64,000 bases of DNA from Arthrobacter rhombi. Lineage in GTDB: Bacteria > Actinomycetota > Actinomycetes > Actinomycetales > Micrococcaceae. Location of the stretch: positions 1 to 64,000 of the forward strand of contig NZ_FUHW01000019.1 in the NCBI RefSeq assembly GCF_900163545.1, given 5' to 3'. Position 1 is the stretch's first letter. Every line of letters begins with the position of its first letter. The position numbers and the translations under genes are program-made. Shown here piece by piece: positions 1 to 64,000 of the stretch. The notes under the pieces are model-generated. The model was not told the DNA's origin, ran no database searches, and worked only from the letters and a program-made list of their open reading frames with translations.

Positions 1-1
1 T

Positions 2-91
2 GAAGGGTTGAAGGCCCGGGTGACCGCCCTGGCTACCGCCCACCCGCTCTACCCGAAACTTCCCCACCTCTCTTCCACGATTGGAGCCTGA
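2..91 (+). CDS. glyA: Serine hydroxymethyltransferase, C-terminal end only
   Basis: Only the last 29 codons are inside the window; the frame opens at base 2 and stops with TGA at 89-91, two bases before soxB. The visible peptide contains the segment [10 protein letters not shown], which resembles the C-terminal tail of GlyA proteins (a helix ending in FPLYP or HPLYP). GlyA interconverts serine and glycine using methylene-tetrahydrofolate, the product of sarcosine oxidase, so its position directly before soxBDAG fits. The call rests on a short tail plus context. Confidence 0.7.
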
Positions 92-93
92 TC

Positions 94-1311
94 ATGGCCG
101 ATCTCCTGCCCGAGCACCCCGAATTCCTGTGGCGCAATGCCGAGCCCAAGCCCTCCTATGACGCAGTGATCGTCGGCGGCGGCGGACACGGTCTGGCCAC
201 CGCCTACTACCTCGCCAAGAACCATGGCATGACGAATATCGCCATCCTGGAACGCGGCTGGCTAGCCGGCGGCAACATGGCCCGGAACACCACGATCATC
301 CGCTCGAACTACCTGTGGGATGAGAGCGCCGCGCTGTACGAGCACTCCCTCAAGCTCTGGGAAGGGCTGCCCGAGGAACTGGATTACGACTTCCTGTTCT
401 CCCAGCGCGGCGTGATGAACGTGGCCCACACCCTGCAGGAAGTGCGCGACTCCAAGCGTCGGGTCAACGCCAACGTCCTCAACGGCGTGGACGCCGAATG
501 GTTGGACCCCAGCCAGGTCAAGGAGCTGTGCCCGATCATCAACACCGGGGACGACATCCGCTACCCGGTCATGGGCGCCACCTACCAGCCGCGCGCCGGC
601 ATCGCCAAGCACGACCATGTCGCCTGGGCTTTCGCCCGCAAATGCGACGAGATGGGCGTGGACATCATCCAGAACTGCGAAGTCACCGGATTCGTCAAGG
701 ACGGCAACCGCGTCGTCGGCGTCGAAACCAGCCAGGGACGCATCCTCACCGACAAGGTCGGCTTATGCGGTGCCGGTCACTCCTCGGTCCTGGCCGAAAT
801 GGCGGGATTCGAACTGCCGATCCAGTCCCATCCGCTGCAGGCTCTGGTCTCCGAGCTCTTCGAGCCGGTCCACCCCACGGTCGTGATGTCCAACCACGTC
901 CACGTCTACGTTTCGCAGGCGCATAAGGGTGAGCTGGTCATGGGCGCCGGGGTGGACCCCTATAACGGTTATGGCCAGCGGGGCGCCTTCCACGTCATCG
1001 AAGAACAGATGTCCGCCGCCGTGGAACTGTTCCCGATCTTCTCCCGGGCGCATCTGCTGCGCACCTGGGGCGGCATCGTCGACGTGACCATGGATGCCTC
1101 CCCGATCGTCTCTCCGACACCGATCGAGGGCATGTACGTGAACTGTGGCTGGGGCACCGGTGGCTTCAAGGGAACCCCCGCCGCCGGCTACACCTTCGCC
1201 CACACGATCGCGACGGGGGAAGCACATCCGCTGAACGCCCCCTATGCGCTGGACCGTTTCGAGACCGGACAGCTGATCGACGAGCACGGCGCTGCCGCCG
1301 TCGCCCACTAG
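94..1311 (+). CDS. soxB: Sarcosine oxidase, beta subunit
   Basis: 405 aa, the usual length for the beta subunit of heterotetrameric sarcosine oxidase. This subunit oxidises sarcosine to glycine with release of a one-carbon unit to tetrahydrofolate and hydrogen peroxide. A dinucleotide-binding motif (GGGGHG, residues 28-33) opens the FAD domain, and the C-terminal part has the [14 protein letters not shown] segment typical of DAO-family enzymes. His173, in the context AKHDHVAW, sits where the Corynebacterium enzyme carries covalently bound FMN. The gene starts two bases after the glyA stop and is the first of four adjacent sox genes, so an operon is near certain. Confidence 0.96.
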
Positions 1312-1337
1312 ACCCCTCACCGTCAAAAGGACTTCCC

Positions 1338-1667
1338 ATGCTGCTCATTGAATGCCCGAACTGCGGGCCACGCGATGAAACCGAATACCACTACGGGGGT
1401 CAGGCGCATGTTGCCTACCCGGAGAACCCTGCGGAGCTGACCGACAGCGAATGGTCGCGCTACCTCTTCTACCGCAAAAACCCCAAGGGCATCTTCGCCG
1501 AACGCTGGAACCACGCGGCAGGCTGCCGCAAATGGTTCAACGCGCTACGAGACACCTCGACCTACGAAATCCAAGCCATCTACCAACTGGATGAGCCACG
1601 ACCGGATCTGACATCCCCCGAGCTGGCCCAGGCACGGCAGAACACCCCCGAAGGAGGAGCACGATGA
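1338..1667 (+). CDS. soxD: Sarcosine oxidase, delta subunit
   Basis: 109 aa. The small delta subunit is a zinc-binding structural component of heterotetrameric sarcosine oxidase. The N-terminal CPNCGPRDE motif (Cys6, Cys9) and the later HAAGCRKWF segment supply the Cys/His ligands expected for zinc. The gene lies 26 bases after soxB with an AAAGGA-type ribosome binding site, and its stop overlaps the soxA start (ATGA), consistent with translational coupling in stoichiometric amounts. Confidence 0.95.
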
Positions 1668-4594
1668 GCCCCACGCAGCCCGCAGCGCCGCTGGCAGGTC
1701 GACTTGAGGCCGAGCAGGTCCAGGGTCGCGGGATCGACAGGTCCCGCACCATCAGCTTCACCCTCGACGGACAGAGCCTCGAGGCCCATCCCGGTGACAC
1801 GGTCGCCTCGGCCGCTCTCGCCGCCGGGCACATCGCCTGCGGCAACTCGCTGTACCTGGGCCGCCCCCGCGGCATCCTGGCAGCCGGTGTCGAGGAACCC
1901 AACGCACTGATCACCGTGGCCTCCCGCTTTGCCGGCCAGGTCGACGAGTCCATGCTCCCGGCCACGGTCACGCACGTGACCGACGGAATGAAAGCCAACT
2001 ACCTCAGTGGCTTGGGTGTGCTGGACCCGCGCCGTGACGAGGCCTACTACGACCGCAAGTACGTGCACGCCGATGTGCTCGTCGTCGGCGCCGGGCCGGC
2101 AGGTCTGGCCGCAGCCCGGCAGGCAGCAGCCGCCGGTGCCCGCACGATCCTGATCGACGAACAGCCTGAGCCGGGTGGATCGTTGCTCTCCTCCAGCACC
2201 GAGGAGATCAACGGTGTCCCGGCGGCCCAGTGGGCCGCCGAAACCGCCCAGGAATTGGAGCAGGGGCAGGAGTTCACCTATCTGGCCCGCACCACTGCCT
2301 TCGGAGCCTACGACGAGAACTACATCATCGCCGTACAGCGTCGCACCGACCACCTGGCCGAGGACCCGGGTGTCGGCGTCTCCCGCGAACGCATCTGGCA
2401 TATCCGCGCCCAGCAGGTCGTGTTGGCCACCGGTGCCCATGAGCGTCCGCTGGTCTTCGCCAACAACGACCGCCCCGGCGTCATGCTCGCCTCAGCGGTC
2501 CGCAGCTACCTGAACCGGTACGGTGTCGCCGCCGGCTCCCGCGTCGTGGTGGCCACCACCAACGACGCCGCCTACGCAACGGTCGCCGACCTGCACGCAG
2601 CCGGTGTGGACGTCGCAGCGGTCGTCGATGCCCGCACCGAGGCCTCTGCCGAGGCGTCGAAGGTGCTCTCGGCCACCGGCGTCCGCTCCATCCTCGGATC
2701 CGCTGTGGTGGACACCGCAGGCGATCAAGCAGGTCGGGTTGCTTCGGTCAGTGTCAGTGCACTGGATCAGGAAGGCCAGGCCACCGGCACCGCCGAGGAG
2801 ATCGACGCCGACCTGTTGGCCGTCTCCAACGGCTGGAGCCCGGTCGTGCACCTCTACAGCCAGCGTCAGGGCAAGGTCGCCTGGAATCAGGACATCGCGG
2901 CCTTCGTTCCGGGCAAACCGCTGAAGAACATGCACACGGCAGGGGCCTTGAACGGTTCCTACGATCTGGCCTCCTGCCTGTCCGAGGGCCACGCCCGCGG
3001 TGGCGACGCCATCGCCGCCGTCGGGCAGTCGGCCTCCGTCGTTGCTGCATCCGCCGCAACCTGCGCCATCGCGCCATCACGGCCGCTGTGGCTCGTGCAT
3101 GGCACCGAAGGCAGCGAGGGCGAATGGGACACCCATTTCGTGGACCTGCAGCGCGACCAGACCGTGGCCGACGTCGTCCGCTCCACCGGGGCCGGCATGC
3201 GTTCGGTGGAACACATCAAGCGCTACACCTCGATCAGTACCGCCAACGACCAGGGCAAGACCAGTGGCGTGGCAGCCATCGGTGTGATCGCCGCTGTCTT
3301 GGGCATCGACGAGCTCGGGGAGATCGGCACCACCACGTTCCGTGCCCCCTACACCCCGGTGGCCTTCGCCGCCTTGGCCGGCCGCCAGCGCGGGCAGATG
3401 CTCGACCCGGCCCGGTTGACCTCCATCCACCCCTGGCATCTGGCCCACGGCGCCGTCTTCGAGGACGTCGGACAGTGGAAGCGGCCCCGCTACTTCCCGC
3501 TGGACGGGGAAGACATGGATACCGCTGTTCAGCGCGAATGCGCGGCAACCCGTGAATCCGTGGGCTTCCAGGACGCCACGACCTTGGGCAAGATCGAGAT
3601 CCGTGGTCGTGATGCCGGGGAGTTCCTGGGCCGGATCTACACCAATGGGTTCAAGAAGCTCAAGGGCGGGATGGGCCGTTACGGTCTGATGTGCACCCCC
3701 GATGGGATGATCTACGACGACGGCGTGACGCTGCGGTTGGAAGAGAATCGCTATTTCATGACCACCACCACCGGTGGCGCGGCGAAGATTCTGGACTGGC
3801 TGGAGGAATGGCTGCAGACCGAGTGGCCGGACCTGGATGTGGTGTGCACGTCGGTGACCGAGCAGTACTCCACGGTGGCCGTCGTCGGACCCAAATCCCG
3901 CGCCGTCATCGCCAAGCTCGCCCCCGACCTGGACCTGTCCAACGAGAACTTCAAGTTCATGGCCTTCCGCGAAACCACGTTGGCCAACGGGATCCCGGCA
4001 CGGATCTGCCGGATCTCCTTCTCCGGGGAACTGGCCTTCGAAATCAATGTGTCGGCCTGGTACGGGCTCAAGGTATGGGAAGACGTCGCCGCAGCCGGCG
4101 CCGAATTCAACATCACCCCGTACGGCACCGAGACCATGCACGTGCTGCGCGCCGAAAAGGGATTCATCATCGTCGGTCAGGACACCGACGGCACGGTGAC
4201 CCCGCAGGACGCCGGGATGGACTGGGTGGTTTCCAAGCTCAAGGACTTCATCGGCAACCGCTCCTACGCCCGTGCCGATACGGCCCGCGGGGACCGCAAG
4301 CACCTGGTGGGTGTGCTGCCGGTGAATAAGACCACGCTGCTGCCCGAGGGCGCCCAGCTGGTGAACGCCGGAACGCCCATCACCCCGGAACAGGGTCCGG
4401 TGCCCATGGAGGGCCACGTGACCTCCAGCTACCGCAGCCCGGCCCTGGGCCGGACCTTCGGTCTGGCCTTGGTCAAGAACGGCCGGAACCGCATGGGCGA
4501 GGTCGTCCAGTCCTTGCTGGACGGCGAACTCGTCGACGTCGAAATCACATCCCCCATCCTCTACGACCCTGAAGGGAGCCGTCGCGATGGCTGA
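1664..4594 (+). CDS. soxA: Sarcosine oxidase, alpha subunit
   Basis: 976 aa, typical for the alpha subunit. Domains in order: an N-terminal 2Fe-2S-ferredoxin-like fold (about 20-110); a pyridine nucleotide-disulphide oxidoreductase type domain that binds NAD, with GAGPAG near residue 142; and a C-terminal GcvT/aminomethyltransferase-like domain (about 590-960) that binds tetrahydrofolate and receives the methylene group channelled from the beta-subunit active site. It overlaps soxD by 4 bases and soxG by 8 bases. A long frame on the opposite strand here is a shadow of the high third-position GC. Confidence 0.96.
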
Positions 4595-5231
4595 GAACAC
4601 CTTGGAAGCACCCGCCGTGAGCCAGGAGGTCGCCGCGCTGCGTACCAGCCCGGTCGGCTACCTGGCCCAGGACATGGCCGCCGGCTCCGTGAGCGGTGAA
4701 CGGGGGGTCACCCTCCGGGAACTGCCGTTCCTGACCCAGATCGGCCTGCGGGTCGTCCCGGGGTCGGCCACGGCCCAGGTGCTGGAATCGGCGCTGGGGC
4801 TTTCCCTGCCCCAGCGCGTGGGCGAGGTCAGCGGCAACGAGACCTTATCGGTCCTCTGGCAGGGCCCCGATGAGTTCCTGCTCGTCGGCCCACCGGACAG
4901 CGTGGATGCAGCACCCCTGGCCGCGCTCCTGGGCGACGGCGAGGACGCACTGCCCGGATCCGTCGTCGAACTCTCCGGAAACCGCACCACCCTGGAGCTT
5001 TCGGGCCCCTCGGCCCGGTCGGTCCTGGAAAAGGGCTGCCATTTCGACCTGCACCCCTCGGTCTTCGGCACCGGTTCGGCCGTCTCCACGGCCATCGGCC
5101 CCGTGCCGGTGTTCTTGTGGAAGACGGAAGAGAACACGTTCCGGATCCTGCCCCGCGCCTCCTTCGCGGACTACATGGTGCACTGGCTGCTCGATGCCAT
5201 GCTCGAATTCGCGGCGGCAGAGGTTCCCTGA
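4587..5231 (+). CDS. soxG: Sarcosine oxidase, gamma subunit
   Basis: 214 aa. The gamma subunit has a GcvT-like fold with no catalytic role of its own and completes the alpha-beta-gamma-delta heterotetramer. The sequence shows the family pattern: an [14 protein letters not shown] segment in the middle and [16 protein letters not shown] near the C terminus. It overlaps soxA by 8 bases and its TGA overlaps the sdaA ATG by one base (TGATG), so translation probably runs straight on into sdaA. Confidence 0.94.
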
Positions 5232-6631
5232 TGGCACTGAGCACTCTGGACCTGTTCTCGGTCGGAATCGGTCCGTCCTCCTCCCATACGGTGGGTCCCA
5301 TGCGGGCAGCCCGGCGGTTCACCGCCGGGCTGGCCGCGGACTCCCTGCTGGACTCGGTGGCCCGCGTCAAGGCCGAACTCTTCGGCTCCTTGGGGGCCAC
5401 CGGGATCGGACACCACTCGGACCAGGCGGTGATCCTGGGTCTGGCCGGCCACGACCCGGCGACCGTCAACACAGACACCGCCGGGGACCTGGTGTCCTCC
5501 TGCATCCGTGAGGGGCGACTGCCGCTGGACGGTGGCTCCGATATCGACTTCAACGACGAACGTGATGTGGTCCTGCATCGGCGCAAATCGTTGCCGGCCC
5601 ACCCCAACGGCATGATTTTCCAGGCCTTCGGGGCGGATGGGGAGACGATCCGGGAGAGCACCTACTACTCCATCGGCGGTGGGTTCGTCGTCGACGACGT
5701 CTCCGCCGAAGCCGACCAGCTGGTCTCCGACGAAACCCCGTTGCCGCATCCGTTCAGCAGCGGAGGTGAACTGCTGGCCGCCTGCCGGACCTCCGGGCTG
5801 TCCATTGCCGAAGTGATGATGGCCAACGAGAACTCGTGGCGGCCCGAAGCGGAAACCCGTGCCGCGCTGCTGCATATCTGGTCGGTCATGGAGGAATGTG
5901 TGGAAAACGGCTGCACCCGCACCGAACCCGTGCTGCCCGGCGGGCTGAAGGTCCGCCGTCGGGCCCCGGAACTGCGGGAGAAGCTGCGCCAGCAGGAGGC
6001 GGATGGCCGGATCGGTGGTCTGGAACCGGCCGACCCGCTCTGGGCGATGGAATGGGTGAACCTCTATGCCCTGGCCGTGAACGAGGAGAACGCCTCGGGC
6101 GGTCGCATCGTCACGGCACCGACCAACGGGGCCGCAGGCATCATTCCTGCGGTGCTGCATTTCTATGCACGGTTCATCGACGGCGCGGATGAGGACGGGA
6201 TCGTCACCTTCCTGCTCACCGCCGCGGCCATCGGCATCCTGTTCAAGCAGAACGCGTCGATCTCCGGCGCCGAGGTCGGCTGCCAGGGTGAAGTCGGTTC
6301 CGCCTGCTCGATGGCTGCCGCCGGGATCTGCGCAGTACTGGGCGGCACACCCGAACAAGTCGAAAACGCCGCGGAAATCGGAATTGAGCATAATCTGGGC
6401 TTGACCTGCGACCCGGTGGGCGGGCTGGTACAGATCCCCTGTATCGAACGCAATGCCATCGCCTCGGTCAAGGCCATCAACGCGGCCCGGCTGGCACGCC
6501 ACGGCGACGGCGAACATCGTGTCACCCTGGACCAGGCCATCGAAACGATGCGTCAGACGGGAGCCGATATGAAGGATAAGTACAAGGAAACCTCGCGCGG
6601 CGGCCTCGCCGTGAACGTCATCGAGTGCTGA
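5231..6631 (+). CDS. sdaA: L-serine ammonia-lyase, iron-sulphur dependent, single chain
   Basis: 466 aa with the start at the ATG that overlaps the soxG stop; a longer in-frame extension would lie inside soxG and is rejected. It deaminates L-serine to pyruvate and ammonia, the exit of the glycine-betaine/sarcosine route into central metabolism. The N-terminal beta domain shows [19 protein letters not shown]; the alpha domain carries the 4Fe-4S cysteines in the [15 protein letters not shown] and TCDPVGG...PC segments. Cytoplasmic and oxygen-sensitive in known members. Position after soxG and before purU makes this a sarcosine-to-pyruvate operon. Confidence 0.96.
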
Positions 6632-6662
6632 GCACCCCTCCTCCACGAGAAAGCAGGACACC

Positions 6663-7568
6663 ATGGTCCAGGCCTCCGAATCCCCCCTCCACGAATTCGT
6701 GCTGAGCTTGGACTGCCCCGAACGGCCGGGCATCGTCCATGCCGTTTCGGGGTTCCTGCTCAAACATGGCGGGGACATCCATGAGCTGCGCCAATTTGAT
6801 GACTTCCATGAGGGCAGGTTCTTCCTGCGGGTCCACTTCGTCAGCCGTCCGGGCCCCGACTCGCCGCAGGTCGCCGTGGATCCGGAGCTGGAACTGCAAC
6901 GGCTGCGTGGGGCCTTCTCCGAACTCGGGGCCGGCTACCAGATGCAGTGGAGCCTGCGGCCGCTGAACGAAAAGCGCCGCGTGCTGGTCATGGTCTCCAA
7001 ATTCGGTCACTGCCTCAACGACCTGCTGTACCGTTCCCGGATGGGTGAACTGCCCGTGGAGATCGTTGCGGTCGTCTCCAACCACCTCGACCACCAGTCA
7101 TTGGTTCAATGGCATGGGATCGACTACCACCATGTGCCCGTCACCGCGGAAACCAAACCCGCGGCCGAGGCCCGGCTACTGGAGCTGATGGAGGACTACG
7201 ACGTCGAACTGGTGGTTCTGGCGCGCTACATGCAGATCCTTTCCGACGAGTTGAGCCGCCAGCTCACCGGACGCACCATCAACATCCACCATTCCTTCCT
7301 TCCCAGTTTCAAGGGGGCCAAGCCCTATCACCAGGCCCACGCCCGCGGCGTGAAGACCGTCGGGGCGACAGCCCACTACGTGAACAGCGAACTGGACGAG
7401 GGGCCGATCATCTCCCAACAGGTTCAGGACGTCGACCACACCTTCTCCCCCGCCGATCTGGTCGCCGCAGGACGCGATACCGAATGCCGGGCGCTCTCCA
7501 ACGCCGTGCGTTGGCATTGCGAGGGCCGGGTCTTTCTGCTGGAGAACAGGACAGTGGTCCTGCGCTAG
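6663..7568 (+). CDS. purU: Formyltetrahydrofolate deformylase
   Basis: 301 aa. It hydrolyses 10-formyl-tetrahydrofolate to formate and free tetrahydrofolate. An N-terminal ACT domain (about 10-90, starting LDCPERPGIVHAVSGFL) precedes a formyltransferase-type catalytic domain with the INIHHSFLPSFKGAKPYHQA segment and the downstream DEGPIISQQV. Spaced 31 bases after sdaA with AGAAAGCAGGA before the ATG. In sarcosine-degradation clusters it recycles the folate loaded by SoxA; the formate could feed a formate-oxidising enzyme such as the molybdoenzyme at 38-40 kb, which is an inference. Confidence 0.95.
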   Translation: MVQASESPLHEFVLSLDCPERPGIVHAVSGFLLKHGGDIHELRQFDDFHEGRFFLRVHFVSRPGPDSPQVAVDPELELQRLRGAFSELGAGYQMQWSLRPLNEKRRVLVMVSKFGHCLNDLLYRSRMGELPVEIVAVVSNHLDHQSLVQWHGIDYHHVPVTAETKPAAEARLLELMEDYDVELVVLARYMQILSDELSRQLTGRTINIHHSFLPSFKGAKPYHQAHARGVKTVGATAHYVNSELDEGPIISQQVQDVDHTFSPADLVAAGRDTECRALSNAVRWHCEGRVFLLENRTVVLR

Positions 7569-7578
7569 CCGGCGACGA

Positions 7579-7616
7579 TAGGCTGGAGGACCAGGATGCC
7601 TCCCCGCGCGGGGAGG
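7579..7616 (+). promoter_or_regulatory. Possible -10 box and leader hairpin ahead of the universal stress gene
   Basis: TAGGCT at 7579-7584 is identical to the -10 of the two riboswitch promoters described at 14.5 and 25.9 kb. It is followed by a perfect 7-bp hairpin (CCTCCCC at 7599-7605, GGGGAGG at 7610-7616, loop GCGC) that ends 14 bases before the start codon. The hairpin could equally be a terminator for purU; it has no T-tract. No good -35 box is visible. Confidence 0.35.
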
Positions 7617-7630
7617 GAGCGGAGGTTGGG

Positions 7631-8089
7631 ATGGCACAGGAACGCCAGGCACTGGTCATTGTCGGAGTCGATGGTTCCGCTTCGTCGGTGGAGGCCCTCC
7701 GTCAGGCACAGCATGTTGCCGTCGGCTTAGACGCCCGGATCGAGGCGACCGCCTGCTGGGATTACCCGCCGATGCCCGAACGATACGAAGTCATGGGCAT
7801 CGAGGGATTCGAAGAACGCGTCGAACATACGGTCGCCGCCGCCTTGAAGGAGGCCTACGGGCCTGAGCTTCCGGAGAATGTGTCGGTGCGGTTGCGTCAG
7901 GGCAGCGCCCGACCGACGCTGATCGAAGCCAGCAAGGAAGCCGATATGCTCATCGTCGGTCGCCGGGGCCGTGGAGGGTTCGTCGGATTGCTGATGGGCT
8001 CGGTCAGTTCGGCCTGCATCGCCAGAGCTTACTGCCCGGTGCTGGTCGTGCGCGGTCCGGCCCTGGCCGATACCGAGATCCCCGACTAA
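7631..8089 (+). CDS. Universal stress protein (UspA family)
   Basis: 152 aa, one Usp domain. The start is the ATG preceded by GGAGG; the open frame continues upstream through purU in another frame and is rejected. An N-terminal GVDGS motif and the C-terminal ATP-binding signature G-x2-G-x9-G(S), visible as GRRGRGGFVGLLMGSVSS, place it in the ATP-binding class. Family members bind ATP and act in stress or dormancy; the specific partner is unknown. It stands between the sarcosine operon and convergent genes, so it is probably monocistronic. Confidence 0.92.
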   Translation: MAQERQALVIVGVDGSASSVEALRQAQHVAVGLDARIEATACWDYPPMPERYEVMGIEGFEERVEHTVAAALKEAYGPELPENVSVRLRQGSARPTLIEASKEADMLIVGRRGRGGFVGLLMGSVSSACIARAYCPVLVVRGPALADTEIPD

Positions 8090-8116
8090 TCCACGCCCCG
8101 CCCCGGAGCCCGATAC

Positions 8117-8716
8117 TCAGGGCCCCAGCGCCTCCACGGCACAGCCGATGAGCAGGACGTAGCCGGCGGCCACGGCACAGGCCGGGGCAGCCACCACGGT
8201 GGTGGTCAGCCCGAGGCCCAGCCCCACCAGGCCCAGCACCACCAGGCACGCCCCGAGCCAGAGGAAGACCGGTGCGGCGAAGGCCCGGGCATAGGGCAGG
8301 AAGTGTGCGCCCACCGCCAGCGCAATCACCGCCGGTTGAAGCTCTTCATGTCCGGTGGATTCCAGCCACCGCATCCCGATGAACATGATCGCCAACATGC
8401 CCAGCACGCCGCCGACGTAGACGATCCCGCCGGTCCGGTCCGGCCGCGGATGGGGTGGGAGCGGCCGGGGTCGCAGGAGCACCGCCCAGATCCACAGTCC
8501 GAGCGCGGCCAACCCCAGGAGCCGCAGGGCGGCGGTCCAGGGTCCGGGTAGGGCCTCGGTGTTGAAGAAAATGAAGGCGCAGCCGCCCAGCGCGCCGACC
8601 AGGGACCCGGAGACGCGGGGATGGCCGAGGCGGCGGTAACCGGGCACGGGGGCCAGGCTACCGCCGCCGTCGCTTCTGGTGTCGGTCAGATCGGTGCTCA
8701 TCGGGCGGGTTTTCAT
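8117..8716 (-). CDS. Hypothetical multi-pass membrane protein
   Basis: 199 aa; I do not recognise a family. The first 35 residues are polar and Gly/Pro-rich, followed by about six hydrophobic stretches (near residues 38-50, 62-82, 98-115, 128-145, 148-170 and 174-195), so an integral membrane protein is likely. The ATG at 8716 has AGGA 5 bases upstream and is preferred; an internal ATG at 8701 has no ribosome binding site. It is convergent with the universal stress gene, 27 bases apart. No conserved catalytic residues stand out. Confidence 0.75.
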   Translation of the reverse strand: MKTRPMSTDLTDTRSDGGGSLAPVPGYRRLGHPRVSGSLVGALGGCAFIFFNTEALPGPWTAALRLLGLAALGLWIWAVLLRPRPLPPHPRPDRTGGIVYVGGVLGMLAIMFIGMRWLESTGHEELQPAVIALAVGAHFLPYARAFAAPVFLWLGACLVVLGLVGLGLGLTTTVVAAPACAVAAGYVLLIGCAVEALGP

Positions 8717-8814
8717 GTCCTGTTTCCCTCGTCGGTTCTTCCACCACGGTAGGTGGATCGCCGTTCACGGGACAGTGACATCGGTCATGACCGCGCCCAC
8801 ACCACACCCGAGCC

Positions 8815-10536
8815 TTAGTCCAGGTGGGTCGGGGCGAACATCTTCAACAAAGTCTGGACCACGACCACGTTCGGGCCCTCGGCGGCAAAGGATTCCTCCA
8901 AGGCCTGCCGGACGTCTTCGGGGGCCACGGCGCGTGCCGGGATGCCGAAGGATTCGGCCAGGGCGACAAAATCCGGGCGGGATAGTTCGGTGGCCGTCGC
9001 CTGGCCGAACGCACCTTCCATGTATTCACGCAGGATCCCGTAGCCGCCGTCGTCGACAATCAGCCAGGTCACCGCGGTGTTGTGCTGTTTGGCGGTGGCC
9101 AGCTCGGCGATCGAATACATGGCCGAACCGTCACCGGAGACCGCTAGCACGCGTCCGTCGATCCCGGTTTTGCCGTCCACGGCCAGGCCCACGGCCCCAC
9201 CGATGGCCGCCGGGTAGCCATAGCCGAGGCCGCCGGCCCCCTGAGCCGAATGGAACTCGCCCTCGCGGGCATCCCAGCAACTCCACCCCCAGTAGGCGGC
9301 AATCGTCATATCCCAGAAGGTCTGCATCGACGACGGGACCGCGGCACGGATATCGTCCATGAACTTTCGTTCCATCCCCAGGTCCTGGGCGTCCAGACGC
9401 GCTCTCACCAGGTCCAGGGTGTCGGCGACCACCTGCTCGGGGGTCTTCCCGTGCCAGTCAACAGATTCGCCCTGTTGCCCGCCTTCCGCGGTGCGCTGCT
9501 CCTCCAGAGCGTCCGAGAGGAACTGCAGGGCGGTTTTCGCGTCGGCACGGATGCCGAGCGCCGGGCTGTTGGATTCCAGCACCCGCGGTTCGGCATCAAT
9601 CTGGATCAGGCGTCCACGCGGGGCCAGGGTGAAGTAGTTGGAGGTGACTTCGCCCAGGGAGGAGCCGATGACGATGAGCACGTCGGCATCTTCGAGGATC
9701 TCGGTGGTGTGCCGGTCCTCGATCCACGATTGCAGGCTCAACGGGTGCTTCCAGGGGAAGGCTCCGTTGCCCCCGGGCGAGGAGATCACCGGGGCGCGGA
9801 GCTGTTCTGCCACGCGCAGCAGCTCGGCCTGGGCCCCTGCCCGGCGGACACCGCCACCGGCAACGATGGCCGGGCGGCGGGCCTGGCCCAGCCAGCGGAC
9901 CGCCTCCTCGATGAGTTCCACGCGCGGCGGGTGCTCGTAGGCTTCGGCGAGCGCATCGACGACCGGGGGGACGAAGACCTCGGAGAGCAGGACGTCCTGC
10001 GGGACCTCGACCCAGACCGGCCCCTGTGGCACGGTGATGGCATCGGACCAGGCGTCCTGGATGGCCGAGGGAATTCCCGAGGCATGGTGCACGGTGCGCT
10101 GGGATTTGGTGACGTTCGCTGCCGAGGCCTTCTGGTCATCGAGCTGGTGGAGCATCCCCTTGCGCCGGGCGCCGAGCCCGTCCAAGGGGATCTGGCTGGC
10201 GATGACGACCATCGGTACGCCCGTTGCGTAGGCCTCCTGCAGGCCGGCCAACGAGGTGAGTGCCCCGGGCCCGGTGGACAGGAACAGAACGCCTACTTCG
10301 CCGGTCGCCCGGGCGTAGCCGTCGGCCGCGAAGGCCGAGTTGTTCTCCACGCGGGAGGAGACGAATTCCAGTGGTGAACGGGAGAGGGCATCGAACAGGC
10401 CCAAGGCGTGCTGCCCCGGAATCCCGAAGACCGTCCGGGCGCCGAGCCCGCTGAGGGTCTCGATCGCCAGGTCGCCACCATTGCGCGGGGCGGTGTTCCC
10501 GGAGGTTTCCGGGGTGTTCTGCAAGGAGTCGGGCAC
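8815..10536 (-). CDS. Thiamine pyrophosphate-dependent decarboxylase, AruI-like
   Basis: 573 aa, GTG start placed directly after the ureohydrolase stop (TAA then GTG, no gap). Three-domain POX/acetolactate-synthase-like fold: Pyr domain with VENNSAFAADGYARATG (catalytic Glu) and GPG, central domain, and C-terminal PP domain with GDGSAMYSIAEL...DDGGYG, the TPP/Mg site with Asp where Asn is commoner. Automatic annotation would probably say acetolactate synthase large subunit. The neighbours argue otherwise: next to a guanidino-substrate ureohydrolase, a symporter and a catabolic-type regulator, the best-fitting role is 2-ketoarginine decarboxylase (AruI of the arginine transaminase pathway), giving 4-guanidinobutyraldehyde. 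The enzyme class is certain; the substrate is inferred. Confidence 0.8.
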   Translation of the reverse strand: MPDSLQNTPETSGNTAPRNGGDLAIETLSGLGARTVFGIPGQHALGLFDALSRSPLEFVSSRVENNSAFAADGYARATGEVGVLFLSTGPGALTSLAGLQEAYATGVPMVVIASQIPLDGLGARRKGMLHQLDDQKASAANVTKSQRTVHHASGIPSAIQDAWSDAITVPQGPVWVEVPQDVLLSEVFVPPVVDALAEAYEHPPRVELIEEAVRWLGQARRPAIVAGGGVRRAGAQAELLRVAEQLRAPVISSPGGNGAFPWKHPLSLQSWIEDRHTTEILEDADVLIVIGSSLGEVTSNYFTLAPRGRLIQIDAEPRVLESNSPALGIRADAKTALQFLSDALEEQRTAEGGQQGESVDWHGKTPEQVVADTLDLVRARLDAQDLGMERKFMDDIRAAVPSSMQTFWDMTIAAYWGWSCWDAREGEFHSAQGAGGLGYGYPAAIGGAVGLAVDGKTGIDGRVLAVSGDGSAMYSIAELATAKQHNTAVTWLIVDDGGYGILREYMEGAFGQATATELSRPDFVALAESFGIPARAVAPEDVRQALEESFAAEGPNVVVVQTLLKMFAPTHLD

Positions 10537-11523
10537 TTAGGAGTCCTTCTGGTCGGTGGCTCGTTTATCCGCCATCAGCGAGACGAGGTCGTAGGCGACG
10601 TGTGAGGCCGCAATGCCGGTCATTTCGGCGTGGTCATAGGCCGGGGAAACCTCCACGAGGTCCGCTCCGACCAGGTTCATCCCGCGCATCCCGCGCAGGA
10701 TCTCCAAGAGTTCGCGGCTCGTGATACCGCCGGCCTCGGGGGTTCCGGTGCCGGGGGCATGCGCTGGGTCCAGCACGTCGATATCCACCGAGATGTACAA
10801 CGGGCGGTTACCGATGCGGTCGCGCAGCTTATCGACGATTTCGCGCACCCCCTGATAGTAGACGTCGGAGGAGGTCACGATGCCGAAACCGAAGCGCTGG
10901 TCATCCTCGAGGTCCTTCTTACCGTACAGCGGTCCACGGGTTCCCACATGGGAGATCGCCTCGGTATCGAGGATGCCTTCCTCAACGGCCCGACGGAACG
11001 GGGTGCCGTGGGTGTATTCGGCGCCGAAGTAGGTGTCCCACGTGTCCAGGTGCGCATCAAAGTGGAGCATCGCCACCGGCTCCCCCGCCCGCTCCGAAGC
11101 GGCACGCAGGAGTGGCAAGGCGATGGTGTGGTCCCCGCCGATGGTCATCAGCGACGAGCCGTCGGAGGTCAGGTCCAGGGCGTTCTGCTGAATGGTTTCG
11201 ATGGCGTCGTTGATATTAAAGGGGTTCACGGCCATATCGCCGGCATCCGCGACCTGCACTGCCTCGAAAGGAGAGAGGTCCATGGCCGGGTTATAGGGGC
11301 GCAGCAGGCGGGAGGATTCACGGACGTGGTTGGAACCGAAACGGGCCCCGGGCCGGTAGGAAACTCCGGCATCGAAGGGGACGCCGACCACCTTGATGCC
11401 GGCATCGGGAGCCTGGTCCAGTCGTGGCAGCCGCGCATAGGTGGCCGGGCCGGCAAAGCGCGGAATCTTCGAGGAATCAATGGGACCGATTTTTCCGTTG
11501 GCCTCGACGCGGATCTCTTCCAT
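10537..11523 (-). CDS. Agmatinase/guanidinobutyrase-family ureohydrolase
   Basis: 328 aa. Binuclear-manganese ureohydrolase that releases urea from a guanidino compound. Metal ligands are visible in three motifs: [14 protein letters not shown] and SVDIDVLDP, with THGTPFRRA after the second motif as in agmatinase and guanidinobutyrase rather than arginase. ATG start with AAGGAGAA before it. It is the first gene of a two-gene operon with the TPP enzyme. Together with a 2-ketoarginine decarboxylase the natural substrate would be 4-guanidinobutyrate; agmatine is the main alternative and cannot be excluded from sequence. Confidence 0.9.
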
Positions 11524-12003
11524 GGTTCTCCTTCTCGATGGGCCACCTGAACGACCTCGCCCACGGTTGCCTAATAAGATACTTTCGTTGTCCCTTATGC
11601 TATTTGTGGCTTATGGCACAGTCAAGGCGCGCGGCCCCGAACCAGCCCATCGATCCATGCCGTGATGATCGCGGCCCGCGCCGTTGGCCGCGGCAGGCGT
11701 AGCGTTCGAACACGAAGGCCCTCGACACGTGGACGCCAGCAGGTACCCCTTCTCCGGGGGCAAGATCGCCCCTCCCGGGCGGCCGGCCAGCCATGGCGGA
11801 AGATCATCTGCCCGGTCATCCGGGATGCCTGCGGCATCATGCCGCAACCGTATTTCCGCTGGACCGAGAGCTCAGCGGTGCGTCATTGGCGCAGTTTCCT
11901 CCTGTTGGGACAGGGGGAAATCGCGCCACTGACCCGCGAGGTTTTGCGTGGGGCCGAACCGAATCCGCGGCTCAGACCGCGGGTCCATATCGGCCGAATA
12001 CCG
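11524..12003. other. Intergenic region with a possible small gene or remnant on the + strand
   Basis: 480 bases upstream of the ureohydrolase operon. A + strand frame runs through it and stops at 12012, overlapping the end of the regulator gene by 9 bases. From about 11790 on, its codons have high third-position GC and the peptide looks protein-like (segments KIICPVIRDACGI and FLLLGQGEIAPLTREVL), but there is no convincing start or ribosome binding site and the first half looks non-coding. Structures: a perfect 8-bp inverted repeat TGCGGCAT/ATGCCGCA at 11829-11845 and CCGCGG/CCGCGG at 11965-11982, the latter a possible terminator for the regulator. Confidence 0.35.
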
Positions 12004-12579
12004 CTACCGTGATGCAGCGGGGACCAGCGTCCACAGGACCACTGCTTCCTCATCGGTGGGGTTGATCCATGAATGCGGTTCACGGCCGGGGAACGTCACC
12101 GAATCACCGCCCTCGAGTTCGAATCGTTCGTTGGCGAAGATGATGATGAAACGTCCCGACACCACATGCAGGACCTCGACCTCGCAGTCCACCGAATACA
12201 GTTCGTCCTCGCCTTGCCCGCGGGGTTCGATGACGGCCCGGATCACCTGCAGCCGCTTCTCCGAGCGGCTGGTCACCAGACGTTCGATAATGCCGTGACC
12301 ACCCAAGGAGATGCGCGGGGCATCGTCGAAGCGGACCACATGGGTTTCTGGTTGGGCGAACAGCTCCCCCACCGACACCGACAGGACCTGGCATAAGGTG
12401 ACCAACGAGGCCACCGAGGGTGAGGTGAGGTCGCGCTCGACCCGGGACAGGAAACCTTTGGTCAGCCCGGTTGACTCGGCCACCTGCTCGATGGTCATAC
12501 GCTGGACGTGACGCGCGGCCCGGATCTTCGAACCGATCGCAATCGGGGCGTTGCTGGGCTCGACGGGCAAAGCCTTCAT
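12004..12579 (-). CDS. XRE-family regulator with cupin sensor domain
   Basis: 191 aa. N-terminal helix-turn-helix of the Cro/C1 type (about residues 16-72, with TIEQVAESTGLTKGFLSRVE) and a C-terminal cupin_2 beta-barrel (about 110-185, with EVLHVVSGRF and GDSVTFPGREPHSW). This architecture is common in regulators of amino-acid and polyamine catabolism, where the cupin binds the inducer or a metal. It is divergent from the symporter, and a 20-bp palindrome lies in the shared upstream region. The probable regulon is symporter plus ureohydrolase/TPP operon, by context. Confidence 0.9.
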   Translation of the reverse strand: MKALPVEPSNAPIAIGSKIRAARHVQRMTIEQVAESTGLTKGFLSRVERDLTSPSVASLVTLCQVLSVSVGELFAQPETHVVRFDDAPRISLGGHGIIERLVTSRSEKRLQVIRAVIEPRGQGEDELYSVDCEVEVLHVVSGRFIIIFANERFELEGGDSVTFPGREPHSWINPTDEEAVVLWTLVPAASR

Positions 12580-12685
12580 GGGCGGTGTACTCCGGGTCTT
12601 CGCATTGGATATCTGTCCTGCATGACGTCACACAGCATAGGCCAATTGACCTGTTAGCCAGATCACTTTAGCTTAGTAGGCAACA

Positions 12686-12705
12686 GATGTTTACCTGTAA
12701 ACATC
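12686..12705. promoter_or_regulatory. 20-bp palindrome, candidate operator of the XRE-cupin regulator
   Basis: GATGTTTAC and GTAAACATC form perfect 9-base arms around a 2-base centre. It lies between the divergent regulator (start 12579) and symporter (start 12749), 43 bases before the symporter ATG, in an AT-richer patch. A repressor or activator operator is the natural reading. I found no equally good copy upstream of the ureohydrolase operon. Confidence 0.6.
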
Positions 12706-12748
12706 ACCTGATTGTCATCTTCCTTCCCTTTTCGACCAGAGGTTCCTC

Positions 12749-14275
12749 ATGGACATCATCAATATCGCGATTGTGATCGCGTACCTGATCGCGATGCTCG
12801 CGTTCGGCTGGTGGGGCAAGTCCCGCACCAAGAACAGCAGCGACTATCTGGTCGCGGGCCGACGACTCGGCCCCTTCCTCTACACCGGAACCATGGCCGC
12901 CGTCGTCCTCGGCGGTGCGTCCACGGTCGGCGGTGTGGGCCTGGGGTACGAATTCGGGCTCTCCGGCGCGTGGCTGGTGATCGCCATCGGCATCGGGGTG
13001 CTGCTACTGAGCATGCTCTTCGCCCCGCGCCTGCAACGACTGAAGATTTTCACCGTCTCGCAGATGCTGACGCTGCGCTACGGCTCCAAGCAGGCCACGA
13101 ACGCCTCGGCGGTAGTCATGCTGGCGTATACCTTGATGCTCTGCGCCACCTCCACCGGCGCCTACGCGACGATCTTCGTCGTCCTCTTCGAATGGGAGCG
13201 CTGGATCGCCATCGCCGTTGGCGGGGCCATCGTCTTGATCTACTCCACCATCGGCGGCATGTGGTCCATCACCCTGGCCGACCAGGTCCAGTTCGTCATC
13301 AAGACCATCGGCGTCTTCGCCCTCATGCTGCCTTTCGCCCTGTCGGCGGCCGGCGGCTTCAACGGCATCTCGGCCGGCATCCCCGAACGCGCCCGCGAGG
13401 CCTTCTTCAGTTGGGGCGGCATCGGGGCGCAGACCATCATCACCTACTTCGTCGTCTACACGCTGGGCCTGCTGATCGGGCAGGACATCTGGCAGCGCGT
13501 GTTCACCGCCCGCACCCCGAAGGTGGCCCGCTGGGGCGGCGCCACCGCCGGCATCTACTGCGTCATCTACGGCATCGCCGGAGCCATCATCGGCATGTCG
13601 GCCCGCGTCGCGCTGCCCGGCATCGACATCGAGGCCTTGGGCAAGGACGTGGTCTACGCGGAGGTCGCCATGACCCTGCTGCCGGTGGCCGTCGGCGGCA
13701 TCGTCCTGGCCGCCGCCGTCGCCGCCATGATGTCCACCGCTTCCGGTGCGCTGATTGCCGCAGCCACGGTGGCCCGCAACGACGTCACCCCCTTTGTCGC
13801 CGGCTGGTTCGGCAAGAAGATCGAGGTCAACACCGGCCGCAACCCCGAACACGACATCGCCGCCAACCGCTACTGGGTCTTGGGGCTCGGCGCCGTGTCC
13901 ATCATCCTGGCGATCCTCGTCAACGATGTCGTCGCCGCCCTGACCATTGCCTACGACATCCTGGTCGGCGGGTTGCTGGTGTCGATCCTGGGCGGTCTGC
14001 TCTGGAAGCGGGGCAACGGTACCGGTGCTGCCCTGTCCATGGCGGCAGGCACGTTGGTCACCCTGACGACCATGATCACCCTCGAAGTCCTCTCCACCGA
14101 AAAGTTCGCCGGCGTCTACGCCAACGAGCCGATCTACTTCGGTCTCGGTGCCTCACTCGTGGTCTATGTCCTGTTCAGCCTGCTCTCGGCGCCGACCCGC
14201 ACCGAGGTGACGAAGCACTGGTCGGATCGCGTCTCCGGACGGGTCGATATGGAAGGCGTTTCCACCGACCAGTAG
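12749..14275 (+). CDS. Sodium:solute symporter family transporter
   Basis: 508 aa, about 13 transmembrane segments, the length and hydropathy of the SSS/PutP family. N-terminal IAYLIAMLAFGWWGKSRTKN and DYLVAGRRLG are the typical first-helix and loop signatures, and the GIYCVIYGIAGAIIG and STASGALIAAATVARND regions match the core helices (the latter the Na+-site helix with adjacent Ser/Thr). Family members import proline, pantothenate, polyamines, amino acids or purine-like compounds with Na+. Divergent from the XRE-cupin regulator and adjacent to guanidino-compound catabolism, so arginine, agmatine or guanidinobutyrate uptake is the likely role. Followed by a strong terminator. Confidence 0.92.
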   Translation: MDIINIAIVIAYLIAMLAFGWWGKSRTKNSSDYLVAGRRLGPFLYTGTMAAVVLGGASTVGGVGLGYEFGLSGAWLVIAIGIGVLLLSMLFAPRLQRLKIFTVSQMLTLRYGSKQATNASAVVMLAYTLMLCATSTGAYATIFVVLFEWERWIAIAVGGAIVLIYSTIGGMWSITLADQVQFVIKTIGVFALMLPFALSAAGGFNGISAGIPERAREAFFSWGGIGAQTIITYFVVYTLGLLIGQDIWQRVFTARTPKVARWGGATAGIYCVIYGIAGAIIGMSARVALPGIDIEALGKDVVYAEVAMTLLPVAVGGIVLAAAVAAMMSTASGALIAAATVARNDVTPFVAGWFGKKIEVNTGRNPEHDIAANRYWVLGLGAVSIILAILVNDVVAALTIAYDILVGGLLVSILGGLLWKRGNGTGAALSMAAGTLVTLTTMITLEVLSTEKFAGVYANEPIYFGLGASLVVYVLFSLLSAPTRTEVTKHWSDRVSGRVDMEGVSTDQ

Positions 14276-14283
14276 AGGACCAC

Positions 14284-14329
14284 AAAACCCCGCCGTCGCC
14301 CATCGTTCCCGGCGCGACGGCGGGGTTTT
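14284..14329 (+). terminator. Intrinsic terminator after the symporter
   Basis: Perfect 16-bp stem: AAAACCCCGCCGTCGC at 14284-14299 and GCGACGGCGGGGTTTT at 14314-14329, loop 14 bases. The 3' arm ends in TTTT. It starts 9 bases after the symporter stop. Confidence 0.92.
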
Positions 14330-14540
14330 GCGTTCGAATCCGGGGAACTCCGCACCGGCTGCTCCCCCAGGGTCCCCGGTCAGGGCAGGCCGGCCGGCCG
14401 GCCGGGCGAGGAAAGAGGCCATGGCGGCACGGCGCTTTGATGGTCGAACCCCTGCCGAAACCCCCTTTTTGGCCCCATGAGTCGAAACGAATCTAGCCGT
14501 GCCAGCATTGGGATGCAGTGGGGATGACGTAGAACACAGC

Positions 14541-14569
14541 TTGGGTTGCCTCGGCAATCGCGTTAGGCT
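14541..14569 (+). promoter_or_regulatory. Promoter of riboswitch unit A
   Basis: TTGGGT (-35, 14541-14546), 17-base spacer, TAGGCT (-10, 14564-14569). A transcript starting about 7 bases downstream would begin almost exactly at the first paired base of the structured RNA (14578). The same -10 hexamer at the same distance precedes copy B. Confidence 0.65.
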
Positions 14570-14577
14570 GGAAAAAA

Positions 14578-14654
14578 GCTTCATGAGACGCGGGCAACAG
14601 CTCCGACTACCCGCGCACCAACCCCAGGTTCGTGGGTGGTTCGGATGAGGAAGC
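14578..14654 (+). promoter_or_regulatory. SAM-clan riboswitch candidate (SAM-I/IV-like), copy A
   Basis: Closing stem P1 GCTTC (14578-14582) with GAAGC (14650-14654); P2 CGCGGG (14589-14594) with CCCGCG (14610-14615); a loop with TCCGA (14602-14606) that can pair with TCGGA (14641-14645) as a pseudoknot; P3 from ACC-A-ACCC (14617-14624) with GGGTGGT (14634-14640). The junction CATGAGA after P1, the ACCAACCCC strand and the TCGGATGA strand before the 3' side of P1 are the conserved pieces of SAM-I/SAM-IV aptamers, without a P4 helix, as in the SAM-I/IV variant class. Structure and the repeat at 25985 are seen; the class is from memory. It sits in the leader of the small gene at 14701. Confidence 0.7.
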
Positions 14655-14700
14655 GGCCCGCACGACAACGTGTTGGGTAAGAACGCACGAGAGGAAATCC

Positions 14701-14985
14701 GTGGCGCAAAGCGTCTCCGTCCTTCCAATTTTCGATTCGATGCTAGGCACCGTCTGCCTCAACGTAGACGGTCAATGGGAACGCTTCATCGCGCCCCACC
14801 CTCAGGATCTCGACTATGCGCTGGCCAACACGGCCGGTCGACCGGTCTGGGAATCCGATTCCTGCGCACTGACCGTGCGCATCCCCCGGGCACACCGCCC
14901 CGACGGAGAAGCTCAGGTATTCTTCCTTGAGCGTCTGCCCGTTCGCGACCACGCCGAGGCTCCCTCGGGTATGCTGGTCGGCTGA
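14701..14985 (+). CDS. Small protein of unknown function behind riboswitch A
   Basis: 94 aa from a GTG start with GAGAGGAAA eight or so bases upstream. The open frame extends into the structured RNA, but that part is leader. No signal peptide or membrane segment; the protein is soluble-looking with two beta-rich hydrophobic patches (VSVLPIFDSMLGTVCLNV and QVFFLERLPV). Residues 16-41 (GTV... to ...AL) align without gaps to residues 36-61 of the small protein at 26171, with 7 identities in 26. I recognise no family. A role linked to S-adenosylmethionine or methionine supply is suggested only by the riboswitch. Confidence 0.65.
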   Translation: MAQSVSVLPIFDSMLGTVCLNVDGQWERFIAPHPQDLDYALANTAGRPVWESDSCALTVRIPRAHRPDGEAQVFFLERLPVRDHAEAPSGMLVG

Positions 14986-15004
14986 AGGGGAGTAGTTCCA
15001 CACC

Positions 15005-15039
15005 CCGCCCGAGCCGGATCACTGATCCGGCACGGGCGG
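15005..15039 (+). terminator. Strong hairpin after the small gene of unit A
   Basis: CCGCCCG (15005-15011) and GCCGGATCA (15013-15021) pair with TGATCCGGC (15023-15031) and CGGGCGG (15033-15039), giving 16 bp with one A-A mismatch. No T-tract follows, so it may be a rho-assisted or pause-type terminator. It lies 20 bases after the stop. Confidence 0.6.
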
Positions 15040-15220
15040 AAGAGGATCTGTCGACATACTGATCGCCGACCAGGCGGTCCGGCAATCCACCCGGCTTCGA
15101 CGCCGGGCGAACGAGACCTTCGGCCCGCTGATGGCGGTCCGAGGTTTGTTGTACCCCACCAACCTTTGACCGTCACCCCCGCCCCCGTGCGGGGACAACG
15201 ACCCGATTAAAGGACCCCCG

Positions 15221-16363
15221 ATGGCACCGGATGCCCCCTCCCCCGACGCCGACCCGCTCCGTGCGCAGTCCCCGCGTCGGGAGCCCACGCCCGCCGAGAT
15301 CAGGCGCTGGCGCAAATACTTGGCCGATGAACGTGTTGAAGGCTCCATCTATCTGACCCTGGCCAAACGCCGTGACGGCGAGGAACGCCAAATCCTCTTG
15401 GGCCTGGCCCGTGCCGAAGCCCGCCACGAGGAACATTGGGCCACCCTTTTGGGCGAACACGCCCGGAAGACGGCACGGCCCTCCTTCAGCCGCGTCATGT
15501 TGCGTTTCATGGCCCGAAACTTTGGTTCGGTCTTCGTGCTGGCGCTGGCCCAACGAGCCGAAGGGTCCTCCCCCTACGACAATGATGCCGACGCCACCGC
15601 CCAGATGGCCGCCGATGAGCTGGTGCATGAGGAAGTCGTCCGTGGTCTTGCGGTCCGCGGCCGCAACCGACTTTCGGGAAACTTTCGGGCAGCCGTCTTC
15701 GGTGCCAACGACGGGCTGGTCTCCAACCTGGCCCTGGTGATGGGCATCGGCGCTGCCGGGGTGTCCAGCGCCCTCGTCCTCTTTGCCGGTGTTGCCGGCC
15801 TGCTCGCCGGCGCCCTGTCGATGGCCGCTGGCGAATACGTCTCCGTCCGGTCACAGCGCGAACTACTCACCGCTTCCCAGCCAACCCAGGTCACACTCAT
15901 CGCCGCCCCGGATCTGGACCTGCAGGCCAACGAATTGGTTCTGGTCTATCGGGCCCGCGGGATGAGCCGGGAAGCCGCCGAGCACCGGGCCGCCGAACGG
16001 CTGGGAACTTTCAGCTGCGATTGCGACCCGTCCTTATCGCTGCAGCCCGAGGTACCCGAGACCGCCGGTGACGAACACGAAGCCCTCGGATCGGCTATCG
16101 GTGCTGCCGCCTCCAGCTTTTGCTTCTTCGCCTCCGGTGCCTTGATCCCGATCCTGCCCTACCTCTTCGGCATGGGCGGGCTACCGGCCCTGCTCTTGGC
16201 CTTGGTCCTGGTGGGGGTGGCTCTGATGCTGACCGGCGGTGTCGTCGGGCTGCTCTCCGGCGCCTCACCAGCCAAACGCGGGTTCAGACAATTGGCGATC
16301 GGCCTCGGAGCGGCAGGGGTCACCTATGCTCTGGGCCTGCTCTTCGGCGGCAATATCGGATAG
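15221..16363 (+). CDS. Ferritin-like/VIT1 fusion membrane protein (MbfA-like)
   Basis: 380 aa. The N-terminal 150 residues resemble an erythrin/rubrerythrin four-helix ferritin-like domain: RWRKYLADERVEGSIYLTLAKR, EARHEEHWA and ADELVHEEVV supply the repeated Glu/His pairs for a di-iron site. The C-terminal part is a VIT1/CCC1-type transporter (FGANDGLVSNLALVMGI, then GALSMAAGEYVSVRSQREL and further hydrophobic helices to the end). Such fusions export or sequester iron or manganese at the membrane; in rhizobial and agrobacterial MbfA the role is iron export under peroxide stress. Metal preference here is not shown. It stands alone between a terminator and a convergent gene. Confidence 0.9.
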   Translation: MAPDAPSPDADPLRAQSPRREPTPAEIRRWRKYLADERVEGSIYLTLAKRRDGEERQILLGLARAEARHEEHWATLLGEHARKTARPSFSRVMLRFMARNFGSVFVLALAQRAEGSSPYDNDADATAQMAADELVHEEVVRGLAVRGRNRLSGNFRAAVFGANDGLVSNLALVMGIGAAGVSSALVLFAGVAGLLAGALSMAAGEYVSVRSQRELLTASQPTQVTLIAAPDLDLQANELVLVYRARGMSREAAEHRAAERLGTFSCDCDPSLSLQPEVPETAGDEHEALGSAIGAAASSFCFFASGALIPILPYLFGMGGLPALLLALVLVGVALMLTGGVVGLLSGASPAKRGFRQLAIGLGAAGVTYALGLLFGGNIG

Positions 16364-16401
16364 GTTCCGGGCCCGTCCACGTCGACGGTCCGCAGATCAT
16401 G

Positions 16402-17607
16402 TCAGCTGGCGCGGCGCATCCGTCGGGCTGCTGCCGTCGGTCGGCGCTCTTGCACCGCCGGTGGAGTCGGTTCCGGCACGATGGCTTCGGGCTCCGGCTC
16501 GGGGGCTGGCGTGTCACGTCGACCTGCCTTCGCTGCGGCAATCACCTCGCGGGCGGGACGGGTCGGCGCCTTCTTCAAGGGCCGGGCCGTCGCGCCGATC
16601 GGCGGCAAGGGCTCGACGTGAACCTGCGGTTCCTGCTTGCTCGCCTTGGCCGTCTGGGCCTGCTCGGCGCGGGCAACCTTCGCCCGGCGTTCGCGCTCTT
16701 CCTGAGCCAGCTTCTCCGCTTTGACCCGTTCGGCCTCGGCAAGCTTTTCTGCCTGGGCCCGCTCGATTTCGGCAGCTTTCTCCGCCTTGGCCTTTTCCTC
16801 CTGCGCCGCCTGTTCGGCCTTGAGTGCCTGCGCCCGCTCGCTTTCTGCGACCTTCTCGGCCCGGGCGCGTTCGGCGAGCGCTGCCTGCTCGATTTTCTCG
16901 GCTTCCTTCAGGGTGCGGGCCTCCTTGGCCCGGGCGCTGCGTTCGGCCCTGGCCGCACGACGAGCCGTGCTCGCTTCCTGGGCCAGCGCCAATCGTTCTG
17001 CCTTGGCTGCTTGGGCCGCAATGGCTTCCTCGTCCTGCTGGACTGCCTTCGCCGCACGAGCCTGCTTCTTGGCCGCTTCCTTCTCCTGCTGGGCAGGGGT
17101 CAGGGTTTTGGGCTGGGGTTGACGCTTCGAGGATCGTGGTGGTGACGGCTCCGTGGGGCGCGGCGTATTGGGGTCGAAGTAGTCGGCCAACCGGTCCAGG
17201 GTGCGCTCAATATTGGCTGGGGTGCTCCGGGTGAACCCCATGACCTTCAGCGGCCATTGCCGTTTCAGCCGTGAGGCGTCCCAGGTTTCACGGACCAGCG
17301 TCCCCCGTGGAGCGGGGATCAGTTCATAACGCCAGCGATGGCCGTTGAAGTGCCGCCAGGCGATCAGCCGGTTCTCCTCGAACTCCACCACCGTGTTCTG
17401 GATCCGGTACCCCACACCCAACCGCATATCCATCCCGAACTCGGCGCCCAGGGACAGGCGTTGGGGTTCGTCCTGGCGAGAATTTTTCACCGTGCCGGAA
17501 CCGTCGATGAGCGGATGCTTCGACGGGTCGGCGAGTAGTTCGAAGATGGCGCCGGGAGGCGCCTGGACCAGGCGTTGCCGGGTCACCAGATAGGGGTTCG
17601 AGTCCAT
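16402..17607 (-). CDS. START/SRPBCC-domain protein with long charged coiled-coil tail
   Basis: 401 aa. Residues 1-140 look like an SRPBCC (START-like) polyketide-cyclase domain: it begins TRQRLVQAPPGAIFELLADPSKHPLIDGSG and continues through NTVVEFEENRLIAWRHFNG, the ligand-cavity pattern of that superfamily. Residues about 165-310 are an almost uninterrupted Ala/Glu/Lys/Arg heptad-like helix (repeats such as AEKAAEIERAQAEKLAEAER), and the last 90 are Pro/Glu/Arg-rich. No signal peptide or membrane helix. The lone domain is usually 150-200 aa; the long tail is unusual and suggests oligomerisation or a scaffold role. Function unknown. Confidence 0.7.
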   Translation of the reverse strand: MDSNPYLVTRQRLVQAPPGAIFELLADPSKHPLIDGSGTVKNSRQDEPQRLSLGAEFGMDMRLGVGYRIQNTVVEFEENRLIAWRHFNGHRWRYELIPAPRGTLVRETWDASRLKRQWPLKVMGFTRSTPANIERTLDRLADYFDPNTPRPTEPSPPRSSKRQPQPKTLTPAQQEKEAAKKQARAAKAVQQDEEAIAAQAAKAERLALAQEASTARRAARAERSARAKEARTLKEAEKIEQAALAERARAEKVAESERAQALKAEQAAQEEKAKAEKAAEIERAQAEKLAEAERVKAEKLAQEERERRAKVARAEQAQTAKASKQEPQVHVEPLPPIGATARPLKKAPTRPAREVIAAAKAGRRDTPAPEPEPEAIVPEPTPPAVQERRPTAAARRMRRAS

Positions 17608-17799
17608 AGGCCCAGCCTACCCAGCGCAGCTGCAGATCCTCTGGATGTCGCCGGGCGCTGCGCGAAGGGGTTCGACGGTCCTGGACCGCATTCGGCCAGC
17701 GGTTCAGTCTCCGGTGAGGATGCCCACCGCCAACTCGGGGGATTCGACCAAATGAATGGCTGCTGCCATCTCCCGTCCGGCGGCCAACGATTCCAACAG

Positions 17800-18870
17800 C
17801 TACCAGGCAGGGAGCTCCCGGGTCCAATGATGGCGGCCCACCAGGATCATCGGGGTTTGGGTTCTGGCGGTGCCGTAGTAGTTCTCGCAGGCATCCTGGA
17901 AGATCTCCTGCACGGTTCCTGCGGACCCGGGCAGGACGACCAGCCCTCCCGTGCAGGCCTTGAGCAGCACATCTTCACGAATGGAGTTGGCAAAGAACTT
18001 CGCGATATGGGTGGCGAACAGGTTGGGCGGTTCATGCCCGTAGAACCAGGTCGGAATCCCCACGGTCGGTGTTCCGCCCGGATACTCTTCGATGACGGCG
18101 AGCGCGGCCCGCGCCCACTGCGAGATCGAGGGACGGAACGACGGCGCGACGGCGAGCCGCTCGATGGCTTCCTCCAGGACGCCCTCCTCCTCCGCGCAGA
18201 GGTAGGCGCCCAGGTTGGCTGCTTCCATGGCTCCGGGGCCGCCCCCGGTGGCGACGGTGAACCCTGCCCGGGCGAGGCTGCGCCCCAGAGAGGCTGCGTC
18301 GCTGAACGCCTGAGTACCGCGTTCGGCAGCGTGTCCACCCATCACCCCGACCACCCCGCGACCTGGAATCAGCCCCGCTGCATCGCCGTCGTGCTCGGGT
18401 CTCAGCAGCAGTTCCAGGGCCGTACCGATGGCATGGTCGTGCAATGTGGTGGCCAGGGCCATGTTCAGGCCGCCCCGTCCGGCGCCCCGGGACCTGCTCC
18501 AGGCGTAGATGCGTGCGTCGGGGGTGTCCTCGTAGGCGTTCTCCCCGAGCCCGGCATAGAGGTCCTGCGCCCGATAGAGCCCGCCACGGTAGGGATCGAA
18601 CGGCAGTCCCGGCAGGTCGGGGAAGATCAGTGCGCCCCGGCCGCGCAGAGCGGGGATGGAGCCGGGCGGCAGGTCGCAACCGAGGAAGACGGCCCCGGAG
18701 ACGTCGGCACGCTCCAACGCCCGTCCACGATCCCGTAGATCCAATGATTGGCAGTGCCATCCGGACATCGGGGCCCCACTGATTTTCGTGCGGGCATCGA
18801 ACTGGGCGACCGTGTCGATCTCCAGCTCACGGGGCGGTGTCTGCATCGCCGGGGAGGAGTTCATGAGCAC
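17800..18870 (-). CDS. LOG-family (TIGR00730-like) Rossmann-fold protein
   Basis: 356 aa. The core (about 150-340) shows the two family signatures: GGGPGAMEAANLGA and LPGSAGTVQEIFQ (variant of PGGxGTxxE). LOG proteins are nucleotide 5'-monophosphate phosphoribohydrolases that release bases from AMP or from cytokinin nucleotides; long members resemble E. coli PpnN. The N-terminal 140 residues are an extension found in longer actinobacterial homologues and contain LEADVSGAVFLGCDLPPG-like text. The start could also be the ATG two codons in (18864). Ser and Ala replace Gly-Gly in the PGG motif, so activity is uncertain. Confidence 0.82.
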   Translation of the reverse strand: MLMNSSPAMQTPPRELEIDTVAQFDARTKISGAPMSGWHCQSLDLRDRGRALERADVSGAVFLGCDLPPGSIPALRGRGALIFPDLPGLPFDPYRGGLYRAQDLYAGLGENAYEDTPDARIYAWSRSRGAGRGGLNMALATTLHDHAIGTALELLLRPEHDGDAAGLIPGRGVVGVMGGHAAERGTQAFSDAASLGRSLARAGFTVATGGGPGAMEAANLGAYLCAEEEGVLEEAIERLAVAPSFRPSISQWARAALAVIEEYPGGTPTVGIPTWFYGHEPPNLFATHIAKFFANSIREDVLLKACTGGLVVLPGSAGTVQEIFQDACENYYGTARTQTPMILVGRHHWTRELPAW

Positions 18871-18942
18871 ACCCTACGGCGACAGCCGGCGACCGGGCAT
18901 CCTGGTTCGTCGGCAGGGGCCCAGACGTGAAACGATAGGAGG

Positions 18943-21900
18943 ATGGCAGAATCCGATTTTCCCCTCGTCGACGCCCGCGAAATCCTCCGCGTGGTCGGTG
19001 GTGCGGCGTTCACCCGGGGGAAGGGGTACGCCAACGCGGAGCACGTTCTGGGACTGGAGTTCACCGCCGGTGACCCTCAGCTGACCGCCCGGGTGGTCGG
19101 GACCGAAGACGAGCCGTACAACACCACGGTGACGCTCGTGGACCGCAAGGGTGTCTGGACGGTCGGTGACACCTGGTGCAGCTGCCCGGTCGGAACCCAT
19201 TGCAAACATGCTGCCGCACTGCTGATCTACTCGAATACCTTGCATCTGCGGGCCCAACGCGTGTTCTTCGAGAACACCGCAGCCCCGGCGAAGGTCCCCG
19301 CCTGGCAGGACACCCTGAATTCGTTGATCGGTGCCGGCGGCCGTGGTGGCTCCACACCGGCCCGTGCCGGGGCCCGCGCCCGGGGTGGGTCCGAACGCAA
19401 CCATCTGCAGCCCTTGGCCCTGCAGTTCGAACTCCAGGACACCACCCAGGTCGCCCACCGGCAGTGGGCCCCCGGTTCCGGCGTCGGGCACCAGAACAGT
19501 TCGGGGCACCGGTGGCGTCTGGGCGTGCGCCCCATGGTCCGTTCGGGCAACGGCCGCTGGGTCCGTGGGAACCTGCGCTGGAATACCATCAGCTTCAAAA
19601 CCTACGGGCTGAACCTGGATGAGGAACAGCACCGCTGGTTCTGCCAGTTCGTCCCGCTCTACCGTGCCAATGGGCAACTGTATTTTGGTGAGGACAACGA
19701 CTGGCTCTATCTGGACGAGTTCTCCTCCCCGCTGCTCTGGTCGCTGCTGCACGAAACCGAAGCCCTCGGGATTCGGCTCATTGGGCCGCGCTCGGCCACC
19801 ACCATCCGGCTGGCTGAAACTGCTTCCGTATCGCTCACGGCGGGACACCCGGAGGACGACGACGGGGCCTTGGGCCTGACTCCCCTGCTCAGTCTCGACG
19901 GGGAGGAATTGGAGCTCTCCCCCGAGACGCCCGTGGGGGCCATCGGCAATCACGGTGTCTACGCGGCCCGTGAGGACGCCGAGCTGATCGTCCTGGCGCC
20001 CACCGCCCGCAGGCTCGATCCTGCCGAGGTGGCCCTGCTGCACCAGCCCGAAACCGTCGTCGTTCCCGCAGCTGACGTCGATGACTTCATGGCTTCGGTC
20101 TACCCGCGTCTGGGCCGCCGGCTGGCCATCAACGCTGCCGACGATTCGGTGGAACTGCCGGGGATCCTGCCGCCCAAACTCATCCTCGAGGTGACCTACC
20201 CCGGCGGGGATACCGCGGAGATCGCCTGGGACTTCGACTACGGGCACGGCCCGGTCGATGCCGATCTGCGCGATGTCGAGGCCGAATCGGCACTCGAGGA
20301 CGCCGCCCTGCAGGCAGTTCAGGACTCCCCCACCCTGGCCGGGCGCGCCCTGGTTCCCCGCACCCTGCGCGGTTTGGACACCGTGGACTTCGTGCGCAGG
20401 TCACTGCCGCTGCTGGAACAGGTCGATGGCCTCGAGGTCCGTACCACCGGCCACCCACCGGCCTACCGTGAACTCACCGAATCCCCCGAGCTGACGGTGA
20501 CCACCGTCGAATCGGAGAAACGTGACTGGTTCGACCTCGGTCTGGTGATCGCCGTCGGGGAGCACCGTATTCCGTTCGCCGACGTCCTGCGGGCCCTCTC
20601 CCGCGGGCAGAGCCGCATGCTCATGCCCGATAAGACCTACTTCTCACTCGAGCACCAGCTCTTCGATAGGCTGCGCGACCTCGTGGCCGAGGCCGGGACC
20701 CTCAACGATAAGAACTCCGACCTGCAGATCACCCGCTACCAGGCCTCCCTTTGGGAGGAACTCGAGGAGCTCGCCACCGTCACCGAAGGCCCCGATTCCT
20801 GGTATGCCGGGGTGAACTCGCTGTTGGACGTCGCCGAGGCCGAATCCCCGGCACTGCCCACCGGACTCAAGGCGACGTTCCGCCCGTACCAGCGGGAGGG
20901 CTTCGAATGGCTGGCCATGCTCTGGCGCAATAATCTCGGCGGCGTCCTGGCCGACGATATGGGCCTGGGCAAAACCGTGCAGGCCCTGGCCTTGATCCTG
21001 CATGCCAAGGACCAGTGGGCCGCGGCTAGCGGCACCGCCAAAGTTCCCGGGCCGTTCCTGGTGGTCGCCCCGACCTCCGTGGTGGCCAACTGGTCCGATG
21101 AGGCGGCACGTTTCGCCCCCGACCTGCGGGTGGCAGCCATCGCCGACACCCAGGGGCGGGCCGCCCGCCCGCTGGCAGCGATCGCTGCCGAACACGACGT
21201 CGTGGTGACCTCCTATACGCTCTTCCGTCTCGACGCCGAGGCCTACCAAGCCCAAACCTGGGCCGGACTGATCCTGGACGAGGCCCAGTTCGTGAAGAAC
21301 AAGGCGACCAAGGCCCACCATGCGGCCCGCGATCTCAACGCCGCCTTCAAACTGGCGATCACCGGTACCCCGATGGAAAACAACCTGATGGAACTGTGGT
21401 CGATCTTCGCCATCGTCTCCCCCGGGCTGTTCCCTTCGGCGCTGCGCTACGCGGAGAACTATCAGCGGCCCATCGAGAAGCAGGGCCTGGACGAGCCGTT
21501 GGCCCGGTTACGTCGCCGGATCCGCCCGTTCATGCTCAGGCGCACCAAGGACGCCGTGGCCACCGACCTGCCGCCCAAGCAGGAGCAGGTCCTCAACGTC
21601 GAGTTGGCGCCGAAGCACCGCAAGATCTACGACACCCACCTGCAGCGCGAACGGCAGAAGATCCTGCGCCTGGTGGAGGACATGGATAAGAACCGTTTCA
21701 CCATCTTCCAGTCCCTGACCCTGCTGCGCATGCTGTCGTTGGACGCCTCGCTGGTGGATCCGGAGTACGACGGCGTCCCGTCGGCCAAGTTGGATGTCCT
21801 CTTCGTACAGTTGGCCGACGTCCTCGCCGAGGGCCACCGGGCCCTGGTGTTCAGCCAGTTCACCTCCTTCCTGAAGAAGGCGGCCTCCCGGCTCGACGAC

Positions 21901-22287
21901 GAAGGCGTCGAATACGCCTATCTCGACGGGTCCACCCGTCGGCGCGCGGACGTCATCGACGAGTTCAAATCCGGGAGGGCCCCGGTGTTCTTGATCTCGC
22001 TGAAGGCCGGTGGCTTCGGGCTGAACCTCACCGAGGCCGACTACTGCTTCCTGTTGGACCCCTGGTGGAACCCCGCCGCCGAATCCCAGGCGGTGGACCG
22101 GGTGCACCGCATCGGGCAGACCCGCAACGTCATGGTCTACCGGATGGTCGCCAAGGACACGATCGAGGAGAAGGTCGTGGCCTTGCAGGATGCCAAACGG
22201 CAGCTGATCTCCTCGGTCATGGATGCCGGTGAGGGCTTCGGCTCGGCGATGACCGCCCAGGACATCAGGGACCTGCTGGTCGAATAG
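18943..22287 (+). CDS. SNF2-family ATP-dependent helicase with SWIM zinc finger
   Basis: 1114 aa. Near the N terminus is a SWIM-type zinc motif CSCPVGTHCKH (Cys79, Cys81, Cys87, His89). Residues about 645-1110 form the SNF2 ATPase: Walker A in DDMGLGKTVQ near 670, DEAQ box (LILDEAQFVKNK), TGTPMENN, and the C-terminal helicase half with LKAGGFGLNLTEAD and AVDRVHRIGQTRNV. The stretch between carries the bacterial SNF2 helical region. Bacterial SWIM-SNF2 proteins remodel protein-DNA or RNA polymerase complexes; some belong to defence loci, but no defence partners are visible here. The GAGG lies immediately before the ATG, closer than usual. Confidence 0.93.
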   Translation: MAESDFPLVDAREILRVVGGAAFTRGKGYANAEHVLGLEFTAGDPQLTARVVGTEDEPYNTTVTLVDRKGVWTVGDTWCSCPVGTHCKHAAALLIYSNTLHLRAQRVFFENTAAPAKVPAWQDTLNSLIGAGGRGGSTPARAGARARGGSERNHLQPLALQFELQDTTQVAHRQWAPGSGVGHQNSSGHRWRLGVRPMVRSGNGRWVRGNLRWNTISFKTYGLNLDEEQHRWFCQFVPLYRANGQLYFGEDNDWLYLDEFSSPLLWSLLHETEALGIRLIGPRSATTIRLAETASVSLTAGHPEDDDGALGLTPLLSLDGEELELSPETPVGAIGNHGVYAAREDAELIVLAPTARRLDPAEVALLHQPETVVVPAADVDDFMASVYPRLGRRLAINAADDSVELPGILPPKLILEVTYPGGDTAEIAWDFDYGHGPVDADLRDVEAESALEDAALQAVQDSPTLAGRALVPRTLRGLDTVDFVRRSLPLLEQVDGLEVRTTGHPPAYRELTESPELTVTTVESEKRDWFDLGLVIAVGEHRIPFADVLRALSRGQSRMLMPDKTYFSLEHQLFDRLRDLVAEAGTLNDKNSDLQITRYQASLWEELEELATVTEGPDSWYAGVNSLLDVAEAESPALPTGLKATFRPYQREGFEWLAMLWRNNLGGVLADDMGLGKTVQALALILHAKDQWAAASGTAKVPGPFLVVAPTSVVANWSDEAARFAPDLRVAAIADTQGRAARPLAAIAAEHDVVVTSYTLFRLDAEAYQAQTWAGLILDEAQFVKNKATKAHHAARDLNAAFKLAITGTPMENNLMELWSIFAIVSPGLFPSALRYAENYQRPIEKQGLDEPLARLRRRIRPFMLRRTKDAVATDLPPKQEQVLNVELAPKHRKIYDTHLQRERQKILRLVEDMDKNRFTIFQSLTLLRMLSLDASLVDPEYDGVPSAKLDVLFVQLADVLAEGHRALVFSQFTSFLKKAASRLDDEGVEYAYLDGSTRRRADVIDEFKSGRAPVFLISLKAGGFGLNLTEADYCFLLDPWWNPAAESQAVDRVHRIGQTRNVMVYRMVAKDTIEEKVVALQDAKRQLISSVMDAGEGFGSAMTAQDIRDLLVE

Positions 22288-22415
22288 GCTCCACCTCGGG
22301 CCCGGCCCCCGGGCTGCCCCACCTGCATGGGTAGTTCTCCCCATCGCCCCGTTCTGTTTTTCCTTCTAGCCTGAATCTGGAAGAAGAACCAGAAGGACGA
22401 TGGAGAGGAGACGGC

Positions 22416-22805
22416 ATGACGTGGAAGATCGATGTCCCCGCCGTGCGGAAGGTCCTTGATACGACCGATTCGTCGCTCTCCGAGACCGAAGGCGCCAAGG
22501 ACGACGTGGCCACCGCGTTGGAAGCCGTCGAGGCCTCCCTGCCCGGCGAGTGTGCTGACATCGTCTCGGCGTTGTCGGCCCTGCGCCGGGACACCCTCGT
22601 CAACGACATGACTGACATCATGACGCGCGGGAACAACGCCGTCCAGGGAACCGGGGAATCCGTCAGGGCCTTCCAGGACGCCGACGAGGATATGCGCGAT
22701 CGAGCCCAGGCCCGGGCAGCCTCCATTCCGGTTCAGGGCCCGCCCGCTGACACCAAGGTTCCGGCGAACATGTTCAACTTCGGCACCCGCGAACGGACGG
22801 TCTGA
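22416..22805 (+). CDS. DUF6507-type small helical protein, type VII secretion context
   Basis: 129 aa, all-helical, beginning MTWKIDVPAVRKVLDTTDSS. Size and pattern resemble the DUF6507 proteins that accompany WXG100-like secretion substrates in actinobacteria. There is no signal peptide. GGAGAGGAGA stands before the ATG, and the stop is 2 bases from the start of the 811-residue protein, so the pair is co-translated. By analogy it may be the helical-hairpin partner of the large neighbour in Esx-type secretion; this is context-based. Confidence 0.75.
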   Translation: MTWKIDVPAVRKVLDTTDSSLSETEGAKDDVATALEAVEASLPGECADIVSALSALRRDTLVNDMTDIMTRGNNAVQGTGESVRAFQDADEDMRDRAQARAASIPVQGPPADTKVPANMFNFGTRERTV

Positions 22806-22807
22806 GC

Positions 22808-25243
22808 ATGTACTGGACGCCCATCGATGTCAGCGCGACGAAAAACCTGCCCGACGAAGCCACCCTGACGGCCGAGGCCGCGACCATCAAGACCAGGATC
22901 AACACGTTCACGGGGCACATCGCCGATATGGACTCGGCGTGGAAGGGGCTCTCGGGGATCTACGAGGCCCCCGCCCAGCAGCAGGTCCTGACGGCCATGA
23001 ACAAGCCGAAGAACTCCGCCGAGGACCTCGTGGACAGCGGCACGTCGGTGAAGAAGGCCCTGCAGGACTTTGCCTCCACGGCCGGCGATCTGAAAACCAA
23101 GCACAACACACTGGTCGGCGACATCTCCGATGCCAAGGCACTCTACGCTGGCTCCAGCTCGTCCTCCGGTTCCCCCGCCGGCCCCACGATGGGCGGGGAA
23201 CTGCTCGGCCACCGCGTACACGCTGCCCTCGTGACCCGTGCCAAAGGACTGGCCACCGATTACACCACGGCGCGGGAAAAGTGCGTCTCGGATCTGAAGG
23301 CCGTCGGCCGGGTGACGACCGATGTGACCTCGCACTACGCCCCCGGCATCCTGGACCTGGTGAGCAACGACGCCGAACGGTTGCGCCGCGATGCCTCCAG
23401 GCAGAACTCCAGCGTCGCCCAAATCCGCGCCTACTACGCCTACCTGGCCAAGATGACGCCACAACACATCAAGGCCTTCGCCGAGGATTATCCCGAAGCG
23501 GCGGTGTATGGGCCCCGGAAATCGATGCCGGCCCGGGAACAGGTGGAGTTCTGGAACGGCCTGAGTCCGGCCCAGCAAGCGGCCATGGCCGCTTCCCTGC
23601 CGATCATTGTCGGGAACACCGAGGGCGTGCGCTATGCCCAACGTGCCACGGCGAACGAAGAGGTCCTGCACATCATGCGCTCGGGGCGTTTCCCGACCAC
23701 CGCAGAGCAGGACCAGGCCTACGAGGCGATTGCGTCATCGCTCAAGTCCCCGTCCACCGAGGACGTCGACCGGCATCTGATCAGTTTCGATCCCTCGACG
23801 AACAAGCCACTGGCCGGAGTCTCCATCGGCGAGATCGACGAAGCGTCGTCGGTGACCCTCAACGCCTCGGGCATCACCAGCAAGACCCAGGGCATGGTGG
23901 GGGAAACCAACAACGCTCAGGCCCTCTGGGACGAACAGGGGGAATACACGGTTGGATCGCACGCCGTCGTCGCCTGGATCGGCTACGACTCCCCGGGCGG
24001 GTTCCCCGGATCCACCGAGGTGAACTACACCGACAAGGCCCAAGTCGGCGGCCGGGAACTCGCCACACAGCTCGACGGCCTGCATCTGACCCGGGCCCAG
24101 GACGGGGGCAGCCTTCCCCGGGTCAACGTCGGCGCCCACTCCTATGGCACCACGATGGCCGGCTACGCCCTGACCCAAACGGAGTTCGACGTCGATTCGG
24201 TCTACTTCTACGGTTCGGCAGGGCTGGACCCGAACGTGGCGGACAGCGCCGAGGATCTACACGTCAAGGATGCTGATAACGGACGCCCCGCCGTCTATGC
24301 CTCGCAGGCGGTCGGGGATCTGGTGGCCCCCGGCGGTATTTTCTCTTCCCAGTTCGGCGACGTCCCGCGTATCTCCCCCACCGACGACGTCTTCGGCGCC
24401 CAGGTTCTCGACGCGGAGGAAAGCGTCGATGAGTTCGGCAATCTGCTCAAGAACACCACGGGGCATGGCGGTCACGGCAACTATGACGGACAGGCACCGA
24501 CCAACCCCTTGGACCCGCTGTATTTGATTGATCTGGCCAAGGGTCGCCTCGAGGGGCTGGTGGAAACCGAAACGGGACACGGTTATCTGGACCATGACAC
24601 CACCAGTTTGCATCACTACGCGCTGGTGACCAGCGGAGAAACCCGGAATCTGGACATCAAGGACCAGGCCATCACCGACACCATCATCGAAGAGCAGGAA
24701 CGGCAGCTGCAGGACCGTCTGGAGGCACCCGGAAAGTTCATCGACAACAGCCAGCGGGGCACCAATGTCCTCATCGACGTAGGCAAGTCCCGCCTCGATG
24801 CGGCCCAGGACCAAGCGGTCGGCACCGCGAATTCGGGGATCGACCACGCCCAATCAGGTCTGGACTCCGTGACCGACCGCGGGCAGTCGCTCCTGAGCGG
24901 GGCGACCCGCACCGCCCGGGAACACCTGCCCTTCGGTCTGGGCGACACCGACGTGGCAAAGAACGTCGAAAAGGGAGCTTCCACCACCTTCAACGGAATC
25001 ATCGATGATGGCCAAGGTCTGGCCCGCTCCTCGGTGGATACCGTCCAGGATGGAGGGAACGCCTTCTCGGAGCTGTTCAAGGGGGCGCGCAATGCTCCCC
25101 TCGATGGTCTTCAACGCGGCGGCAACGAGGCGATCGATTCGGCACAACGAGCCGTCGGCGATGCCGCAACATCGGTCCAAGGCACCGTCGAAGAGGAGCT
25201 GCGCGAGTATTCACTCACCCACCGCGACCCACCCACACGCTAG
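22808..25243 (+). CDS. Large alpha/beta-hydrolase (DUF1023-like), putative type VII secretion effector
   Basis: 811 aa. Residues 1-120 are a WXG100-like helical hairpin (SAWKGLSG gives the WxG turn). The middle (about 330-600) is a DUF1023-type alpha/beta hydrolase: GAHSYGTTMAGYA carries the nucleophile Ser near 443 and GLDPNVADS and a late GHGGHGNYDG segment supply candidate Asp and His. The last 200 residues are amphipathic repeats with VGKSRLDAAQDQA, GIDHAQSGLDSV and DDGQGLARSSVDTV, apolipoprotein-like. The design of secretion head, hydrolase and membrane-active tail suggests a secreted lipase or esterase. No signal peptide. Flanked by a helical partner and a lipoprotein. Confidence 0.82.
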   Translation: MYWTPIDVSATKNLPDEATLTAEAATIKTRINTFTGHIADMDSAWKGLSGIYEAPAQQQVLTAMNKPKNSAEDLVDSGTSVKKALQDFASTAGDLKTKHNTLVGDISDAKALYAGSSSSSGSPAGPTMGGELLGHRVHAALVTRAKGLATDYTTAREKCVSDLKAVGRVTTDVTSHYAPGILDLVSNDAERLRRDASRQNSSVAQIRAYYAYLAKMTPQHIKAFAEDYPEAAVYGPRKSMPAREQVEFWNGLSPAQQAAMAASLPIIVGNTEGVRYAQRATANEEVLHIMRSGRFPTTAEQDQAYEAIASSLKSPSTEDVDRHLISFDPSTNKPLAGVSIGEIDEASSVTLNASGITSKTQGMVGETNNAQALWDEQGEYTVGSHAVVAWIGYDSPGGFPGSTEVNYTDKAQVGGRELATQLDGLHLTRAQDGGSLPRVNVGAHSYGTTMAGYALTQTEFDVDSVYFYGSAGLDPNVADSAEDLHVKDADNGRPAVYASQAVGDLVAPGGIFSSQFGDVPRISPTDDVFGAQVLDAEESVDEFGNLLKNTTGHGGHGNYDGQAPTNPLDPLYLIDLAKGRLEGLVETETGHGYLDHDTTSLHHYALVTSGETRNLDIKDQAITDTIIEEQERQLQDRLEAPGKFIDNSQRGTNVLIDVGKSRLDAAQDQAVGTANSGIDHAQSGLDSVTDRGQSLLSGATRTAREHLPFGLGDTDVAKNVEKGASTTFNGIIDDGQGLARSSVDTVQDGGNAFSELFKGARNAPLDGLQRGGNEAIDSAQRAVGDAATSVQGTVEEELREYSLTHRDPPTR

Positions 25244-25342
25244 GCTCTTTCAGCGTGGCTTCCTCATGGCAGGTCATCAGGGAGCCACCCCCGCGGAGTC
25301 CCGACAACAATTCCGTCCACCAGCCACGAAGGAGCAGTATCC

Positions 25343-25894
25343 GTGACGTTTTCCAGCACCTCCACCCAGGTGGCCGCAGCGCTGGGTCTGACGTGCCTGC
25401 TTGCTCTGACCGCCTGTTCCACGACCCTGGGAGAACCCATGGACCCCACCGCAGGATCAACCGCCGCCTCCGGCCAGCGGGATGCCTCATCCATCCGCGA
25501 GGACTTCTACACCGAGATCGCCCAGATCACCGACGAAGCCGGCGGGGAATGGACCTACCTTGATGGCGGCCCCTTCTCCCCCGACGACCGCGCCTCCTTC
25601 TCACCCAAGTCCTGCGCAGCCGACGACGGCCCACGGCAATTGCTGATGATGGTGATCTCGAGCCCCACTGATGACGGACCGGCAGCGATCGCCCAGATGA
25701 AATCCGTAGTGGAAGCCCGCGGGATGAGAGTCACCAGCTACATCCCGGGCAAATCCACACGCGAGGCGTCCGCGATCGATGCCGAGCTCGCCTCCGGCCA
25801 GTTCGTTTCCTACCGCGCCAACGACCTGCGCACGCGCATCAGATTCGGCAGCGAATGCTCCTCGCATCCAACGATGCTCCAGGACCTCGACTGA
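25343..25894 (+). CDS. Putative lipoprotein next to the hydrolase effector
   Basis: 183 aa, GTG start preceded by AAGGAG. An N-terminal hydrophobic stretch ends in the lipobox LTAC (Cys at about residue 28), so it should be exported and lipid-anchored outside the membrane. The mature part is small, with residues EIAQITDEAGGEWTYLDG followed by a Cys in PKSCAADDG and a late Cys, which may form a disulphide. Its position 99 bases after the effector and its extracytoplasmic location make an immunity or chaperone function possible; the sequence alone does not show it. Confidence 0.75.
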   Translation: MTFSSTSTQVAAALGLTCLLALTACSTTLGEPMDPTAGSTAASGQRDASSIREDFYTEIAQITDEAGGEWTYLDGGPFSPDDRASFSPKSCAADDGPRQLLMMVISSPTDDGPAAIAQMKSVVEARGMRVTSYIPGKSTREASAIDAELASGQFVSYRANDLRTRIRFGSECSSHPTMLQDLD

Positions 25895-25948
25895 CTCCTC
25901 ATTCTTATTGCTTCATGTTGCCGCGGGTGAACGGCAGCGAAGCCTGCC

Positions 25949-25977
25949 TTCAAAGTGTCGGGTCCCCCGACTAGGCT
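25949..25977 (+). promoter_or_regulatory. Promoter of riboswitch unit B
   Basis: TTCAAA (-35, 25949-25954), 17-base spacer, TAGGCT (-10, 25972-25977). The predicted start falls at the first paired base of the structured RNA (25985), as in unit A, and the -10 is identical. Confidence 0.6.
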
Positions 25978-25984
25978 GATATCA

Positions 25985-26124
25985 GCTTCACGAGATATGG
26001 CCCCGTCGGCCGCTCCCCCGGGGAACGGCAGACGGACAGCTCCGACTGGCCATGCACCAACCCCACTGGGACCGGCAGGAATGCCGAGAACGGATTGTTC
26101 TGCGGGTGGTTCGGATGACGAAGC
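25985..26124 (+). promoter_or_regulatory. SAM-clan riboswitch candidate (SAM-I/IV-like), copy B
   Basis: Same fold as copy A. P1 GCTTC (25985-25989) with GAAGC (26120-26124); P2 ATGGCC (25997-26002) with GGCCAT (26048-26053), carrying an extra hairpin CCGTC/GACGG (26003-26035); pseudoknot TCCGA (26041-26045) with TCGGA (26111-26115); P3 ACCAACCC (26056-26063) with GGGTGGT (26104-26110), with a long insertion in its loop. Blocks identical to copy A: ACAGCTCCGACT, GCACCAACCCCA, GGGTGGTTCGGATGA and GAAGCGGCCC. The helices differ in sequence but keep pairing, which is covariation support. A GCCCC/GGGGC hairpin follows before the gene. Confidence 0.7.
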
Positions 26125-26170
26125 GGCCCCCGGTAGCCGCCAGGGGCAAGGACGATCCGAAAGGCAGACC

Positions 26171-26572
26171 ATGCCGGCCTTGCAGCACCTCCACTCCCCC
26201 AATGCCCCCGCAATCCACCGTGGAGTCCCCCGCTTCAGCGGTGACTGGGTCGACGCCGCCGTCGTCCTGGGGCACGGGACGGTCCGTATCGATACCTTCG
26301 ATCGCGGATACATCCTGATGACCGATGATTTCCAGAGCCTCCGCCACGCCCTCGGGCCGACGCGGACGCTTCGCACCACGGGTGGTTCGGCTTCCGGTCG
26401 AGCCGGCGTGCAGTTCAACGCACAGTTCAACATGCTGCTGGTCCCCGGCGGCCACGCCCGTGCGGGCCGCTCCTTCTTCCCGCTGCATCCGGCACCGTCG
26501 ACCACCTGGCACCAGACCGGAGACCGCGCGCCGGGCGATCAGGGTAGGACAGGAGGCCGCGTTAGGGGGTGA
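26171..26572 (+). CDS. Small protein of unknown function behind riboswitch B
   Basis: 133 aa from an ATG preceded by GAAAGGCAG. The open frame extends upstream through the structured RNA, so a longer start must be wrong. The 3' end overlaps the convergent alcohol dehydrogenase by 11 bases, and the last 40 residues (His/Gly/Arg-rich) look poorly conserved, so the functional part may be the first 90. Residues 36-61 align without gaps with the unit A protein (shared G, T, V, Q, L, A, L). No signal peptide, no membrane helix, no recognised family. Confidence 0.55.
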   Translation: MPALQHLHSPNAPAIHRGVPRFSGDWVDAAVVLGHGTVRIDTFDRGYILMTDDFQSLRHALGPTRTLRTTGGSASGRAGVQFNAQFNMLLVPGGHARAGRSFFPLHPAPSTTWHQTGDRAPGDQGRTGGRVRG

Positions 26573-27617
26573 GCATGACCTTGATCGACCGGCGTTCATC
26601 CATGGCTCCGTATGCTTCGGCCGCTTCCTCCAGCGGCATGACCGTATCGAAGACCAATCCGGGGTTGATGGTGCCGGCCATGACGTCCTTGAGCAGTTCG
26701 GGAATGTAGTTCCGGGTGGAGGCGGCACCGCCGGCCACGGTGATGTTCTTGGAAAACAGCACACCGATGGGCAGTTCGGCGCCTCCTGCCGGAACGCCCA
26801 CGAACCCCAGCGCGCCGCCAGCGCGGGTGCAGCGCAACGCCTGGTCCATTGATTCGGCGGTTCCGACGCATTCCAGGACCGAATCGGCCAGAACGCCGCC
26901 AAGTAGTTCGGAGACCTTTGCGGCTGCCTCCTTGCCCCGTTCGGCCACGATGTCGGTGGCCCCGAAGGCTCGGGCGACCTCTGCGCGGTCGGCATGGCGG
27001 GACATGGCGATGATGCGGGTGGCGCCGAGCCTGCTGGCTGCCAGGACTCCGCTGAGCCCGACGGCACCGTCACCGACGACCACCACGCTGCGGCCCGGCC
27101 CCACCTGGGCTCCCAGCGCGGCATGGTGGCCGGTGCCCATGACGTCGGAGAGCGACAGCAGCGATTTGAGTAGGGCTTCATCCGGTTCGGCGACGCCGGG
27201 AACGACGACGAGCGTCCCGTCCGCGTTGGGCACCCTGACGGCCTCCCCTTGGCCGCCGTCGACCTCGAGGCCCTGTTCATCCTGGCCTCCCCAGATCGCC
27301 CGGTGGGCACAGGCCACCTGGACGCCGTTGCGGCAATCGCTGCATTGTCCACAGCTATTGGCCCACGGGGCGATGACGAAGTCACCGACGCTTAGCGTGG
27401 CGACGGCGGATCCCACCTCGGTCACGGTGCCCACGAACTCGTGGCCGATCGGATGTGGTTCGGTGGTCTCGCGGAATCCACGGTAGGGCCACAGGTCCGA
27501 ACCACAGACGCAGGCGGCAGCCACTGTGACGATGGCATCGGTCGGATGCCGGAGGATCGGATCGGGCCGGTCCTCCACGCGGATGTCGTGGGCTGCATGA
27601 ATCATGGTGGCGCGCAT
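26562..27617 (-). CDS. Zinc-dependent alcohol dehydrogenase family protein
   Basis: 351 aa, medium-chain dehydrogenase/reductase. Catalytic zinc ligands: Cys38 (CVCGSDLW), GHEF and later residues; structural zinc cysteines in CGQCSDCRNGVQVAC; Rossmann motif VVGDGAVGLSGV for NAD(P). The segment VACAHRAIWGGQDEQGLEVDGGQGEAVRVP is typical of a subgroup often annotated as theronine-like or glutathione-independent dehydrogenases with unknown substrate. Cytoplasmic. Single gene with its own leader between two convergent neighbours; no pathway context. Confidence 0.9.
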   Translation of the reverse strand: MRATMIHAAHDIRVEDRPDPILRHPTDAIVTVAAACVCGSDLWPYRGFRETTEPHPIGHEFVGTVTEVGSAVATLSVGDFVIAPWANSCGQCSDCRNGVQVACAHRAIWGGQDEQGLEVDGGQGEAVRVPNADGTLVVVPGVAEPDEALLKSLLSLSDVMGTGHHAALGAQVGPGRSVVVVGDGAVGLSGVLAASRLGATRIIAMSRHADRAEVARAFGATDIVAERGKEAAAKVSELLGGVLADSVLECVGTAESMDQALRCTRAGGALGFVGVPAGGAELPIGVLFSKNITVAGGAASTRNYIPELLKDVMAGTINPGLVFDTVMPLEEAAEAYGAMDERRSIKVMLTP

Positions 27618-27744
27618 GCTGAGGACTCCTGGGTTACTCGATGGTGACGGTATCTCTCCAGCCTAGAACTATCCGGGGCCGTCCGCTGCCTCGGCGCCCG
27701 TCACCTGCTTGTGGTCCGGGCTCCCCGCCTGACAGGGTTCGACC

Positions 27745-28401
27745 ATGAGAACTCTGCCCGAACTACTGGCCTCGGTCGGATCATTGGTCGGAACCCCTGC
27801 CCCGTTCACCCCGGACAACGCCCCCGAACACCCGCGGGACCTTTTTGTCGACTGGTTCGCAGCAGCCATCGCCGCCGGGGTCGCCGAGCCCCACGCGATG
27901 ACCCTGTCCACCGTCGATGCCGAGGGGCTCCCCGATGCCCGGGTGTTGATCCTCAAGGGGGTGACCGAGGACGGCGCCTGGACCTTCGCTGGGTCGGAGC
28001 AGAGCTGCAAGGGTGTCCAGCTCGGTGCCCGTCCCGCCGCTGCGTTGACGTTCCATTGGAAGGAACAGATCCGCAGTATCCGAGTGCGGGGCACCGTGAC
28101 CCAGGTACCGGCCCCGGCGGCACGGCGGGACTTCCTCGCCCGGGGGCTGGCGGCGCGCACGGTGGCGTTGAGCGCCCAGCAGAGCAGTCAGCTCACCGAC
28201 CCCGGGGGTTTCACCCGGGCCCTCTCCGTGGCCCGGCAGCAGCTGGAGGAGGAGCCCGAAACGGTTCCGGAGGTGTGGAGGGTCTGGCAGTTGGTTCCGG
28301 CGAGCGTGGAATTTTGGCAGGGACAACCGGATCGCAACCACCTGCGGTTGCAGTATGTACGTTCGGGATCCGGCTGGGAACGCCACCGCCTCCAGCCCTG
28401 A
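27745..28401 (+). CDS. Pyridoxamine-phosphate-oxidase-like flavoprotein
   Basis: 218 aa, close to PdxH in length and layout. FMN-binding N-terminal part with AMTLSTVDAEGLPDARVLILKG; the C-terminal half ends in RNHLRLQYVRSGSGWERHRLQP, corresponding to the RLYYRR...W...RLAP tail of PdxH. In PdxH the enzyme oxidises pyridoxine or pyridoxamine phosphate to pyridoxal phosphate. Several PdxH active-site residues look substituted (for example no clear RxxLLK with the following double-Arg pattern), so it may be a paralogue with another substrate. Confidence 0.75.
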   Translation: MRTLPELLASVGSLVGTPAPFTPDNAPEHPRDLFVDWFAAAIAAGVAEPHAMTLSTVDAEGLPDARVLILKGVTEDGAWTFAGSEQSCKGVQLGARPAAALTFHWKEQIRSIRVRGTVTQVPAPAARRDFLARGLAARTVALSAQQSSQLTDPGGFTRALSVARQQLEEEPETVPEVWRVWQLVPASVEFWQGQPDRNHLRLQYVRSGSGWERHRLQP

Positions 28402-28458
28402 TCCGTGGGCTTGCGGCCAGGAGCGGTCACGACAGCCGGGCCGTCAGCCGACATGCGA

Positions 28459-28500
28459 ACGGCGGCCGCCGACTTCTGCGAAGAAGCCGGCGACCGCCGT
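28459..28500. terminator. Bidirectional hairpin between PNPOx-like gene and sucD
   Basis: ACGGCGG (28459-28465) pairs with CCGCCGT (28494-28500), with further pairing inside (GACTTC with GAAG). It lies between convergent genes and can serve both strands. No long T-tract. Confidence 0.65.
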
Positions 28501-28535
28501 CGTCGTGCATGGCCCTTTGGGGGCCTGTGGAGTGC

Positions 28536-29456
28536 CTAGAGGTTGGAGGCCTCGGCATGCTCCGGGTAGATCTTGCGCAGCAGGGCCGCCGTCTCCGACG
28601 GGGTCTTGCCAACCTGGACTCCTGCGGCCTCGAGTGCTTCCTTCTTGGCCTGTGCGGTACCCGAGGAGCCGGAGACGATGGCGCCTGCGTGGCCCATGGT
28701 CTTGCCCTCAGGCGCGGTGAAGCCTGCCACGTAGCCGACGACCGGTTTGGTGACGTTCGCCTTGATGTATTCGGCGGCACGTTCCTCGGCGTCGCCGCCG
28801 ATTTCGCCGATCATGACGATCGCCTTGGTCTCCGGGTCGGCCTCGAAGGCTGCCAGGGCATCAATGTGGGTGGTGCCGATGACCGGGTCACCGCCGATGC
28901 CGATGGCGCTGGAGAAGCCCAGATCGCGCAGTTCGTACATCATCTGGTAGGTCAGGGTGCCGGACTTGGAAACCAGGCCCACACCGCCCTTGCCGGTGAT
29001 GTTCGCCGGGGTGATGCCCACCAGCGCCTCGCCCGGGGTGATGATGCCGGGGCAGTTCGGGCCGATGATGCGGGTGACCTGGTTGCCGTTGGCGTCGACC
29101 TTGGACTGGGCCAGTGCCCAGAACTCGGCGGCGTCCTGGACCGGGACGCCCTCGGTGATGACCACGACCAGGCCGATGCCTGCCTCGATGGCCTCCACGA
29201 CGGCGTCCTTGGTGAACTTCGGCGGAACGAAGACGATCGAAACGTCGGCGCCGGTGGCCTCGATGGCTTCGGCGACGGCGCCATAGACCGGCAGGCTGAC
29301 CTCGCCGTGCGTGACGGTGGTGCCGGCCTTGCGGGCATTCACGCCGCCAACGACCTGGGTGCCAGCGGCGAGCATGCGGGCGGTGTGCTTGGAGCCTTCG
29401 CCGCCGGTGATGCCCTGGACGATGACCTTGGAATCCTTGTTGATGAAGATAGACAT
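28536..29456 (-). CDS. sucD: Succinate-CoA ligase, alpha subunit
   Basis: 306 aa. Forms succinyl-CoA synthetase with SucC: succinyl-CoA + ADP/GDP + phosphate to succinate, CoA and ATP/GTP. CoA-binding Rossmann N-terminus ([18 protein letters not shown]), and the phosphohistidine loop in the C-terminal half with [18 protein letters not shown], where His of MGHAGA is the phosphorylated residue. It follows sucC by 19 bases on the same strand, an operon in the usual order. Confidence 0.97.
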
Positions 29457-29475
29457 GTTTTCTTTCCCCTGATCC

Positions 29476-30642
29476 TTAGGCGTTCGCCAGTTCGGCGGCC
29501 TTATCGGCGCCTTCGTCCATGGTGGTGGCCAGCGTCACGAGCGGGTTGTTGGCTTCAGCCAGGATCTTGCGTCCCTCTTCGACGTTGTTGCCATCCAAGC
29601 GGACGACGAGCGGCTTGGCGGCCTTATCGCCCAGCATTTCCAGCGCCTTGACGATGCCGTTGGCGACTGCGTCACACGCGGTGATGCCGCCGAAGACGTT
29701 GACGAACACGGACTTGACCTGTTCGTCGTTGAGGATGACGTCCAGGCCGGCGGCCATGACCTCGGCCGAGGCGCCACCGCCGATGTCCAGGAAGTTGGCG
29801 GGCTTGACGTTGGCGTGCTTCTCGCCGGCGTAGGCGACGACGTCCAGCGTGGACATGACCAGTCCTGCGCCGTTGCCGATGATGCCGACCTGGCCATCGA
29901 GCTTGACGTAGTTCAGGCCTGCGGCCTTGGCCTTGGCTTCGAGCGGGTCTGCTGCCCCCTTGTCCTCGAGCTCTTCGTGCTCCGGGTGGCGGACCTCGGA
30001 GGCGTTGTCGTCCAGGGTGACCTTGCCATCGAGGGCAATGATCTCGCCGGCTCCGGTGCGGACCAACGGGTTGACCTCCACCAGGGTGGCATCTTCCTTG
30101 ACGAAGACGTCCCAGAGCTTCAGGATCGCTGCGGCAACGTTGGCGCGCAGCTCGGGGGCGAAGCCTGCTTCGGCGACGATCTCGTCGGCCTTGGCGGCAT
30201 CGATGCCCACCGAGGGGTCAACGGCAACCCGGGCCAGGGCGTCGGGACGCTCCACGGCCAGGACCTCGATCTCCACGCCGCCTTCGACGGAGCACATGGC
30301 CAGGTAGTTGCGGTTGGCCCGGTCCAGCAGCACGGAGAAGTAGAACTCCTCGGCGATGTCGGCGCCCTGGGCGATCATGACCTTGTCGACGGTGTGGCCC
30401 TTGATGTCCATCCCAAGGATGGCTGAAGCGTATTCGAACGCCTCGTCGGCGGTCTTGGCGACCTTGACGCCGCCGGCCTTGCCGCGGCCTCCTACCTTGA
30501 CCTGGGCTTTGACCACTACGACGCCACCGATTTTCTCAGCGGCAGCCTTGGCTTCTTCAGGGGTGTACGCCACGATGCCGGCAAGCACGGGGACACCGTG
30601 CTGCTCGAACAGATCGCGCGCCTGGTATTCATACAGGTCCAC
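29476..30642 (-). CDS. sucC: Succinate-CoA ligase, beta subunit
   Basis: 388 aa, standard length. ATP-grasp N-terminal domain ([19 protein letters not shown] ... [18 protein letters not shown]) and C-terminal ligase-CoA domain ([35 protein letters not shown]). Binds nucleotide and the succinate-side half of the reaction in the TCA cycle. First gene of sucCD, with AAGGACAC before the ATG. Leader of about 180 bases up to the methyltransferase remnant. Confidence 0.97.
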
Positions 30643-30865
30643 GGGTGTGTCCTTCTACGTCGAAGTCGTTTCTGACTCGGAGCGTCGGCACGTGCTGGCC
30701 CGATGGCTCCACAGGGAACTTTAGCCCCTAGCCGGATGATGCCTTGCCTAGGGTATCGCTTTCGTGAGAAAGAGCACAGTTCTACACCCCGTAGACAAAG
30801 ATCGTTGAGTTTCCGGGGTTTTCACGTTGCGGACTGGTATTCCGGCCTGCGGTATTTTGGCTAGT

Positions 30866-31063
30866 ATGCCCTCTTCCACCGCCCCTTCGTCCACCCGCGC
30901 CGCCTACGATCTGGTCGCCGATGACTACGCCCAGCTACACGACCCCGCAGATCTGGTGGCCCGGCTGGAGGCCGCGGGATTCATCGTGGACGAAGACCTG
31001 CAGCGGGCACCCCGCGAGCATGAATCCGGACCACAGGGCTTCCTGAGAGTCCACCGCAGCTGA
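30866..31063 (+). pseudogene. Class I SAM-dependent methyltransferase remnant, central part deleted
   Basis: 65 aa. The first 28 residues (AYDLVADDYAQL) match the N terminus of actinobacterial class I methyltransferases, and from DPADLVARLEAAGF to the end they match the C terminus, including HESGPQGFLRVHRS. The middle 130-150 residues, which should contain the AdoMet-binding glycine loop and the catalytic core, are missing while the reading frame is kept, so an in-frame internal deletion is the simplest explanation. The product cannot be active. Confidence 0.75.
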
Positions 31064-31088
31064 AACCGGTGGGCTGCTCCTGCACGAA

Positions 31089-33509
31089 TCAGCCGAGTTT
31101 GCTCAAGGGTGCATAACGCAGCAGCAGACGCTTCTCCTCGGCGGTGAACTTCACCTTCGCCACCGTCTTGTCCCCCGCCCCCTCCAGGGCCAGGACAACG
31201 CCTTCGCCGAACGTGCTGTGGGAGACCTTGTCCCCCACCGAGAGTTGGATGACTTCCTTCTGGGGTTGCACCCGTCCTGCGGCCCGGGCGGTGGGGGCCG
31301 TATGCAGCGAGCCGGCTTCGGCATCACCCGAACGACGGCCTCCGCCTCCACCGCTGCCGGAGCCCCAATACGATCCGCCGTCGTACCGGCTCGTGGCGAA
31401 GTCGCGGCTGCCGAAGGCGCCGGGGGCCGAGCGGATCGCCCCCTCACGTTTCCAGTCGAGCAGATGGGCGGGGATCTCCTCCAGGAACTGGCTGGCGGGG
31501 TTGTACTGGGACTGGCCCCACAGGCTGCGGTACTCGGCCCGGGTGACATAGAGCCGGCGTCGTGCCCGGGTCAGTCCGACGTAGGCCAGCCGGCGCTCCT
31601 CGGCGAGTTCCTTCGGATCGGCCATGGAACGTTGGTGCGGGAAGATGCCGTGTTCCATACCGGTGAGGAAGACCGTAGGGAATTCAAGGCCCTTGGCGGT
31701 GTGCAACGTCATCAGGGTGACCATGCCCTCGCGTTCGGCCATTTGTGCGCCCTCGTCGTCGTCCGGGGCATCGGGGATCGAGTCGGCGTCGGCCACCAAC
31801 GAGACCTGCTCCAGGAAGCCCCCGAGCGTGCCCTCGGGGTTCTCCCGTTCGTAATCCCTGACCACGGCGACCAGTTCGGCCAGGTTTTCCACCCTGGATT
31901 CGTCCTGCGGGTCCTCGGATTTGCGCAGCATCTCCAGGTAGCCGGTCTGTTCGAGCACGGCCTCCACGGCGGCTGCCGCCCCCGACCCTTCGGCCACCAC
32001 TGCCAGATCGTCGATGATCTTCACGAATCCTGCGACGGCCTTGGTGCTGCGGGTCGCCAGCCCGGGGGCCTCATCGGCCCGGCGCAGGGCTTCCATGAAG
32101 GAGATCCGCTCCTTCTGGCCCAGTGCCGCCACCGCATATTCGGCCCGGTCGCCAATACCGCGTTTGGGCACATTCAGGACCCGTCGGACGTTGACGTCAT
32201 CTTCCTGGTTGGCCAGGACCCGCAGGTAGGCCAGGGCGTCCTTGATCTCCTTGCGGTCATAGAACCGGGTGCCGCCAACGACCTTGTATTTCAGGTCCAC
32301 CCGCATCAGCTGTTCCTCCAGCGACCGTGATTGGGCGTTGGTGCGGTAGAAGACGGCGACGTCTCCGGGACGGATGCCCTCCTCGTCGTTGAGCCGCAAG
32401 ATTTCCTGGGCGATCCACCGGGCTTCGTCCTGTTCGGATTCCCCCACATAGCCCACGATCTGCGGGCCTTCCCCCTCGGCGGTCCAGAGCCTCTTTTCGG
32501 GGCGGTCCTCATTCAGGGAGATCACCGCGTTGGCTGCGTTGAGGATGGTTTGGGTGGATCTGTAGTTCTGTTCGAGTTTGATCGTGTCGGCATCCGGGTA
32601 GTCCTTGCCGAATTCGACGATATTGCGGATATCGGCGCCACGGAAGGCGTAGATGGACTGGTCGGAGTCCCCGACAACCGTCAGTTCCCCTCCGGGGCTC
32701 TGCCCGTCGGGGCCGGTCAGTTCACGCACCAGGGAGTACTGGGCGTGGTTGGTGTCCTGGTATTCGTCGACCAGCACGTGGCGGAACCGCCGCCGGTAGT
32801 TGTCGGCGATACCGGGGAAGGCACGGAAAATGTTCACGACCTGGCCGATCAGGTCGTCGAAGTCCATGGCGTTGGCCTGGCGCAGCCGCTGCGTGTACCC
32901 GCGGTAGACTTCCGACACGGCAGCGGCGAAGGGGTCGTTCATATTCGTGGTCGAGGCATTTTCCTCGTCATCGATCAACTCGTTCTTCAAGGCCGAGATC
33001 CGGTGCTGCATCGCCTTGGGGGCGAACTTCTTCGGGTCCAGGTCCAGCCCCTTGGCGACCAGGGTGATCAGCCGCAAGGAGTCGGCAGCATCGTAGATGG
33101 AGAAGTTGGATTTCAGTCCCACCGAGGTGGCCTCACGGCGCAGGATCTTCACGCAGGAGGAGTGGAACGTGGAAATCCACATCTTCTGTGCCGGCTCCCC
33201 TACCAGCGCCCCGATGCGTTCACGCATTTCGGCGGCGGCCTTATTGGTGAACGTGATCGCCAAGATCTCATGCGGGCGGGCCCTGCCGGTGGCCAGCAGG
33301 TAGGCGATCCGGTGGGAAAGCACCCGGGTCTTACCGGAGCCGGCGCCGGCCACGATCAGGAGCGGGCTGCCCGCATGTTTCACCGCGCGTTCCTGCTCCG
33401 GGTTAAGCCCCTCGAGGAGTTCGGCAGCCTGTGGTAGCGCGGGGGCACCGGCGTCGTTTGCACTCAGGCGCGACCGCGCCTCGGAAAAGTCGTCGAAGAG
33501 AAAATCCAT
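31089..33509 (-). CDS. pcrA: ATP-dependent DNA helicase PcrA/UvrD
   Basis: 806 aa, superfamily 1A 3'-5' helicase that unwinds DNA in repair and plasmid/rolling-circle replication and removes RecA. Motifs in order: AGAGSGKTRVL (Walker A), TFTNKAAAEMRERI (Ia), VLVDEYQDTNHAQ (II), VGDSDQSIYAFRGAD (III), EQNYRSTQTILNAAN (IV), TLHTAKGLEFPTVFLTG (V), LAYVGLTRARRRLYVT (VI). The C-terminal tail has the KVSHSTFGEGVVL... RNA-polymerase-interacting Tudor-like segment, which marks PcrA. Single gene, convergent with the methyltransferase remnant. Confidence 0.96.
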   Translation of the reverse strand: MDFLFDDFSEARSRLSANDAGAPALPQAAELLEGLNPEQERAVKHAGSPLLIVAGAGSGKTRVLSHRIAYLLATGRARPHEILAITFTNKAAAEMRERIGALVGEPAQKMWISTFHSSCVKILRREATSVGLKSNFSIYDAADSLRLITLVAKGLDLDPKKFAPKAMQHRISALKNELIDDEENASTTNMNDPFAAAVSEVYRGYTQRLRQANAMDFDDLIGQVVNIFRAFPGIADNYRRRFRHVLVDEYQDTNHAQYSLVRELTGPDGQSPGGELTVVGDSDQSIYAFRGADIRNIVEFGKDYPDADTIKLEQNYRSTQTILNAANAVISLNEDRPEKRLWTAEGEGPQIVGYVGESEQDEARWIAQEILRLNDEEGIRPGDVAVFYRTNAQSRSLEEQLMRVDLKYKVVGGTRFYDRKEIKDALAYLRVLANQEDDVNVRRVLNVPKRGIGDRAEYAVAALGQKERISFMEALRRADEAPGLATRSTKAVAGFVKIIDDLAVVAEGSGAAAAVEAVLEQTGYLEMLRKSEDPQDESRVENLAELVAVVRDYERENPEGTLGGFLEQVSLVADADSIPDAPDDDEGAQMAEREGMVTLMTLHTAKGLEFPTVFLTGMEHGIFPHQRSMADPKELAEERRLAYVGLTRARRRLYVTRAEYRSLWGQSQYNPASQFLEEIPAHLLDWKREGAIRSAPGAFGSRDFATSRYDGGSYWGSGSGGGGGRRSGDAEAGSLHTAPTARAAGRVQPQKEVIQLSVGDKVSHSTFGEGVVLALEGAGDKTVAKVKFTAEEKRLLLRYAPLSKLG

Positions 33510-33574
33510 GGTCCCCCCAGTCTACGGTTGCCGCCGTTTTCCTGCCGCGCCCCCCGCAGCGGCATAATGGCGCC

Positions 33575-34294
33575 ATGTCCAAGAAGCCCGCACAGCGTCG
33601 CAAGAAGTCCCGTAGCCACAAGAACCAGTCCGCGAGGCGGCCGGACCAGGCGGCAGGAAACGGTGTGGGCGGCCCGTCTCGTCTGCAGCCCGGCACCCAG
33701 CCCCCCCGACCGGGCAGCGCACTGGCGAACACCACCACCGGCAGAACCCCTGAACAGGCCCAGGGCAACGGCAACCTCATCTTGTGGGCGGGGCTGGGCG
33801 CCGTCGTTTTACTCTTCTGGTATTACCACCTGCTGGTGTTGAACCAGATGCAAGACCTTTCGGGTGGGCTGGCGATGCCGGATCAATTGCTGGGTGGTTT
33901 CGACGCCGAGTACATCCAGAAGCTGCAGGCCTCCATGGATGGGGATGCCAAGGGCCAACTGTCCTACGTGCATAAGACCGCAGGAACGTTGTTCCCGCTC
34001 TTCACCGCCTTGGTGGCGATGCTGGCCATTGCCCTGCATGTGCCCCGGCGGGGGCTGCGCTGGGGGTTGTGGGCGATCCCGCTGCTGTTCGCCATCGTCT
34101 CACTGTGGACCAACCCGATGATCGACGGGTTGATCGCCGGAACCACCGATCTGGATCGGACGGGACTGGCTTCGGCGCTGACTGTCACCAGCTGGATCCT
34201 GCTCTTCGCCACGGTTGCTACCGGCCTGGCGGTGGTCATCGCCTCCTTCGTGCGCACCTTCCGTCGCAAGTGGGGCGAGGCGGGGTTGTCCTGA
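33575..34294 (+). CDS. Hypothetical membrane protein with basic N terminus
   Basis: 239 aa from ATG at 33575; a longer frame would overlap the divergent pcrA start. The first 50 residues are very basic (MSKKPAQRRKKSRSHKN), then four hydrophobic segments (near 68-86, 140-160, 165-185, 200-225). Between the first and second lies a periplasmic-side region. I recognise no family; small actinobacterial integral proteins of this layout are common. It is followed by tRNA-Arg. Confidence 0.75.
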   Translation: MSKKPAQRRKKSRSHKNQSARRPDQAAGNGVGGPSRLQPGTQPPRPGSALANTTTGRTPEQAQGNGNLILWAGLGAVVLLFWYYHLLVLNQMQDLSGGLAMPDQLLGGFDAEYIQKLQASMDGDAKGQLSYVHKTAGTLFPLFTALVAMLAIALHVPRRGLRWGLWAIPLLFAIVSLWTNPMIDGLIAGTTDLDRTGLASALTVTSWILLFATVATGLAVVIASFVRTFRRKWGEAGLS

Positions 34295-34387
34295 CCCTCC
34301 CGGGCCGGAGCTGCACCGTTTTCGGTGTGACCGGATTCTGCCGCTAGGATAGTTGCTGTTCGCTGGGGCTTCGTCCCACGGCGTTCG

Positions 34388-34461
34388 GTCCCTGTAGCTC
34401 AGTCGGATAGAGCGACCCTCTCCTAAAGGGTAGGCCACCGGTTCGATTCCGGTCAGGGACA
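34388..34461 (+). tRNA. tRNA-Arg (anticodon CCU)
   Basis: 74 nt. Acceptor GTCCCTG (34388-34394) with CAGGGAC (34454-34460), discriminator A; D arm GCTC/GAGC; anticodon stem ACCCT/AGGGT around loop CTCCTAA (anticodon CCT); T arm ACCGG-TTCGATT-CCGGT. CCA is not encoded. Reads AGG codons. A TTTTCTT run follows at 34463 onward, a possible terminator tail without clear hairpin. Confidence 0.97.
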
Positions 34462-34523
34462 CCCTTTTCTTCACCGGCGCGCAGCCGGGGCCGTCGGACA
34501 GGGGCACCGGTTAAACAAATATT

Positions 34524-34584
34524 GGTGCCGACCGGCGTATGGCTGATGGCTCCCTTAAAAACATCAACAGTACCGGTCGGCACC
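34524..34584. repeat. Perfect 12-bp inverted repeat downstream of tRNA-Arg
   Basis: GGTGCCGACCGG at 34524-34535 and CCGGTCGGCACC at 34573-34584, separated by 37 AT-richer bases that contain CTTAAAAACATCAAC. The surrounding 34462-34757 has no gene. Position just after a tRNA and the form (short inverted ends around a short centre) could be a miniature mobile element end pair, a recombination site or a long hairpin. No target-site duplication was found by eye. Confidence 0.5.
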
Positions 34585-34757
34585 CATGTCAGTCCCGTTC
34601 CCCGTAGCCGCCAACCTGCCGTTCCCCCACCAGGCACGGAAGCCATTGAGACTCGCATTGCCGTGTCGATGGGCAACTTGGTGGCTGCGGCACTGACACT
34701 TATATCTAATTCCACTGGACTTAGAATGTCAACCTTCGAAACCAACCCGTTATGACA

Positions 34758-34791
34758 ACGGGCGCCATCGGTTTTCACCGATGGCGCCCGT
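34758..34791 (-). terminator. Terminator of the ROK regulator gene
   Basis: Perfect 15-bp stem: ACGGGCGCCATCGGT (34758-34772) and ACCGATGGCGCCCGT (34777-34791) with a 4-base loop TTTC. It lies 25 bases after the ROK stop on the minus strand; the transcript continues TTGTCAT after the stem. Confidence 0.85.
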
Positions 34792-34816
34792 GGCGTCATA
34801 TCCTGCCTTCGAGGGC

Positions 34817-36046
34817 TCAGTTCAGGAGCAGGACGCTGGCCTTCGGCGACAGGCTGGCGTCGAGGATGGCGCAGCCGCCACCGATGGCGGCGACCTCCGG
34901 GCCCAACTCGGAATCGACGACGCGGATCGAGTGGACGTCCTTGGCGTTGAAGCGTTGATTGATGATCTCGGCGGCCCCGGACAGGACGTGGTCGCTGATC
35001 AGCGGCCAGTAGGGTCCGCCGTAGATGACCTTGTCGACGTCGAGGGCGTTGACCAACTGGGCGACCATATCGGCGGTCCGGCCTGCGAAGTCGCGCAGCA
35101 GTCCGATGGCCACCTCGTTGCCTTCGTCCGCCAATTCGGCGAGTCGCATCATGCCGACTGCGCGTCCGGCAACATCCGCGTCCTGGGGGATGCCCAGATC
35201 CAGCCCCGCCTCGGAGGCCTTGCGGGCAATGTTCTCGAAGGACGTCGCACCAGCCAGGCAGTCCTTGCGGCCGCAGCAGCACAGCCCGGTCTCTTCGCCG
35301 ACCGAGAAGTGGCCGATCTCCCCGGCGTTATTGCTCACCCCGCGGACGATCTCCCCGTTGATGACCATGCCCACGCCGATACCTGCTCCGACATAGACGA
35401 AGACGAAGTTCTTTTCATCTTCGGGGTTCTTGCCGTTCCAGACCTCGGCGATGGAGGCAGCGATCGTGTCCTTTTCCAGGATGACGTTCAGTCCCAGCTT
35501 CCTCGCGAGGGGCTTGACGAATTCGACCTTGGTCCAGCCATCCAGCAGCGGAGGCGCCGTGACATGCCCGCCTTCTAGATCCATGGGACCTGGGACGACG
35601 ACGCCGACGCCGACCACGCGTTCGCGGGGCTGCCCGGATTCCTTGATCAATTCCTCGACGGCCTCGGCCATCTGGGCGACGGTGGACTCGGGGTCCACGA
35701 CTGAAGAGGTGAAGTGGCGTTTCGAATGGAGTACTTCGCCCCGCAGGTTGAGCATCACCTGGGTGATGCCGGCCGGATCCAGATGGATGCCGACGGCCAG
35801 CTGTCGGTTGACTTCAAGTTCTAGGACGGTCCGGGGTTTACCCGGGCCGGAGACGATGGTGCGGTCCTCGCGAACCAGGCCATCATCGAGCAGTCGGCGA
35901 ACGACGTTGGAGATCGTTTGTGGCGACAAACCGGTGGACTCCGCCAATTCGACACGACTAACTCCGTCGAGGGCCCGTCGGATCGATTCAAAGATAACCG
36001 CTTGGTTAAAGTCGCCAAGGCGCCCAAGGTTGGTGCCGCGCTGCAT
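34817..36046 (-). CDS. ROK-family transcriptional regulator
   Basis: 409 aa. N-terminal winged helix-turn-helix (about 15-70, VELAESTGLSPQTISNVVRRL) followed by the ROK sugar-kinase-like domain with VGVGVVVPGPMDLEGG, YVGAGIGVGMVINGEIVRG and the zinc segment GLCCCGRKDC. The glutamate usual after the last Cys is replaced (CLAG for CLEA), as in ROK repressors without kinase activity. Such proteins sense sugars or sugar phosphates; no sugar transport or catabolic genes are near, so it is an orphan regulator or acts at a distance. ATG start, terminator downstream. Confidence 0.92.
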   Translation of the reverse strand: MQRGTNLGRLGDFNQAVIFESIRRALDGVSRVELAESTGLSPQTISNVVRRLLDDGLVREDRTIVSGPGKPRTVLELEVNRQLAVGIHLDPAGITQVMLNLRGEVLHSKRHFTSSVVDPESTVAQMAEAVEELIKESGQPRERVVGVGVVVPGPMDLEGGHVTAPPLLDGWTKVEFVKPLARKLGLNVILEKDTIAASIAEVWNGKNPEDEKNFVFVYVGAGIGVGMVINGEIVRGVSNNAGEIGHFSVGEETGLCCCGRKDCLAGATSFENIARKASEAGLDLGIPQDADVAGRAVGMMRLAELADEGNEVAIGLLRDFAGRTADMVAQLVNALDVDKVIYGGPYWPLISDHVLSGAAEIINQRFNAKDVHSIRVVDSELGPEVAAIGGGCAILDASLSPKASVLLLN

Positions 36047-36278
36047 GTAATCTCCAGATCATTTCGTACCACGGATGATTGATGATCGTGGCGTGTCCCC
36101 CCACGTCACGCCGCCACTATCGTGCCCCCAGAGGAGCACATGGTCCTTGATTCTACATATACGATCCGCACACATGCTCGAACGCCATGGTCCCCGGGAC
36201 CAAACCCCGCCCCGACGGGGCTCTGGAGGGCTTCTCAACGATCTGCATCCCGGGGCGCGTTGCGGTGGTTCCGGTGCC

Positions 36279-38123
36279 TCAACCGTCGGTGGCCGCTGCG
36301 GGGCCCGCCGGGGCGAATTGGGTGCGGTAGAGCTCGGCATACCGTCCGCCGGCGGCCAGCAGCTCGATGTGGCTTCCTCGTTCGACGATCCTGCCGTCCT
36401 CGACCACGAGAATGGCATCGGCGGTACGGATCGTCGAGAGCCGGTGGGCGATGACGACGGCGGTCCGTCCGGCCAGTGCCTCGCCCAGCGCTGCCTGTAC
36501 TGCTGCTTCGCTGGTTGAATCCAGGGCAGCCGTCGCTTCATCAAGGAGGACGACGCGCGGGGCACCGAGCAGCAGGCGGGCGATGGTGAGGCGTTGGCGT
36601 TCCCCGCCGGAGAGCCGGTAGCCGCGTTCGCCCACCATCGTGTCCAGACCGTCAGGTAGTGAGCGGATCAGTTCGTTGAGTCGGGCCCGCCGCAGGGCAT
36701 CCCAGAGCGCGTCATCTGATGCCTCGGGGTTGGCCATGCGCAAATTCGCGGCGATCGTGTCGTGGAAGAGGTGCCCATCCTGCGTCACCATGCCCACGGT
36801 GTCCCGCAGTGAAGCGAAGCGGGCGTCGCGAACATCCAGTCCAGAGAATTCCACTGAACCCTGATCGACGTCATAGAGCCGGGCGAGCAGTTGGGCGATC
36901 GTCGATTTGCCGGCACCGGAGGAACCAACCAGGGCGTAGGTCTGGCCTGCGGGGACCTCGAAGTCGATCCCCTGCAGAACCTCCTGGCCGCCCCGGTTGT
37001 CCAGCACCGTCACGTCCTCGAGGGAAGCCAGGGAGACCTGATCGGCGCTCGGGTAGCCGAACCGTACGTCACGGAAGCGGACGGACACCGGACCGGCGGG
37101 AACGTCGGTTGCCTCGGGCTTTTCGGTCAGCAGGGGTTTCAGGTCCAGGATCTCGAAGACCCGGTCGAAGGAGACCAGCGCGCTCATCACCTCAACGCGG
37201 GCATTGGCCAGCCCCGTCAACGGCGCGTACAGGCGCGTCAGGAGCAGGGCCAGGGTCACAATGTCCCCGGCCTGTAGCTTCCCGGCCAGGGCGAAGGCCC
37301 CGCCCAATCCGTATACCAGGGCCAGTGCCAGGGCTGCGACCAGGGTCAGGGACGTGACGAAAAAGAATTGGCGCATCGCGATCTTGACGCCGACGTCGCG
37401 GACCCTGGCGGTCCGTGCGGCAAAGGCTTCGGCCTCGGCATCCGGGTCGCCGAACAGCTTGACCAGGGTTGCCCCGGGAGCCGAGAAACGCTCGGTCATT
37501 TGCGTTCCCATATCGGCGTTGTACTCGGCGGCCTCGCGGCGCAGCCGGGCGACGGTGGCGCCCATGCGGCGGGCGGGGATCAAGAAGATCGGGAGCATCA
37601 GCACCGACAGCACGGTCAGTTGCCAGGAGTAGCTGACCATCACCCCTGCGGTGAGAATCAGCGCCACAATGTTGCTGACCACCCCGGAAAGCGTCCCGGC
37701 AAAGGCTTGTTGGGCGCCGATGACGTCGTTATTCAGCCGGCTGACCAGCGCCCCGGTCCGGGTCCTGGTGAAGAAGGCGATGGGCATCTTCTGGACGTGT
37801 TCGTAGACGGTGGTGCGCAGATCGTAGATCACTTGTTCACCGAGGCTGGAGGAGAGCCAGCGGTTCCACAGCGAGACCCCTGCCTCGGCGATGGCCACTG
37901 CTGCGATGAGCAGGGCCAGATTCCTGACCGTGGACAGGGGGCCTTCGGCGACGATGGCGTCGATGACCTTGCCGGCCAATACGGGGGTTGCCACGGCCAG
38001 GACCGCGGCAATGACCGACAGGAGAACGAAGAGGCTCAGCCGCCGCCCGTAGCCGCGGGCGAAGTCGATAATCCGGCGCACGGTTCCGGGGGCGAATTGC
38101 CTCCCGTTTTTCCCTGAAGACAT
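36279..38123 (-). CDS. ABC exporter, fused permease and ATPase
   Basis: 614 aa half-transporter of the MsbA/multidrug type. Six transmembrane helices in residues 25-320; nucleotide-binding domain from about 350 with GSSGAGKSTIAQLL (Walker A), LSGGERQRLTIARLLL (signature) and VVLLDEATAALDS (Walker B). It probably functions as a homodimer exporting a lipid or drug. No second half-transporter, lipoprotein or peptide precursor is adjacent. The 230-base gap before the ROK gene holds no gene. Confidence 0.93.
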   Translation of the reverse strand: MSSGKNGRQFAPGTVRRIIDFARGYGRRLSLFVLLSVIAAVLAVATPVLAGKVIDAIVAEGPLSTVRNLALLIAAVAIAEAGVSLWNRWLSSSLGEQVIYDLRTTVYEHVQKMPIAFFTRTRTGALVSRLNNDVIGAQQAFAGTLSGVVSNIVALILTAGVMVSYSWQLTVLSVLMLPIFLIPARRMGATVARLRREAAEYNADMGTQMTERFSAPGATLVKLFGDPDAEAEAFAARTARVRDVGVKIAMRQFFFVTSLTLVAALALALVYGLGGAFALAGKLQAGDIVTLALLLTRLYAPLTGLANARVEVMSALVSFDRVFEILDLKPLLTEKPEATDVPAGPVSVRFRDVRFGYPSADQVSLASLEDVTVLDNRGGQEVLQGIDFEVPAGQTYALVGSSGAGKSTIAQLLARLYDVDQGSVEFSGLDVRDARFASLRDTVGMVTQDGHLFHDTIAANLRMANPEASDDALWDALRRARLNELIRSLPDGLDTMVGERGYRLSGGERQRLTIARLLLGAPRVVLLDEATAALDSTSEAAVQAALGEALAGRTAVVIAHRLSTIRTADAILVVEDGRIVERGSHIELLAAGGRYAELYRTQFAPAGPAAATDG

Positions 38124-38181
38124 CTTATGCAGGGAGCTCCAGGCTGCCTAGTCCATGCTCACGGCGGGTTCCTTCCATCGG

Positions 38182-38208
38182 CGCGTCCCGGCACACTGCC
38201 GGGACGCG
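38182..38208 (-). terminator. Hairpin after the molybdoenzyme gene
   Basis: Perfect 12-bp stem CGCGTCCCGGCA (38182-38193) with TGCCGGGACGCG (38197-38208) and 3-base loop. It is 28 bases after the stop at 38237 on the minus strand. No T-tract, so a rho-assisted or pause hairpin. Confidence 0.6.
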
Positions 38209-38236
38209 AACCCATGCTACCCGCGGTGAGGCCGGC

Positions 38237-40594
38237 CTAGGCGGTCGGTGCCGGCTGGCGGTCGGGCCGCTCCCGTTCATCGAAGGTCCGGCTGGGTTCC
38301 TCGGTATGGGGAACGAAACCGACGGTCATGGCCTTATAGCCGGGGGTGTTCGATTCCCGGGCCACCAGCCCCCGGTGGACCAGGGCGTTCGCTTCCGGGA
38401 AATAGGCTGCCGCGCAGCCGCGGGCCGTGGGGTAGGAGATGAGACGGAAGCGGTTGGCCCGACGCTGGGTTCCGGCGAACGTGGAGATCACATCGACCAG
38501 ATCCCGGTCCTGAAATCCGAGCTCGGTCAGGTCCTCCGGGTGGACCAGGATGACCCGACGCCCATTGGAGATCCCCCGGTAGCGATCATCCAGCCCGTAG
38601 AACGTGGTGTTGTACTGGTCGTGGCTGCGCAGCGTTTGCAGGATCAGGTGACCCTCCGGAGCCGAAAGATATTCCAGGGGGCTGACGGTGAAACGGGCCT
38701 TGCCGATATCGGTGGCGAAGGTGCGGGTATCGCGTGGCGGGTTCGGCAAGACGAACCCGTTGCGGGTACGCACCCGCCGGTTGAAGTCCTCAAAGCCCGG
38801 GCAGACGGCGGCGATATGATCGCGGATGACGTCGTAGTCCTGGGCCATGGCCCGCCAATCCACGGCATGGCCCTCCCCCAGCGTCGCCGTTGCCATACGC
38901 GCCACGATCACCGGTTCGGCCAAGAGGTGCTTGGACATCGGGGCGAGCCGTCCCTGGGTGGTGTGCACCACGGACATGGAGTCCTCCACCGAAAGGAACT
39001 GCGGGCCGCTGGGATGCTTATCATCGCGGTCCGTGCGCCCCAGGGTCGGCAAGATCAGCGACGTCTTGCCATGGACCACATGCGAGCGGTTGGGCTTGGT
39101 GGAAATATGCACGGTGAGCCCGGCCCGGCGCATTCCGGCTTCGAGCGCCGCGGTATCCGAGCAGGCCAGCGAGAAGTTTCCGCCCATGGACACGAAGACG
39201 TCGACGTCGTCGTTCTCGAAGGCCTCAACCGTGTCGGTGGAATCGTAGCCGTGCTCTCGGGGGGTGGAGATGTCGAATTCGGTGTCCAGGGCGGCGAGGA
39301 AGTCTTCCTGGGGCTTCTCCCACACCCCCATGGTGCGGTCCCCTTGAACGTTGGAGTGCCCGCGAACCGGGCAGGCGCCGGCTCCTGGCTTGCCGAAGTT
39401 CCCTTGGAGCAGCAGAACGTTGATGAGTTCTTTCAGGGTGTCCACCGAATGCGGCTGCTGGGTCAGTCCCAGCGCCCAGCAGATAATGGTTCCCTTGGAC
39501 TTGGCCAGCATTGAGGCGACCAGGGAGATGTCCTCACGGGAGAGCCCCGTGGCTTCCTCGGTGGCCTCCCAATCAATGGTGGCCCGGGCCGCGGCATAGG
39601 CTTGGAAGCCGTTGGTCTGGGCGTCGACGAATTCCCGGTCCACGACGGAGCCAGGATTGCGGGCTTCTTCTTCGAGTAAAAGGTGGCCGAACGCCTGGAA
39701 CAGGGCGAGGTCCCCGCCGACCTTGATCTGCAGGAATTCATCGGCGATCCGGGTCCCGCCCTTGAGGAGTCCGTCGACGGTTTGCGGGTCACGGAAGTTC
39801 AGCAGCCCGGCCTCGGGCAGCGGGTTCACGGCCACGACCTGGGCACCGCGTTTGCGGGCGTCCGCCAGGGCGGAGAGCATCCGTGGATGGTTGGTTCCCG
39901 GGTTCTGCCCGATGACAAAGATCAGTTCGGAGTGTTCGAAATCCTCCAGGGATACCGTGCCCTTGCCGATACCGATCGTGGGGCTCAGCGCGGTGCCGGA
40001 GGATTCGTGGCACATGTTCGAACAATCTGGCAGGTTGTTCGTCCCGATGCTGCGCGCGAAGAGTTGGTACATGAATGCCGTCTCGTTCGCGGTGCGTCCC
40101 GAGGTGTAGAAGACGCAGCGGTCGGCGGTGGTGGCGTTGATGTGCTCGCCCACGGTGGCGAAGGCCTGCGACCAGGAGACGGGACGGTAGTGGCTCTCCC
40201 CTTCGCGGATCATCATCGGTTCGGTGATCCGGCCCTGGTTTCCCAGCCAGTACTCGGTTTTATCGCTCAGGTCCTCGATGGAGTGCTCGGCCCACCAGGC
40301 GGCGTCGGCTGTCCGTGTGGTGCTCTCCTCGGCGAGGGCCTTCGCCCCGTTTTCGCAGAATTCCGCAGGTTTGCGCGCACCGGTGATCGACTCGGGCCAA
40401 GCACAGCCGGGGCAGTCGACACCCCCACGCTGGTTCACCCGCAGCATGGAGCGCAGGGTCCGGCTCACGCCCGCTTGGGAGTATCCGCGGTCCAAGGCGA
40501 CCATCACCGCTTTGACCCCGGCCGCCGTCGTCTTCGGGGCGCCGACTTCCAGCGCATCTTCATTGATGTCCTGTTCAGGAGCCGAGCGCTTCAC
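38237..40594 (-). CDS. Molybdopterin oxidoreductase, FdhF/YdeP family
   Basis: 785 aa from GTG at 40594 (GGACGG upstream); a longer frame would run over the fdhD stop and is rejected. It has the cysteine pair in VDCPGCAWPES and EFCENG for one iron-sulphur cluster, and NMCHESSG as probable molybdenum-ligand segment, followed by the bis-MGD-binding domains (GQNPGTNHPRM, VRGHSNVQGDRT, AGTQRRANRFRL). Members of this family are often labelled formate dehydrogenase, but some lack that activity. Next to fdhD, whose product activates formate dehydrogenases, a formate-oxidising role is reasonable but not certain. Confidence 0.85.
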   Translation of the reverse strand: MKRSAPEQDINEDALEVGAPKTTAAGVKAVMVALDRGYSQAGVSRTLRSMLRVNQRGGVDCPGCAWPESITGARKPAEFCENGAKALAEESTTRTADAAWWAEHSIEDLSDKTEYWLGNQGRITEPMMIREGESHYRPVSWSQAFATVGEHINATTADRCVFYTSGRTANETAFMYQLFARSIGTNNLPDCSNMCHESSGTALSPTIGIGKGTVSLEDFEHSELIFVIGQNPGTNHPRMLSALADARKRGAQVVAVNPLPEAGLLNFRDPQTVDGLLKGGTRIADEFLQIKVGGDLALFQAFGHLLLEEEARNPGSVVDREFVDAQTNGFQAYAAARATIDWEATEEATGLSREDISLVASMLAKSKGTIICWALGLTQQPHSVDTLKELINVLLLQGNFGKPGAGACPVRGHSNVQGDRTMGVWEKPQEDFLAALDTEFDISTPREHGYDSTDTVEAFENDDVDVFVSMGGNFSLACSDTAALEAGMRRAGLTVHISTKPNRSHVVHGKTSLILPTLGRTDRDDKHPSGPQFLSVEDSMSVVHTTQGRLAPMSKHLLAEPVIVARMATATLGEGHAVDWRAMAQDYDVIRDHIAAVCPGFEDFNRRVRTRNGFVLPNPPRDTRTFATDIGKARFTVSPLEYLSAPEGHLILQTLRSHDQYNTTFYGLDDRYRGISNGRRVILVHPEDLTELGFQDRDLVDVISTFAGTQRRANRFRLISYPTARGCAAAYFPEANALVHRGLVARESNTPGYKAMTVGFVPHTEEPSRTFDERERPDRQPAPTA

Positions 40595-40604
40595 GTCGAC
40601 CGTC

Positions 40605-41495
40605 CTACTTCCTGTTGTTCGGGGCTGCCACGGCAGGGTGTGCCGGCGCCTGCTGGTCCACGGAGTCATCGGTATCGATCCGGTCCGGGTGGGTATAAAG
40701 GTTCACGCTGCTGCCGCGGGCGAACGCGGCCACTGTCAGGCCGGCCCGTTCGGCCAGTTCCACGGCCAGGGAGGAAGGTGCCGAGACGGCGCAGAGTACG
40801 GGGATACCCGCGAGGTAGGCCTTTTGCACGAGTTCGAAGGAGGCCCTGCCCGAGACTTGCAGGACGGTGTCACGCAGGGGCAGCCTGCCTTCACGTAGGG
40901 CCCAACCGACGACCTTATCGACTGCATTATGCCGCCCGACGTCTTCGCGCAAGCACAGCAAGTTGCCGTCCGTGTCGAATAATCCTGCCGCGTGGACCCC
41001 TCCGGTTTTGCCGAAGAGCTCCTGGCTCGAGCGCAGCGTGGTGGACAGCCCGAGGAGGGTCCCGACGCCGATGCGTCCGCTGTCCGGTTCCACGATGAAC
41101 CGGCTGGTCTTGGCGACCGCGTCGATGGATGCGGTGCCACAGATCCCGCAGGAGGACGAGGTGAAGACATGGCGGTCCAGGGAAGGGTCAGGAATGATGG
41201 CGCCCTCGCCCAAACCGGCTTCGACGACGTTGAAGGTTTGGCGGCCGTCTTCGTCCTCGCCGGCGCAAAAACGCATGCTGCTCAACTCATCCGGTCCCCC
41301 GATGACGCCTTCGCTCACCAGGAAGCCAGCGACGAGGTCGAAGTCGTTTCCCGGGGTGCGCATGGTGATGCTGAAGACGCGTCCACCCAAGCGGATTTCC
41401 AGGGGCTCCTCGGCCGCGATGGTCTCTTCGCGGCCACGTGGACCGGTGTCCGAGGAATAGTGGACAATGCGGCGCCGCCGGGTCAATCTACCCAC
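40605..41495 (-). CDS. fdhD: Formate dehydrogenase accessory sulphurtransferase FdhD
   Basis: 296 aa from GTG at 41495, preceded by AAGGAGG; the upstream part of the frame is discarded. Central SSSCGICGTAS contains the CxxC sulphur-transfer motif, and VHAAGLFDTDGNLLCLREDVGRHNAVDKV is the family core. FdhD passes sulphur from the cysteine desulphurase to the bis-MGD cofactor of the adjacent molybdoenzyme. The stop is 10 bases before the molybdoenzyme start, so the two are coupled. Confidence 0.94.
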   Translation of the reverse strand: MGRLTRRRRIVHYSSDTGPRGREETIAAEEPLEIRLGGRVFSITMRTPGNDFDLVAGFLVSEGVIGGPDELSSMRFCAGEDEDGRQTFNVVEAGLGEGAIIPDPSLDRHVFTSSSCGICGTASIDAVAKTSRFIVEPDSGRIGVGTLLGLSTTLRSSQELFGKTGGVHAAGLFDTDGNLLCLREDVGRHNAVDKVVGWALREGRLPLRDTVLQVSGRASFELVQKAYLAGIPVLCAVSAPSSLAVELAERAGLTVAAFARGSSVNLYTHPDRIDTDDSVDQQAPAHPAVAAPNNRK

Positions 41496-41556
41496 CCGTT
41501 GGCCTCCTTCTCCCTGCCGTCTACCGCGGCCCACAGAGGTACCACGGCGGAGTGTT

Positions 41557-42804
41557 TTACCGACCGTACCATGGCAGTGGAAGGCAGGTGACCGCCGCTC
41601 CCGCCTCGACTCCCGCAGGCGGAACGACCATGACGACATCCGCTTGGGCCAAGCCACGCATCATGGCTGAGCCCGTGTGTTCCGAAGGCACCAGTTGCTG
41701 CCGATGGGCCGGGTCGCTCCACTGTGCCGGGAGGAGCCGATGGGAATGCCCAGCCCCCCGAACCGCCTCACCGGTCCGCACTTCCACAGGGGACGACGGC
41801 GGTTGGCCGCTGGCCCCTTCCAGCAGTGGTTCCAGCAAGGTCACCACGGCCATCAGTGCCGCCAGCGGGTTCCCTGGCAGACCCACCAGCAGTCGTCCTT
41901 CGGGGAGGCTGCGCAGCAGGGCCGGATGCCCCGGGCGCATGGCCACCGAACCAACGATCGAGGTCCCCCCGAGCTCTTCGGCCACGGGACGCACATGATC
42001 CGCCGGCGACCTTCCGGTCCCGCCGGTACTGAGCACCACGTCGGCTTCCCGGGCAGAGGCGGAGTCGAGGGCGTCGAGGGTCGCGTGGGTGTCATCCCCG
42101 ATCCGCAGGACATCCGCCAAGGCCCCGCCGAGGGCCTCAATGCAGGCCGGGAGCACCGGCCCGAAAGTGTCCCTGACCTGGCCGGGGGCCGGAATGCCCG
42201 TGGTGACCACCTCGTCGCCGGTGAGCAGCAGCCGGATCCGTACCGCCTGGCTGACCGGCAGCCGGTCATGACCTCCGACGGCGGCCACGGCGATCCGGCC
42301 CGGCGTCATCCGCGTGCCGGCACGCAACAGCAACTCACCTTCGGCGGCCTCGCGACCTGCTGGACGAATATCCGCTCCCGGAGATGGTGCCTGCAAGGCG
42401 CTCAGTCTGCCGGTGGCAGCCTCCAACACGCTGGCTTCCTGCCGAATCACCGCCGTGGCCCCGGGAGGAACCGACTCTCCGGTCACGATGGCGCGCGCCC
42501 ACCCGGATATGAGGGGCGGCGGTGTGCTGCCGGCGCCAGCGTGAGGTCGGGGCAGACCGCCGTCGTTCGCGGAAGCCTGCGGAACCCGTTCCACCTGCCA
42601 GGGCCCCTCCCCCGCCACGACCCAACCGTCCATGGCAGAGGAGGCGTAGTGGGGCATGGTGTGCAGGGAGTGGATATCTTGGGCGAGGACGCGTCCGTTC
42701 ACCCTGTCCAAGGGCACCAGGTCGGTGCCTCCCCTGCTGGCTGCTAGGGCACTACCGGCCGCATAGGCCAGGCGTCGGGCCTCCTGCCAGTCTGCTTCGG
42801 GCAC
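41557..42804 (-). CDS. moeA: Molybdopterin molybdenumtransferase (MoeA)
   Basis: 415 aa. Inserts molybdenum into adenylylated molybdopterin. Segments: GRVLAQDIHSLHTMPHYASSAMDGW at the N terminus, LSTGGTGRSPADHVRP in the MoCF domain, LPGNPLAALMAVVTLLEPLL and the C-terminal RLLPAQWSD. The GTG start overlaps the preceding DUF6457 stop by one base (TAGTG), so translation is coupled. Part of a dedicated molybdenum cofactor operon for the oxidoreductase. Confidence 0.95.
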   Translation of the reverse strand: MPEADWQEARRLAYAAGSALAASRGGTDLVPLDRVNGRVLAQDIHSLHTMPHYASSAMDGWVVAGEGPWQVERVPQASANDGGLPRPHAGAGSTPPPLISGWARAIVTGESVPPGATAVIRQEASVLEAATGRLSALQAPSPGADIRPAGREAAEGELLLRAGTRMTPGRIAVAAVGGHDRLPVSQAVRIRLLLTGDEVVTTGIPAPGQVRDTFGPVLPACIEALGGALADVLRIGDDTHATLDALDSASAREADVVLSTGGTGRSPADHVRPVAEELGGTSIVGSVAMRPGHPALLRSLPEGRLLVGLPGNPLAALMAVVTLLEPLLEGASGQPPSSPVEVRTGEAVRGAGHSHRLLPAQWSDPAHRQQLVPSEHTGSAMMRGLAQADVVMVVPPAGVEAGAAVTCLPLPWYGR

Positions 42805-43079
42805 TACTGCTCGGAGCCGCTGCGGCGCGCCAGTATTTCGTTGACCCGCTTGGTGGCCCCTTGCATGGCAACGGTGTCATTCGCCATGCCAGCACCAGCC
42901 GCCAGCCCGGCGGCAAACCCAGCGACATAGGTGGTCACGGGTGCCGCCGGACGGATGATCGAATGCGCGGCGACTCCGGCCATGCCGAGAATGGCATCGA
43001 TGTCCACGGGGGTGTCCTGGATTTCGAGGCCCTTCAACAATTCGGCCACCCAGTCGTCCAGCTCGGGTATCTCGGACAT
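42804..43079 (-). CDS. DUF6457-type small protein in the molybdenum operon
   Basis: 91 aa; the ATG at 43079 has AGGAGG 6 bases upstream, and a longer frame is discarded. The sequence shows MSEIPELDDWVAELLKGLEI and VDIDAILGMAGVAAHSIIRPAAPVTTYVAG; this looks like DUF6457. No catalytic residues are evident. It is placed between mobA and moeA with a 1-base overlap, a location I recall from other actinobacterial Moco/formate dehydrogenase operons, so it is probably a Moco-maturation or enzyme-associated factor. Function unknown. Confidence 0.75.
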   Translation of the reverse strand: MSEIPELDDWVAELLKGLEIQDTPVDIDAILGMAGVAAHSIIRPAAPVTTYVAGFAAGLAAGAGMANDTVAMQGATKRVNEILARRSGSEQ

Positions 43080-43101
43080 CCGTACCTCCTGTAGCAGCGG
43101 G

Positions 43102-43845
43102 CTAACGCCCCCTGTCATGATCCGGCGGGCGGCTGATTCCTGCCCGGTCGGCATCTTCCCAGGTGTCCACATCGGTGTAGTTCACGCCGTCGAGGGACAC
43201 CCTCACTATCTGCACCTTAGCAAGCAGGCGCATCATCGAGGAGTTGGCCAGACCCTGTCCGTGGCTCGTCGCGGATTCGACGGCCTGCAACAGGGCCTCG
43301 GTCTCCACGACACAGCTCAGCGGCTGTAGCCTCCCGTCCGTATCGACGGGGACCCAGGCCCTGCCGAAGTCGGCGTCGCCCAGGCCTTCGGCTTCGATTC
43401 CTTCGGTTTCGGGTGTGGGCTGGACCGATCCCGCCGCTGCCTGTTCGCCAGCATGGGCCACGATGCCCTCCACGACAGGTCCAGGGTCGAGCAGATCCGC
43501 GGCCAGAATCAGCGTCAGTGGCGCCCGCTCGACTGGTACCGGGATATCTCCGTCCGTCCCATCCCCCAAGCTGCGCAAACCTGCGGCAACTGCGGCAGCC
43601 GGACCGGCGAACGCCGGGTATTCCCGCGTGAGGGTGAGGATCTGCCCGGCCGAGGCACCCGCAGCATAGTCCGAGATCACGGGGTTCAGTTCCGTGGGGC
43701 CCACCACGGCGATGCGATTCGCGGTCGAAGAGGCCCGGAGAGCGTGCTCCAATAAGGTGGACCCGCCGTGGGCCAAGAGTGGTTTATCGCGTCCGCCGAG
43801 CCGACTGCCCCGTCCTCCGGCAACGATAATGGCATCGAATTTCAT
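43102..43845 (-). CDS. mobA: Molybdopterin guanylyltransferase-like NTP transferase
   Basis: 247 aa from ATG at 43845, which overlaps the upstream HNH stop (ATGA). N-terminal IIVAGGRGSRLGGRDKPLLA is the nucleotidyltransferase GxGxR-x4-K loop of MobA; LILAADLLDPGPV and NYTDVDTWEDADRAG complete it. MobA attaches GMP to molybdopterin to make the MGD cofactor that an FdhF-type enzyme needs. The protein is longer than E. coli MobA (194 aa) and lacks a separate MobB. Operon position supports the assignment. Confidence 0.85.
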   Translation of the reverse strand: MKFDAIIVAGGRGSRLGGRDKPLLAHGGSTLLEHALRASSTANRIAVVGPTELNPVISDYAAGASAGQILTLTREYPAFAGPAAAVAAGLRSLGDGTDGDIPVPVERAPLTLILAADLLDPGPVVEGIVAHAGEQAAAGSVQPTPETEGIEAEGLGDADFGRAWVPVDTDGRLQPLSCVVETEALLQAVESATSHGQGLANSSMMRLLAKVQIVRVSLDGVNYTDVDTWEDADRAGISRPPDHDRGR

Positions 43846-44339
43846 GCTGCCGTCCCCGTCAGGAAGTCCGACCAGCCGGGGGCGGGGCGCTCCAGCTCGG
43901 TGATGAACCATTGGGGTCCGCGTGGCATCATGGGTTTTATTCTGAGCCTCCACCCCAGCTGGCGCAGTGTCTTGTCACCCTTGGTGCTGTTGCAGTCCAG
44001 GCAGCAGGCGATGAGGTTCTCCCAGGTGTTGGTGCCGCCGCGGGAGCGGGGCATGATGTGGTCAACGGTGGTGGCTGGCTTGCCGCAATAACCGCAGCTG
44101 CGGCCGTCCCGGCGCAAAACTCCGCGACGGCTGACGTTGGCCGCCTCGCGATAAGGGACTTTCACGTAGCGGTTGAGCAGGATCACCGACGGTCTACCCA
44201 CCACCGTGCGTGGGGTGACCACTGGATTGCTGTCCTCGGCCAAGACGCTGGCCTTGCCCGTGAGCACAAGGAGTAGCGCCCGGCGGAAGGTCACCACCGC
44301 CAGTGGTTCATATCCTGCATTCAATACCAGGGTTCGCAT
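43842..44339 (-). CDS. HNH endonuclease domain protein
   Basis: 165 aa from ATG at 44339; upstream residues of the frame lack a ribosome binding site. The HNH module is CGYCGKPATTVDHIMPRSRGG, NLIACCLDCNSTKGDKTL, with four zinc Cys and the catalytic His. N-terminal MRTLVLNAGYEPLAVVTFRRALLLVLTGKA is typical of the conserved family of chromosomal HNH proteins in actinobacteria. These cleave DNA nonspecifically or nick it; no methylase or phage gene is next to it. The stop overlaps the MobA-like start by 4 bases. Confidence 0.88.
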   Translation of the reverse strand: MRTLVLNAGYEPLAVVTFRRALLLVLTGKASVLAEDSNPVVTPRTVVGRPSVILLNRYVKVPYREAANVSRRGVLRRDGRSCGYCGKPATTVDHIMPRSRGGTNTWENLIACCLDCNSTKGDKTLRQLGWRLRIKPMMPRGPQWFITELERPAPGWSDFLTGTAA

Positions 44340-44562
44340 CTGCGTTCCTCGTCGTGGTGTCCACCCGTGGTCAGCGAGCCACATCCGTTGACCGCGGTTC
44401 TCGTGCAAGGTCCATCGGGCACCAGCCTAAGCCCGTCACCCCCGCCCTGTAGAGCAACCAGCCGGGCCAGCCCGCGTGTCACGGCTTCTCGCCGTCGAAT
44501 TCACACCGGTCTCACCTGCGGTTCATGCCCTGGATCGGCGTCCGTCGCTCCAGCATTCTGCG

Positions 44563-44601
44563 GCTTAAAAAGTAAAGCTCCCACCCTTTCGGGTGAGAGC
44601 T
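44563..44601 (-). terminator. Intrinsic terminator of the NlpC/P60 gene
   Basis: On the minus strand an 11-base stem (arms 44591-44601 and 44576-44586, with one mismatch) around a GAAA loop, followed by a T-rich run (44563-44575). It starts 20 bases after the stop at 44621. Confidence 0.85.
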
Positions 44602-44620
44602 CTACTAGATGCTAAGTCTA

Positions 44621-45628
44621 TTAGCCAGCGATCGTGTAGTAGCCGACCAACGGAGCCGCGTAGGGGCCCGTGGTGTCGCGGACGACCGTGCCGGCGCTCG
44701 GGTTCTGGGCGCCGACCATCTTGCCGCCACCGATGTAGATGCCGACGTGCGAGTCGTTGCTCTGGAAGACCAGGTCGCCCGGCTTCGGGCTGGAGGTGCG
44801 CACGAGCTTGCCCGAGGCACGCTGAGCTGCAGCGTTGTGCGGCAGGCTGACGCCGGCCTTGCCGTAGATGTACTGCACGAAGCCGGAGCAGTCCCAGCCG
44901 CCCGGGGTCGATCCACCGAAGACGTACGGGGAGCCGATGTACTGCTTGGCCATGCTGGCAATGCTGGAGTTGCCGGTGCTGACGGCAGTCTTCGGAGCCT
45001 TCTTCGTCACGGTGGAAGACGTCGAGGAGGTGTTGCCCGCGGAGTCGTTGCTCGAAGAGGTGTTGCTCGAGGTCGAGTTCGAGGACGATGAGTTCGACGT
45101 CGTCGAGCTCGGAGCCGGAGCGGCCTGACGGTTGGCGGCAGCCTCGCGACGATCGGCGGCAGCTTCCTGAGCGGCCTCCTGGCGTTCAGCGGCGGCCTGC
45201 TCAGCAGCTTCGCGACGCTCGGCGGCGGCCTTGTCAGCGGCTTCCTGCTCGGCCTTCTGGGCCGCACGGAAGTCGGCACCGTCGGTGGCGGACTTGACGC
45301 CGGAGACCGACATGCTCTTTTCGGCCTTTTTGGCTTCGGTCTTGGCGAGCTTGACCTTGACCGTGGCGGGGGCCTGCACGGAGGTCGTCTTGGCTGCGAG
45401 GTCAGCCTGCAGGACGTCGGAGGCCGGCGCCTTATCTGCTTCGCGGGTGGCCGGGGTGGCCTGGGCGGGAACGCCGATGGACAGGACGAGGCCTGATGCC
45501 GCGGCGATCACGGCGGCCTGACGGCCGACGGAACCTGCGTTGGAGGATACAGCCTTGGAGATCGACTCCAACGGGTTGGTACGAACGGGGGTGGCGCGGT
45601 GACGGCCAAGTGCGTGACGCGTGGTCAT
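44621..45628 (-). CDS. NlpC/P60 peptidoglycan endopeptidase with signal peptide
   Basis: 335 aa from ATG at 45628, with GAGAGG ten bases upstream, directly after the c-di-AMP riboswitch. An N-terminal basic region and hydrophobic stretch (AAVIAAASGLVLSIGVPAQA) form a signal peptide; then a Lys/Ala/Glu-rich coiled region, a Ser/Thr/Asn-rich linker (about 180-225), and the C-terminal NlpC/P60 domain with catalytic GGWDCSGFVQY (Cys) and NDSHVGIYIG (His). It cleaves D-gamma-glutamyl-diaminopimelate bonds in the wall and is probably secreted. Resembles RipA/Rpf-associated hydrolases whose level follows c-di-AMP. Confidence 0.93.
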   Translation of the reverse strand: MTTRHALGRHRATPVRTNPLESISKAVSSNAGSVGRQAAVIAAASGLVLSIGVPAQATPATREADKAPASDVLQADLAAKTTSVQAPATVKVKLAKTEAKKAEKSMSVSGVKSATDGADFRAAQKAEQEAADKAAAERREAAEQAAAERQEAAQEAAADRREAAANRQAAPAPSSTTSNSSSSNSTSSNTSSSNDSAGNTSSTSSTVTKKAPKTAVSTGNSSIASMAKQYIGSPYVFGGSTPGGWDCSGFVQYIYGKAGVSLPHNAAAQRASGKLVRTSSPKPGDLVFQSNDSHVGIYIGGGKMVGAQNPSAGTVVRDTTGPYAAPLVGYYTIAG

Positions 45629-45637
45629 GTATTGATT

Positions 45638-45780
45638 ACCTCTCCCAATGCCTGCGAGGTGAGCTGTCGGATTCGAGTGGGAGTCACTCGGTGCCTGGCC
45701 CGATAACCGGACCGTGACACTTAACCCCAAGGATCCTGATGGACCCGAAATGTGGTTCCCCCGCTACTGCCAAGCGATTT
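45638..45780 (-). promoter_or_regulatory. c-di-AMP riboswitch (ydaO/yuaA type), leader of NlpC/P60 gene
   Basis: On the minus strand the RNA opens AATCGCTTGG, then GCGGGGGAACCA, TTGGGGTTAAG, CGAATCCGACAGCTC and CTCGCAGGCATTGGGAG, in the order of the Bacillus ydaO consensus. The final GAGAGG is the ribosome binding site of the downstream gene. In the known class c-di-AMP binding lowers expression of wall and ion genes; here it controls a wall hydrolase. Confidence 0.95.
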
Positions 45781-45864
45781 TTGCGAACGGACCTCGGGCA
45801 GTGGCAGTATTCGGCAATCTGCTCGAGTGCGCCTGACCCCTATGCGGTCTGGCACGTCGACTAC

Positions 45865-45870
45865 ATTATA
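45865..45870 (-). promoter_or_regulatory. -10 box for the riboswitch-NlpC transcript
   Basis: A perfect TATAAT on the minus strand (45870 to 45865), 85 bases before the riboswitch. The hexamer 17 bases further upstream is a poor -35 (ACGTGA). The gene before it, M23, ends at 45944, so the transcript is separate. Confidence 0.55.
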
Positions 45871-45943
45871 TGAAGTGCTTCTAAAAGTCACGTTCAGGTC
45901 ACGAAATGGTTATTTCCCGGTCACGACCCGCGACTTTTCGGGG

Positions 45944-46948
45944 CTAAAGCCACCCTGCAGGGTCAACCGGCGTGCCATTAACGATGACTTCAAGATGCAC
46001 GTGGCAGCCGGTTGAGTTGCCGGTGGTCCCGCTCAGGGATACCACCTGGCCGCGCTTGACCTTCTGCCCGACGGCGACCTTGAGGCTGCTGTTGTGGTTA
46101 TAGGTGGTCTCCAGGCCGTTGCCATGGTCGACCCGCACGCGATTGCCCGAGTGCCCGGCCCAGCCGGCCTGCACCACGGTGCCCGAGGCCGAGGCCTTAA
46201 CCGGGGTTCCGCAGCCCACTCCGTAGTCCTGCCCGATATGGACCTGGGCGCCCGCGCCGGTCGGGTTCGACCGTGCGCCGAAAGGCGAGGTGATCCGAAC
46301 GTGATCTACCGGCTGAGCGAGAACTCCCCGCGTGTTGATCCGACTGGCATCGCCGCCGGAGGCGGACATGAGGTAATCGAGTTGATCATCCTTGCTGAAG
46401 CTGCTGGAGACCGAGGCGCGGACGATCGCGAAATCATCGGAGGCAGGTACGTCAACGTCGGCAACGCTGGCACTGGCCTGGTGGGCGACACGCTCCTCAG
46501 GTCCGGCCGGCTGGTCACCGCCATCTAGGGCTGGATAGGCGGCAGCCAGGGCCAACCCGGAGACCGCCGCCACCGCGGCAAACCGGTGGCTCCACGCCAG
46601 CACGGGACGACGGCGGGAAGGCGCGTGGCTCTCGGCACCAACGGCTCTCACGCCAATGGGTAGGCCGATCACGGAGGAGTCGAACGACTCCCCGGCATTC
46701 TCCGCTACGGAGGAAGGCTGTTGGGTGCCCGCCGGCTCGGTCAGTAGCGGGACAACGTCGGCAAGGGCAGCTGATGACTCAGGGGCAGCTGGGGCGATAT
46801 CCCCGCGAACCGACGTCGCTGTCGCGGCGTAACGCATGGTGGACGCGAACCGCCGCGGCACATACGTGCCGTGAACGGCGTCCGGCGCTTCGGCTCCGAC
46901 TAGCGGTGCCGGGGCGGCACGGCGCCCGGAACGTTTTTGCTCTGTCAA
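45944..46948 (-). CDS. M23-family peptidoglycan endopeptidase
   Basis: 334 aa with a TTG start at 46948 (GAGAGG upstream). The N-terminal 130 residues are low-complexity; a hydrophobic helix (about 122-140, FAAVAAVSGLALAAAYPAL) acts as signal anchor. The C-terminal domain is the lysostaphin/LytM type metalloendopeptidase: HIGQDYGVGC (HxxxD zinc ligands), GNRVRVDHGNGLETTYNH, and TGCHVHLEV (HxH). It cleaves peptide cross-bridges. It is preceded by its own c-di-AMP riboswitch and followed by an independent -10 box for the NlpC gene. Confidence 0.93.
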   Translation of the reverse strand: MTEQKRSGRRAAPAPLVGAEAPDAVHGTYVPRRFASTMRYAATATSVRGDIAPAAPESSAALADVVPLLTEPAGTQQPSSVAENAGESFDSSVIGLPIGVRAVGAESHAPSRRRPVLAWSHRFAAVAAVSGLALAAAYPALDGGDQPAGPEERVAHQASASVADVDVPASDDFAIVRASVSSSFSKDDQLDYLMSASGGDASRINTRGVLAQPVDHVRITSPFGARSNPTGAGAQVHIGQDYGVGCGTPVKASASGTVVQAGWAGHSGNRVRVDHGNGLETTYNHNSSLKVAVGQKVKRGQVVSLSGTTGNSTGCHVHLEVIVNGTPVDPAGWL

Positions 46949-46956
46949 ACGAGAGA

Positions 46957-47115
46957 CCTCTCATGGCGCCTGCGGAGTTAGCTGTCGGGTTCGGACCGGT
47001 CAGATCCGGTCGCAGGCCAAGCTGCGACTTCACCCCAAGACGGCCGCGTGCCAAGGAAGCAAGGCGGCTGGCCGTCGGTGTTTGGGTTCTCCACCCCTGC
47101 CTGTCATTTGGGCGA
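46957..47115 (-). promoter_or_regulatory. c-di-AMP riboswitch (ydaO/yuaA type), leader of M23 gene
   Basis: On the minus strand: AAATGACAGGCAGGGGTGGAG, then AACCCAAAC, TTGGGGTGAAG, GGTCCGAACCCGACAGC, TAACTCCGCAGGCGCC and ATGAGAGG. Same conserved blocks as the riboswitch at 45638-45780. Placed immediately before the M23 start; GAGAGG serves as its ribosome binding site. Confidence 0.92.
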
Positions 47116-47236
47116 ACGGACCCGCTCCGCAGGCAGGGCTCAGCGATCGGAACGAGTGGGCGAGGACGAATCCCCATCCGTTATCCACGCTACCCGAATC
47201 GGATACGAAGTAACAGTTCCGTTATATCTATATCGA

Positions 47237-47935
47237 CTATACCGATTCCCGTGCCACGAAAACGTGGGCGCTAACCTCTACCGGAAGCTCCAATGCGCCT
47301 TCGATTCCCTCGACGCGGACGAGAACATAGTCCCCGGCACGCTCCAGGGTCACTTGTGCCCCGGGGCGGATGCCGCCTTCGTTGAGTTGGGCGAGGAGTT
47401 CTGGATCCACCTGGATCGCCTCGGCCAGCCGTTCTACGGCTACGGGCCCGGTGTTTTCGTCCAATAAGGCGGAGTCCAGGTTCTGGACACCCAGGGAGAA
47501 TTCGTGGGCCGCGGGGCCTCCCAGCGTTTCCAAGCCGGGAATGGGGTTGCCGTAGGGAGAGTCGGTGGGTTTGCCCAGCAGGTCATAGAGGCGTTTTTCG
47601 ACCCGCTCGCTCATCACGTGCTCCCACCGACAGGCTTCATCGTGGACGTATTCCCAATCCAGCCCGATCACGTCGGCGAGCAACCGCTCGGCCAGCCGGT
47701 GCTTACGCATCACGGAGGTTGCGCGCTCTCGGCCGGTGACCGTGAGTTCGAGATGGCGGTCTTGGTTGACGATCACCAGACCGTCGCGTTCCATCCGGGC
47801 AATCGTCTGCGAAACCGTCGGACCTGAATGGTCTAGGCGCTCGGCAATGCGCGCACGCAGGGCCGTAATTTCCTCTTCCTCGAGTTCCAGAATGGTCCTC
47901 AAGTACATTTCCGTGGTGTCGATCAGATCTGTCAC
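47237..47935 (-). CDS. ideR: Iron-dependent regulator of the DtxR/IdeR family
   Basis: 232 aa, matching IdeR/DtxR in length. Residues 1-75 are the winged helix with TTEMYLRTILELEEEEITALRARIAERL and GPTVSQTIARMERDGLV; the dimer/metal domain includes KHRLAERLLADVIGL and EACRWEHVMSE (Cys102, Glu105, His106 type ligands), with Met10 and His79-equivalents present. The C-terminal third is an SH3-like domain. Represses iron-uptake genes and activates storage with Fe2+ bound. Divergent from serC with 181 bases between. Next to hydrolases it may be only a neighbour. Confidence 0.93.
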   Translation of the reverse strand: MTDLIDTTEMYLRTILELEEEEITALRARIAERLDHSGPTVSQTIARMERDGLVIVNQDRHLELTVTGRERATSVMRKHRLAERLLADVIGLDWEYVHDEACRWEHVMSERVEKRLYDLLGKPTDSPYGNPIPGLETLGGPAAHEFSLGVQNLDSALLDENTGPVAVERLAEAIQVDPELLAQLNEGGIRPGAQVTLERAGDYVLVRVEGIEGALELPVEVSAHVFVARESV

Positions 47936-48107
47936 TGCGTGGCACTCCTGTATGGCGGGGCGGTCAAGGGGGAACCCGTGTTTGCAACTCTACCTTCGTT
48001 AACAATGTCACCTGCTTTCGGCATTCCACCAACTGTTGCGCCACCATTGATGCGGGATATTTTCTGATCCCACCGAAGTCCACTACGACTGATTTCGCCG
48101 ATGGTAG

Positions 48108-49238
<1,131 letters not shown>

Positions 49239-49241
49239 CGC

Positions 49242-49820
49242 TTACCGACGACGACGACGGGACCGCGAGCGTTGCGGGTTCCGGCCCGCTGACGGCTCGG
49301 CCTGTTCGTCCTGGTCGTTCTCCCCGTCCGCTTCAGAGGTGCCCTGTTCGGTCGGTGCGTCTGCCGTTTCGGCAGTCGCGCCGGTTCCGTTCCCCTCTAC
49401 AGCGCTGACGGTTTCGCTGTCGGTCGGCGCTGCCTTCTGATCCGCTTCCTGGCCTCCGGGCTCCTTGTCCACGGCTTCAGCCGCCTCGGCGTCTCGTTGC
49501 GCTTGGAGTTCCTCCGGCAGCACACGATCCGCCCACGGGACCCATTCAGGGGCCACGATGGCTCCTTCGCCCGGCAGCAGCCCGGTCTCGCAAACCGTGG
49601 CAACCTTCCCGCGCGGCACCCGGGCCAAGGTCACATACCAATTCCAACCGGCATAACCGCGGAGCTTGGCGACAAACCGGTGAGTCAGCACACGGTCGTC
49701 ATCGGCGGCCACCCCGAGGTGATCACCGACCGACCCCTGTTCGACGATCGCCAACAGCGCCGAACGGGCCAAGTCAGTTTCGGCACTCAGAACGGCGTCG
49801 ACTTTTGGTGCCCGTGCCAT
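49242..49820 (-). CDS. DUF3027-family protein
   Basis: 192 aa. Residues 1-105 match DUF3027: HRFVAKLRGYAGWNWYVTLARVP, VCETGLLPGEGAIVAPEWVPWADRV. The C-terminal 90 are acidic, Ala/Glu-rich and end in a basic Arg tail (SRSRRRRR). No enzymatic motif. In other actinobacteria this family is found close to a cold-shock protein gene, as here (2 bases between them), so they are co-transcribed. Function unknown. Confidence 0.85.
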   Translation of the reverse strand: MARAPKVDAVLSAETDLARSALLAIVEQGSVGDHLGVAADDDRVLTHRFVAKLRGYAGWNWYVTLARVPRGKVATVCETGLLPGEGAIVAPEWVPWADRVLPEELQAQRDAEAAEAVDKEPGGQEADQKAAPTDSETVSAVEGNGTGATAETADAPTEQGTSEADGENDQDEQAEPSAGRNPQRSRSRRRRR

Positions 49821-49822
49821 GA

Positions 49823-50206
49823 TCAGGCGTCCAAATCGTCGGCAACACGGCGAAGCACGGCAGCAACTTTGCCTGCCTGGCCTTTCTCGGGGTACCGCCC
49901 CTTGCGCAGGCCGTTGGAAACACTGTCCAAGACCTTGATGAGATCCTCGATGAGGATCGCGGTGTCTTCGGCGGGCTTCCGTTTGCCGCGGACCACCGAA
50001 GGAGCGGCCTCGACGACACGTGCCGTCAGCGCCTGCGCGCCCTTGCGTCCCTGGGCGATTCCGAACTCCATACGGGTTCCCGCACGGACCTCTTTGACCC
50101 CTTCGGGCAGCGCCGAGGCGTGCAAGTACACCTCCTGACCGTCATCGGTGACCAGGAACCCGAAACCCTTGGAGGCTTCAAACCACTTCACTTTGCCGAA
50201 AGGCAC
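49823..50206 (-). CDS. Cold-shock domain protein with helical extension
   Basis: 127 aa from GTG at 50206, with GAGG upstream; the first 14 residues of the frame are left out. Residues 1-67 are a cold-shock domain, GKVKWFEASKGFGFLVTDDGQ with RNP1/RNP2-like motifs and VYLHASALPEG. The C-terminal 60 residues are helical, with GKRKPAEDTAILIEDLIKVLD. Binds single-stranded RNA or DNA; the extension is characteristic of actinobacterial CspB-like relatives and probably dimerises. Co-directional with DUF3027. Confidence 0.9.
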   Translation of the reverse strand: MPFGKVKWFEASKGFGFLVTDDGQEVYLHASALPEGVKEVRAGTRMEFGIAQGRKGAQALTARVVEAAPSVVRGKRKPAEDTAILIEDLIKVLDSVSNGLRKGRYPEKGQAGKVAAVLRRVADDLDA

Positions 50207-50402
50207 TTCGCTTACCTCGTTCTCACGTACCGGCGGCGCCCGGCCCATTGCCCGCGCCGCGTCTGGATTCCCGGCCGAACCTGCATCGACTGCGTCTACG
50301 CGCGGATACGATCCTGGCCGGGGAAGTCTATTCGTCTAGAGTACGGCATGCCCGCGGCCGTCAGGACTTTGTGCCCCGCCTCGACGCTGATATTTTGACC
50401 GG

Positions 50403-50630
50403 GTGAATACCCTTGATTCCCCCGCCACCGCGCAGCGCATCGTGACCGTGTTGGCCGCGGCAATCGCCTTGATCTCCATTCTAAGTTTGGCCTTCGTCCT
50501 CATCCAGTACGCCGCAGGGACCACACCGTTCACCCAGGTGATGGCCGTTGGCCTCTACGGCCTACCGGTCGCCTTCCTCTTGCTGATTACTCTCCTTCTG
50601 CTGCGCATCAGAACCAGACGGCGCCGCTAA
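50403..50630 (+). CDS. Small membrane protein, two helices
   Basis: 75 aa, GTG start at 50403. Two hydrophobic segments (about 12-35 and 45-68, with VIQYAAGT between) and a basic C-terminus (RIRTRRRR). The reading frame is clean and GC-skewed as in coding DNA. No ribosome binding site is clear, and TATTTT lies just upstream, so a leaderless transcript is possible. No recognised family. It precedes the two-component system by 86 bases. Confidence 0.6.
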   Translation: MNTLDSPATAQRIVTVLAAAIALISILSLAFVLIQYAAGTTPFTQVMAVGLYGLPVAFLLLITLLLLRIRTRRRR

Positions 50631-50716
50631 GCCGGTCACCTCCGCCAACCTCCTGGCATCACGACACACATCTGACGCACAGAAAACTCCCAGACTTTGC
50701 ACGCACAATTGGTGTT

Positions 50717-51427
50717 ATGACTGACAAACCTGCGGAAGCCAAGCTTCTCGTCGTCGACGATGAACCCAATATTCGTGAGCTGCTCTCCACGTCCCTGCGT
50801 TTCGCTGGCTTCGACGTCACCGCTGCAGCCAATGGTCGTGAGGCATTGGCAGCCGTCGAAAAGGAACTGCCAGACCTTGCTGTCCTGGACGTCATGCTCC
50901 CCGATATGGACGGGTTCACCATCACCCGCAAGCTCCGCGCAGCTGGACGCCACTTTCCCGTGCTCTTTTTGACCGCGCGCGACGGAACCGAAGATAAGGT
51001 CCAGGGGCTCACTGTCGGCGGGGACGACTACGTGACCAAACCCTTCAGCCTCGACGAAGTCGTGGCCAGGATTCGTGCCGTATTACGTCGGACCCAGCCA
51101 CTCGATGAAGACGATGCGGTCATCCGCGTGGACGATTTGGAACTCGACGACGACGCCCACGAAGTTCGGCGCGCCGGCGAGGTGGTGGATTTGTCCCCCA
51201 CCGAGTTCAAGTTGCTGCGCTATCTGATGATGAATCCCAACCGGGTACTCTCCAAGGCCCAGATCCTCGACCACGTCTGGGAATACGACTTCAACGGCGA
51301 TGCCTCCATCGTGGAATCCTATATTTCCTATCTGCGCCGGAAGATCGATGCCCGGGAGGACTGGCCGGCCATGATCCAGACCAAGCGCGGGGTGGGCTAC
51401 CTGCTGCGCTCCGCCGACCGGCGCTAG
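50717..51427 (+). CDS. OmpR-family response regulator
   Basis: 236 aa. Receiver domain 1-125 with LLVVDDEPNIRELLS, the phosphoacceptor Asp in LAVLDVMLPDMDG, and LTARDG plus the Lys of VTKPFS. DNA-binding winged helix 140-232 (EFKLLRYLMMNPNRVLSKAQILD, KRGVGYLLRSADRR). Resembles actinobacterial TrcR/TcrA-type regulators. 12 bases from the sensor kinase, so an operon. Confidence 0.95.
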   Translation: MTDKPAEAKLLVVDDEPNIRELLSTSLRFAGFDVTAAANGREALAAVEKELPDLAVLDVMLPDMDGFTITRKLRAAGRHFPVLFLTARDGTEDKVQGLTVGGDDYVTKPFSLDEVVARIRAVLRRTQPLDEDDAVIRVDDLELDDDAHEVRRAGEVVDLSPTEFKLLRYLMMNPNRVLSKAQILDHVWEYDFNGDASIVESYISYLRRKIDAREDWPAMIQTKRGVGYLLRSADRR

Positions 51428-51439
51428 GTCCGGCCTCTG

Positions 51440-52927
51440 GTGCGTTCACTCCCCCGCCTCCTGCGGCAGGTATCCCTGAGATCCAAGCTCGTGGCCCTCA
51501 TGGCCACGCTGATGATGTGCGGGGTGTTGGTCACGGCTCTAGCCGCGTCGGCATCGCTTCGGCTGACCCTGCAGGACCAGATGGATACCGACCTCAAGGA
51601 CAACTCCATCGCGTTGGCCAACATCATGTGGTCCTCCTGGAAAGACCAGGAGCTGCCCAGTGAGGGAGCGACGCTGGAGTTCAACCGTTTCCGGGGAACT
51701 TTGCGGGATAATAGCGGTAAGGTGCGCTACGAACTTCCGCATCCGAAACACACCGATGCCCCTCAGGTTCCTCCGATGACCGTCGACGAAGTCCGGGAGC
51801 TGGAGTCCTCCACCATGGATGTCCCCGGCACGGAGGAGTCCTCCCGTGGTTGGCGTACCGGCGTCTACACATTACGCAACAACGACGGATACATCGTCGT
51901 CTCCCTGCCCTTGCAGTCGACCATGGGCACCGTGGATAAAGCCACGAAACTCGTGGTCACCAGTGGCACCCTGGTCACGCTGGTCATGTCGATGATCGCC
52001 TACGGCATCACCGGGCGTGCGTTGAGACCTCTGGTCCGGGTAGAACGGACTGCCGCAGCGATTGCTGCCGGGGACCTGTCTCGACGGGTGGAGGAATATC
52101 CACCCGAAACCGAGGTCGGGCGATTATCACGTTCCCTCAACGCCATGCTCGCGCATATCGAGCAGGCCTTCCGCGGGCGGGCTGCCTCGGAACGCAAGAT
52201 GCGCCGTTTCATCCAGGATGCCTCCCATGAACTGCGGACCCCGTTGGTCACCATCCAGGGATACTCCGAGCTCTACCGGCACGGTGGGGTCAGCGGGGAG
52301 GAACAGGTTGGTACCGCCATGGGACGGATCGAAGGTGAAGCCAAGCGCATGGCCCAGCTCGTGGAAGATCTGCTGACCTTGGCCAGGCTCGACGAGCAAC
52401 GCCCCCTGGAACGCCAGCCGGTGGACCTTCTGCTGTTGGGCTCCGACGCGGTCGAGGATGCCCGGGTCAACGCCCCAACACGTGAGGTCCGCCTCGTCGG
52501 TCTTGACGGACCGCAAGCTGCCAGCGCCCCGAGCAGCGGGGACGAGCTGCGGCTGCGTCAGGTCGTGGGGAACCTGATGACCAATGCGCTGCGCTACACC
52601 CCCGAAGGTTCGCCCCTTGAAGTGGCTGTCGGGGTGCTACCGGTGATCGATGGCCGCTCGGATGCCGTACTGGCGATTCGGGACCACGGCAACGGGATCT
52701 CCGATGAGGATGCCGCCCGGGTCTTCGAGCGGTTCTACCGGGCCGATAGCTCCCGGCAACGGGAAACCGGAGGGACCGGACTCGGGTTGGCAATCGTCGC
52801 AGCAATCGTTGCCCAGCATGATGGTTCAGTCCGGCTCACCGAGACCCCTGGTGGTGGCGCCACGATGTCCATCCACCTGCCACTGGTCCCCACCGACTCG
52901 TCCTCCACCGACGACGACGCGGGCTGA
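51440..52927 (+). CDS. Sensor histidine kinase partner of the response regulator
   Basis: 495 aa, GTG start. Two transmembrane helices (about 16-36 and 173-193) flank an extracytoplasmic sensor region of 135 residues, then a HAMP domain (AYGITGRALRPLVRVE), HisKA with phospho-His in DASHELRTPLVTIQGYSELY, and HATPase with N box (NLMTNALRYTPEG), G1 (AIRDHGNGISDEDAARVFERFYR) and G2 (GGTGLGLAIV). Sensed signal unknown; envelope stress is a fair guess because of the nearby wall-related genes but is not shown. Confidence 0.95.
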   Translation: MRSLPRLLRQVSLRSKLVALMATLMMCGVLVTALAASASLRLTLQDQMDTDLKDNSIALANIMWSSWKDQELPSEGATLEFNRFRGTLRDNSGKVRYELPHPKHTDAPQVPPMTVDEVRELESSTMDVPGTEESSRGWRTGVYTLRNNDGYIVVSLPLQSTMGTVDKATKLVVTSGTLVTLVMSMIAYGITGRALRPLVRVERTAAAIAAGDLSRRVEEYPPETEVGRLSRSLNAMLAHIEQAFRGRAASERKMRRFIQDASHELRTPLVTIQGYSELYRHGGVSGEEQVGTAMGRIEGEAKRMAQLVEDLLTLARLDEQRPLERQPVDLLLLGSDAVEDARVNAPTREVRLVGLDGPQAASAPSSGDELRLRQVVGNLMTNALRYTPEGSPLEVAVGVLPVIDGRSDAVLAIRDHGNGISDEDAARVFERFYRADSSRQRETGGTGLGLAIVAAIVAQHDGSVRLTETPGGGATMSIHLPLVPTDSSSTDDDAG

Positions 52928-53045
52928 TCCTTCCACCGTTCGTTGTAGCCCGACGACGGATCCGTTTGCAACCCCGCATGGTGGTGTTGGGGCACATCCG
53001 GTAGCCCCCGGCCACAAAGGTCGAGAAGGCGAGCGGGGAGTGACC

Positions 53046-53336
53046 ATGAGTAGTTTTTCGGCCAACACAGCAGAAATGCGCGGAAGGGCCCAATCCGTCC
53101 AAGGAACCATCGAGCGCCTACGGGCCGAGGTGAACACCATGCAAGCCGGGCTGCGCGACCTCGAATCCTCCTGGCACGGGGCGGCATCCTCGAACTTCCA
53201 GGCCGTCGTGGCCGATTGGCGGGCCACCCAGATGAAGGTCGAAGAGTCCCTGACAGCCATTAATACCGCCCTCTCCCAAGCCTCGCAGCAGTATGACGAC
53301 GCCGAAGCCGCGAACGCCAGGATGTTCACCTACTAA
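53046..53336 (+). CDS. WXG100-family (ESAT-6-like) protein
   Basis: 96 aa. Two helices with the WxG turn (SSWHGAASSNF) and hydrophobic heptads; ATG has a good GAGCGGGGAG upstream. WXG100 proteins are secreted by the type VII/Esx system as dimers and act as effector partners or targeting factors. The gene stands alone with no secretion component nearby; the dimer partner or system lies elsewhere. It may pair functionally with the hydrolase at 22.8 kb, which is inference. Confidence 0.93.
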   Translation: MSSFSANTAEMRGRAQSVQGTIERLRAEVNTMQAGLRDLESSWHGAASSNFQAVVADWRATQMKVEESLTAINTALSQASQQYDDAEAANARMFTY

Positions 53337-53436
53337 GCCGCCGGCGCTCCGGGACCACGCCCGTCGAGCCAATGACAGAACTCAGTGATTACTGCTGCAC
53401 AATAGTCATCAGCCCCTCGTGGAAACGGAGATTTGG

Positions 53437-54861
53437 ATGTCACGCACCGCCATCGTTGTCGGTTCGGGCCCCAACGGCCTGACCGCCGCGGCCTTGTTGG
53501 CCCGCCAAGGCGTCGAAGTGACGATCTATGAACAGGGCCCCCTCCCCGGCGGTGCAGCGCGTTCGGCCGAGATCCTCGGGGACGGTTTCATCACCGATCT
53601 GGGCGCTGCCGGCCACCCCTTCGGCGTGGGTAGTCCGGCTTTTCGCGAACTCGGCCTGACCGATCACGGCCTCGAATGGGTGCACCCCACCTTTCCCATG
53701 GCGCATCCTCTGCCCGGACGTGATGCGGCCCTACTGCAACAAGATGCCTCATTGACTGCTTCAACGCTGGGCACCGACCGGGACGTCTGGCGCAGATTGC
53801 ACCGACCGGTGGTCGAGCACCCACACCGAACGCTGGAGAACATCACCGGTCCGCTGCTTCGTATGCCACCGCATCCGCTATCCATGGCGTCCTTCGGCGT
53901 GCGGGCCGCTTGGCCGGCCCATCTACTGGCCCGTCGTCTCTTCGAGACGGAGGAAGCAAAGGCGCTGTTCATCGGTTCCGCAGCCCATTCCATGCTGCCG
54001 CCGACCCATCCGTTCACGGCCGCTTTCGGGCTGGTCTTCGGAGGGCTCGGGCAGACTCTGGGATGGCCCGTGGCCCGGGGTGGAACCGGCAGGATCGTGG
54101 ACGCACTGCTGGACGTCTTGGACCAGCGCGGGGCGAAGATCCACACCAATTCCCCGGTGACTGATTTGCGAGACCTTCCCCAGGCCGATGCCGTCCTGCT
54201 GGATCTCACTCCCCGCCAGATCCTGAAGCTCGAAGGGGCAGGGTTGGAGGACCGCTACCGCCATCATCTCGCAAAGTGGAAGTACGGTATGGGCGGCTAC
54301 AAAGTCGACTACCTGCTTGATGGCCCCATCCCCTGGTCCGACCCGCGGACGGCCGATGCCGGAACCGTTCACGTGGGTGGAACGATGGAGGAGATCGCCG
54401 AAGCCGAATCGATGACCCATCGAGGGCGTCTGCCGCCCCGCCCTTTTGTCTTGCTCTGCCAGCAATCGAATGCCGATCCCAGCCGGACTCGGGACGGACG
54501 GCAGGTCGTCTGGGCCTATGCGCATGTCCCCAACGGGTGTACCGCCGATGCGGCGCCCCTGATCGATGCCCACATCGAACGGTTCGCCCCCGGATTCCAG
54601 GACCGCATTATCGGCCGGGTCGATTCCTCGCCGCAGGTGTTGGAGTCGTGGAACCCGAATCTCGTGGGAGGAGACATCGGGGGTGGATCGCTCAAGGGGA
54701 TCCAACAAGTCCTGCGCCCGGCGCCGACCCTGCGGCCCTACAACACCGGGACACCGGGACTCTACATCTGCTCCTCCTCCACCCCGCCGGGCGGAGGCGT
54801 GCACGGAATGGCCGGATGGAACGCCGCACAGGCAGTACTGCGGGACTGGGAACGCCGGTAA
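53437..54861 (+). CDS. FAD-dependent oxidoreductase, phytoene-desaturase-like
   Basis: 474 aa from ATG at 53437; GGAGA precedes it and the frame's six upstream codons are excluded. N-terminal dinucleotide-binding GSGPNGLTAAALLARQG, with ARSAE in the second half. The C terminus has GLYICSSSTPPGGGVHGMAGWNAA, typical for the CrtI/COG1233 group that oxidises carotenoids or related compounds. The segment SMLPPTHPFTAAFGLVFGGLGQ is group-specific. Substrate unknown; no carotenoid genes in the window. Followed 9 bases later by the DUF4031-HD gene. Confidence 0.88.
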   Translation: MSRTAIVVGSGPNGLTAAALLARQGVEVTIYEQGPLPGGAARSAEILGDGFITDLGAAGHPFGVGSPAFRELGLTDHGLEWVHPTFPMAHPLPGRDAALLQQDASLTASTLGTDRDVWRRLHRPVVEHPHRTLENITGPLLRMPPHPLSMASFGVRAAWPAHLLARRLFETEEAKALFIGSAAHSMLPPTHPFTAAFGLVFGGLGQTLGWPVARGGTGRIVDALLDVLDQRGAKIHTNSPVTDLRDLPQADAVLLDLTPRQILKLEGAGLEDRYRHHLAKWKYGMGGYKVDYLLDGPIPWSDPRTADAGTVHVGGTMEEIAEAESMTHRGRLPPRPFVLLCQQSNADPSRTRDGRQVVWAYAHVPNGCTADAAPLIDAHIERFAPGFQDRIIGRVDSSPQVLESWNPNLVGGDIGGGSLKGIQQVLRPAPTLRPYNTGTPGLYICSSSTPPGGGVHGMAGWNAAQAVLRDWERR

Positions 54862-54870
54862 TCTGGGTCC

Positions 54871-55767
54871 ATGGCCATCCTCATCGACCCCCCGCTGTGG
54901 CCGGCCCACGGTACGGTCTTCTCGCATCTGGTTTCCGATGTCTCGGTGGAAGAGCTCCATGCCTTTGCTGCGACAGCCGGGCTGAGTCGGCGCGCCTTCG
55001 ACCGAGACCACTATGACGTCCCCCGTCGCCGTTTCGACTCCCTTGTCGCTGCCGGGGCTCTTCCGGTTCCAGCCACCGAACTGGCCCGGCGCCTAATCCG
55101 CTCCGGCGTGCGTATCCCCGCCCATCAACGCCCCGAGAAGCTCGAAGGAGTCCTCGCCGACGCCTGGGACCGGTTGCTCCCCGGGAACACGGGCATCGCC
55201 GCAGAACTGATGGCCCGCTGGTCAGAGCCTCACCGGCATTACCACGACCGGGCCCACCTGCTGGCCGTGCTGCGGGCCCTCGACCTGCTGCGTTCGAAAG
55301 GAGAGCCTCTCGGCTCCCATCCGCGCGCGCCCTGGCTGGCCGCCTGGTTCCACGACGCCGTCTATGCCGGGGTCGCAGGTCAGGACGAGGAGGAATCCGC
55401 GCGATTGGCGGAGCAGCTGCTTCCAGCCTCCGGCGTCCCGAACGCCGAGATAGACGAGGTGGCCCGTCTCGTGCGGGTGACCACCAGCCACCGTCCCGCG
55501 GAACATGACGCCGCCGGCCGGCTGCTCTGCGATGCCGATCTGGAGGTCCTCGCCCGCCCGGAGCCCGCCTATCGCCGTTATGTGGCCGCAGTGCGCCGCG
55601 ACTACTCCATGGTGTCTGACGTCGATTTCGCTCGGGGCCGGTCAGCCGTTCTGCGATCCCTACTAGCCACCGAACCGCTCTTCGGCACCAGCAGCGGACG
55701 GTTTCTCTGGGAAGAGCCCGCCAGGTCCAACCTCCTCGCCGAGCTGGCAGAACTGCCGGTCGTATAG
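54871..55767 (+). CDS. DUF4031 domain fused to HD-type hydrolase
   Basis: 298 aa. Residues 1-80 are DUF4031 (MAILIDPPLWPAHGTVFSHLVSD, DYDVPRRRFD-like), residues about 105-290 resemble a metal-dependent HD superfamily with HRHYHDRAHL, WFHDAVYAG and TSHRP, the His/Asp ligands. Possibly a nucleotide or small-molecule phosphohydrolase. Follows the FAD oxidoreductase closely. Activity not known. Confidence 0.82.
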   Translation: MAILIDPPLWPAHGTVFSHLVSDVSVEELHAFAATAGLSRRAFDRDHYDVPRRRFDSLVAAGALPVPATELARRLIRSGVRIPAHQRPEKLEGVLADAWDRLLPGNTGIAAELMARWSEPHRHYHDRAHLLAVLRALDLLRSKGEPLGSHPRAPWLAAWFHDAVYAGVAGQDEEESARLAEQLLPASGVPNAEIDEVARLVRVTTSHRPAEHDAAGRLLCDADLEVLARPEPAYRRYVAAVRRDYSMVSDVDFARGRSAVLRSLLATEPLFGTSSGRFLWEEPARSNLLAELAELPVV

Positions 55768-55791
55768 CCACCGCTCCCCTGGCTTAAACAC

Positions 55792-55833
55792 CGCCGGCGC
55801 GGCCCCCTCGTTTCCGAGGTGACCGCGCCGGCG
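55792..55833. terminator. Bidirectional terminator between DUF4031-HD and groEL
   Basis: Perfect 11-bp stem: CGCCGGCGCGG (55792-55802) with CCGCGCCGGCG (55823-55833), with a smaller stem CTCG/CGAG inside the loop. It serves two convergent genes. No T-tract of length. Confidence 0.75.
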
Positions 55834-55864
55834 TCGTCGTGCAGGGGCTACAGGACCCGGGAGG

Positions 55865-57538
<1,674 letters not shown>

Positions 57539-57684
57539 TCATGAACCAGTTGAAACGCCCGCGACGGACGGGTGGGGTGCTGCGTTATCTGAACGCCGCG
57601 CCCACACCCTCGCTGCAACTGATCCGGGGTTCACCCGCGGTATTCGCTGCCGGTAGGTTGTGACGAAATGGATCCGCCCCGCGC

Positions 57685-57746
57685 TTAGCAGTCGCAACAC
57701 CTGAGTGCTAAATCAATTATTGGCACTCTCCACCCTCGAGTGCAAG
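57685..57746 (-). promoter_or_regulatory. groEL promoter with two CIRCE operators
   Basis: CIRCE 1: TTGGCACTC (57720-57728)-N9-GAGTGCAAG (57738-57746), two outer mismatches. CIRCE 2: TTAGCAGTC (57685-57693)-N9-GAGTGCTAA (57703-57711), one mismatch. On the minus strand TTGCAC (57745-57740, -35), an 18-base spacer and AATAAT (57721-57716, -10) form a promoter inside CIRCE 1; CIRCE 2 lies just downstream of the predicted start. HrcA binds the CIRCE class. Confidence 0.9.
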
Positions 57747-57818
57747 CCATGAGTGCCGTTTTCGGGAAACTCTTCACGTCCGGCTTAACCCGAACGGCGC
57801 CACTGGGACCCTGGGGAC

Positions 57819-58532
57819 CTAGAAATCGGCTCCGAGAACGACGGCGATGCGACCGGGAATCTGCGAGGTTTGGTACACCGTGCCGATCCCCATCGCGCCG
57901 GCGGCCTTCTCGGCAGTGGCTTTATCCTCGTCGGACTTGTAGTAGACGATCGAGCTGCTCACGCGTTTGGTCCAGTTCGCGGCGCTGAGATTGCTAAAGC
58001 CCGCGGCGCTGAGCTTGGCCTGGCCGGAAGCGGCCAAGCCCGTTCGGCGGGAGCCGTTGTAGACGCCGATCTTGGTGGAGGTATCCGGCGCGGCAGCGGC
58101 AGAGCTGGAGGAGGCTGCCGCAGCGGAACTGGAGGAAGCGGCAGCGGCCTTGGACTTCTTCGCCGCCTCGGAGGCTGCTGCCTCGGATTTGGCCGCAGCT
58201 GCAGACTCGGCGGCGGCAGAGGATTCAGCGGCTGCGGAATCATCCGCGGATTCCTCCGGCGCCTGACTTTCCGCTGCACCCTTCGTTGCCGAGGCCGGGG
58301 ACTGGCTGGCCGAACTGGAACTGTTTGCCGGGGTGGCGACCGGCTGGCCGGTCAACTGCGGCAGGACGAAGTAGCTGAAGAGGCCAACGACCAGGGCCAA
58401 GATGCCGAAGGCGACGATCCAGCCCAATGGTGACCGGCGGGTAGCGGCGCCGGAAATGGTTTGCCGGTGAATCCCCTTACGGTCGGTGAATTCCGGGACC
58501 CTGTCGAACTCGTCGTTCGGGTGCTTCGTCAT
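57819..58532 (-). CDS. Membrane protein with LytR C-terminal domain
   Basis: 237 aa. One transmembrane helix near 36-57 (GWIVAFGILALVVGLFSYF); the following 90 residues are Ser/Ala/Glu-rich spacer with AAAxS repeats. The last 90 are a LytR_C domain with TKIGVYNGSRRTGLAASGQAKLSAAGF. Extracytoplasmic domain, probably cell-wall-associated; LytR_C usually follows an LCP domain in polymer ligases, but here it stands alone. Adjacent to the DUF3263 gene with 50 bases between. Confidence 0.85.
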   Translation of the reverse strand: MTKHPNDEFDRVPEFTDRKGIHRQTISGAATRRSPLGWIVAFGILALVVGLFSYFVLPQLTGQPVATPANSSSSASQSPASATKGAAESQAPEESADDSAAAESSAAAESAAAAKSEAAASEAAKKSKAAAASSSSAAAASSSSAAAAPDTSTKIGVYNGSRRTGLAASGQAKLSAAGFSNLSAANWTKRVSSSIVYYKSDEDKATAEKAAGAMGIGTVYQTSQIPGRIAVVLGADF

Positions 58533-58582
58533 CGCAGTCCTTGGTTCCTTCGGTGCAGCGGCGGATGGTGCCGGAATCGGGC

Positions 58583-58879
58583 CTACGCCTCGCCCGCCAG
58601 CCGGCGCGCACTGCGGGCACGATGCCTCGTTGATCGAAGTCTACGCAATCTTTTGACAAGCATCGGATCATGCGCCAGCGCGGCGTCCGTGTCGATCAGT
58701 GCATTGAGCAGCTGGTAGTAGTTGGCCGCCGAAAGATCGAAAAGTTCGCGGATGGCCTGTTCCTTGGCACCGGCGTATTTCCACCATTGACGTTCGAGCG
58801 CCAGAATCTGCTGGTCGCGGACGTCCAGCGGGCTGTCCTCGTCGGGTTCGAACTCCAGTTCGCCCGCCTGTACTGCCAT
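58583..58879 (-). CDS. DUF3263-family protein
   Basis: 98 aa from ATG at 58879 (AGGAGG upstream). Helical, with [30 protein letters not shown] and [16 protein letters not shown]3263. The pattern looks like a small helix-turn-helix (sigma-4-like) protein, which would be DNA-binding. Divergently placed relative to ung. Function unknown; in actinobacteria usually upstream of a LytR_C gene as here. Confidence 0.88.
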
Positions 58880-59022
58880 CGCCTGCCTCCTTGACCTGTC
58901 GTTCCTCCGACGATTCCTGCCGCCGGGCCTGGCCCGGACGCGAGTCGCCCACACCCATCCTAGTGGCGAATTACATCGATGTCATTTGCCGGTTGGTGCG
59001 TTCTGCCGGGCAGAATGGGCTC

Positions 59023-59757
59023 ATGAAGACAGCTGTGGAGCAAACCCCCTGGCCCATGGCCCCCGACTGGGCCGAGGCCCTGGCTCCGGTGATGCCTCGA
59101 TTGCAAAAGATCGATACGGACCTTTCCGCTCGGCGTGCTGCCGGCGAGCAGGTGCTTCCGGCCCCCGAACATCTGTTGCGAGCCTTCCACCTGCCGCTGG
59201 CGGACGTCAGGGTCCTCATCCTCGGTCAGGACCCCTACCCGACACCCGGGCACTCGATTGGGCTGGCCTTCGCCGTCGATGAGTCGGTGACCCCACTGCC
59301 CCGCAGCCTGAAAAACATCTTCACCGAATACTGCCAAGACACCGGCTACCCGTTTCCAGCTACCGGGAACCTGAGCGCTTGGGCCGAGCAGGGGGTGTTG
59401 CTGTTGAACCCGATCCTGTCGGTGGCCGCCGGGGACACCGGCTCACATCGGAAGCTGGGGTGGCAGGAATTTACGACCGCAGCCATCACCGCGCTGGTGG
59501 CACGCCCGACCCCGCTGGTGTCCATCCTGTGGGGACGGCAAGCCCAGGGCTTCGAACCACTGCTCGGTACGACGCCGGTGATCACCAGCGCCCATCCCTC
59601 GCCGTTGTCGGCACGGCGCGGCTTCTTCGGCTCGCGCCCGTTCACCCGGGCCAACGAACTGCTCACCGGTCAGGGCGCGGATCCCGTCGATTGGCGCTTA
59701 CCTGCACCCACCGATGACCATCCGGATACCGGAGCCACGCTTCCGCTGTCCGGCTGA
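59023..59757 (+). CDS. ung: Uracil-DNA glycosylase, family 1
   Basis: 244 aa from ATG at 59023; the frame extends 44 codons upstream, overlapping the divergent DUF3263 gene, and is discarded. Water-activating loop [17 protein letters not shown], and minor-groove loop [17 protein letters not shown]. Removes uracil from DNA in base excision repair. Length close to E. coli Ung (229). Its stop is 12 bases before the convergent ThrE gene end. Confidence 0.95.
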
Positions 59758-59769
59758 TCGGCACCTCCG

Positions 59770-62061
59770 CTAGCGGCGGCGGATGCGTCGCCGTTCGTGG
59801 GTGATCCACCCCTTGGTGAAGGGGCGAGCGACGGTATCGCCGAGCACAACGCCGCCGGCGATGGCCACGATGATGGCGAAGGCGTTGAACATTTGGAGCA
59901 GCCCCACGGACATGTCTCCCGCATCGATCGTGATGCCATACATGGCTCGGAAAATCGTCAGTCCGGGCAGCAGGAAGGTCACTGCCGGGACGGCGACCAC
60001 GAGCTGCGGGGCGGTCATCTTCATGGCCACCCAGCGACCGACTCCACCGACGACGATGGCCGCCACGGCCGGGGCCATCCGGTCCCCCACCCCAATTGCT
60101 TGTGCGAGCAAAAGTGCCAGATAACCGGTCAGTGCGACCCCGGCTGTGGGCAGCAGCAGACTGCGCGCTGTCTGCTCGAAGATGGATACGCAGAACACCG
60201 CGACCGCGACCAAGAACGCCAGGAACGCCGTCGGGTAGGAGATCTGGTCGATATTGGACACGTCCAACCGCCGCATCCCCAGCAACGTCCCGGTCACCAG
60301 TGCCGCGGTGATCCCGGCAATAATGGCCCCGTAGATCAGGAGGGATGAGAAGAAACGGCCAGCTGCGGTGACCGGGAATCCGTTAATCGCGTCCTGGACC
60401 GCCGAAACGAATCTCGACGAGGGCAACAACAACATGATCCCGCCGGCCACGACCACCGCCGGGGAGATCGGCGCGTTGACCGCCCAGAGAAGCATGGCGA
60501 TGCCCGTGGTGACTGCTGAACCGAGCCCGATGGTGAAGAATTCGGGGACCCTCCAACTGCCCACGACGTTCATGATGCCGGTAATCAGGCAGAAGGAAAT
60601 CAGCGCTACGAGCGCGCCGAACCAACTGCCTCCGATGAACATGACGAAGGCTGCGCAGAAACCACCGCCACCCATGGTGGCCATCCACCGGGGGTAGGGC
60701 TTGGGCTGTCGGAGGATCTCGCGTAATCGATCGGTGGCCTGAGTGCGGGTGACACCACCGGCAATGATCTCTGAGACCAGACCGTGCAGCAGGGCCAGCC
60801 CCCGGTAGTTGCCGGTCCAGGAACGCACCACGCGCAAGAGGGAGACCGGGTTCTGGTCTTGTGGGGCGTAGTTGATATGGATCGACTGGTTGGTGATCTC
60901 CACGTCGACATTGCTCAGACCCAACGATGCGGTGACAGCGATGACGCTGGTTTCCGCCTGCAGGGCACCGGCGCCGAAACGGAACATCGACTCCGCCATA
61001 TCCAAGGCAAATTCCAGGGTCTGGCGGGCGTTGGCGTCGAATTCACCCGGCTGCTGGATCAGCGGGTTCGCATAGGGGCTACCCACCAGCCGGTCCACGA
61101 TCGAGAACGCCTGGGTCGGCGGCGATTCGGTGTGCATCAGCTTCGAGAACGCACGTTTGGCCGCAGGGGTGGCCTTTCCGGCGGCCCGGGCCACGCTCGG
61201 CAACGGGTTCGGGGCATGGAAAGGGGCCGGTGCCGGCCGCGGGGTGGTCTTGGGTGAGGCTTTCGCGGGCGGGCCGGTGCGTGCCTCCGGCGCGACGACG
61301 TTGGATACTCTCGCGACGGCGGGGTCGATCGGAACCGAAGTAGTCGTCGGAGGTGCCGCCTGAACCGGCTTGGGTCGTCGGGCCGCGGGGATCTTCCACG
61401 GTGCCGGTTTACGGGTGGAACCGGTCGATGGTGCCGGGCCCGAATCCTCAGCGGTCTTGGCTGCCCCCTTTTTGGGGGCGCCCGGTGTTCGGCCTGGCCA
61501 CCCTGGCTGGGTCTTCCGCGAGGGCTTGACCCGCTGCTCGGGGGACGTCGTGGCCGATGGTTCGGAAACCTGTTTCGCTTCTTGGGCTGGTGCGGCAGTG
61601 GCGTCGGCCCGTTCGGGGAGTCCGGGTGAGGCCGTCGGGGTCGGCGGCGCGGCGATGGGGACCTCTGCGGTCCGTGGGGTGATGCCATCCCACACCGGCT
61701 CCGTCTTGGAACGGTCATCCGGGGAGCCCGGCAGGTCGACACTGCCGCTGGGCAGGACATGGTCGGTGCGAGGACGCGCTTGTTCGACGGCGTCTGAGGC
61801 CTCGGGCGTATACGCCAACGCCCCAGTGGGCTCCGTTTTGACCCAGTCGTCGTGATAGCCCGGTGCGGTGTCTTCGATTTCCGAAGCGGCCTCGTCGTCG
61901 TTCTCCGAGGAACGGTTTGCGCTTCTGGCCAATCTGCTGAAGAGCCCTGCCGGCTGTTTGATTTCCGACGTCGGAATGCGCGGCATCACCCCGGCCTTCG
62001 GGTTCGGATCCTGAGTGGGCGCCGTGATTTCGGAGGGCTCCGGCTTGTCGCGGTCGGACAC
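59770..62061 (-). CDS. ThrE-type threonine/serine exporter with long N-terminal tail
   Basis: 763 aa from GTG at 62061 (GGAGAG upstream); the open frame continues 144 codons but reads like non-coding. The C-terminal 420 residues contain the ThrE layout: soluble DUF1212-like part (LDMAESMFRFGAGALQAETSVIAVTASLGL, ALLHGLVSEI) and about ten hydrophobic helices. In Corynebacterium glutamicum ThrE exports threonine and serine. The first 330 residues are Pro/Ala/Thr-rich and probably disordered. Export of serine would fit with the serine metabolism of the window, though the genes are far apart. An ATG at 61986 is an alternative start. Confidence 0.88.
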   Translation of the reverse strand: MSDRDKPEPSEITAPTQDPNPKAGVMPRIPTSEIKQPAGLFSRLARSANRSSENDDEAASEIEDTAPGYHDDWVKTEPTGALAYTPEASDAVEQARPRTDHVLPSGSVDLPGSPDDRSKTEPVWDGITPRTAEVPIAAPPTPTASPGLPERADATAAPAQEAKQVSEPSATTSPEQRVKPSRKTQPGWPGRTPGAPKKGAAKTAEDSGPAPSTGSTRKPAPWKIPAARRPKPVQAAPPTTTSVPIDPAVARVSNVVAPEARTGPPAKASPKTTPRPAPAPFHAPNPLPSVARAAGKATPAAKRAFSKLMHTESPPTQAFSIVDRLVGSPYANPLIQQPGEFDANARQTLEFALDMAESMFRFGAGALQAETSVIAVTASLGLSNVDVEITNQSIHINYAPQDQNPVSLLRVVRSWTGNYRGLALLHGLVSEIIAGGVTRTQATDRLREILRQPKPYPRWMATMGGGGFCAAFVMFIGGSWFGALVALISFCLITGIMNVVGSWRVPEFFTIGLGSAVTTGIAMLLWAVNAPISPAVVVAGGIMLLLPSSRFVSAVQDAINGFPVTAAGRFFSSLLIYGAIIAGITAALVTGTLLGMRRLDVSNIDQISYPTAFLAFLVAVAVFCVSIFEQTARSLLLPTAGVALTGYLALLLAQAIGVGDRMAPAVAAIVVGGVGRWVAMKMTAPQLVVAVPAVTFLLPGLTIFRAMYGITIDAGDMSVGLLQMFNAFAIIVAIAGGVVLGDTVARPFTKGWITHERRRIRRR

Positions 62062-62585
62062 GAACTCTCCTGTTCTGACGGGGTTTCCTGTAGGCAACTC
62101 TACAACCGGAGGCAAGGCCAAAAGAGCCGTGGACCGACCGATGTGTCCAACGTCAAAAGAGCGGCCGTGTGCAGGATCAACCGAGTGGATGTTCCAGCCT
62201 GCGACGGGGCCCCTAGCGTCGGAGACAACCCGATGAGAAGGCTTTTCAGGAAAGTACCCCCATGACGTCACGCGGAACCCGCAAGTCCCCGCAAGGCTCT
62301 TCCAACCTCGCGGCTTGGACATCGGCGAGGAGCGTAGTCCGACCTCCACGGTAGGGGGCCGAAACGGACTGGACCGTTCAGTTATCCCCGGCAGGTGGGG
62401 CCGGCCCTTCGCATGCACGCAACCCCGGATGGGAGCACAGCACCGAGCCGATTCGAACTTTCGAGATATATGGCTGTGACTAGGGGTTTCCAAGTTGTAA
62501 CGATTCGTTGCGTGTGGCGTCAGCGTGCCAAAGCGTCAGTGCCTTCCCCCTAGACTCGCCATGAATCCAACTGTTGGGGGAACAG
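62062..62585. other. Intergenic region without an evident gene
   Basis: 524 bases between the ThrE-type exporter and the divergent lipoprotein gene. An open frame on the minus strand continues from the exporter but its composition and peptide do not look coding. TAGAGT on the minus strand (62102 to 62097) is a possible exporter -10 and TAGACT near 62552 a possible lipoprotein -10; neither has a good -35. I see no convincing structured RNA. Confidence 0.6.
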
Positions 62586-63483
62586 ATGAAACATTTTTAC
62601 TTCGTGGCGCCCACGCTCGTGGTGGCCATCGCACTCGCCGGTTGCAGTGTTTCCAGCAATGACATATCCGAATCAGCACCACAAGCCACGGAAACGAAGG
62701 CTTCGGGAGTCCCCCCGCGCCTCACCATCGGTCATGCCTTCGCAGGACCCAACCGGCACAGGACAGCAATGGGTCGATGCCGTCATGCAGCAGTGGCTCG
62801 ACTTTGAGGGCGCCCGCAGCATCCAAGGTTTCATATGGCCTTTCAACCTGGTGACCCGCTGGGAATCTACGGAACCCGGAGAGATCGTTCTGCACGTCGA
62901 TGATTCGATTACCGGGAACGCCGAGGGGATCAGCGACTACTCGGCAACAAGTGAACTCGACTCCATCGCCGGTGTGATGATGCAGAGCGTCGCGGAAGAA
63001 TTCCCCACGGTGGAGAACATCACAGCGGTCACCGAAGACGGGACCTTGTCAGTGGACTATGCCCGCGGGAAGTGGGAACGGAGCCAGCCTGTCAGCATGC
63101 GGGACTCCATGATGGCCGCGGATCCACGTCCCGAATCCCACCTCAAGGGCCAGGCCTGGGCGGACGAAAAAATGAATCAATGGTTCGAACAACTTGGCGT
63201 CCAGGGGCCCGAAGGCCTGGTGTCATCGTTCCGACTGATCACGTCCTGGGAATCTTCCGAGAAGGGTGAACTCGTCATCCACCTCGACAAGTCATTCCCC
63301 TCCTCCTATGACGTGGGTTCCGGAATGATGACTGTCGAAGAGGATCTGCAGGGCATTTCGGTGACCATCCTTGACAACCTTTATATGGATGCTCCCGAGC
63401 TGGAGCAGGTCACCGCGGTCGTCGATGGCAGTGGCCAGGCGAAGAGCGTCGACCGGGATGACAGCTGGTTCACAGCCAGCTGA
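62586..63483 (+). pseudogene. Lipoprotein with duplicated domain, frameshifted
   Basis: ATG at 62586 after GGGGG; hydrophobic segment with lipobox IALAGC (Cys near 20) and a short linker, then the frame is lost. The rest continues in the +1 frame to TGA at 63483. The switch falls around a run of six C (62711-62716); removing one C joins both parts. The mature protein has two copies of a 95-residue domain, starting QQWVDAVMQQW (62764) and QAWADEKMNQW (63151), both with WES(T/S)E-G(E)-(I/L)V. Unknown family. Phase variation, programmed frameshift or an assembly error are possible. Confidence 0.7.
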
Positions 63484-63622
63484 TCGCTAGTGTTCGCCCT
63501 CCAGAAGAGCCACACCGATCCCCAAGTCCGTCTCAAGGGCGCGACGGTCGCCGTGGGCCGCCGGCACTTTGAGGAATCTTCGGCGGCTTTGATCCACCGG
63601 TTCCGTCGGGGTTCCGGGCGGC

Positions 63623-63654
63623 AAAAACCCCTCTTCCGATATCGGAGGAGGGGT
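63623..63654 (-). terminator. Intrinsic terminator of tRNA-Val
   Basis: On the minus strand a 14-base stem (arms 63641-63654 and 63627-63640, one mismatch) with essentially no loop beyond ATAT, followed by TTTTT (63627-63623). It starts 6 bases after the tRNA. Confidence 0.85.
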
Positions 63655-63659
63655 GATGG

Positions 63660-63733
63660 TGGTTCTTACTGGATTCGAACCAGCGACCTTTCGCGTGTGA
63701 AGCGAACGCTCTAACCAACTGAGCTAAAGAACC
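63660..63733 (-). tRNA. tRNA-Val (anticodon CAC)
   Basis: 74 nt. Acceptor GGTTCTT with AAGAACC, discriminator A; D-loop TAGCTCAGTTGGTTAGAGC; anticodon stem TTCGC/GCGAA around TTCACAC (CAC); T-arm CTGG-TTCGAAT-CCAG. CCA not encoded. Reads GTG, which is abundant in this genome. Confidence 0.97.
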
Positions 63734-63820
63734 GGGTGTCACGCCGCGATGGCGTACCTAGAAAGGGTACCGGAGGCGTGCCCCGCCACCAAATTCATCG
63801 AGTTCGCCGCGAAACCTCAG

Positions 63821-63859
63821 GCCGGCGCCCCTCACCTGCCTGAGGAGAGGGGCGCCGGC
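63821..63859 (-). terminator. Hairpin terminator after the SH3-domain gene
   Basis: Perfect 13-bp stem: GCCGGCGCCCCTC (63821-63833) and GAGGGGCGCCGGC (63847-63859), 13-base loop; 11 bases after the stop at 63871. T-tract absent. Confidence 0.75.
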
Positions 63860-63870
63860 GTCGCCTGTCT

Positions 63871-63999
63871 TTACTTCAGGTAGCTCGCCGCGACATAGCC
63901 CTTCTTGCCCCTATAGGTGACCTTCGCCCAGCTCTTGGCCGTCGAAGCCACCGCAACCTTCGCGTTCTTCGGGATCACCAACACCGACTTGTACTTCGT
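63871..63999 (-). CDS. SH3b-domain protein, C-terminal fragment
   Basis: Only the last 42 codons and stop are in the window; the gene begins beyond base 64000. The visible part contains TKYKSVLVIPKNAKVAV, SWAKVTYRGKKGYVAASYLK, a bacterial SH3 domain: the WAKVTYxGKxGYVAASYL pattern is characteristic. Such domains bind peptidoglycan and occur in secreted hydrolases, as in the two wall hydrolases earlier in this window. The remaining part of the protein is not visible. Confidence 0.85.
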   Translation of the reverse strand, partial: TKYKSVLVIPKNAKVAVASTAKSWAKVTYRGKKGYVAASYLK

Positions 64000-64000
64000 C

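Follow-up and report, generated by a model that had tools for sequence, protein, structure and literature searches.

What do two copies of one leader RNA, each placed directly before a small open reading frame (ORF), sense, and how might they control the genes behind them? The window analysed here, a stretch of 64,000 nucleotides from Arthrobacter rhombi, carries two such units on its plus strand, and an earlier note, made before any database search, had taken the second of them (unit B) for a functional, aptamer-like cis-regulatory RNA. That reading holds, with an Rfam SAM-IV match for copy A, a sub-threshold match for copy B and strong covariation. Unit B is, in our assessment, quite probably a SAM-IV-family leader before a conserved 133-codon gene, in which predicted SAM binding likely shuts off translation via the pseudoknot PK-2. 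Unit A is a divergent sister of unit B and of the same kind.

Architecture and copy number of the two leaders

The variant SAM-IV leader RNA of unit B (copy B; Rfam RF00634, sub-threshold) extends from P1 to PK-2 over positions 25984 to 26159. Its helices follow one another in SAM-IV order: P1 (25985-25989 with 26120-26124, GCUUC/GAAGC), P2a (25996-26002 with 26048-26054, showing two-sided change in all seven pairs), P2b (26038-26039 with 26046-26047), P3 with the predicted SAM-contacting bulge (26056-26058/26108-26110 and 26061-26063/26104-26106, retaining the C-A-A-C and U-G letters) and the P5 hairpin (26126-26147). PK-1 joins the P2 loop to the strand after P3 (26041-26045, UCCGA, with 26111-26115, UCGGA), and PK-2 joins the P3 loop to the tail after P5 through ten pairs (26091-26100 with 26150-26159). 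The last PK-2 base, 26159, directly adjoins a Shine-Dalgarno-like (SD-like) AAAGG at 26160-26164, recognised by its sequence 6 nt 5' of the ATG that opens small-protein gene B (P0001; 26171-26572; 133 codons). Two insertions set copy B apart, an extra hairpin in P2 and an enlarged P3 loop, and both are present as previously described: the former occupies the 5' side of P2 (26003-26035), and the latter contains a hairpin of its own, P3b (26073-26086). The P3b hairpin fold is retained with differing sequences in two congeners (G001 and G002) and at locus L028, and the P2 5' side exceeds 18 nt in 49 of the 153 parsed elements of the variant set defined below.

Unit A has a corresponding layout, with copy A of the leader at 14577-14695 (Rfam aptamer match at 14579-14689, 69.1 bits), PK-2 pairing 14628-14631 with 14681-14684, an SD-like AGAGGA at 14690-14695, again assigned by sequence, and small-protein gene A (P0002; 14701-14985; GTG start, 94 codons). 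An alternative register is available in copy A, in which the P3 loop pairs with CACGAG and the pairing extends into the SD-like stretch. The -10-like hexamer TAGGCT had been placed at the same distance in both units, which is true to one base: counted from its first letter, it precedes the aptamer by 13 bases in copy A (14564-14569) and by 12 bases in copy B (25972-25977).

Four sequence blocks are exactly identical between the copies, as had been claimed: ACAGCTCCGACT (12 bases; from 14597 in copy A and 26036 in copy B), GCACCAACCCCA (12 bases; 14615 and 26054), GGGTGGTTCGGATGA (15 bases; 14634 and 26104) and GAAGCGGCCC (10 bases; 14650 and 26120). For comparison, only 16 of 2000 random pairs of equally long window stretches had any 12-mer in common. 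The further claim that P2 and P3 differ in sequence yet still pair stands for P2, which pairs in both copies with other letters, and falls for P3, whose core pairs ACC-AA-CCC/GGG-U-GGU are common to both; besides P2, the hairpin that differs is P5.

Two similar copies 11.4 kb apart, together with a protein relative encoded on a conjugative Rhodococcus plasmid, might also suggest a dispersed repeat or mobile element, and the earlier note had named dispersed gene-less copies as the outcome that would overturn a regulatory role. The copy count that it proposed was carried out with a covariance model, R1, constructed from six leaders rather than two (copies A and B and four leaders of protein-B relatives; pseudoknots not included). 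At E <= 10 the model matched only copies A and B in the genome that carries them. The ORF immediately behind each copy is under purifying selection, and dispersed gene-less copies were not seen. The score of copy B was 138.7 bits, under a model partly built from copy B itself. Two congeners, moreover, also have both units, at spacings of about 10.0 and 11.5 kb, and neither of two tested members matches phage records. A repeat or mobile element is thereby refuted as far as tested, and we regard its probability as negligible. A phage origin was likewise rejected, with the same two members lacking a phage-record match and the core pattern lacking an exact match in viral contigs. As background, a passage of PMC8190616 reports 16 SAM-IV elements among the non-coding RNAs of Mycolicibacterium prophages.

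Relatives of the leader-plus-small-protein unit recur across several actinobacterial genera. R1 matches at E <= 0.01 occur in 288 of 395 family genomes and in 27 of 32 genera, a count that covers more than the variant clade because lower-scoring R1 matches include canonical SAM-IV. A core-pattern scan of named genomes yielded at least 119 stretches, and Arthrobacter, Rothia, Kocuria, Glutamicibacter, Paeniglutamicibacter, Mycobacterium, Rhodococcus and others are among the matches listed. A contig titled Vibrio cholerae strain 35D (L212) also carries the actinobacterial core pattern and possibly belongs to a contaminated assembly. The element set assembled for the analyses below comprises 198 elements, 178 of them distinct; 158 have the variant core GGTnnnTCGGATGA, and the remaining 20 divide into 12 canonical elements and 8 near-variants missing the expression. 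At seven loci (L054, L062, L063, L064, L065, L081 and L087), two variant elements stand back to back, about 160-250 bases apart, and each precedes a different small ORF, one encoding a member of the superfamily described below and the other a short DYARxxxARxEFxxFLL protein.

Covariation, pseudoknots and the 5' end of the RNA

The compensatory helix changes first noticed between the two copies proved strong when checked by covariation. Across 106 aligned sequences, 96.5% of cells were paired versus 85.3% after shuffling, and two-sided change was found in 24 of 33 pairs against a shuffled mean of 16.9, in an alignment that was fitted to the R1 helices and leans towards them. Sliding of the pairing partners abolished the signal. 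PK-1, which is absent from R1, showed two-sided change in four of its five pairs, with 99.8% of cells paired.

PK-2 was tested separately in the 148 variants that could be parsed (10 of 158 could not). At a fixed tail position, where the P3 loop meets the first tail bases, at least four pairs formed in 126 of 148 elements, whereas shuffled loops gave an expectation of 30.9; a four-pair PK-2 is absent in the other 22. The commonest length is five pairs, and ten are reached in four elements, copy B among them. The signal came from this position-specific test and not from a general duplex-energy test, which was weak: native loops averaged -6.6 kcal/mol, shuffled loops -5.4 and mismatched partners -5.8, and 9 of 148 elements were clearly better than their own shuffles.

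The position of the promoter-like hexamer is similarly fixed. Among the 158 distinct variant elements, 145 have TAnnnT at offset -13, -12 or -11 relative to the aptamer, while any other single offset between -45 and +4 accounts for at most 11 elements. Because this position is so constant, the transcript probably starts at the aptamer.

Riboswitch class, pocket and predicted ligand

The gathering cut-off of the Rfam SAM-IV model (RF00634) is 38 bits; copy A lies above it with 69.1 bits, and copy B lies below it with 27.4 bits (E 0.011 when 751 bases were searched). Relatives of protein B were found in 4 of 38 relatives searched, in each case immediately behind a SAM-IV match; one of these matches lies above the cut-off (64.8 bits) and three lie below (37.9, 37.4 and 31.8 bits). 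Across 20 relative loci, the model gave 22 matches, and 17 of them exceed the Rfam cut-off. The riboswitch class is thus one already known, and the variant form is distinct, with copy B falling below the Rfam cut-off. No account of the variant clade and its protein partner was found among the papers searched.

Likeness to SAM-IV extends from the order of P1, P2a/P2b, P3, P5, PK-1 and PK-2, an architecture set out in part of PMC6890682, to the predicted pocket letters. The motif with U3, C4, G7 and A8, placed by homology to the SAM-contacting positions described in the same source, occurs in every one of the 158 variants. All 158 also keep the P3 letters C-A-A-C and U-G, a figure that holds partly by construction because these letters belong to the selecting pattern and expression. 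Where the Rfam consensus has P3 pairs GGC/GCC and PK-1 strands CCCGG/CCGGG, the variant has ACC/GGU and UCCGA/UCGGA; P1 is nearly invariant in the variant, unlike in SAM-IV at large, and copy B adds its P2 and P3 hairpins, a ten-pair PK-2 and a score below the cut-off.

The SAM-I/SAM-IV variant riboswitches, which we take to be Rfam family RF01725, belong to the same SAM-aptamer superfamily. Copy B falls outside their definition, having both P2a/P2b and PK-1, whereas those riboswitches are described without the P2 internal loop in a section of PMC2864571 and without PK-1 in a section of PMC6890682.

Could the variant clade have changed its ligand, keeping a SAM-IV scaffold while sensing SAH, MTA, a polyamine or a similar compound? 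In all 158 variants, again partly by construction, the P3 pair beside the SAM-contacting C-G pair is turned round from G-C to C-G, while 12 of the 20 elements outside the core have the canonical form; this inversion could alter specificity. P1 is also nearly invariant: 149 of 158 variants have GCTTC/GAAGC, and so do 63 of the 69 chosen by a pattern that did not include P1. A precedent exists in the spermidine-sensing SAM-I variants, which, as presented in part of PMC10853860, likewise form a SAM-aptamer clade with changes near the pocket and a gene set of their own. Those variants, however, altered letters of J1/2 and of the P3 internal loop and precede polyamine genes (same partial source), whereas the clade studied here retains U3, C4, G7 and A8 together with C-A-A-C/U-G. 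Tested clade members, moreover, also stand before genes for a Cys/Met PLP enzyme, for a cobalamin-independent methionine synthase-type protein and for a rhodanese, methionine and sulfur genes that fit SAM as the ligand, as would be expected. We therefore consider a changed ligand unlikely and continue with SAM as the predicted ligand of copies A and B.

Canonical SAM-IV elements provide a point of comparison within the same genome, where three lie above the cut-off, before a Cys/Met PLP enzyme, a flavin-reductase-like gene and an OsmC-like gene. The first of these resembles the arrangements recorded in M. avium, with SAM-IV before O-acetylhomoserine sulfhydrylase (in a portion of PMC3774663), and in S. 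lividans, with SAM-IV before cysteine desulfurase (in a portion of PMC8079986). Behind those elements lie methionine or sulfur genes; the small proteins encoded behind copies A and B have no family assignment. Elsewhere in the window, two c-di-AMP (ydaO/yuaA) riboswitches lie 1.1 kb apart on the minus strand (45635-45810 and 46953-47124), both above the Rfam cut-off.

The small proteins and their proposed control

Both ORFs behave as genes under purifying selection, with dN/dS of 0.29-0.32 for ORF B and 0.09-0.19 for ORF A (three pairwise comparisons each), and these low values are mostly lost or reversed in other frames. Neither protein matched a family in Pfam or NCBIfam; their database relatives that bear a name are called hypothetical or uncharacterized proteins. 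Where the source of a relative is named, it is Arthrobacter or Micrococcaceae. For the first set, 87 proteins of up to 200 aa were guessed behind the leaders; 71 of these fell into one single-linkage BLAST cluster, and 32 picked from this cluster align colinearly. Profile comparison related the A type to the B type at just 5.2% when they were compared directly, and related both to a third type (type III) far more strongly, at 97.4% for B (E 1.5e-11) and 94.5% for A (E 8.1e-8). By these comparisons, proteins A and B appear to be members of one small-protein superfamily, linked through the third type. Their predicted structures share the same core order of strands, one helix and strands, at good mean pLDDT for A (85.8) and moderate mean pLDDT for B (70.1), and a comparison of these structures with the PDB gave no convincing match.

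This superfamily is tied to the variant leader. By a profile of the 32 proteins, which is therefore partly trained on the set, a superfamily ORF stands behind 93 of 158 variant elements, 3 of 8 near-variants and none of 12 canonical elements, and is absent at E < 1e-3 behind the remaining 65 variants; reversed proteins, used as a control for the profile, gave no hits. Searching 120 family genomes returned 59 protein matches in 45 genomes, with a profile of riboswitch-linked proteins that may miss distant, riboswitch-free members. An R1 match lies a short way upstream at 44 of the 47 superfamily loci tested, and the other 12 protein matches sit behind elements already found, one of them as the second gene of the same leader, which brings the matches behind a leader to 56 of 59. 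At L050 (G006:C13:30594 and 30978), two superfamily matches stand in tandem behind one leader. No SAM-IV element was found upstream of the three superfamily genes at L248, L272 and L274; two of these genes have a -10-like hexamer and a short leader in its place, as if the riboswitch had been lost or never gained.

Other genes share the clade. Behind 17 of 158 variants stands another ORF family, of shorter proteins with the motif DYARxxxARxEFxxFLL, and among loci counted as Mycobacteriales by title, 8 of 26 variant elements precede the superfamily. The short DYAR-type ORFs of L063, L064 and L065 have dN/dS of 0.90-1.05 over their whole length (three pairs), with the C-terminal motif kept. At the mycobacterial loci L156, L172, L135, L174 and L128, the clade precedes still other genes; the L156 leader lies before an ADP-ribosylglycohydrolase, and further mycobacterial genes of the clade have no assigned family.

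How would the leader act on its gene? In the proposed mechanism, SAM binding would close the aptamer and the PK-2 pseudoknot against the ribosome-binding site; the ligand-stabilised PK-2 would keep the ribosome off and turn translation off, and small protein B would be made when SAM is scarce. The start codon lies at a median of 24 nt past the first PK-2 tail base (131 elements, namely those with a chosen ORF start no more than 40 nt from the element end), and given this proximity to the aptamer, we infer that SAM shuts off translation by way of PK-2. As to the direction of switching, the proposal follows what SAM riboswitches generally do in front of biosynthetic genes.

Control could alternatively operate by transcription termination, or SAM could turn expression on. 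An ON response would agree with the unconstrained minimum-energy fold of copy B, which is not the aptamer: the PK-2 strands pair in nested fashion there, and part of the SD and start codon is masked. Since this free fold departs from the aptamer, the direction of the switch is not readable from folding, and single-sequence folding was set aside as an uninformative guide. Against termination, a TTTT run occurs in just 2 of 148 tails and the spacing is short, which makes an intrinsic terminator between aptamer and start unlikely. In five mycobacterial tails (L124, L135, L174), PK-2 is followed at once by an arm that is complementary to the SD-like stretch of the same tail, for example GCCTCC/GGAGGC; the complementarity suggests a hairpin hiding the SD and fits translational control. 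Termination or an ON response consequently appears improbable, and translational shut-off upon SAM binding remains our preferred reading for unit B.

Taken further, units A and B may represent an undescribed actinobacterial SAM-starvation system, a possibility to which we give somewhat less than even weight: a SAM-IV clade with an inverted pocket-side pair, placed mainly before one fast-diverging superfamily of small beta-rich proteins, which would be made at low SAM and act on the methyl or sulfur economy. Copy B illustrates that members with inserted hairpins escape the Rfam SAM-IV model. In the variant clade, nature has also provided a test of how well the SAM pocket can accommodate a flipped pair next to it. 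Above all, a riboswitch indicates the signal to which its gene responds, and a superfamily of hypothetical proteins that lies behind this SAM-IV clade in 56 of the 59 matches examined may thereby be assigned, in a testable manner, to the response to SAM supply.
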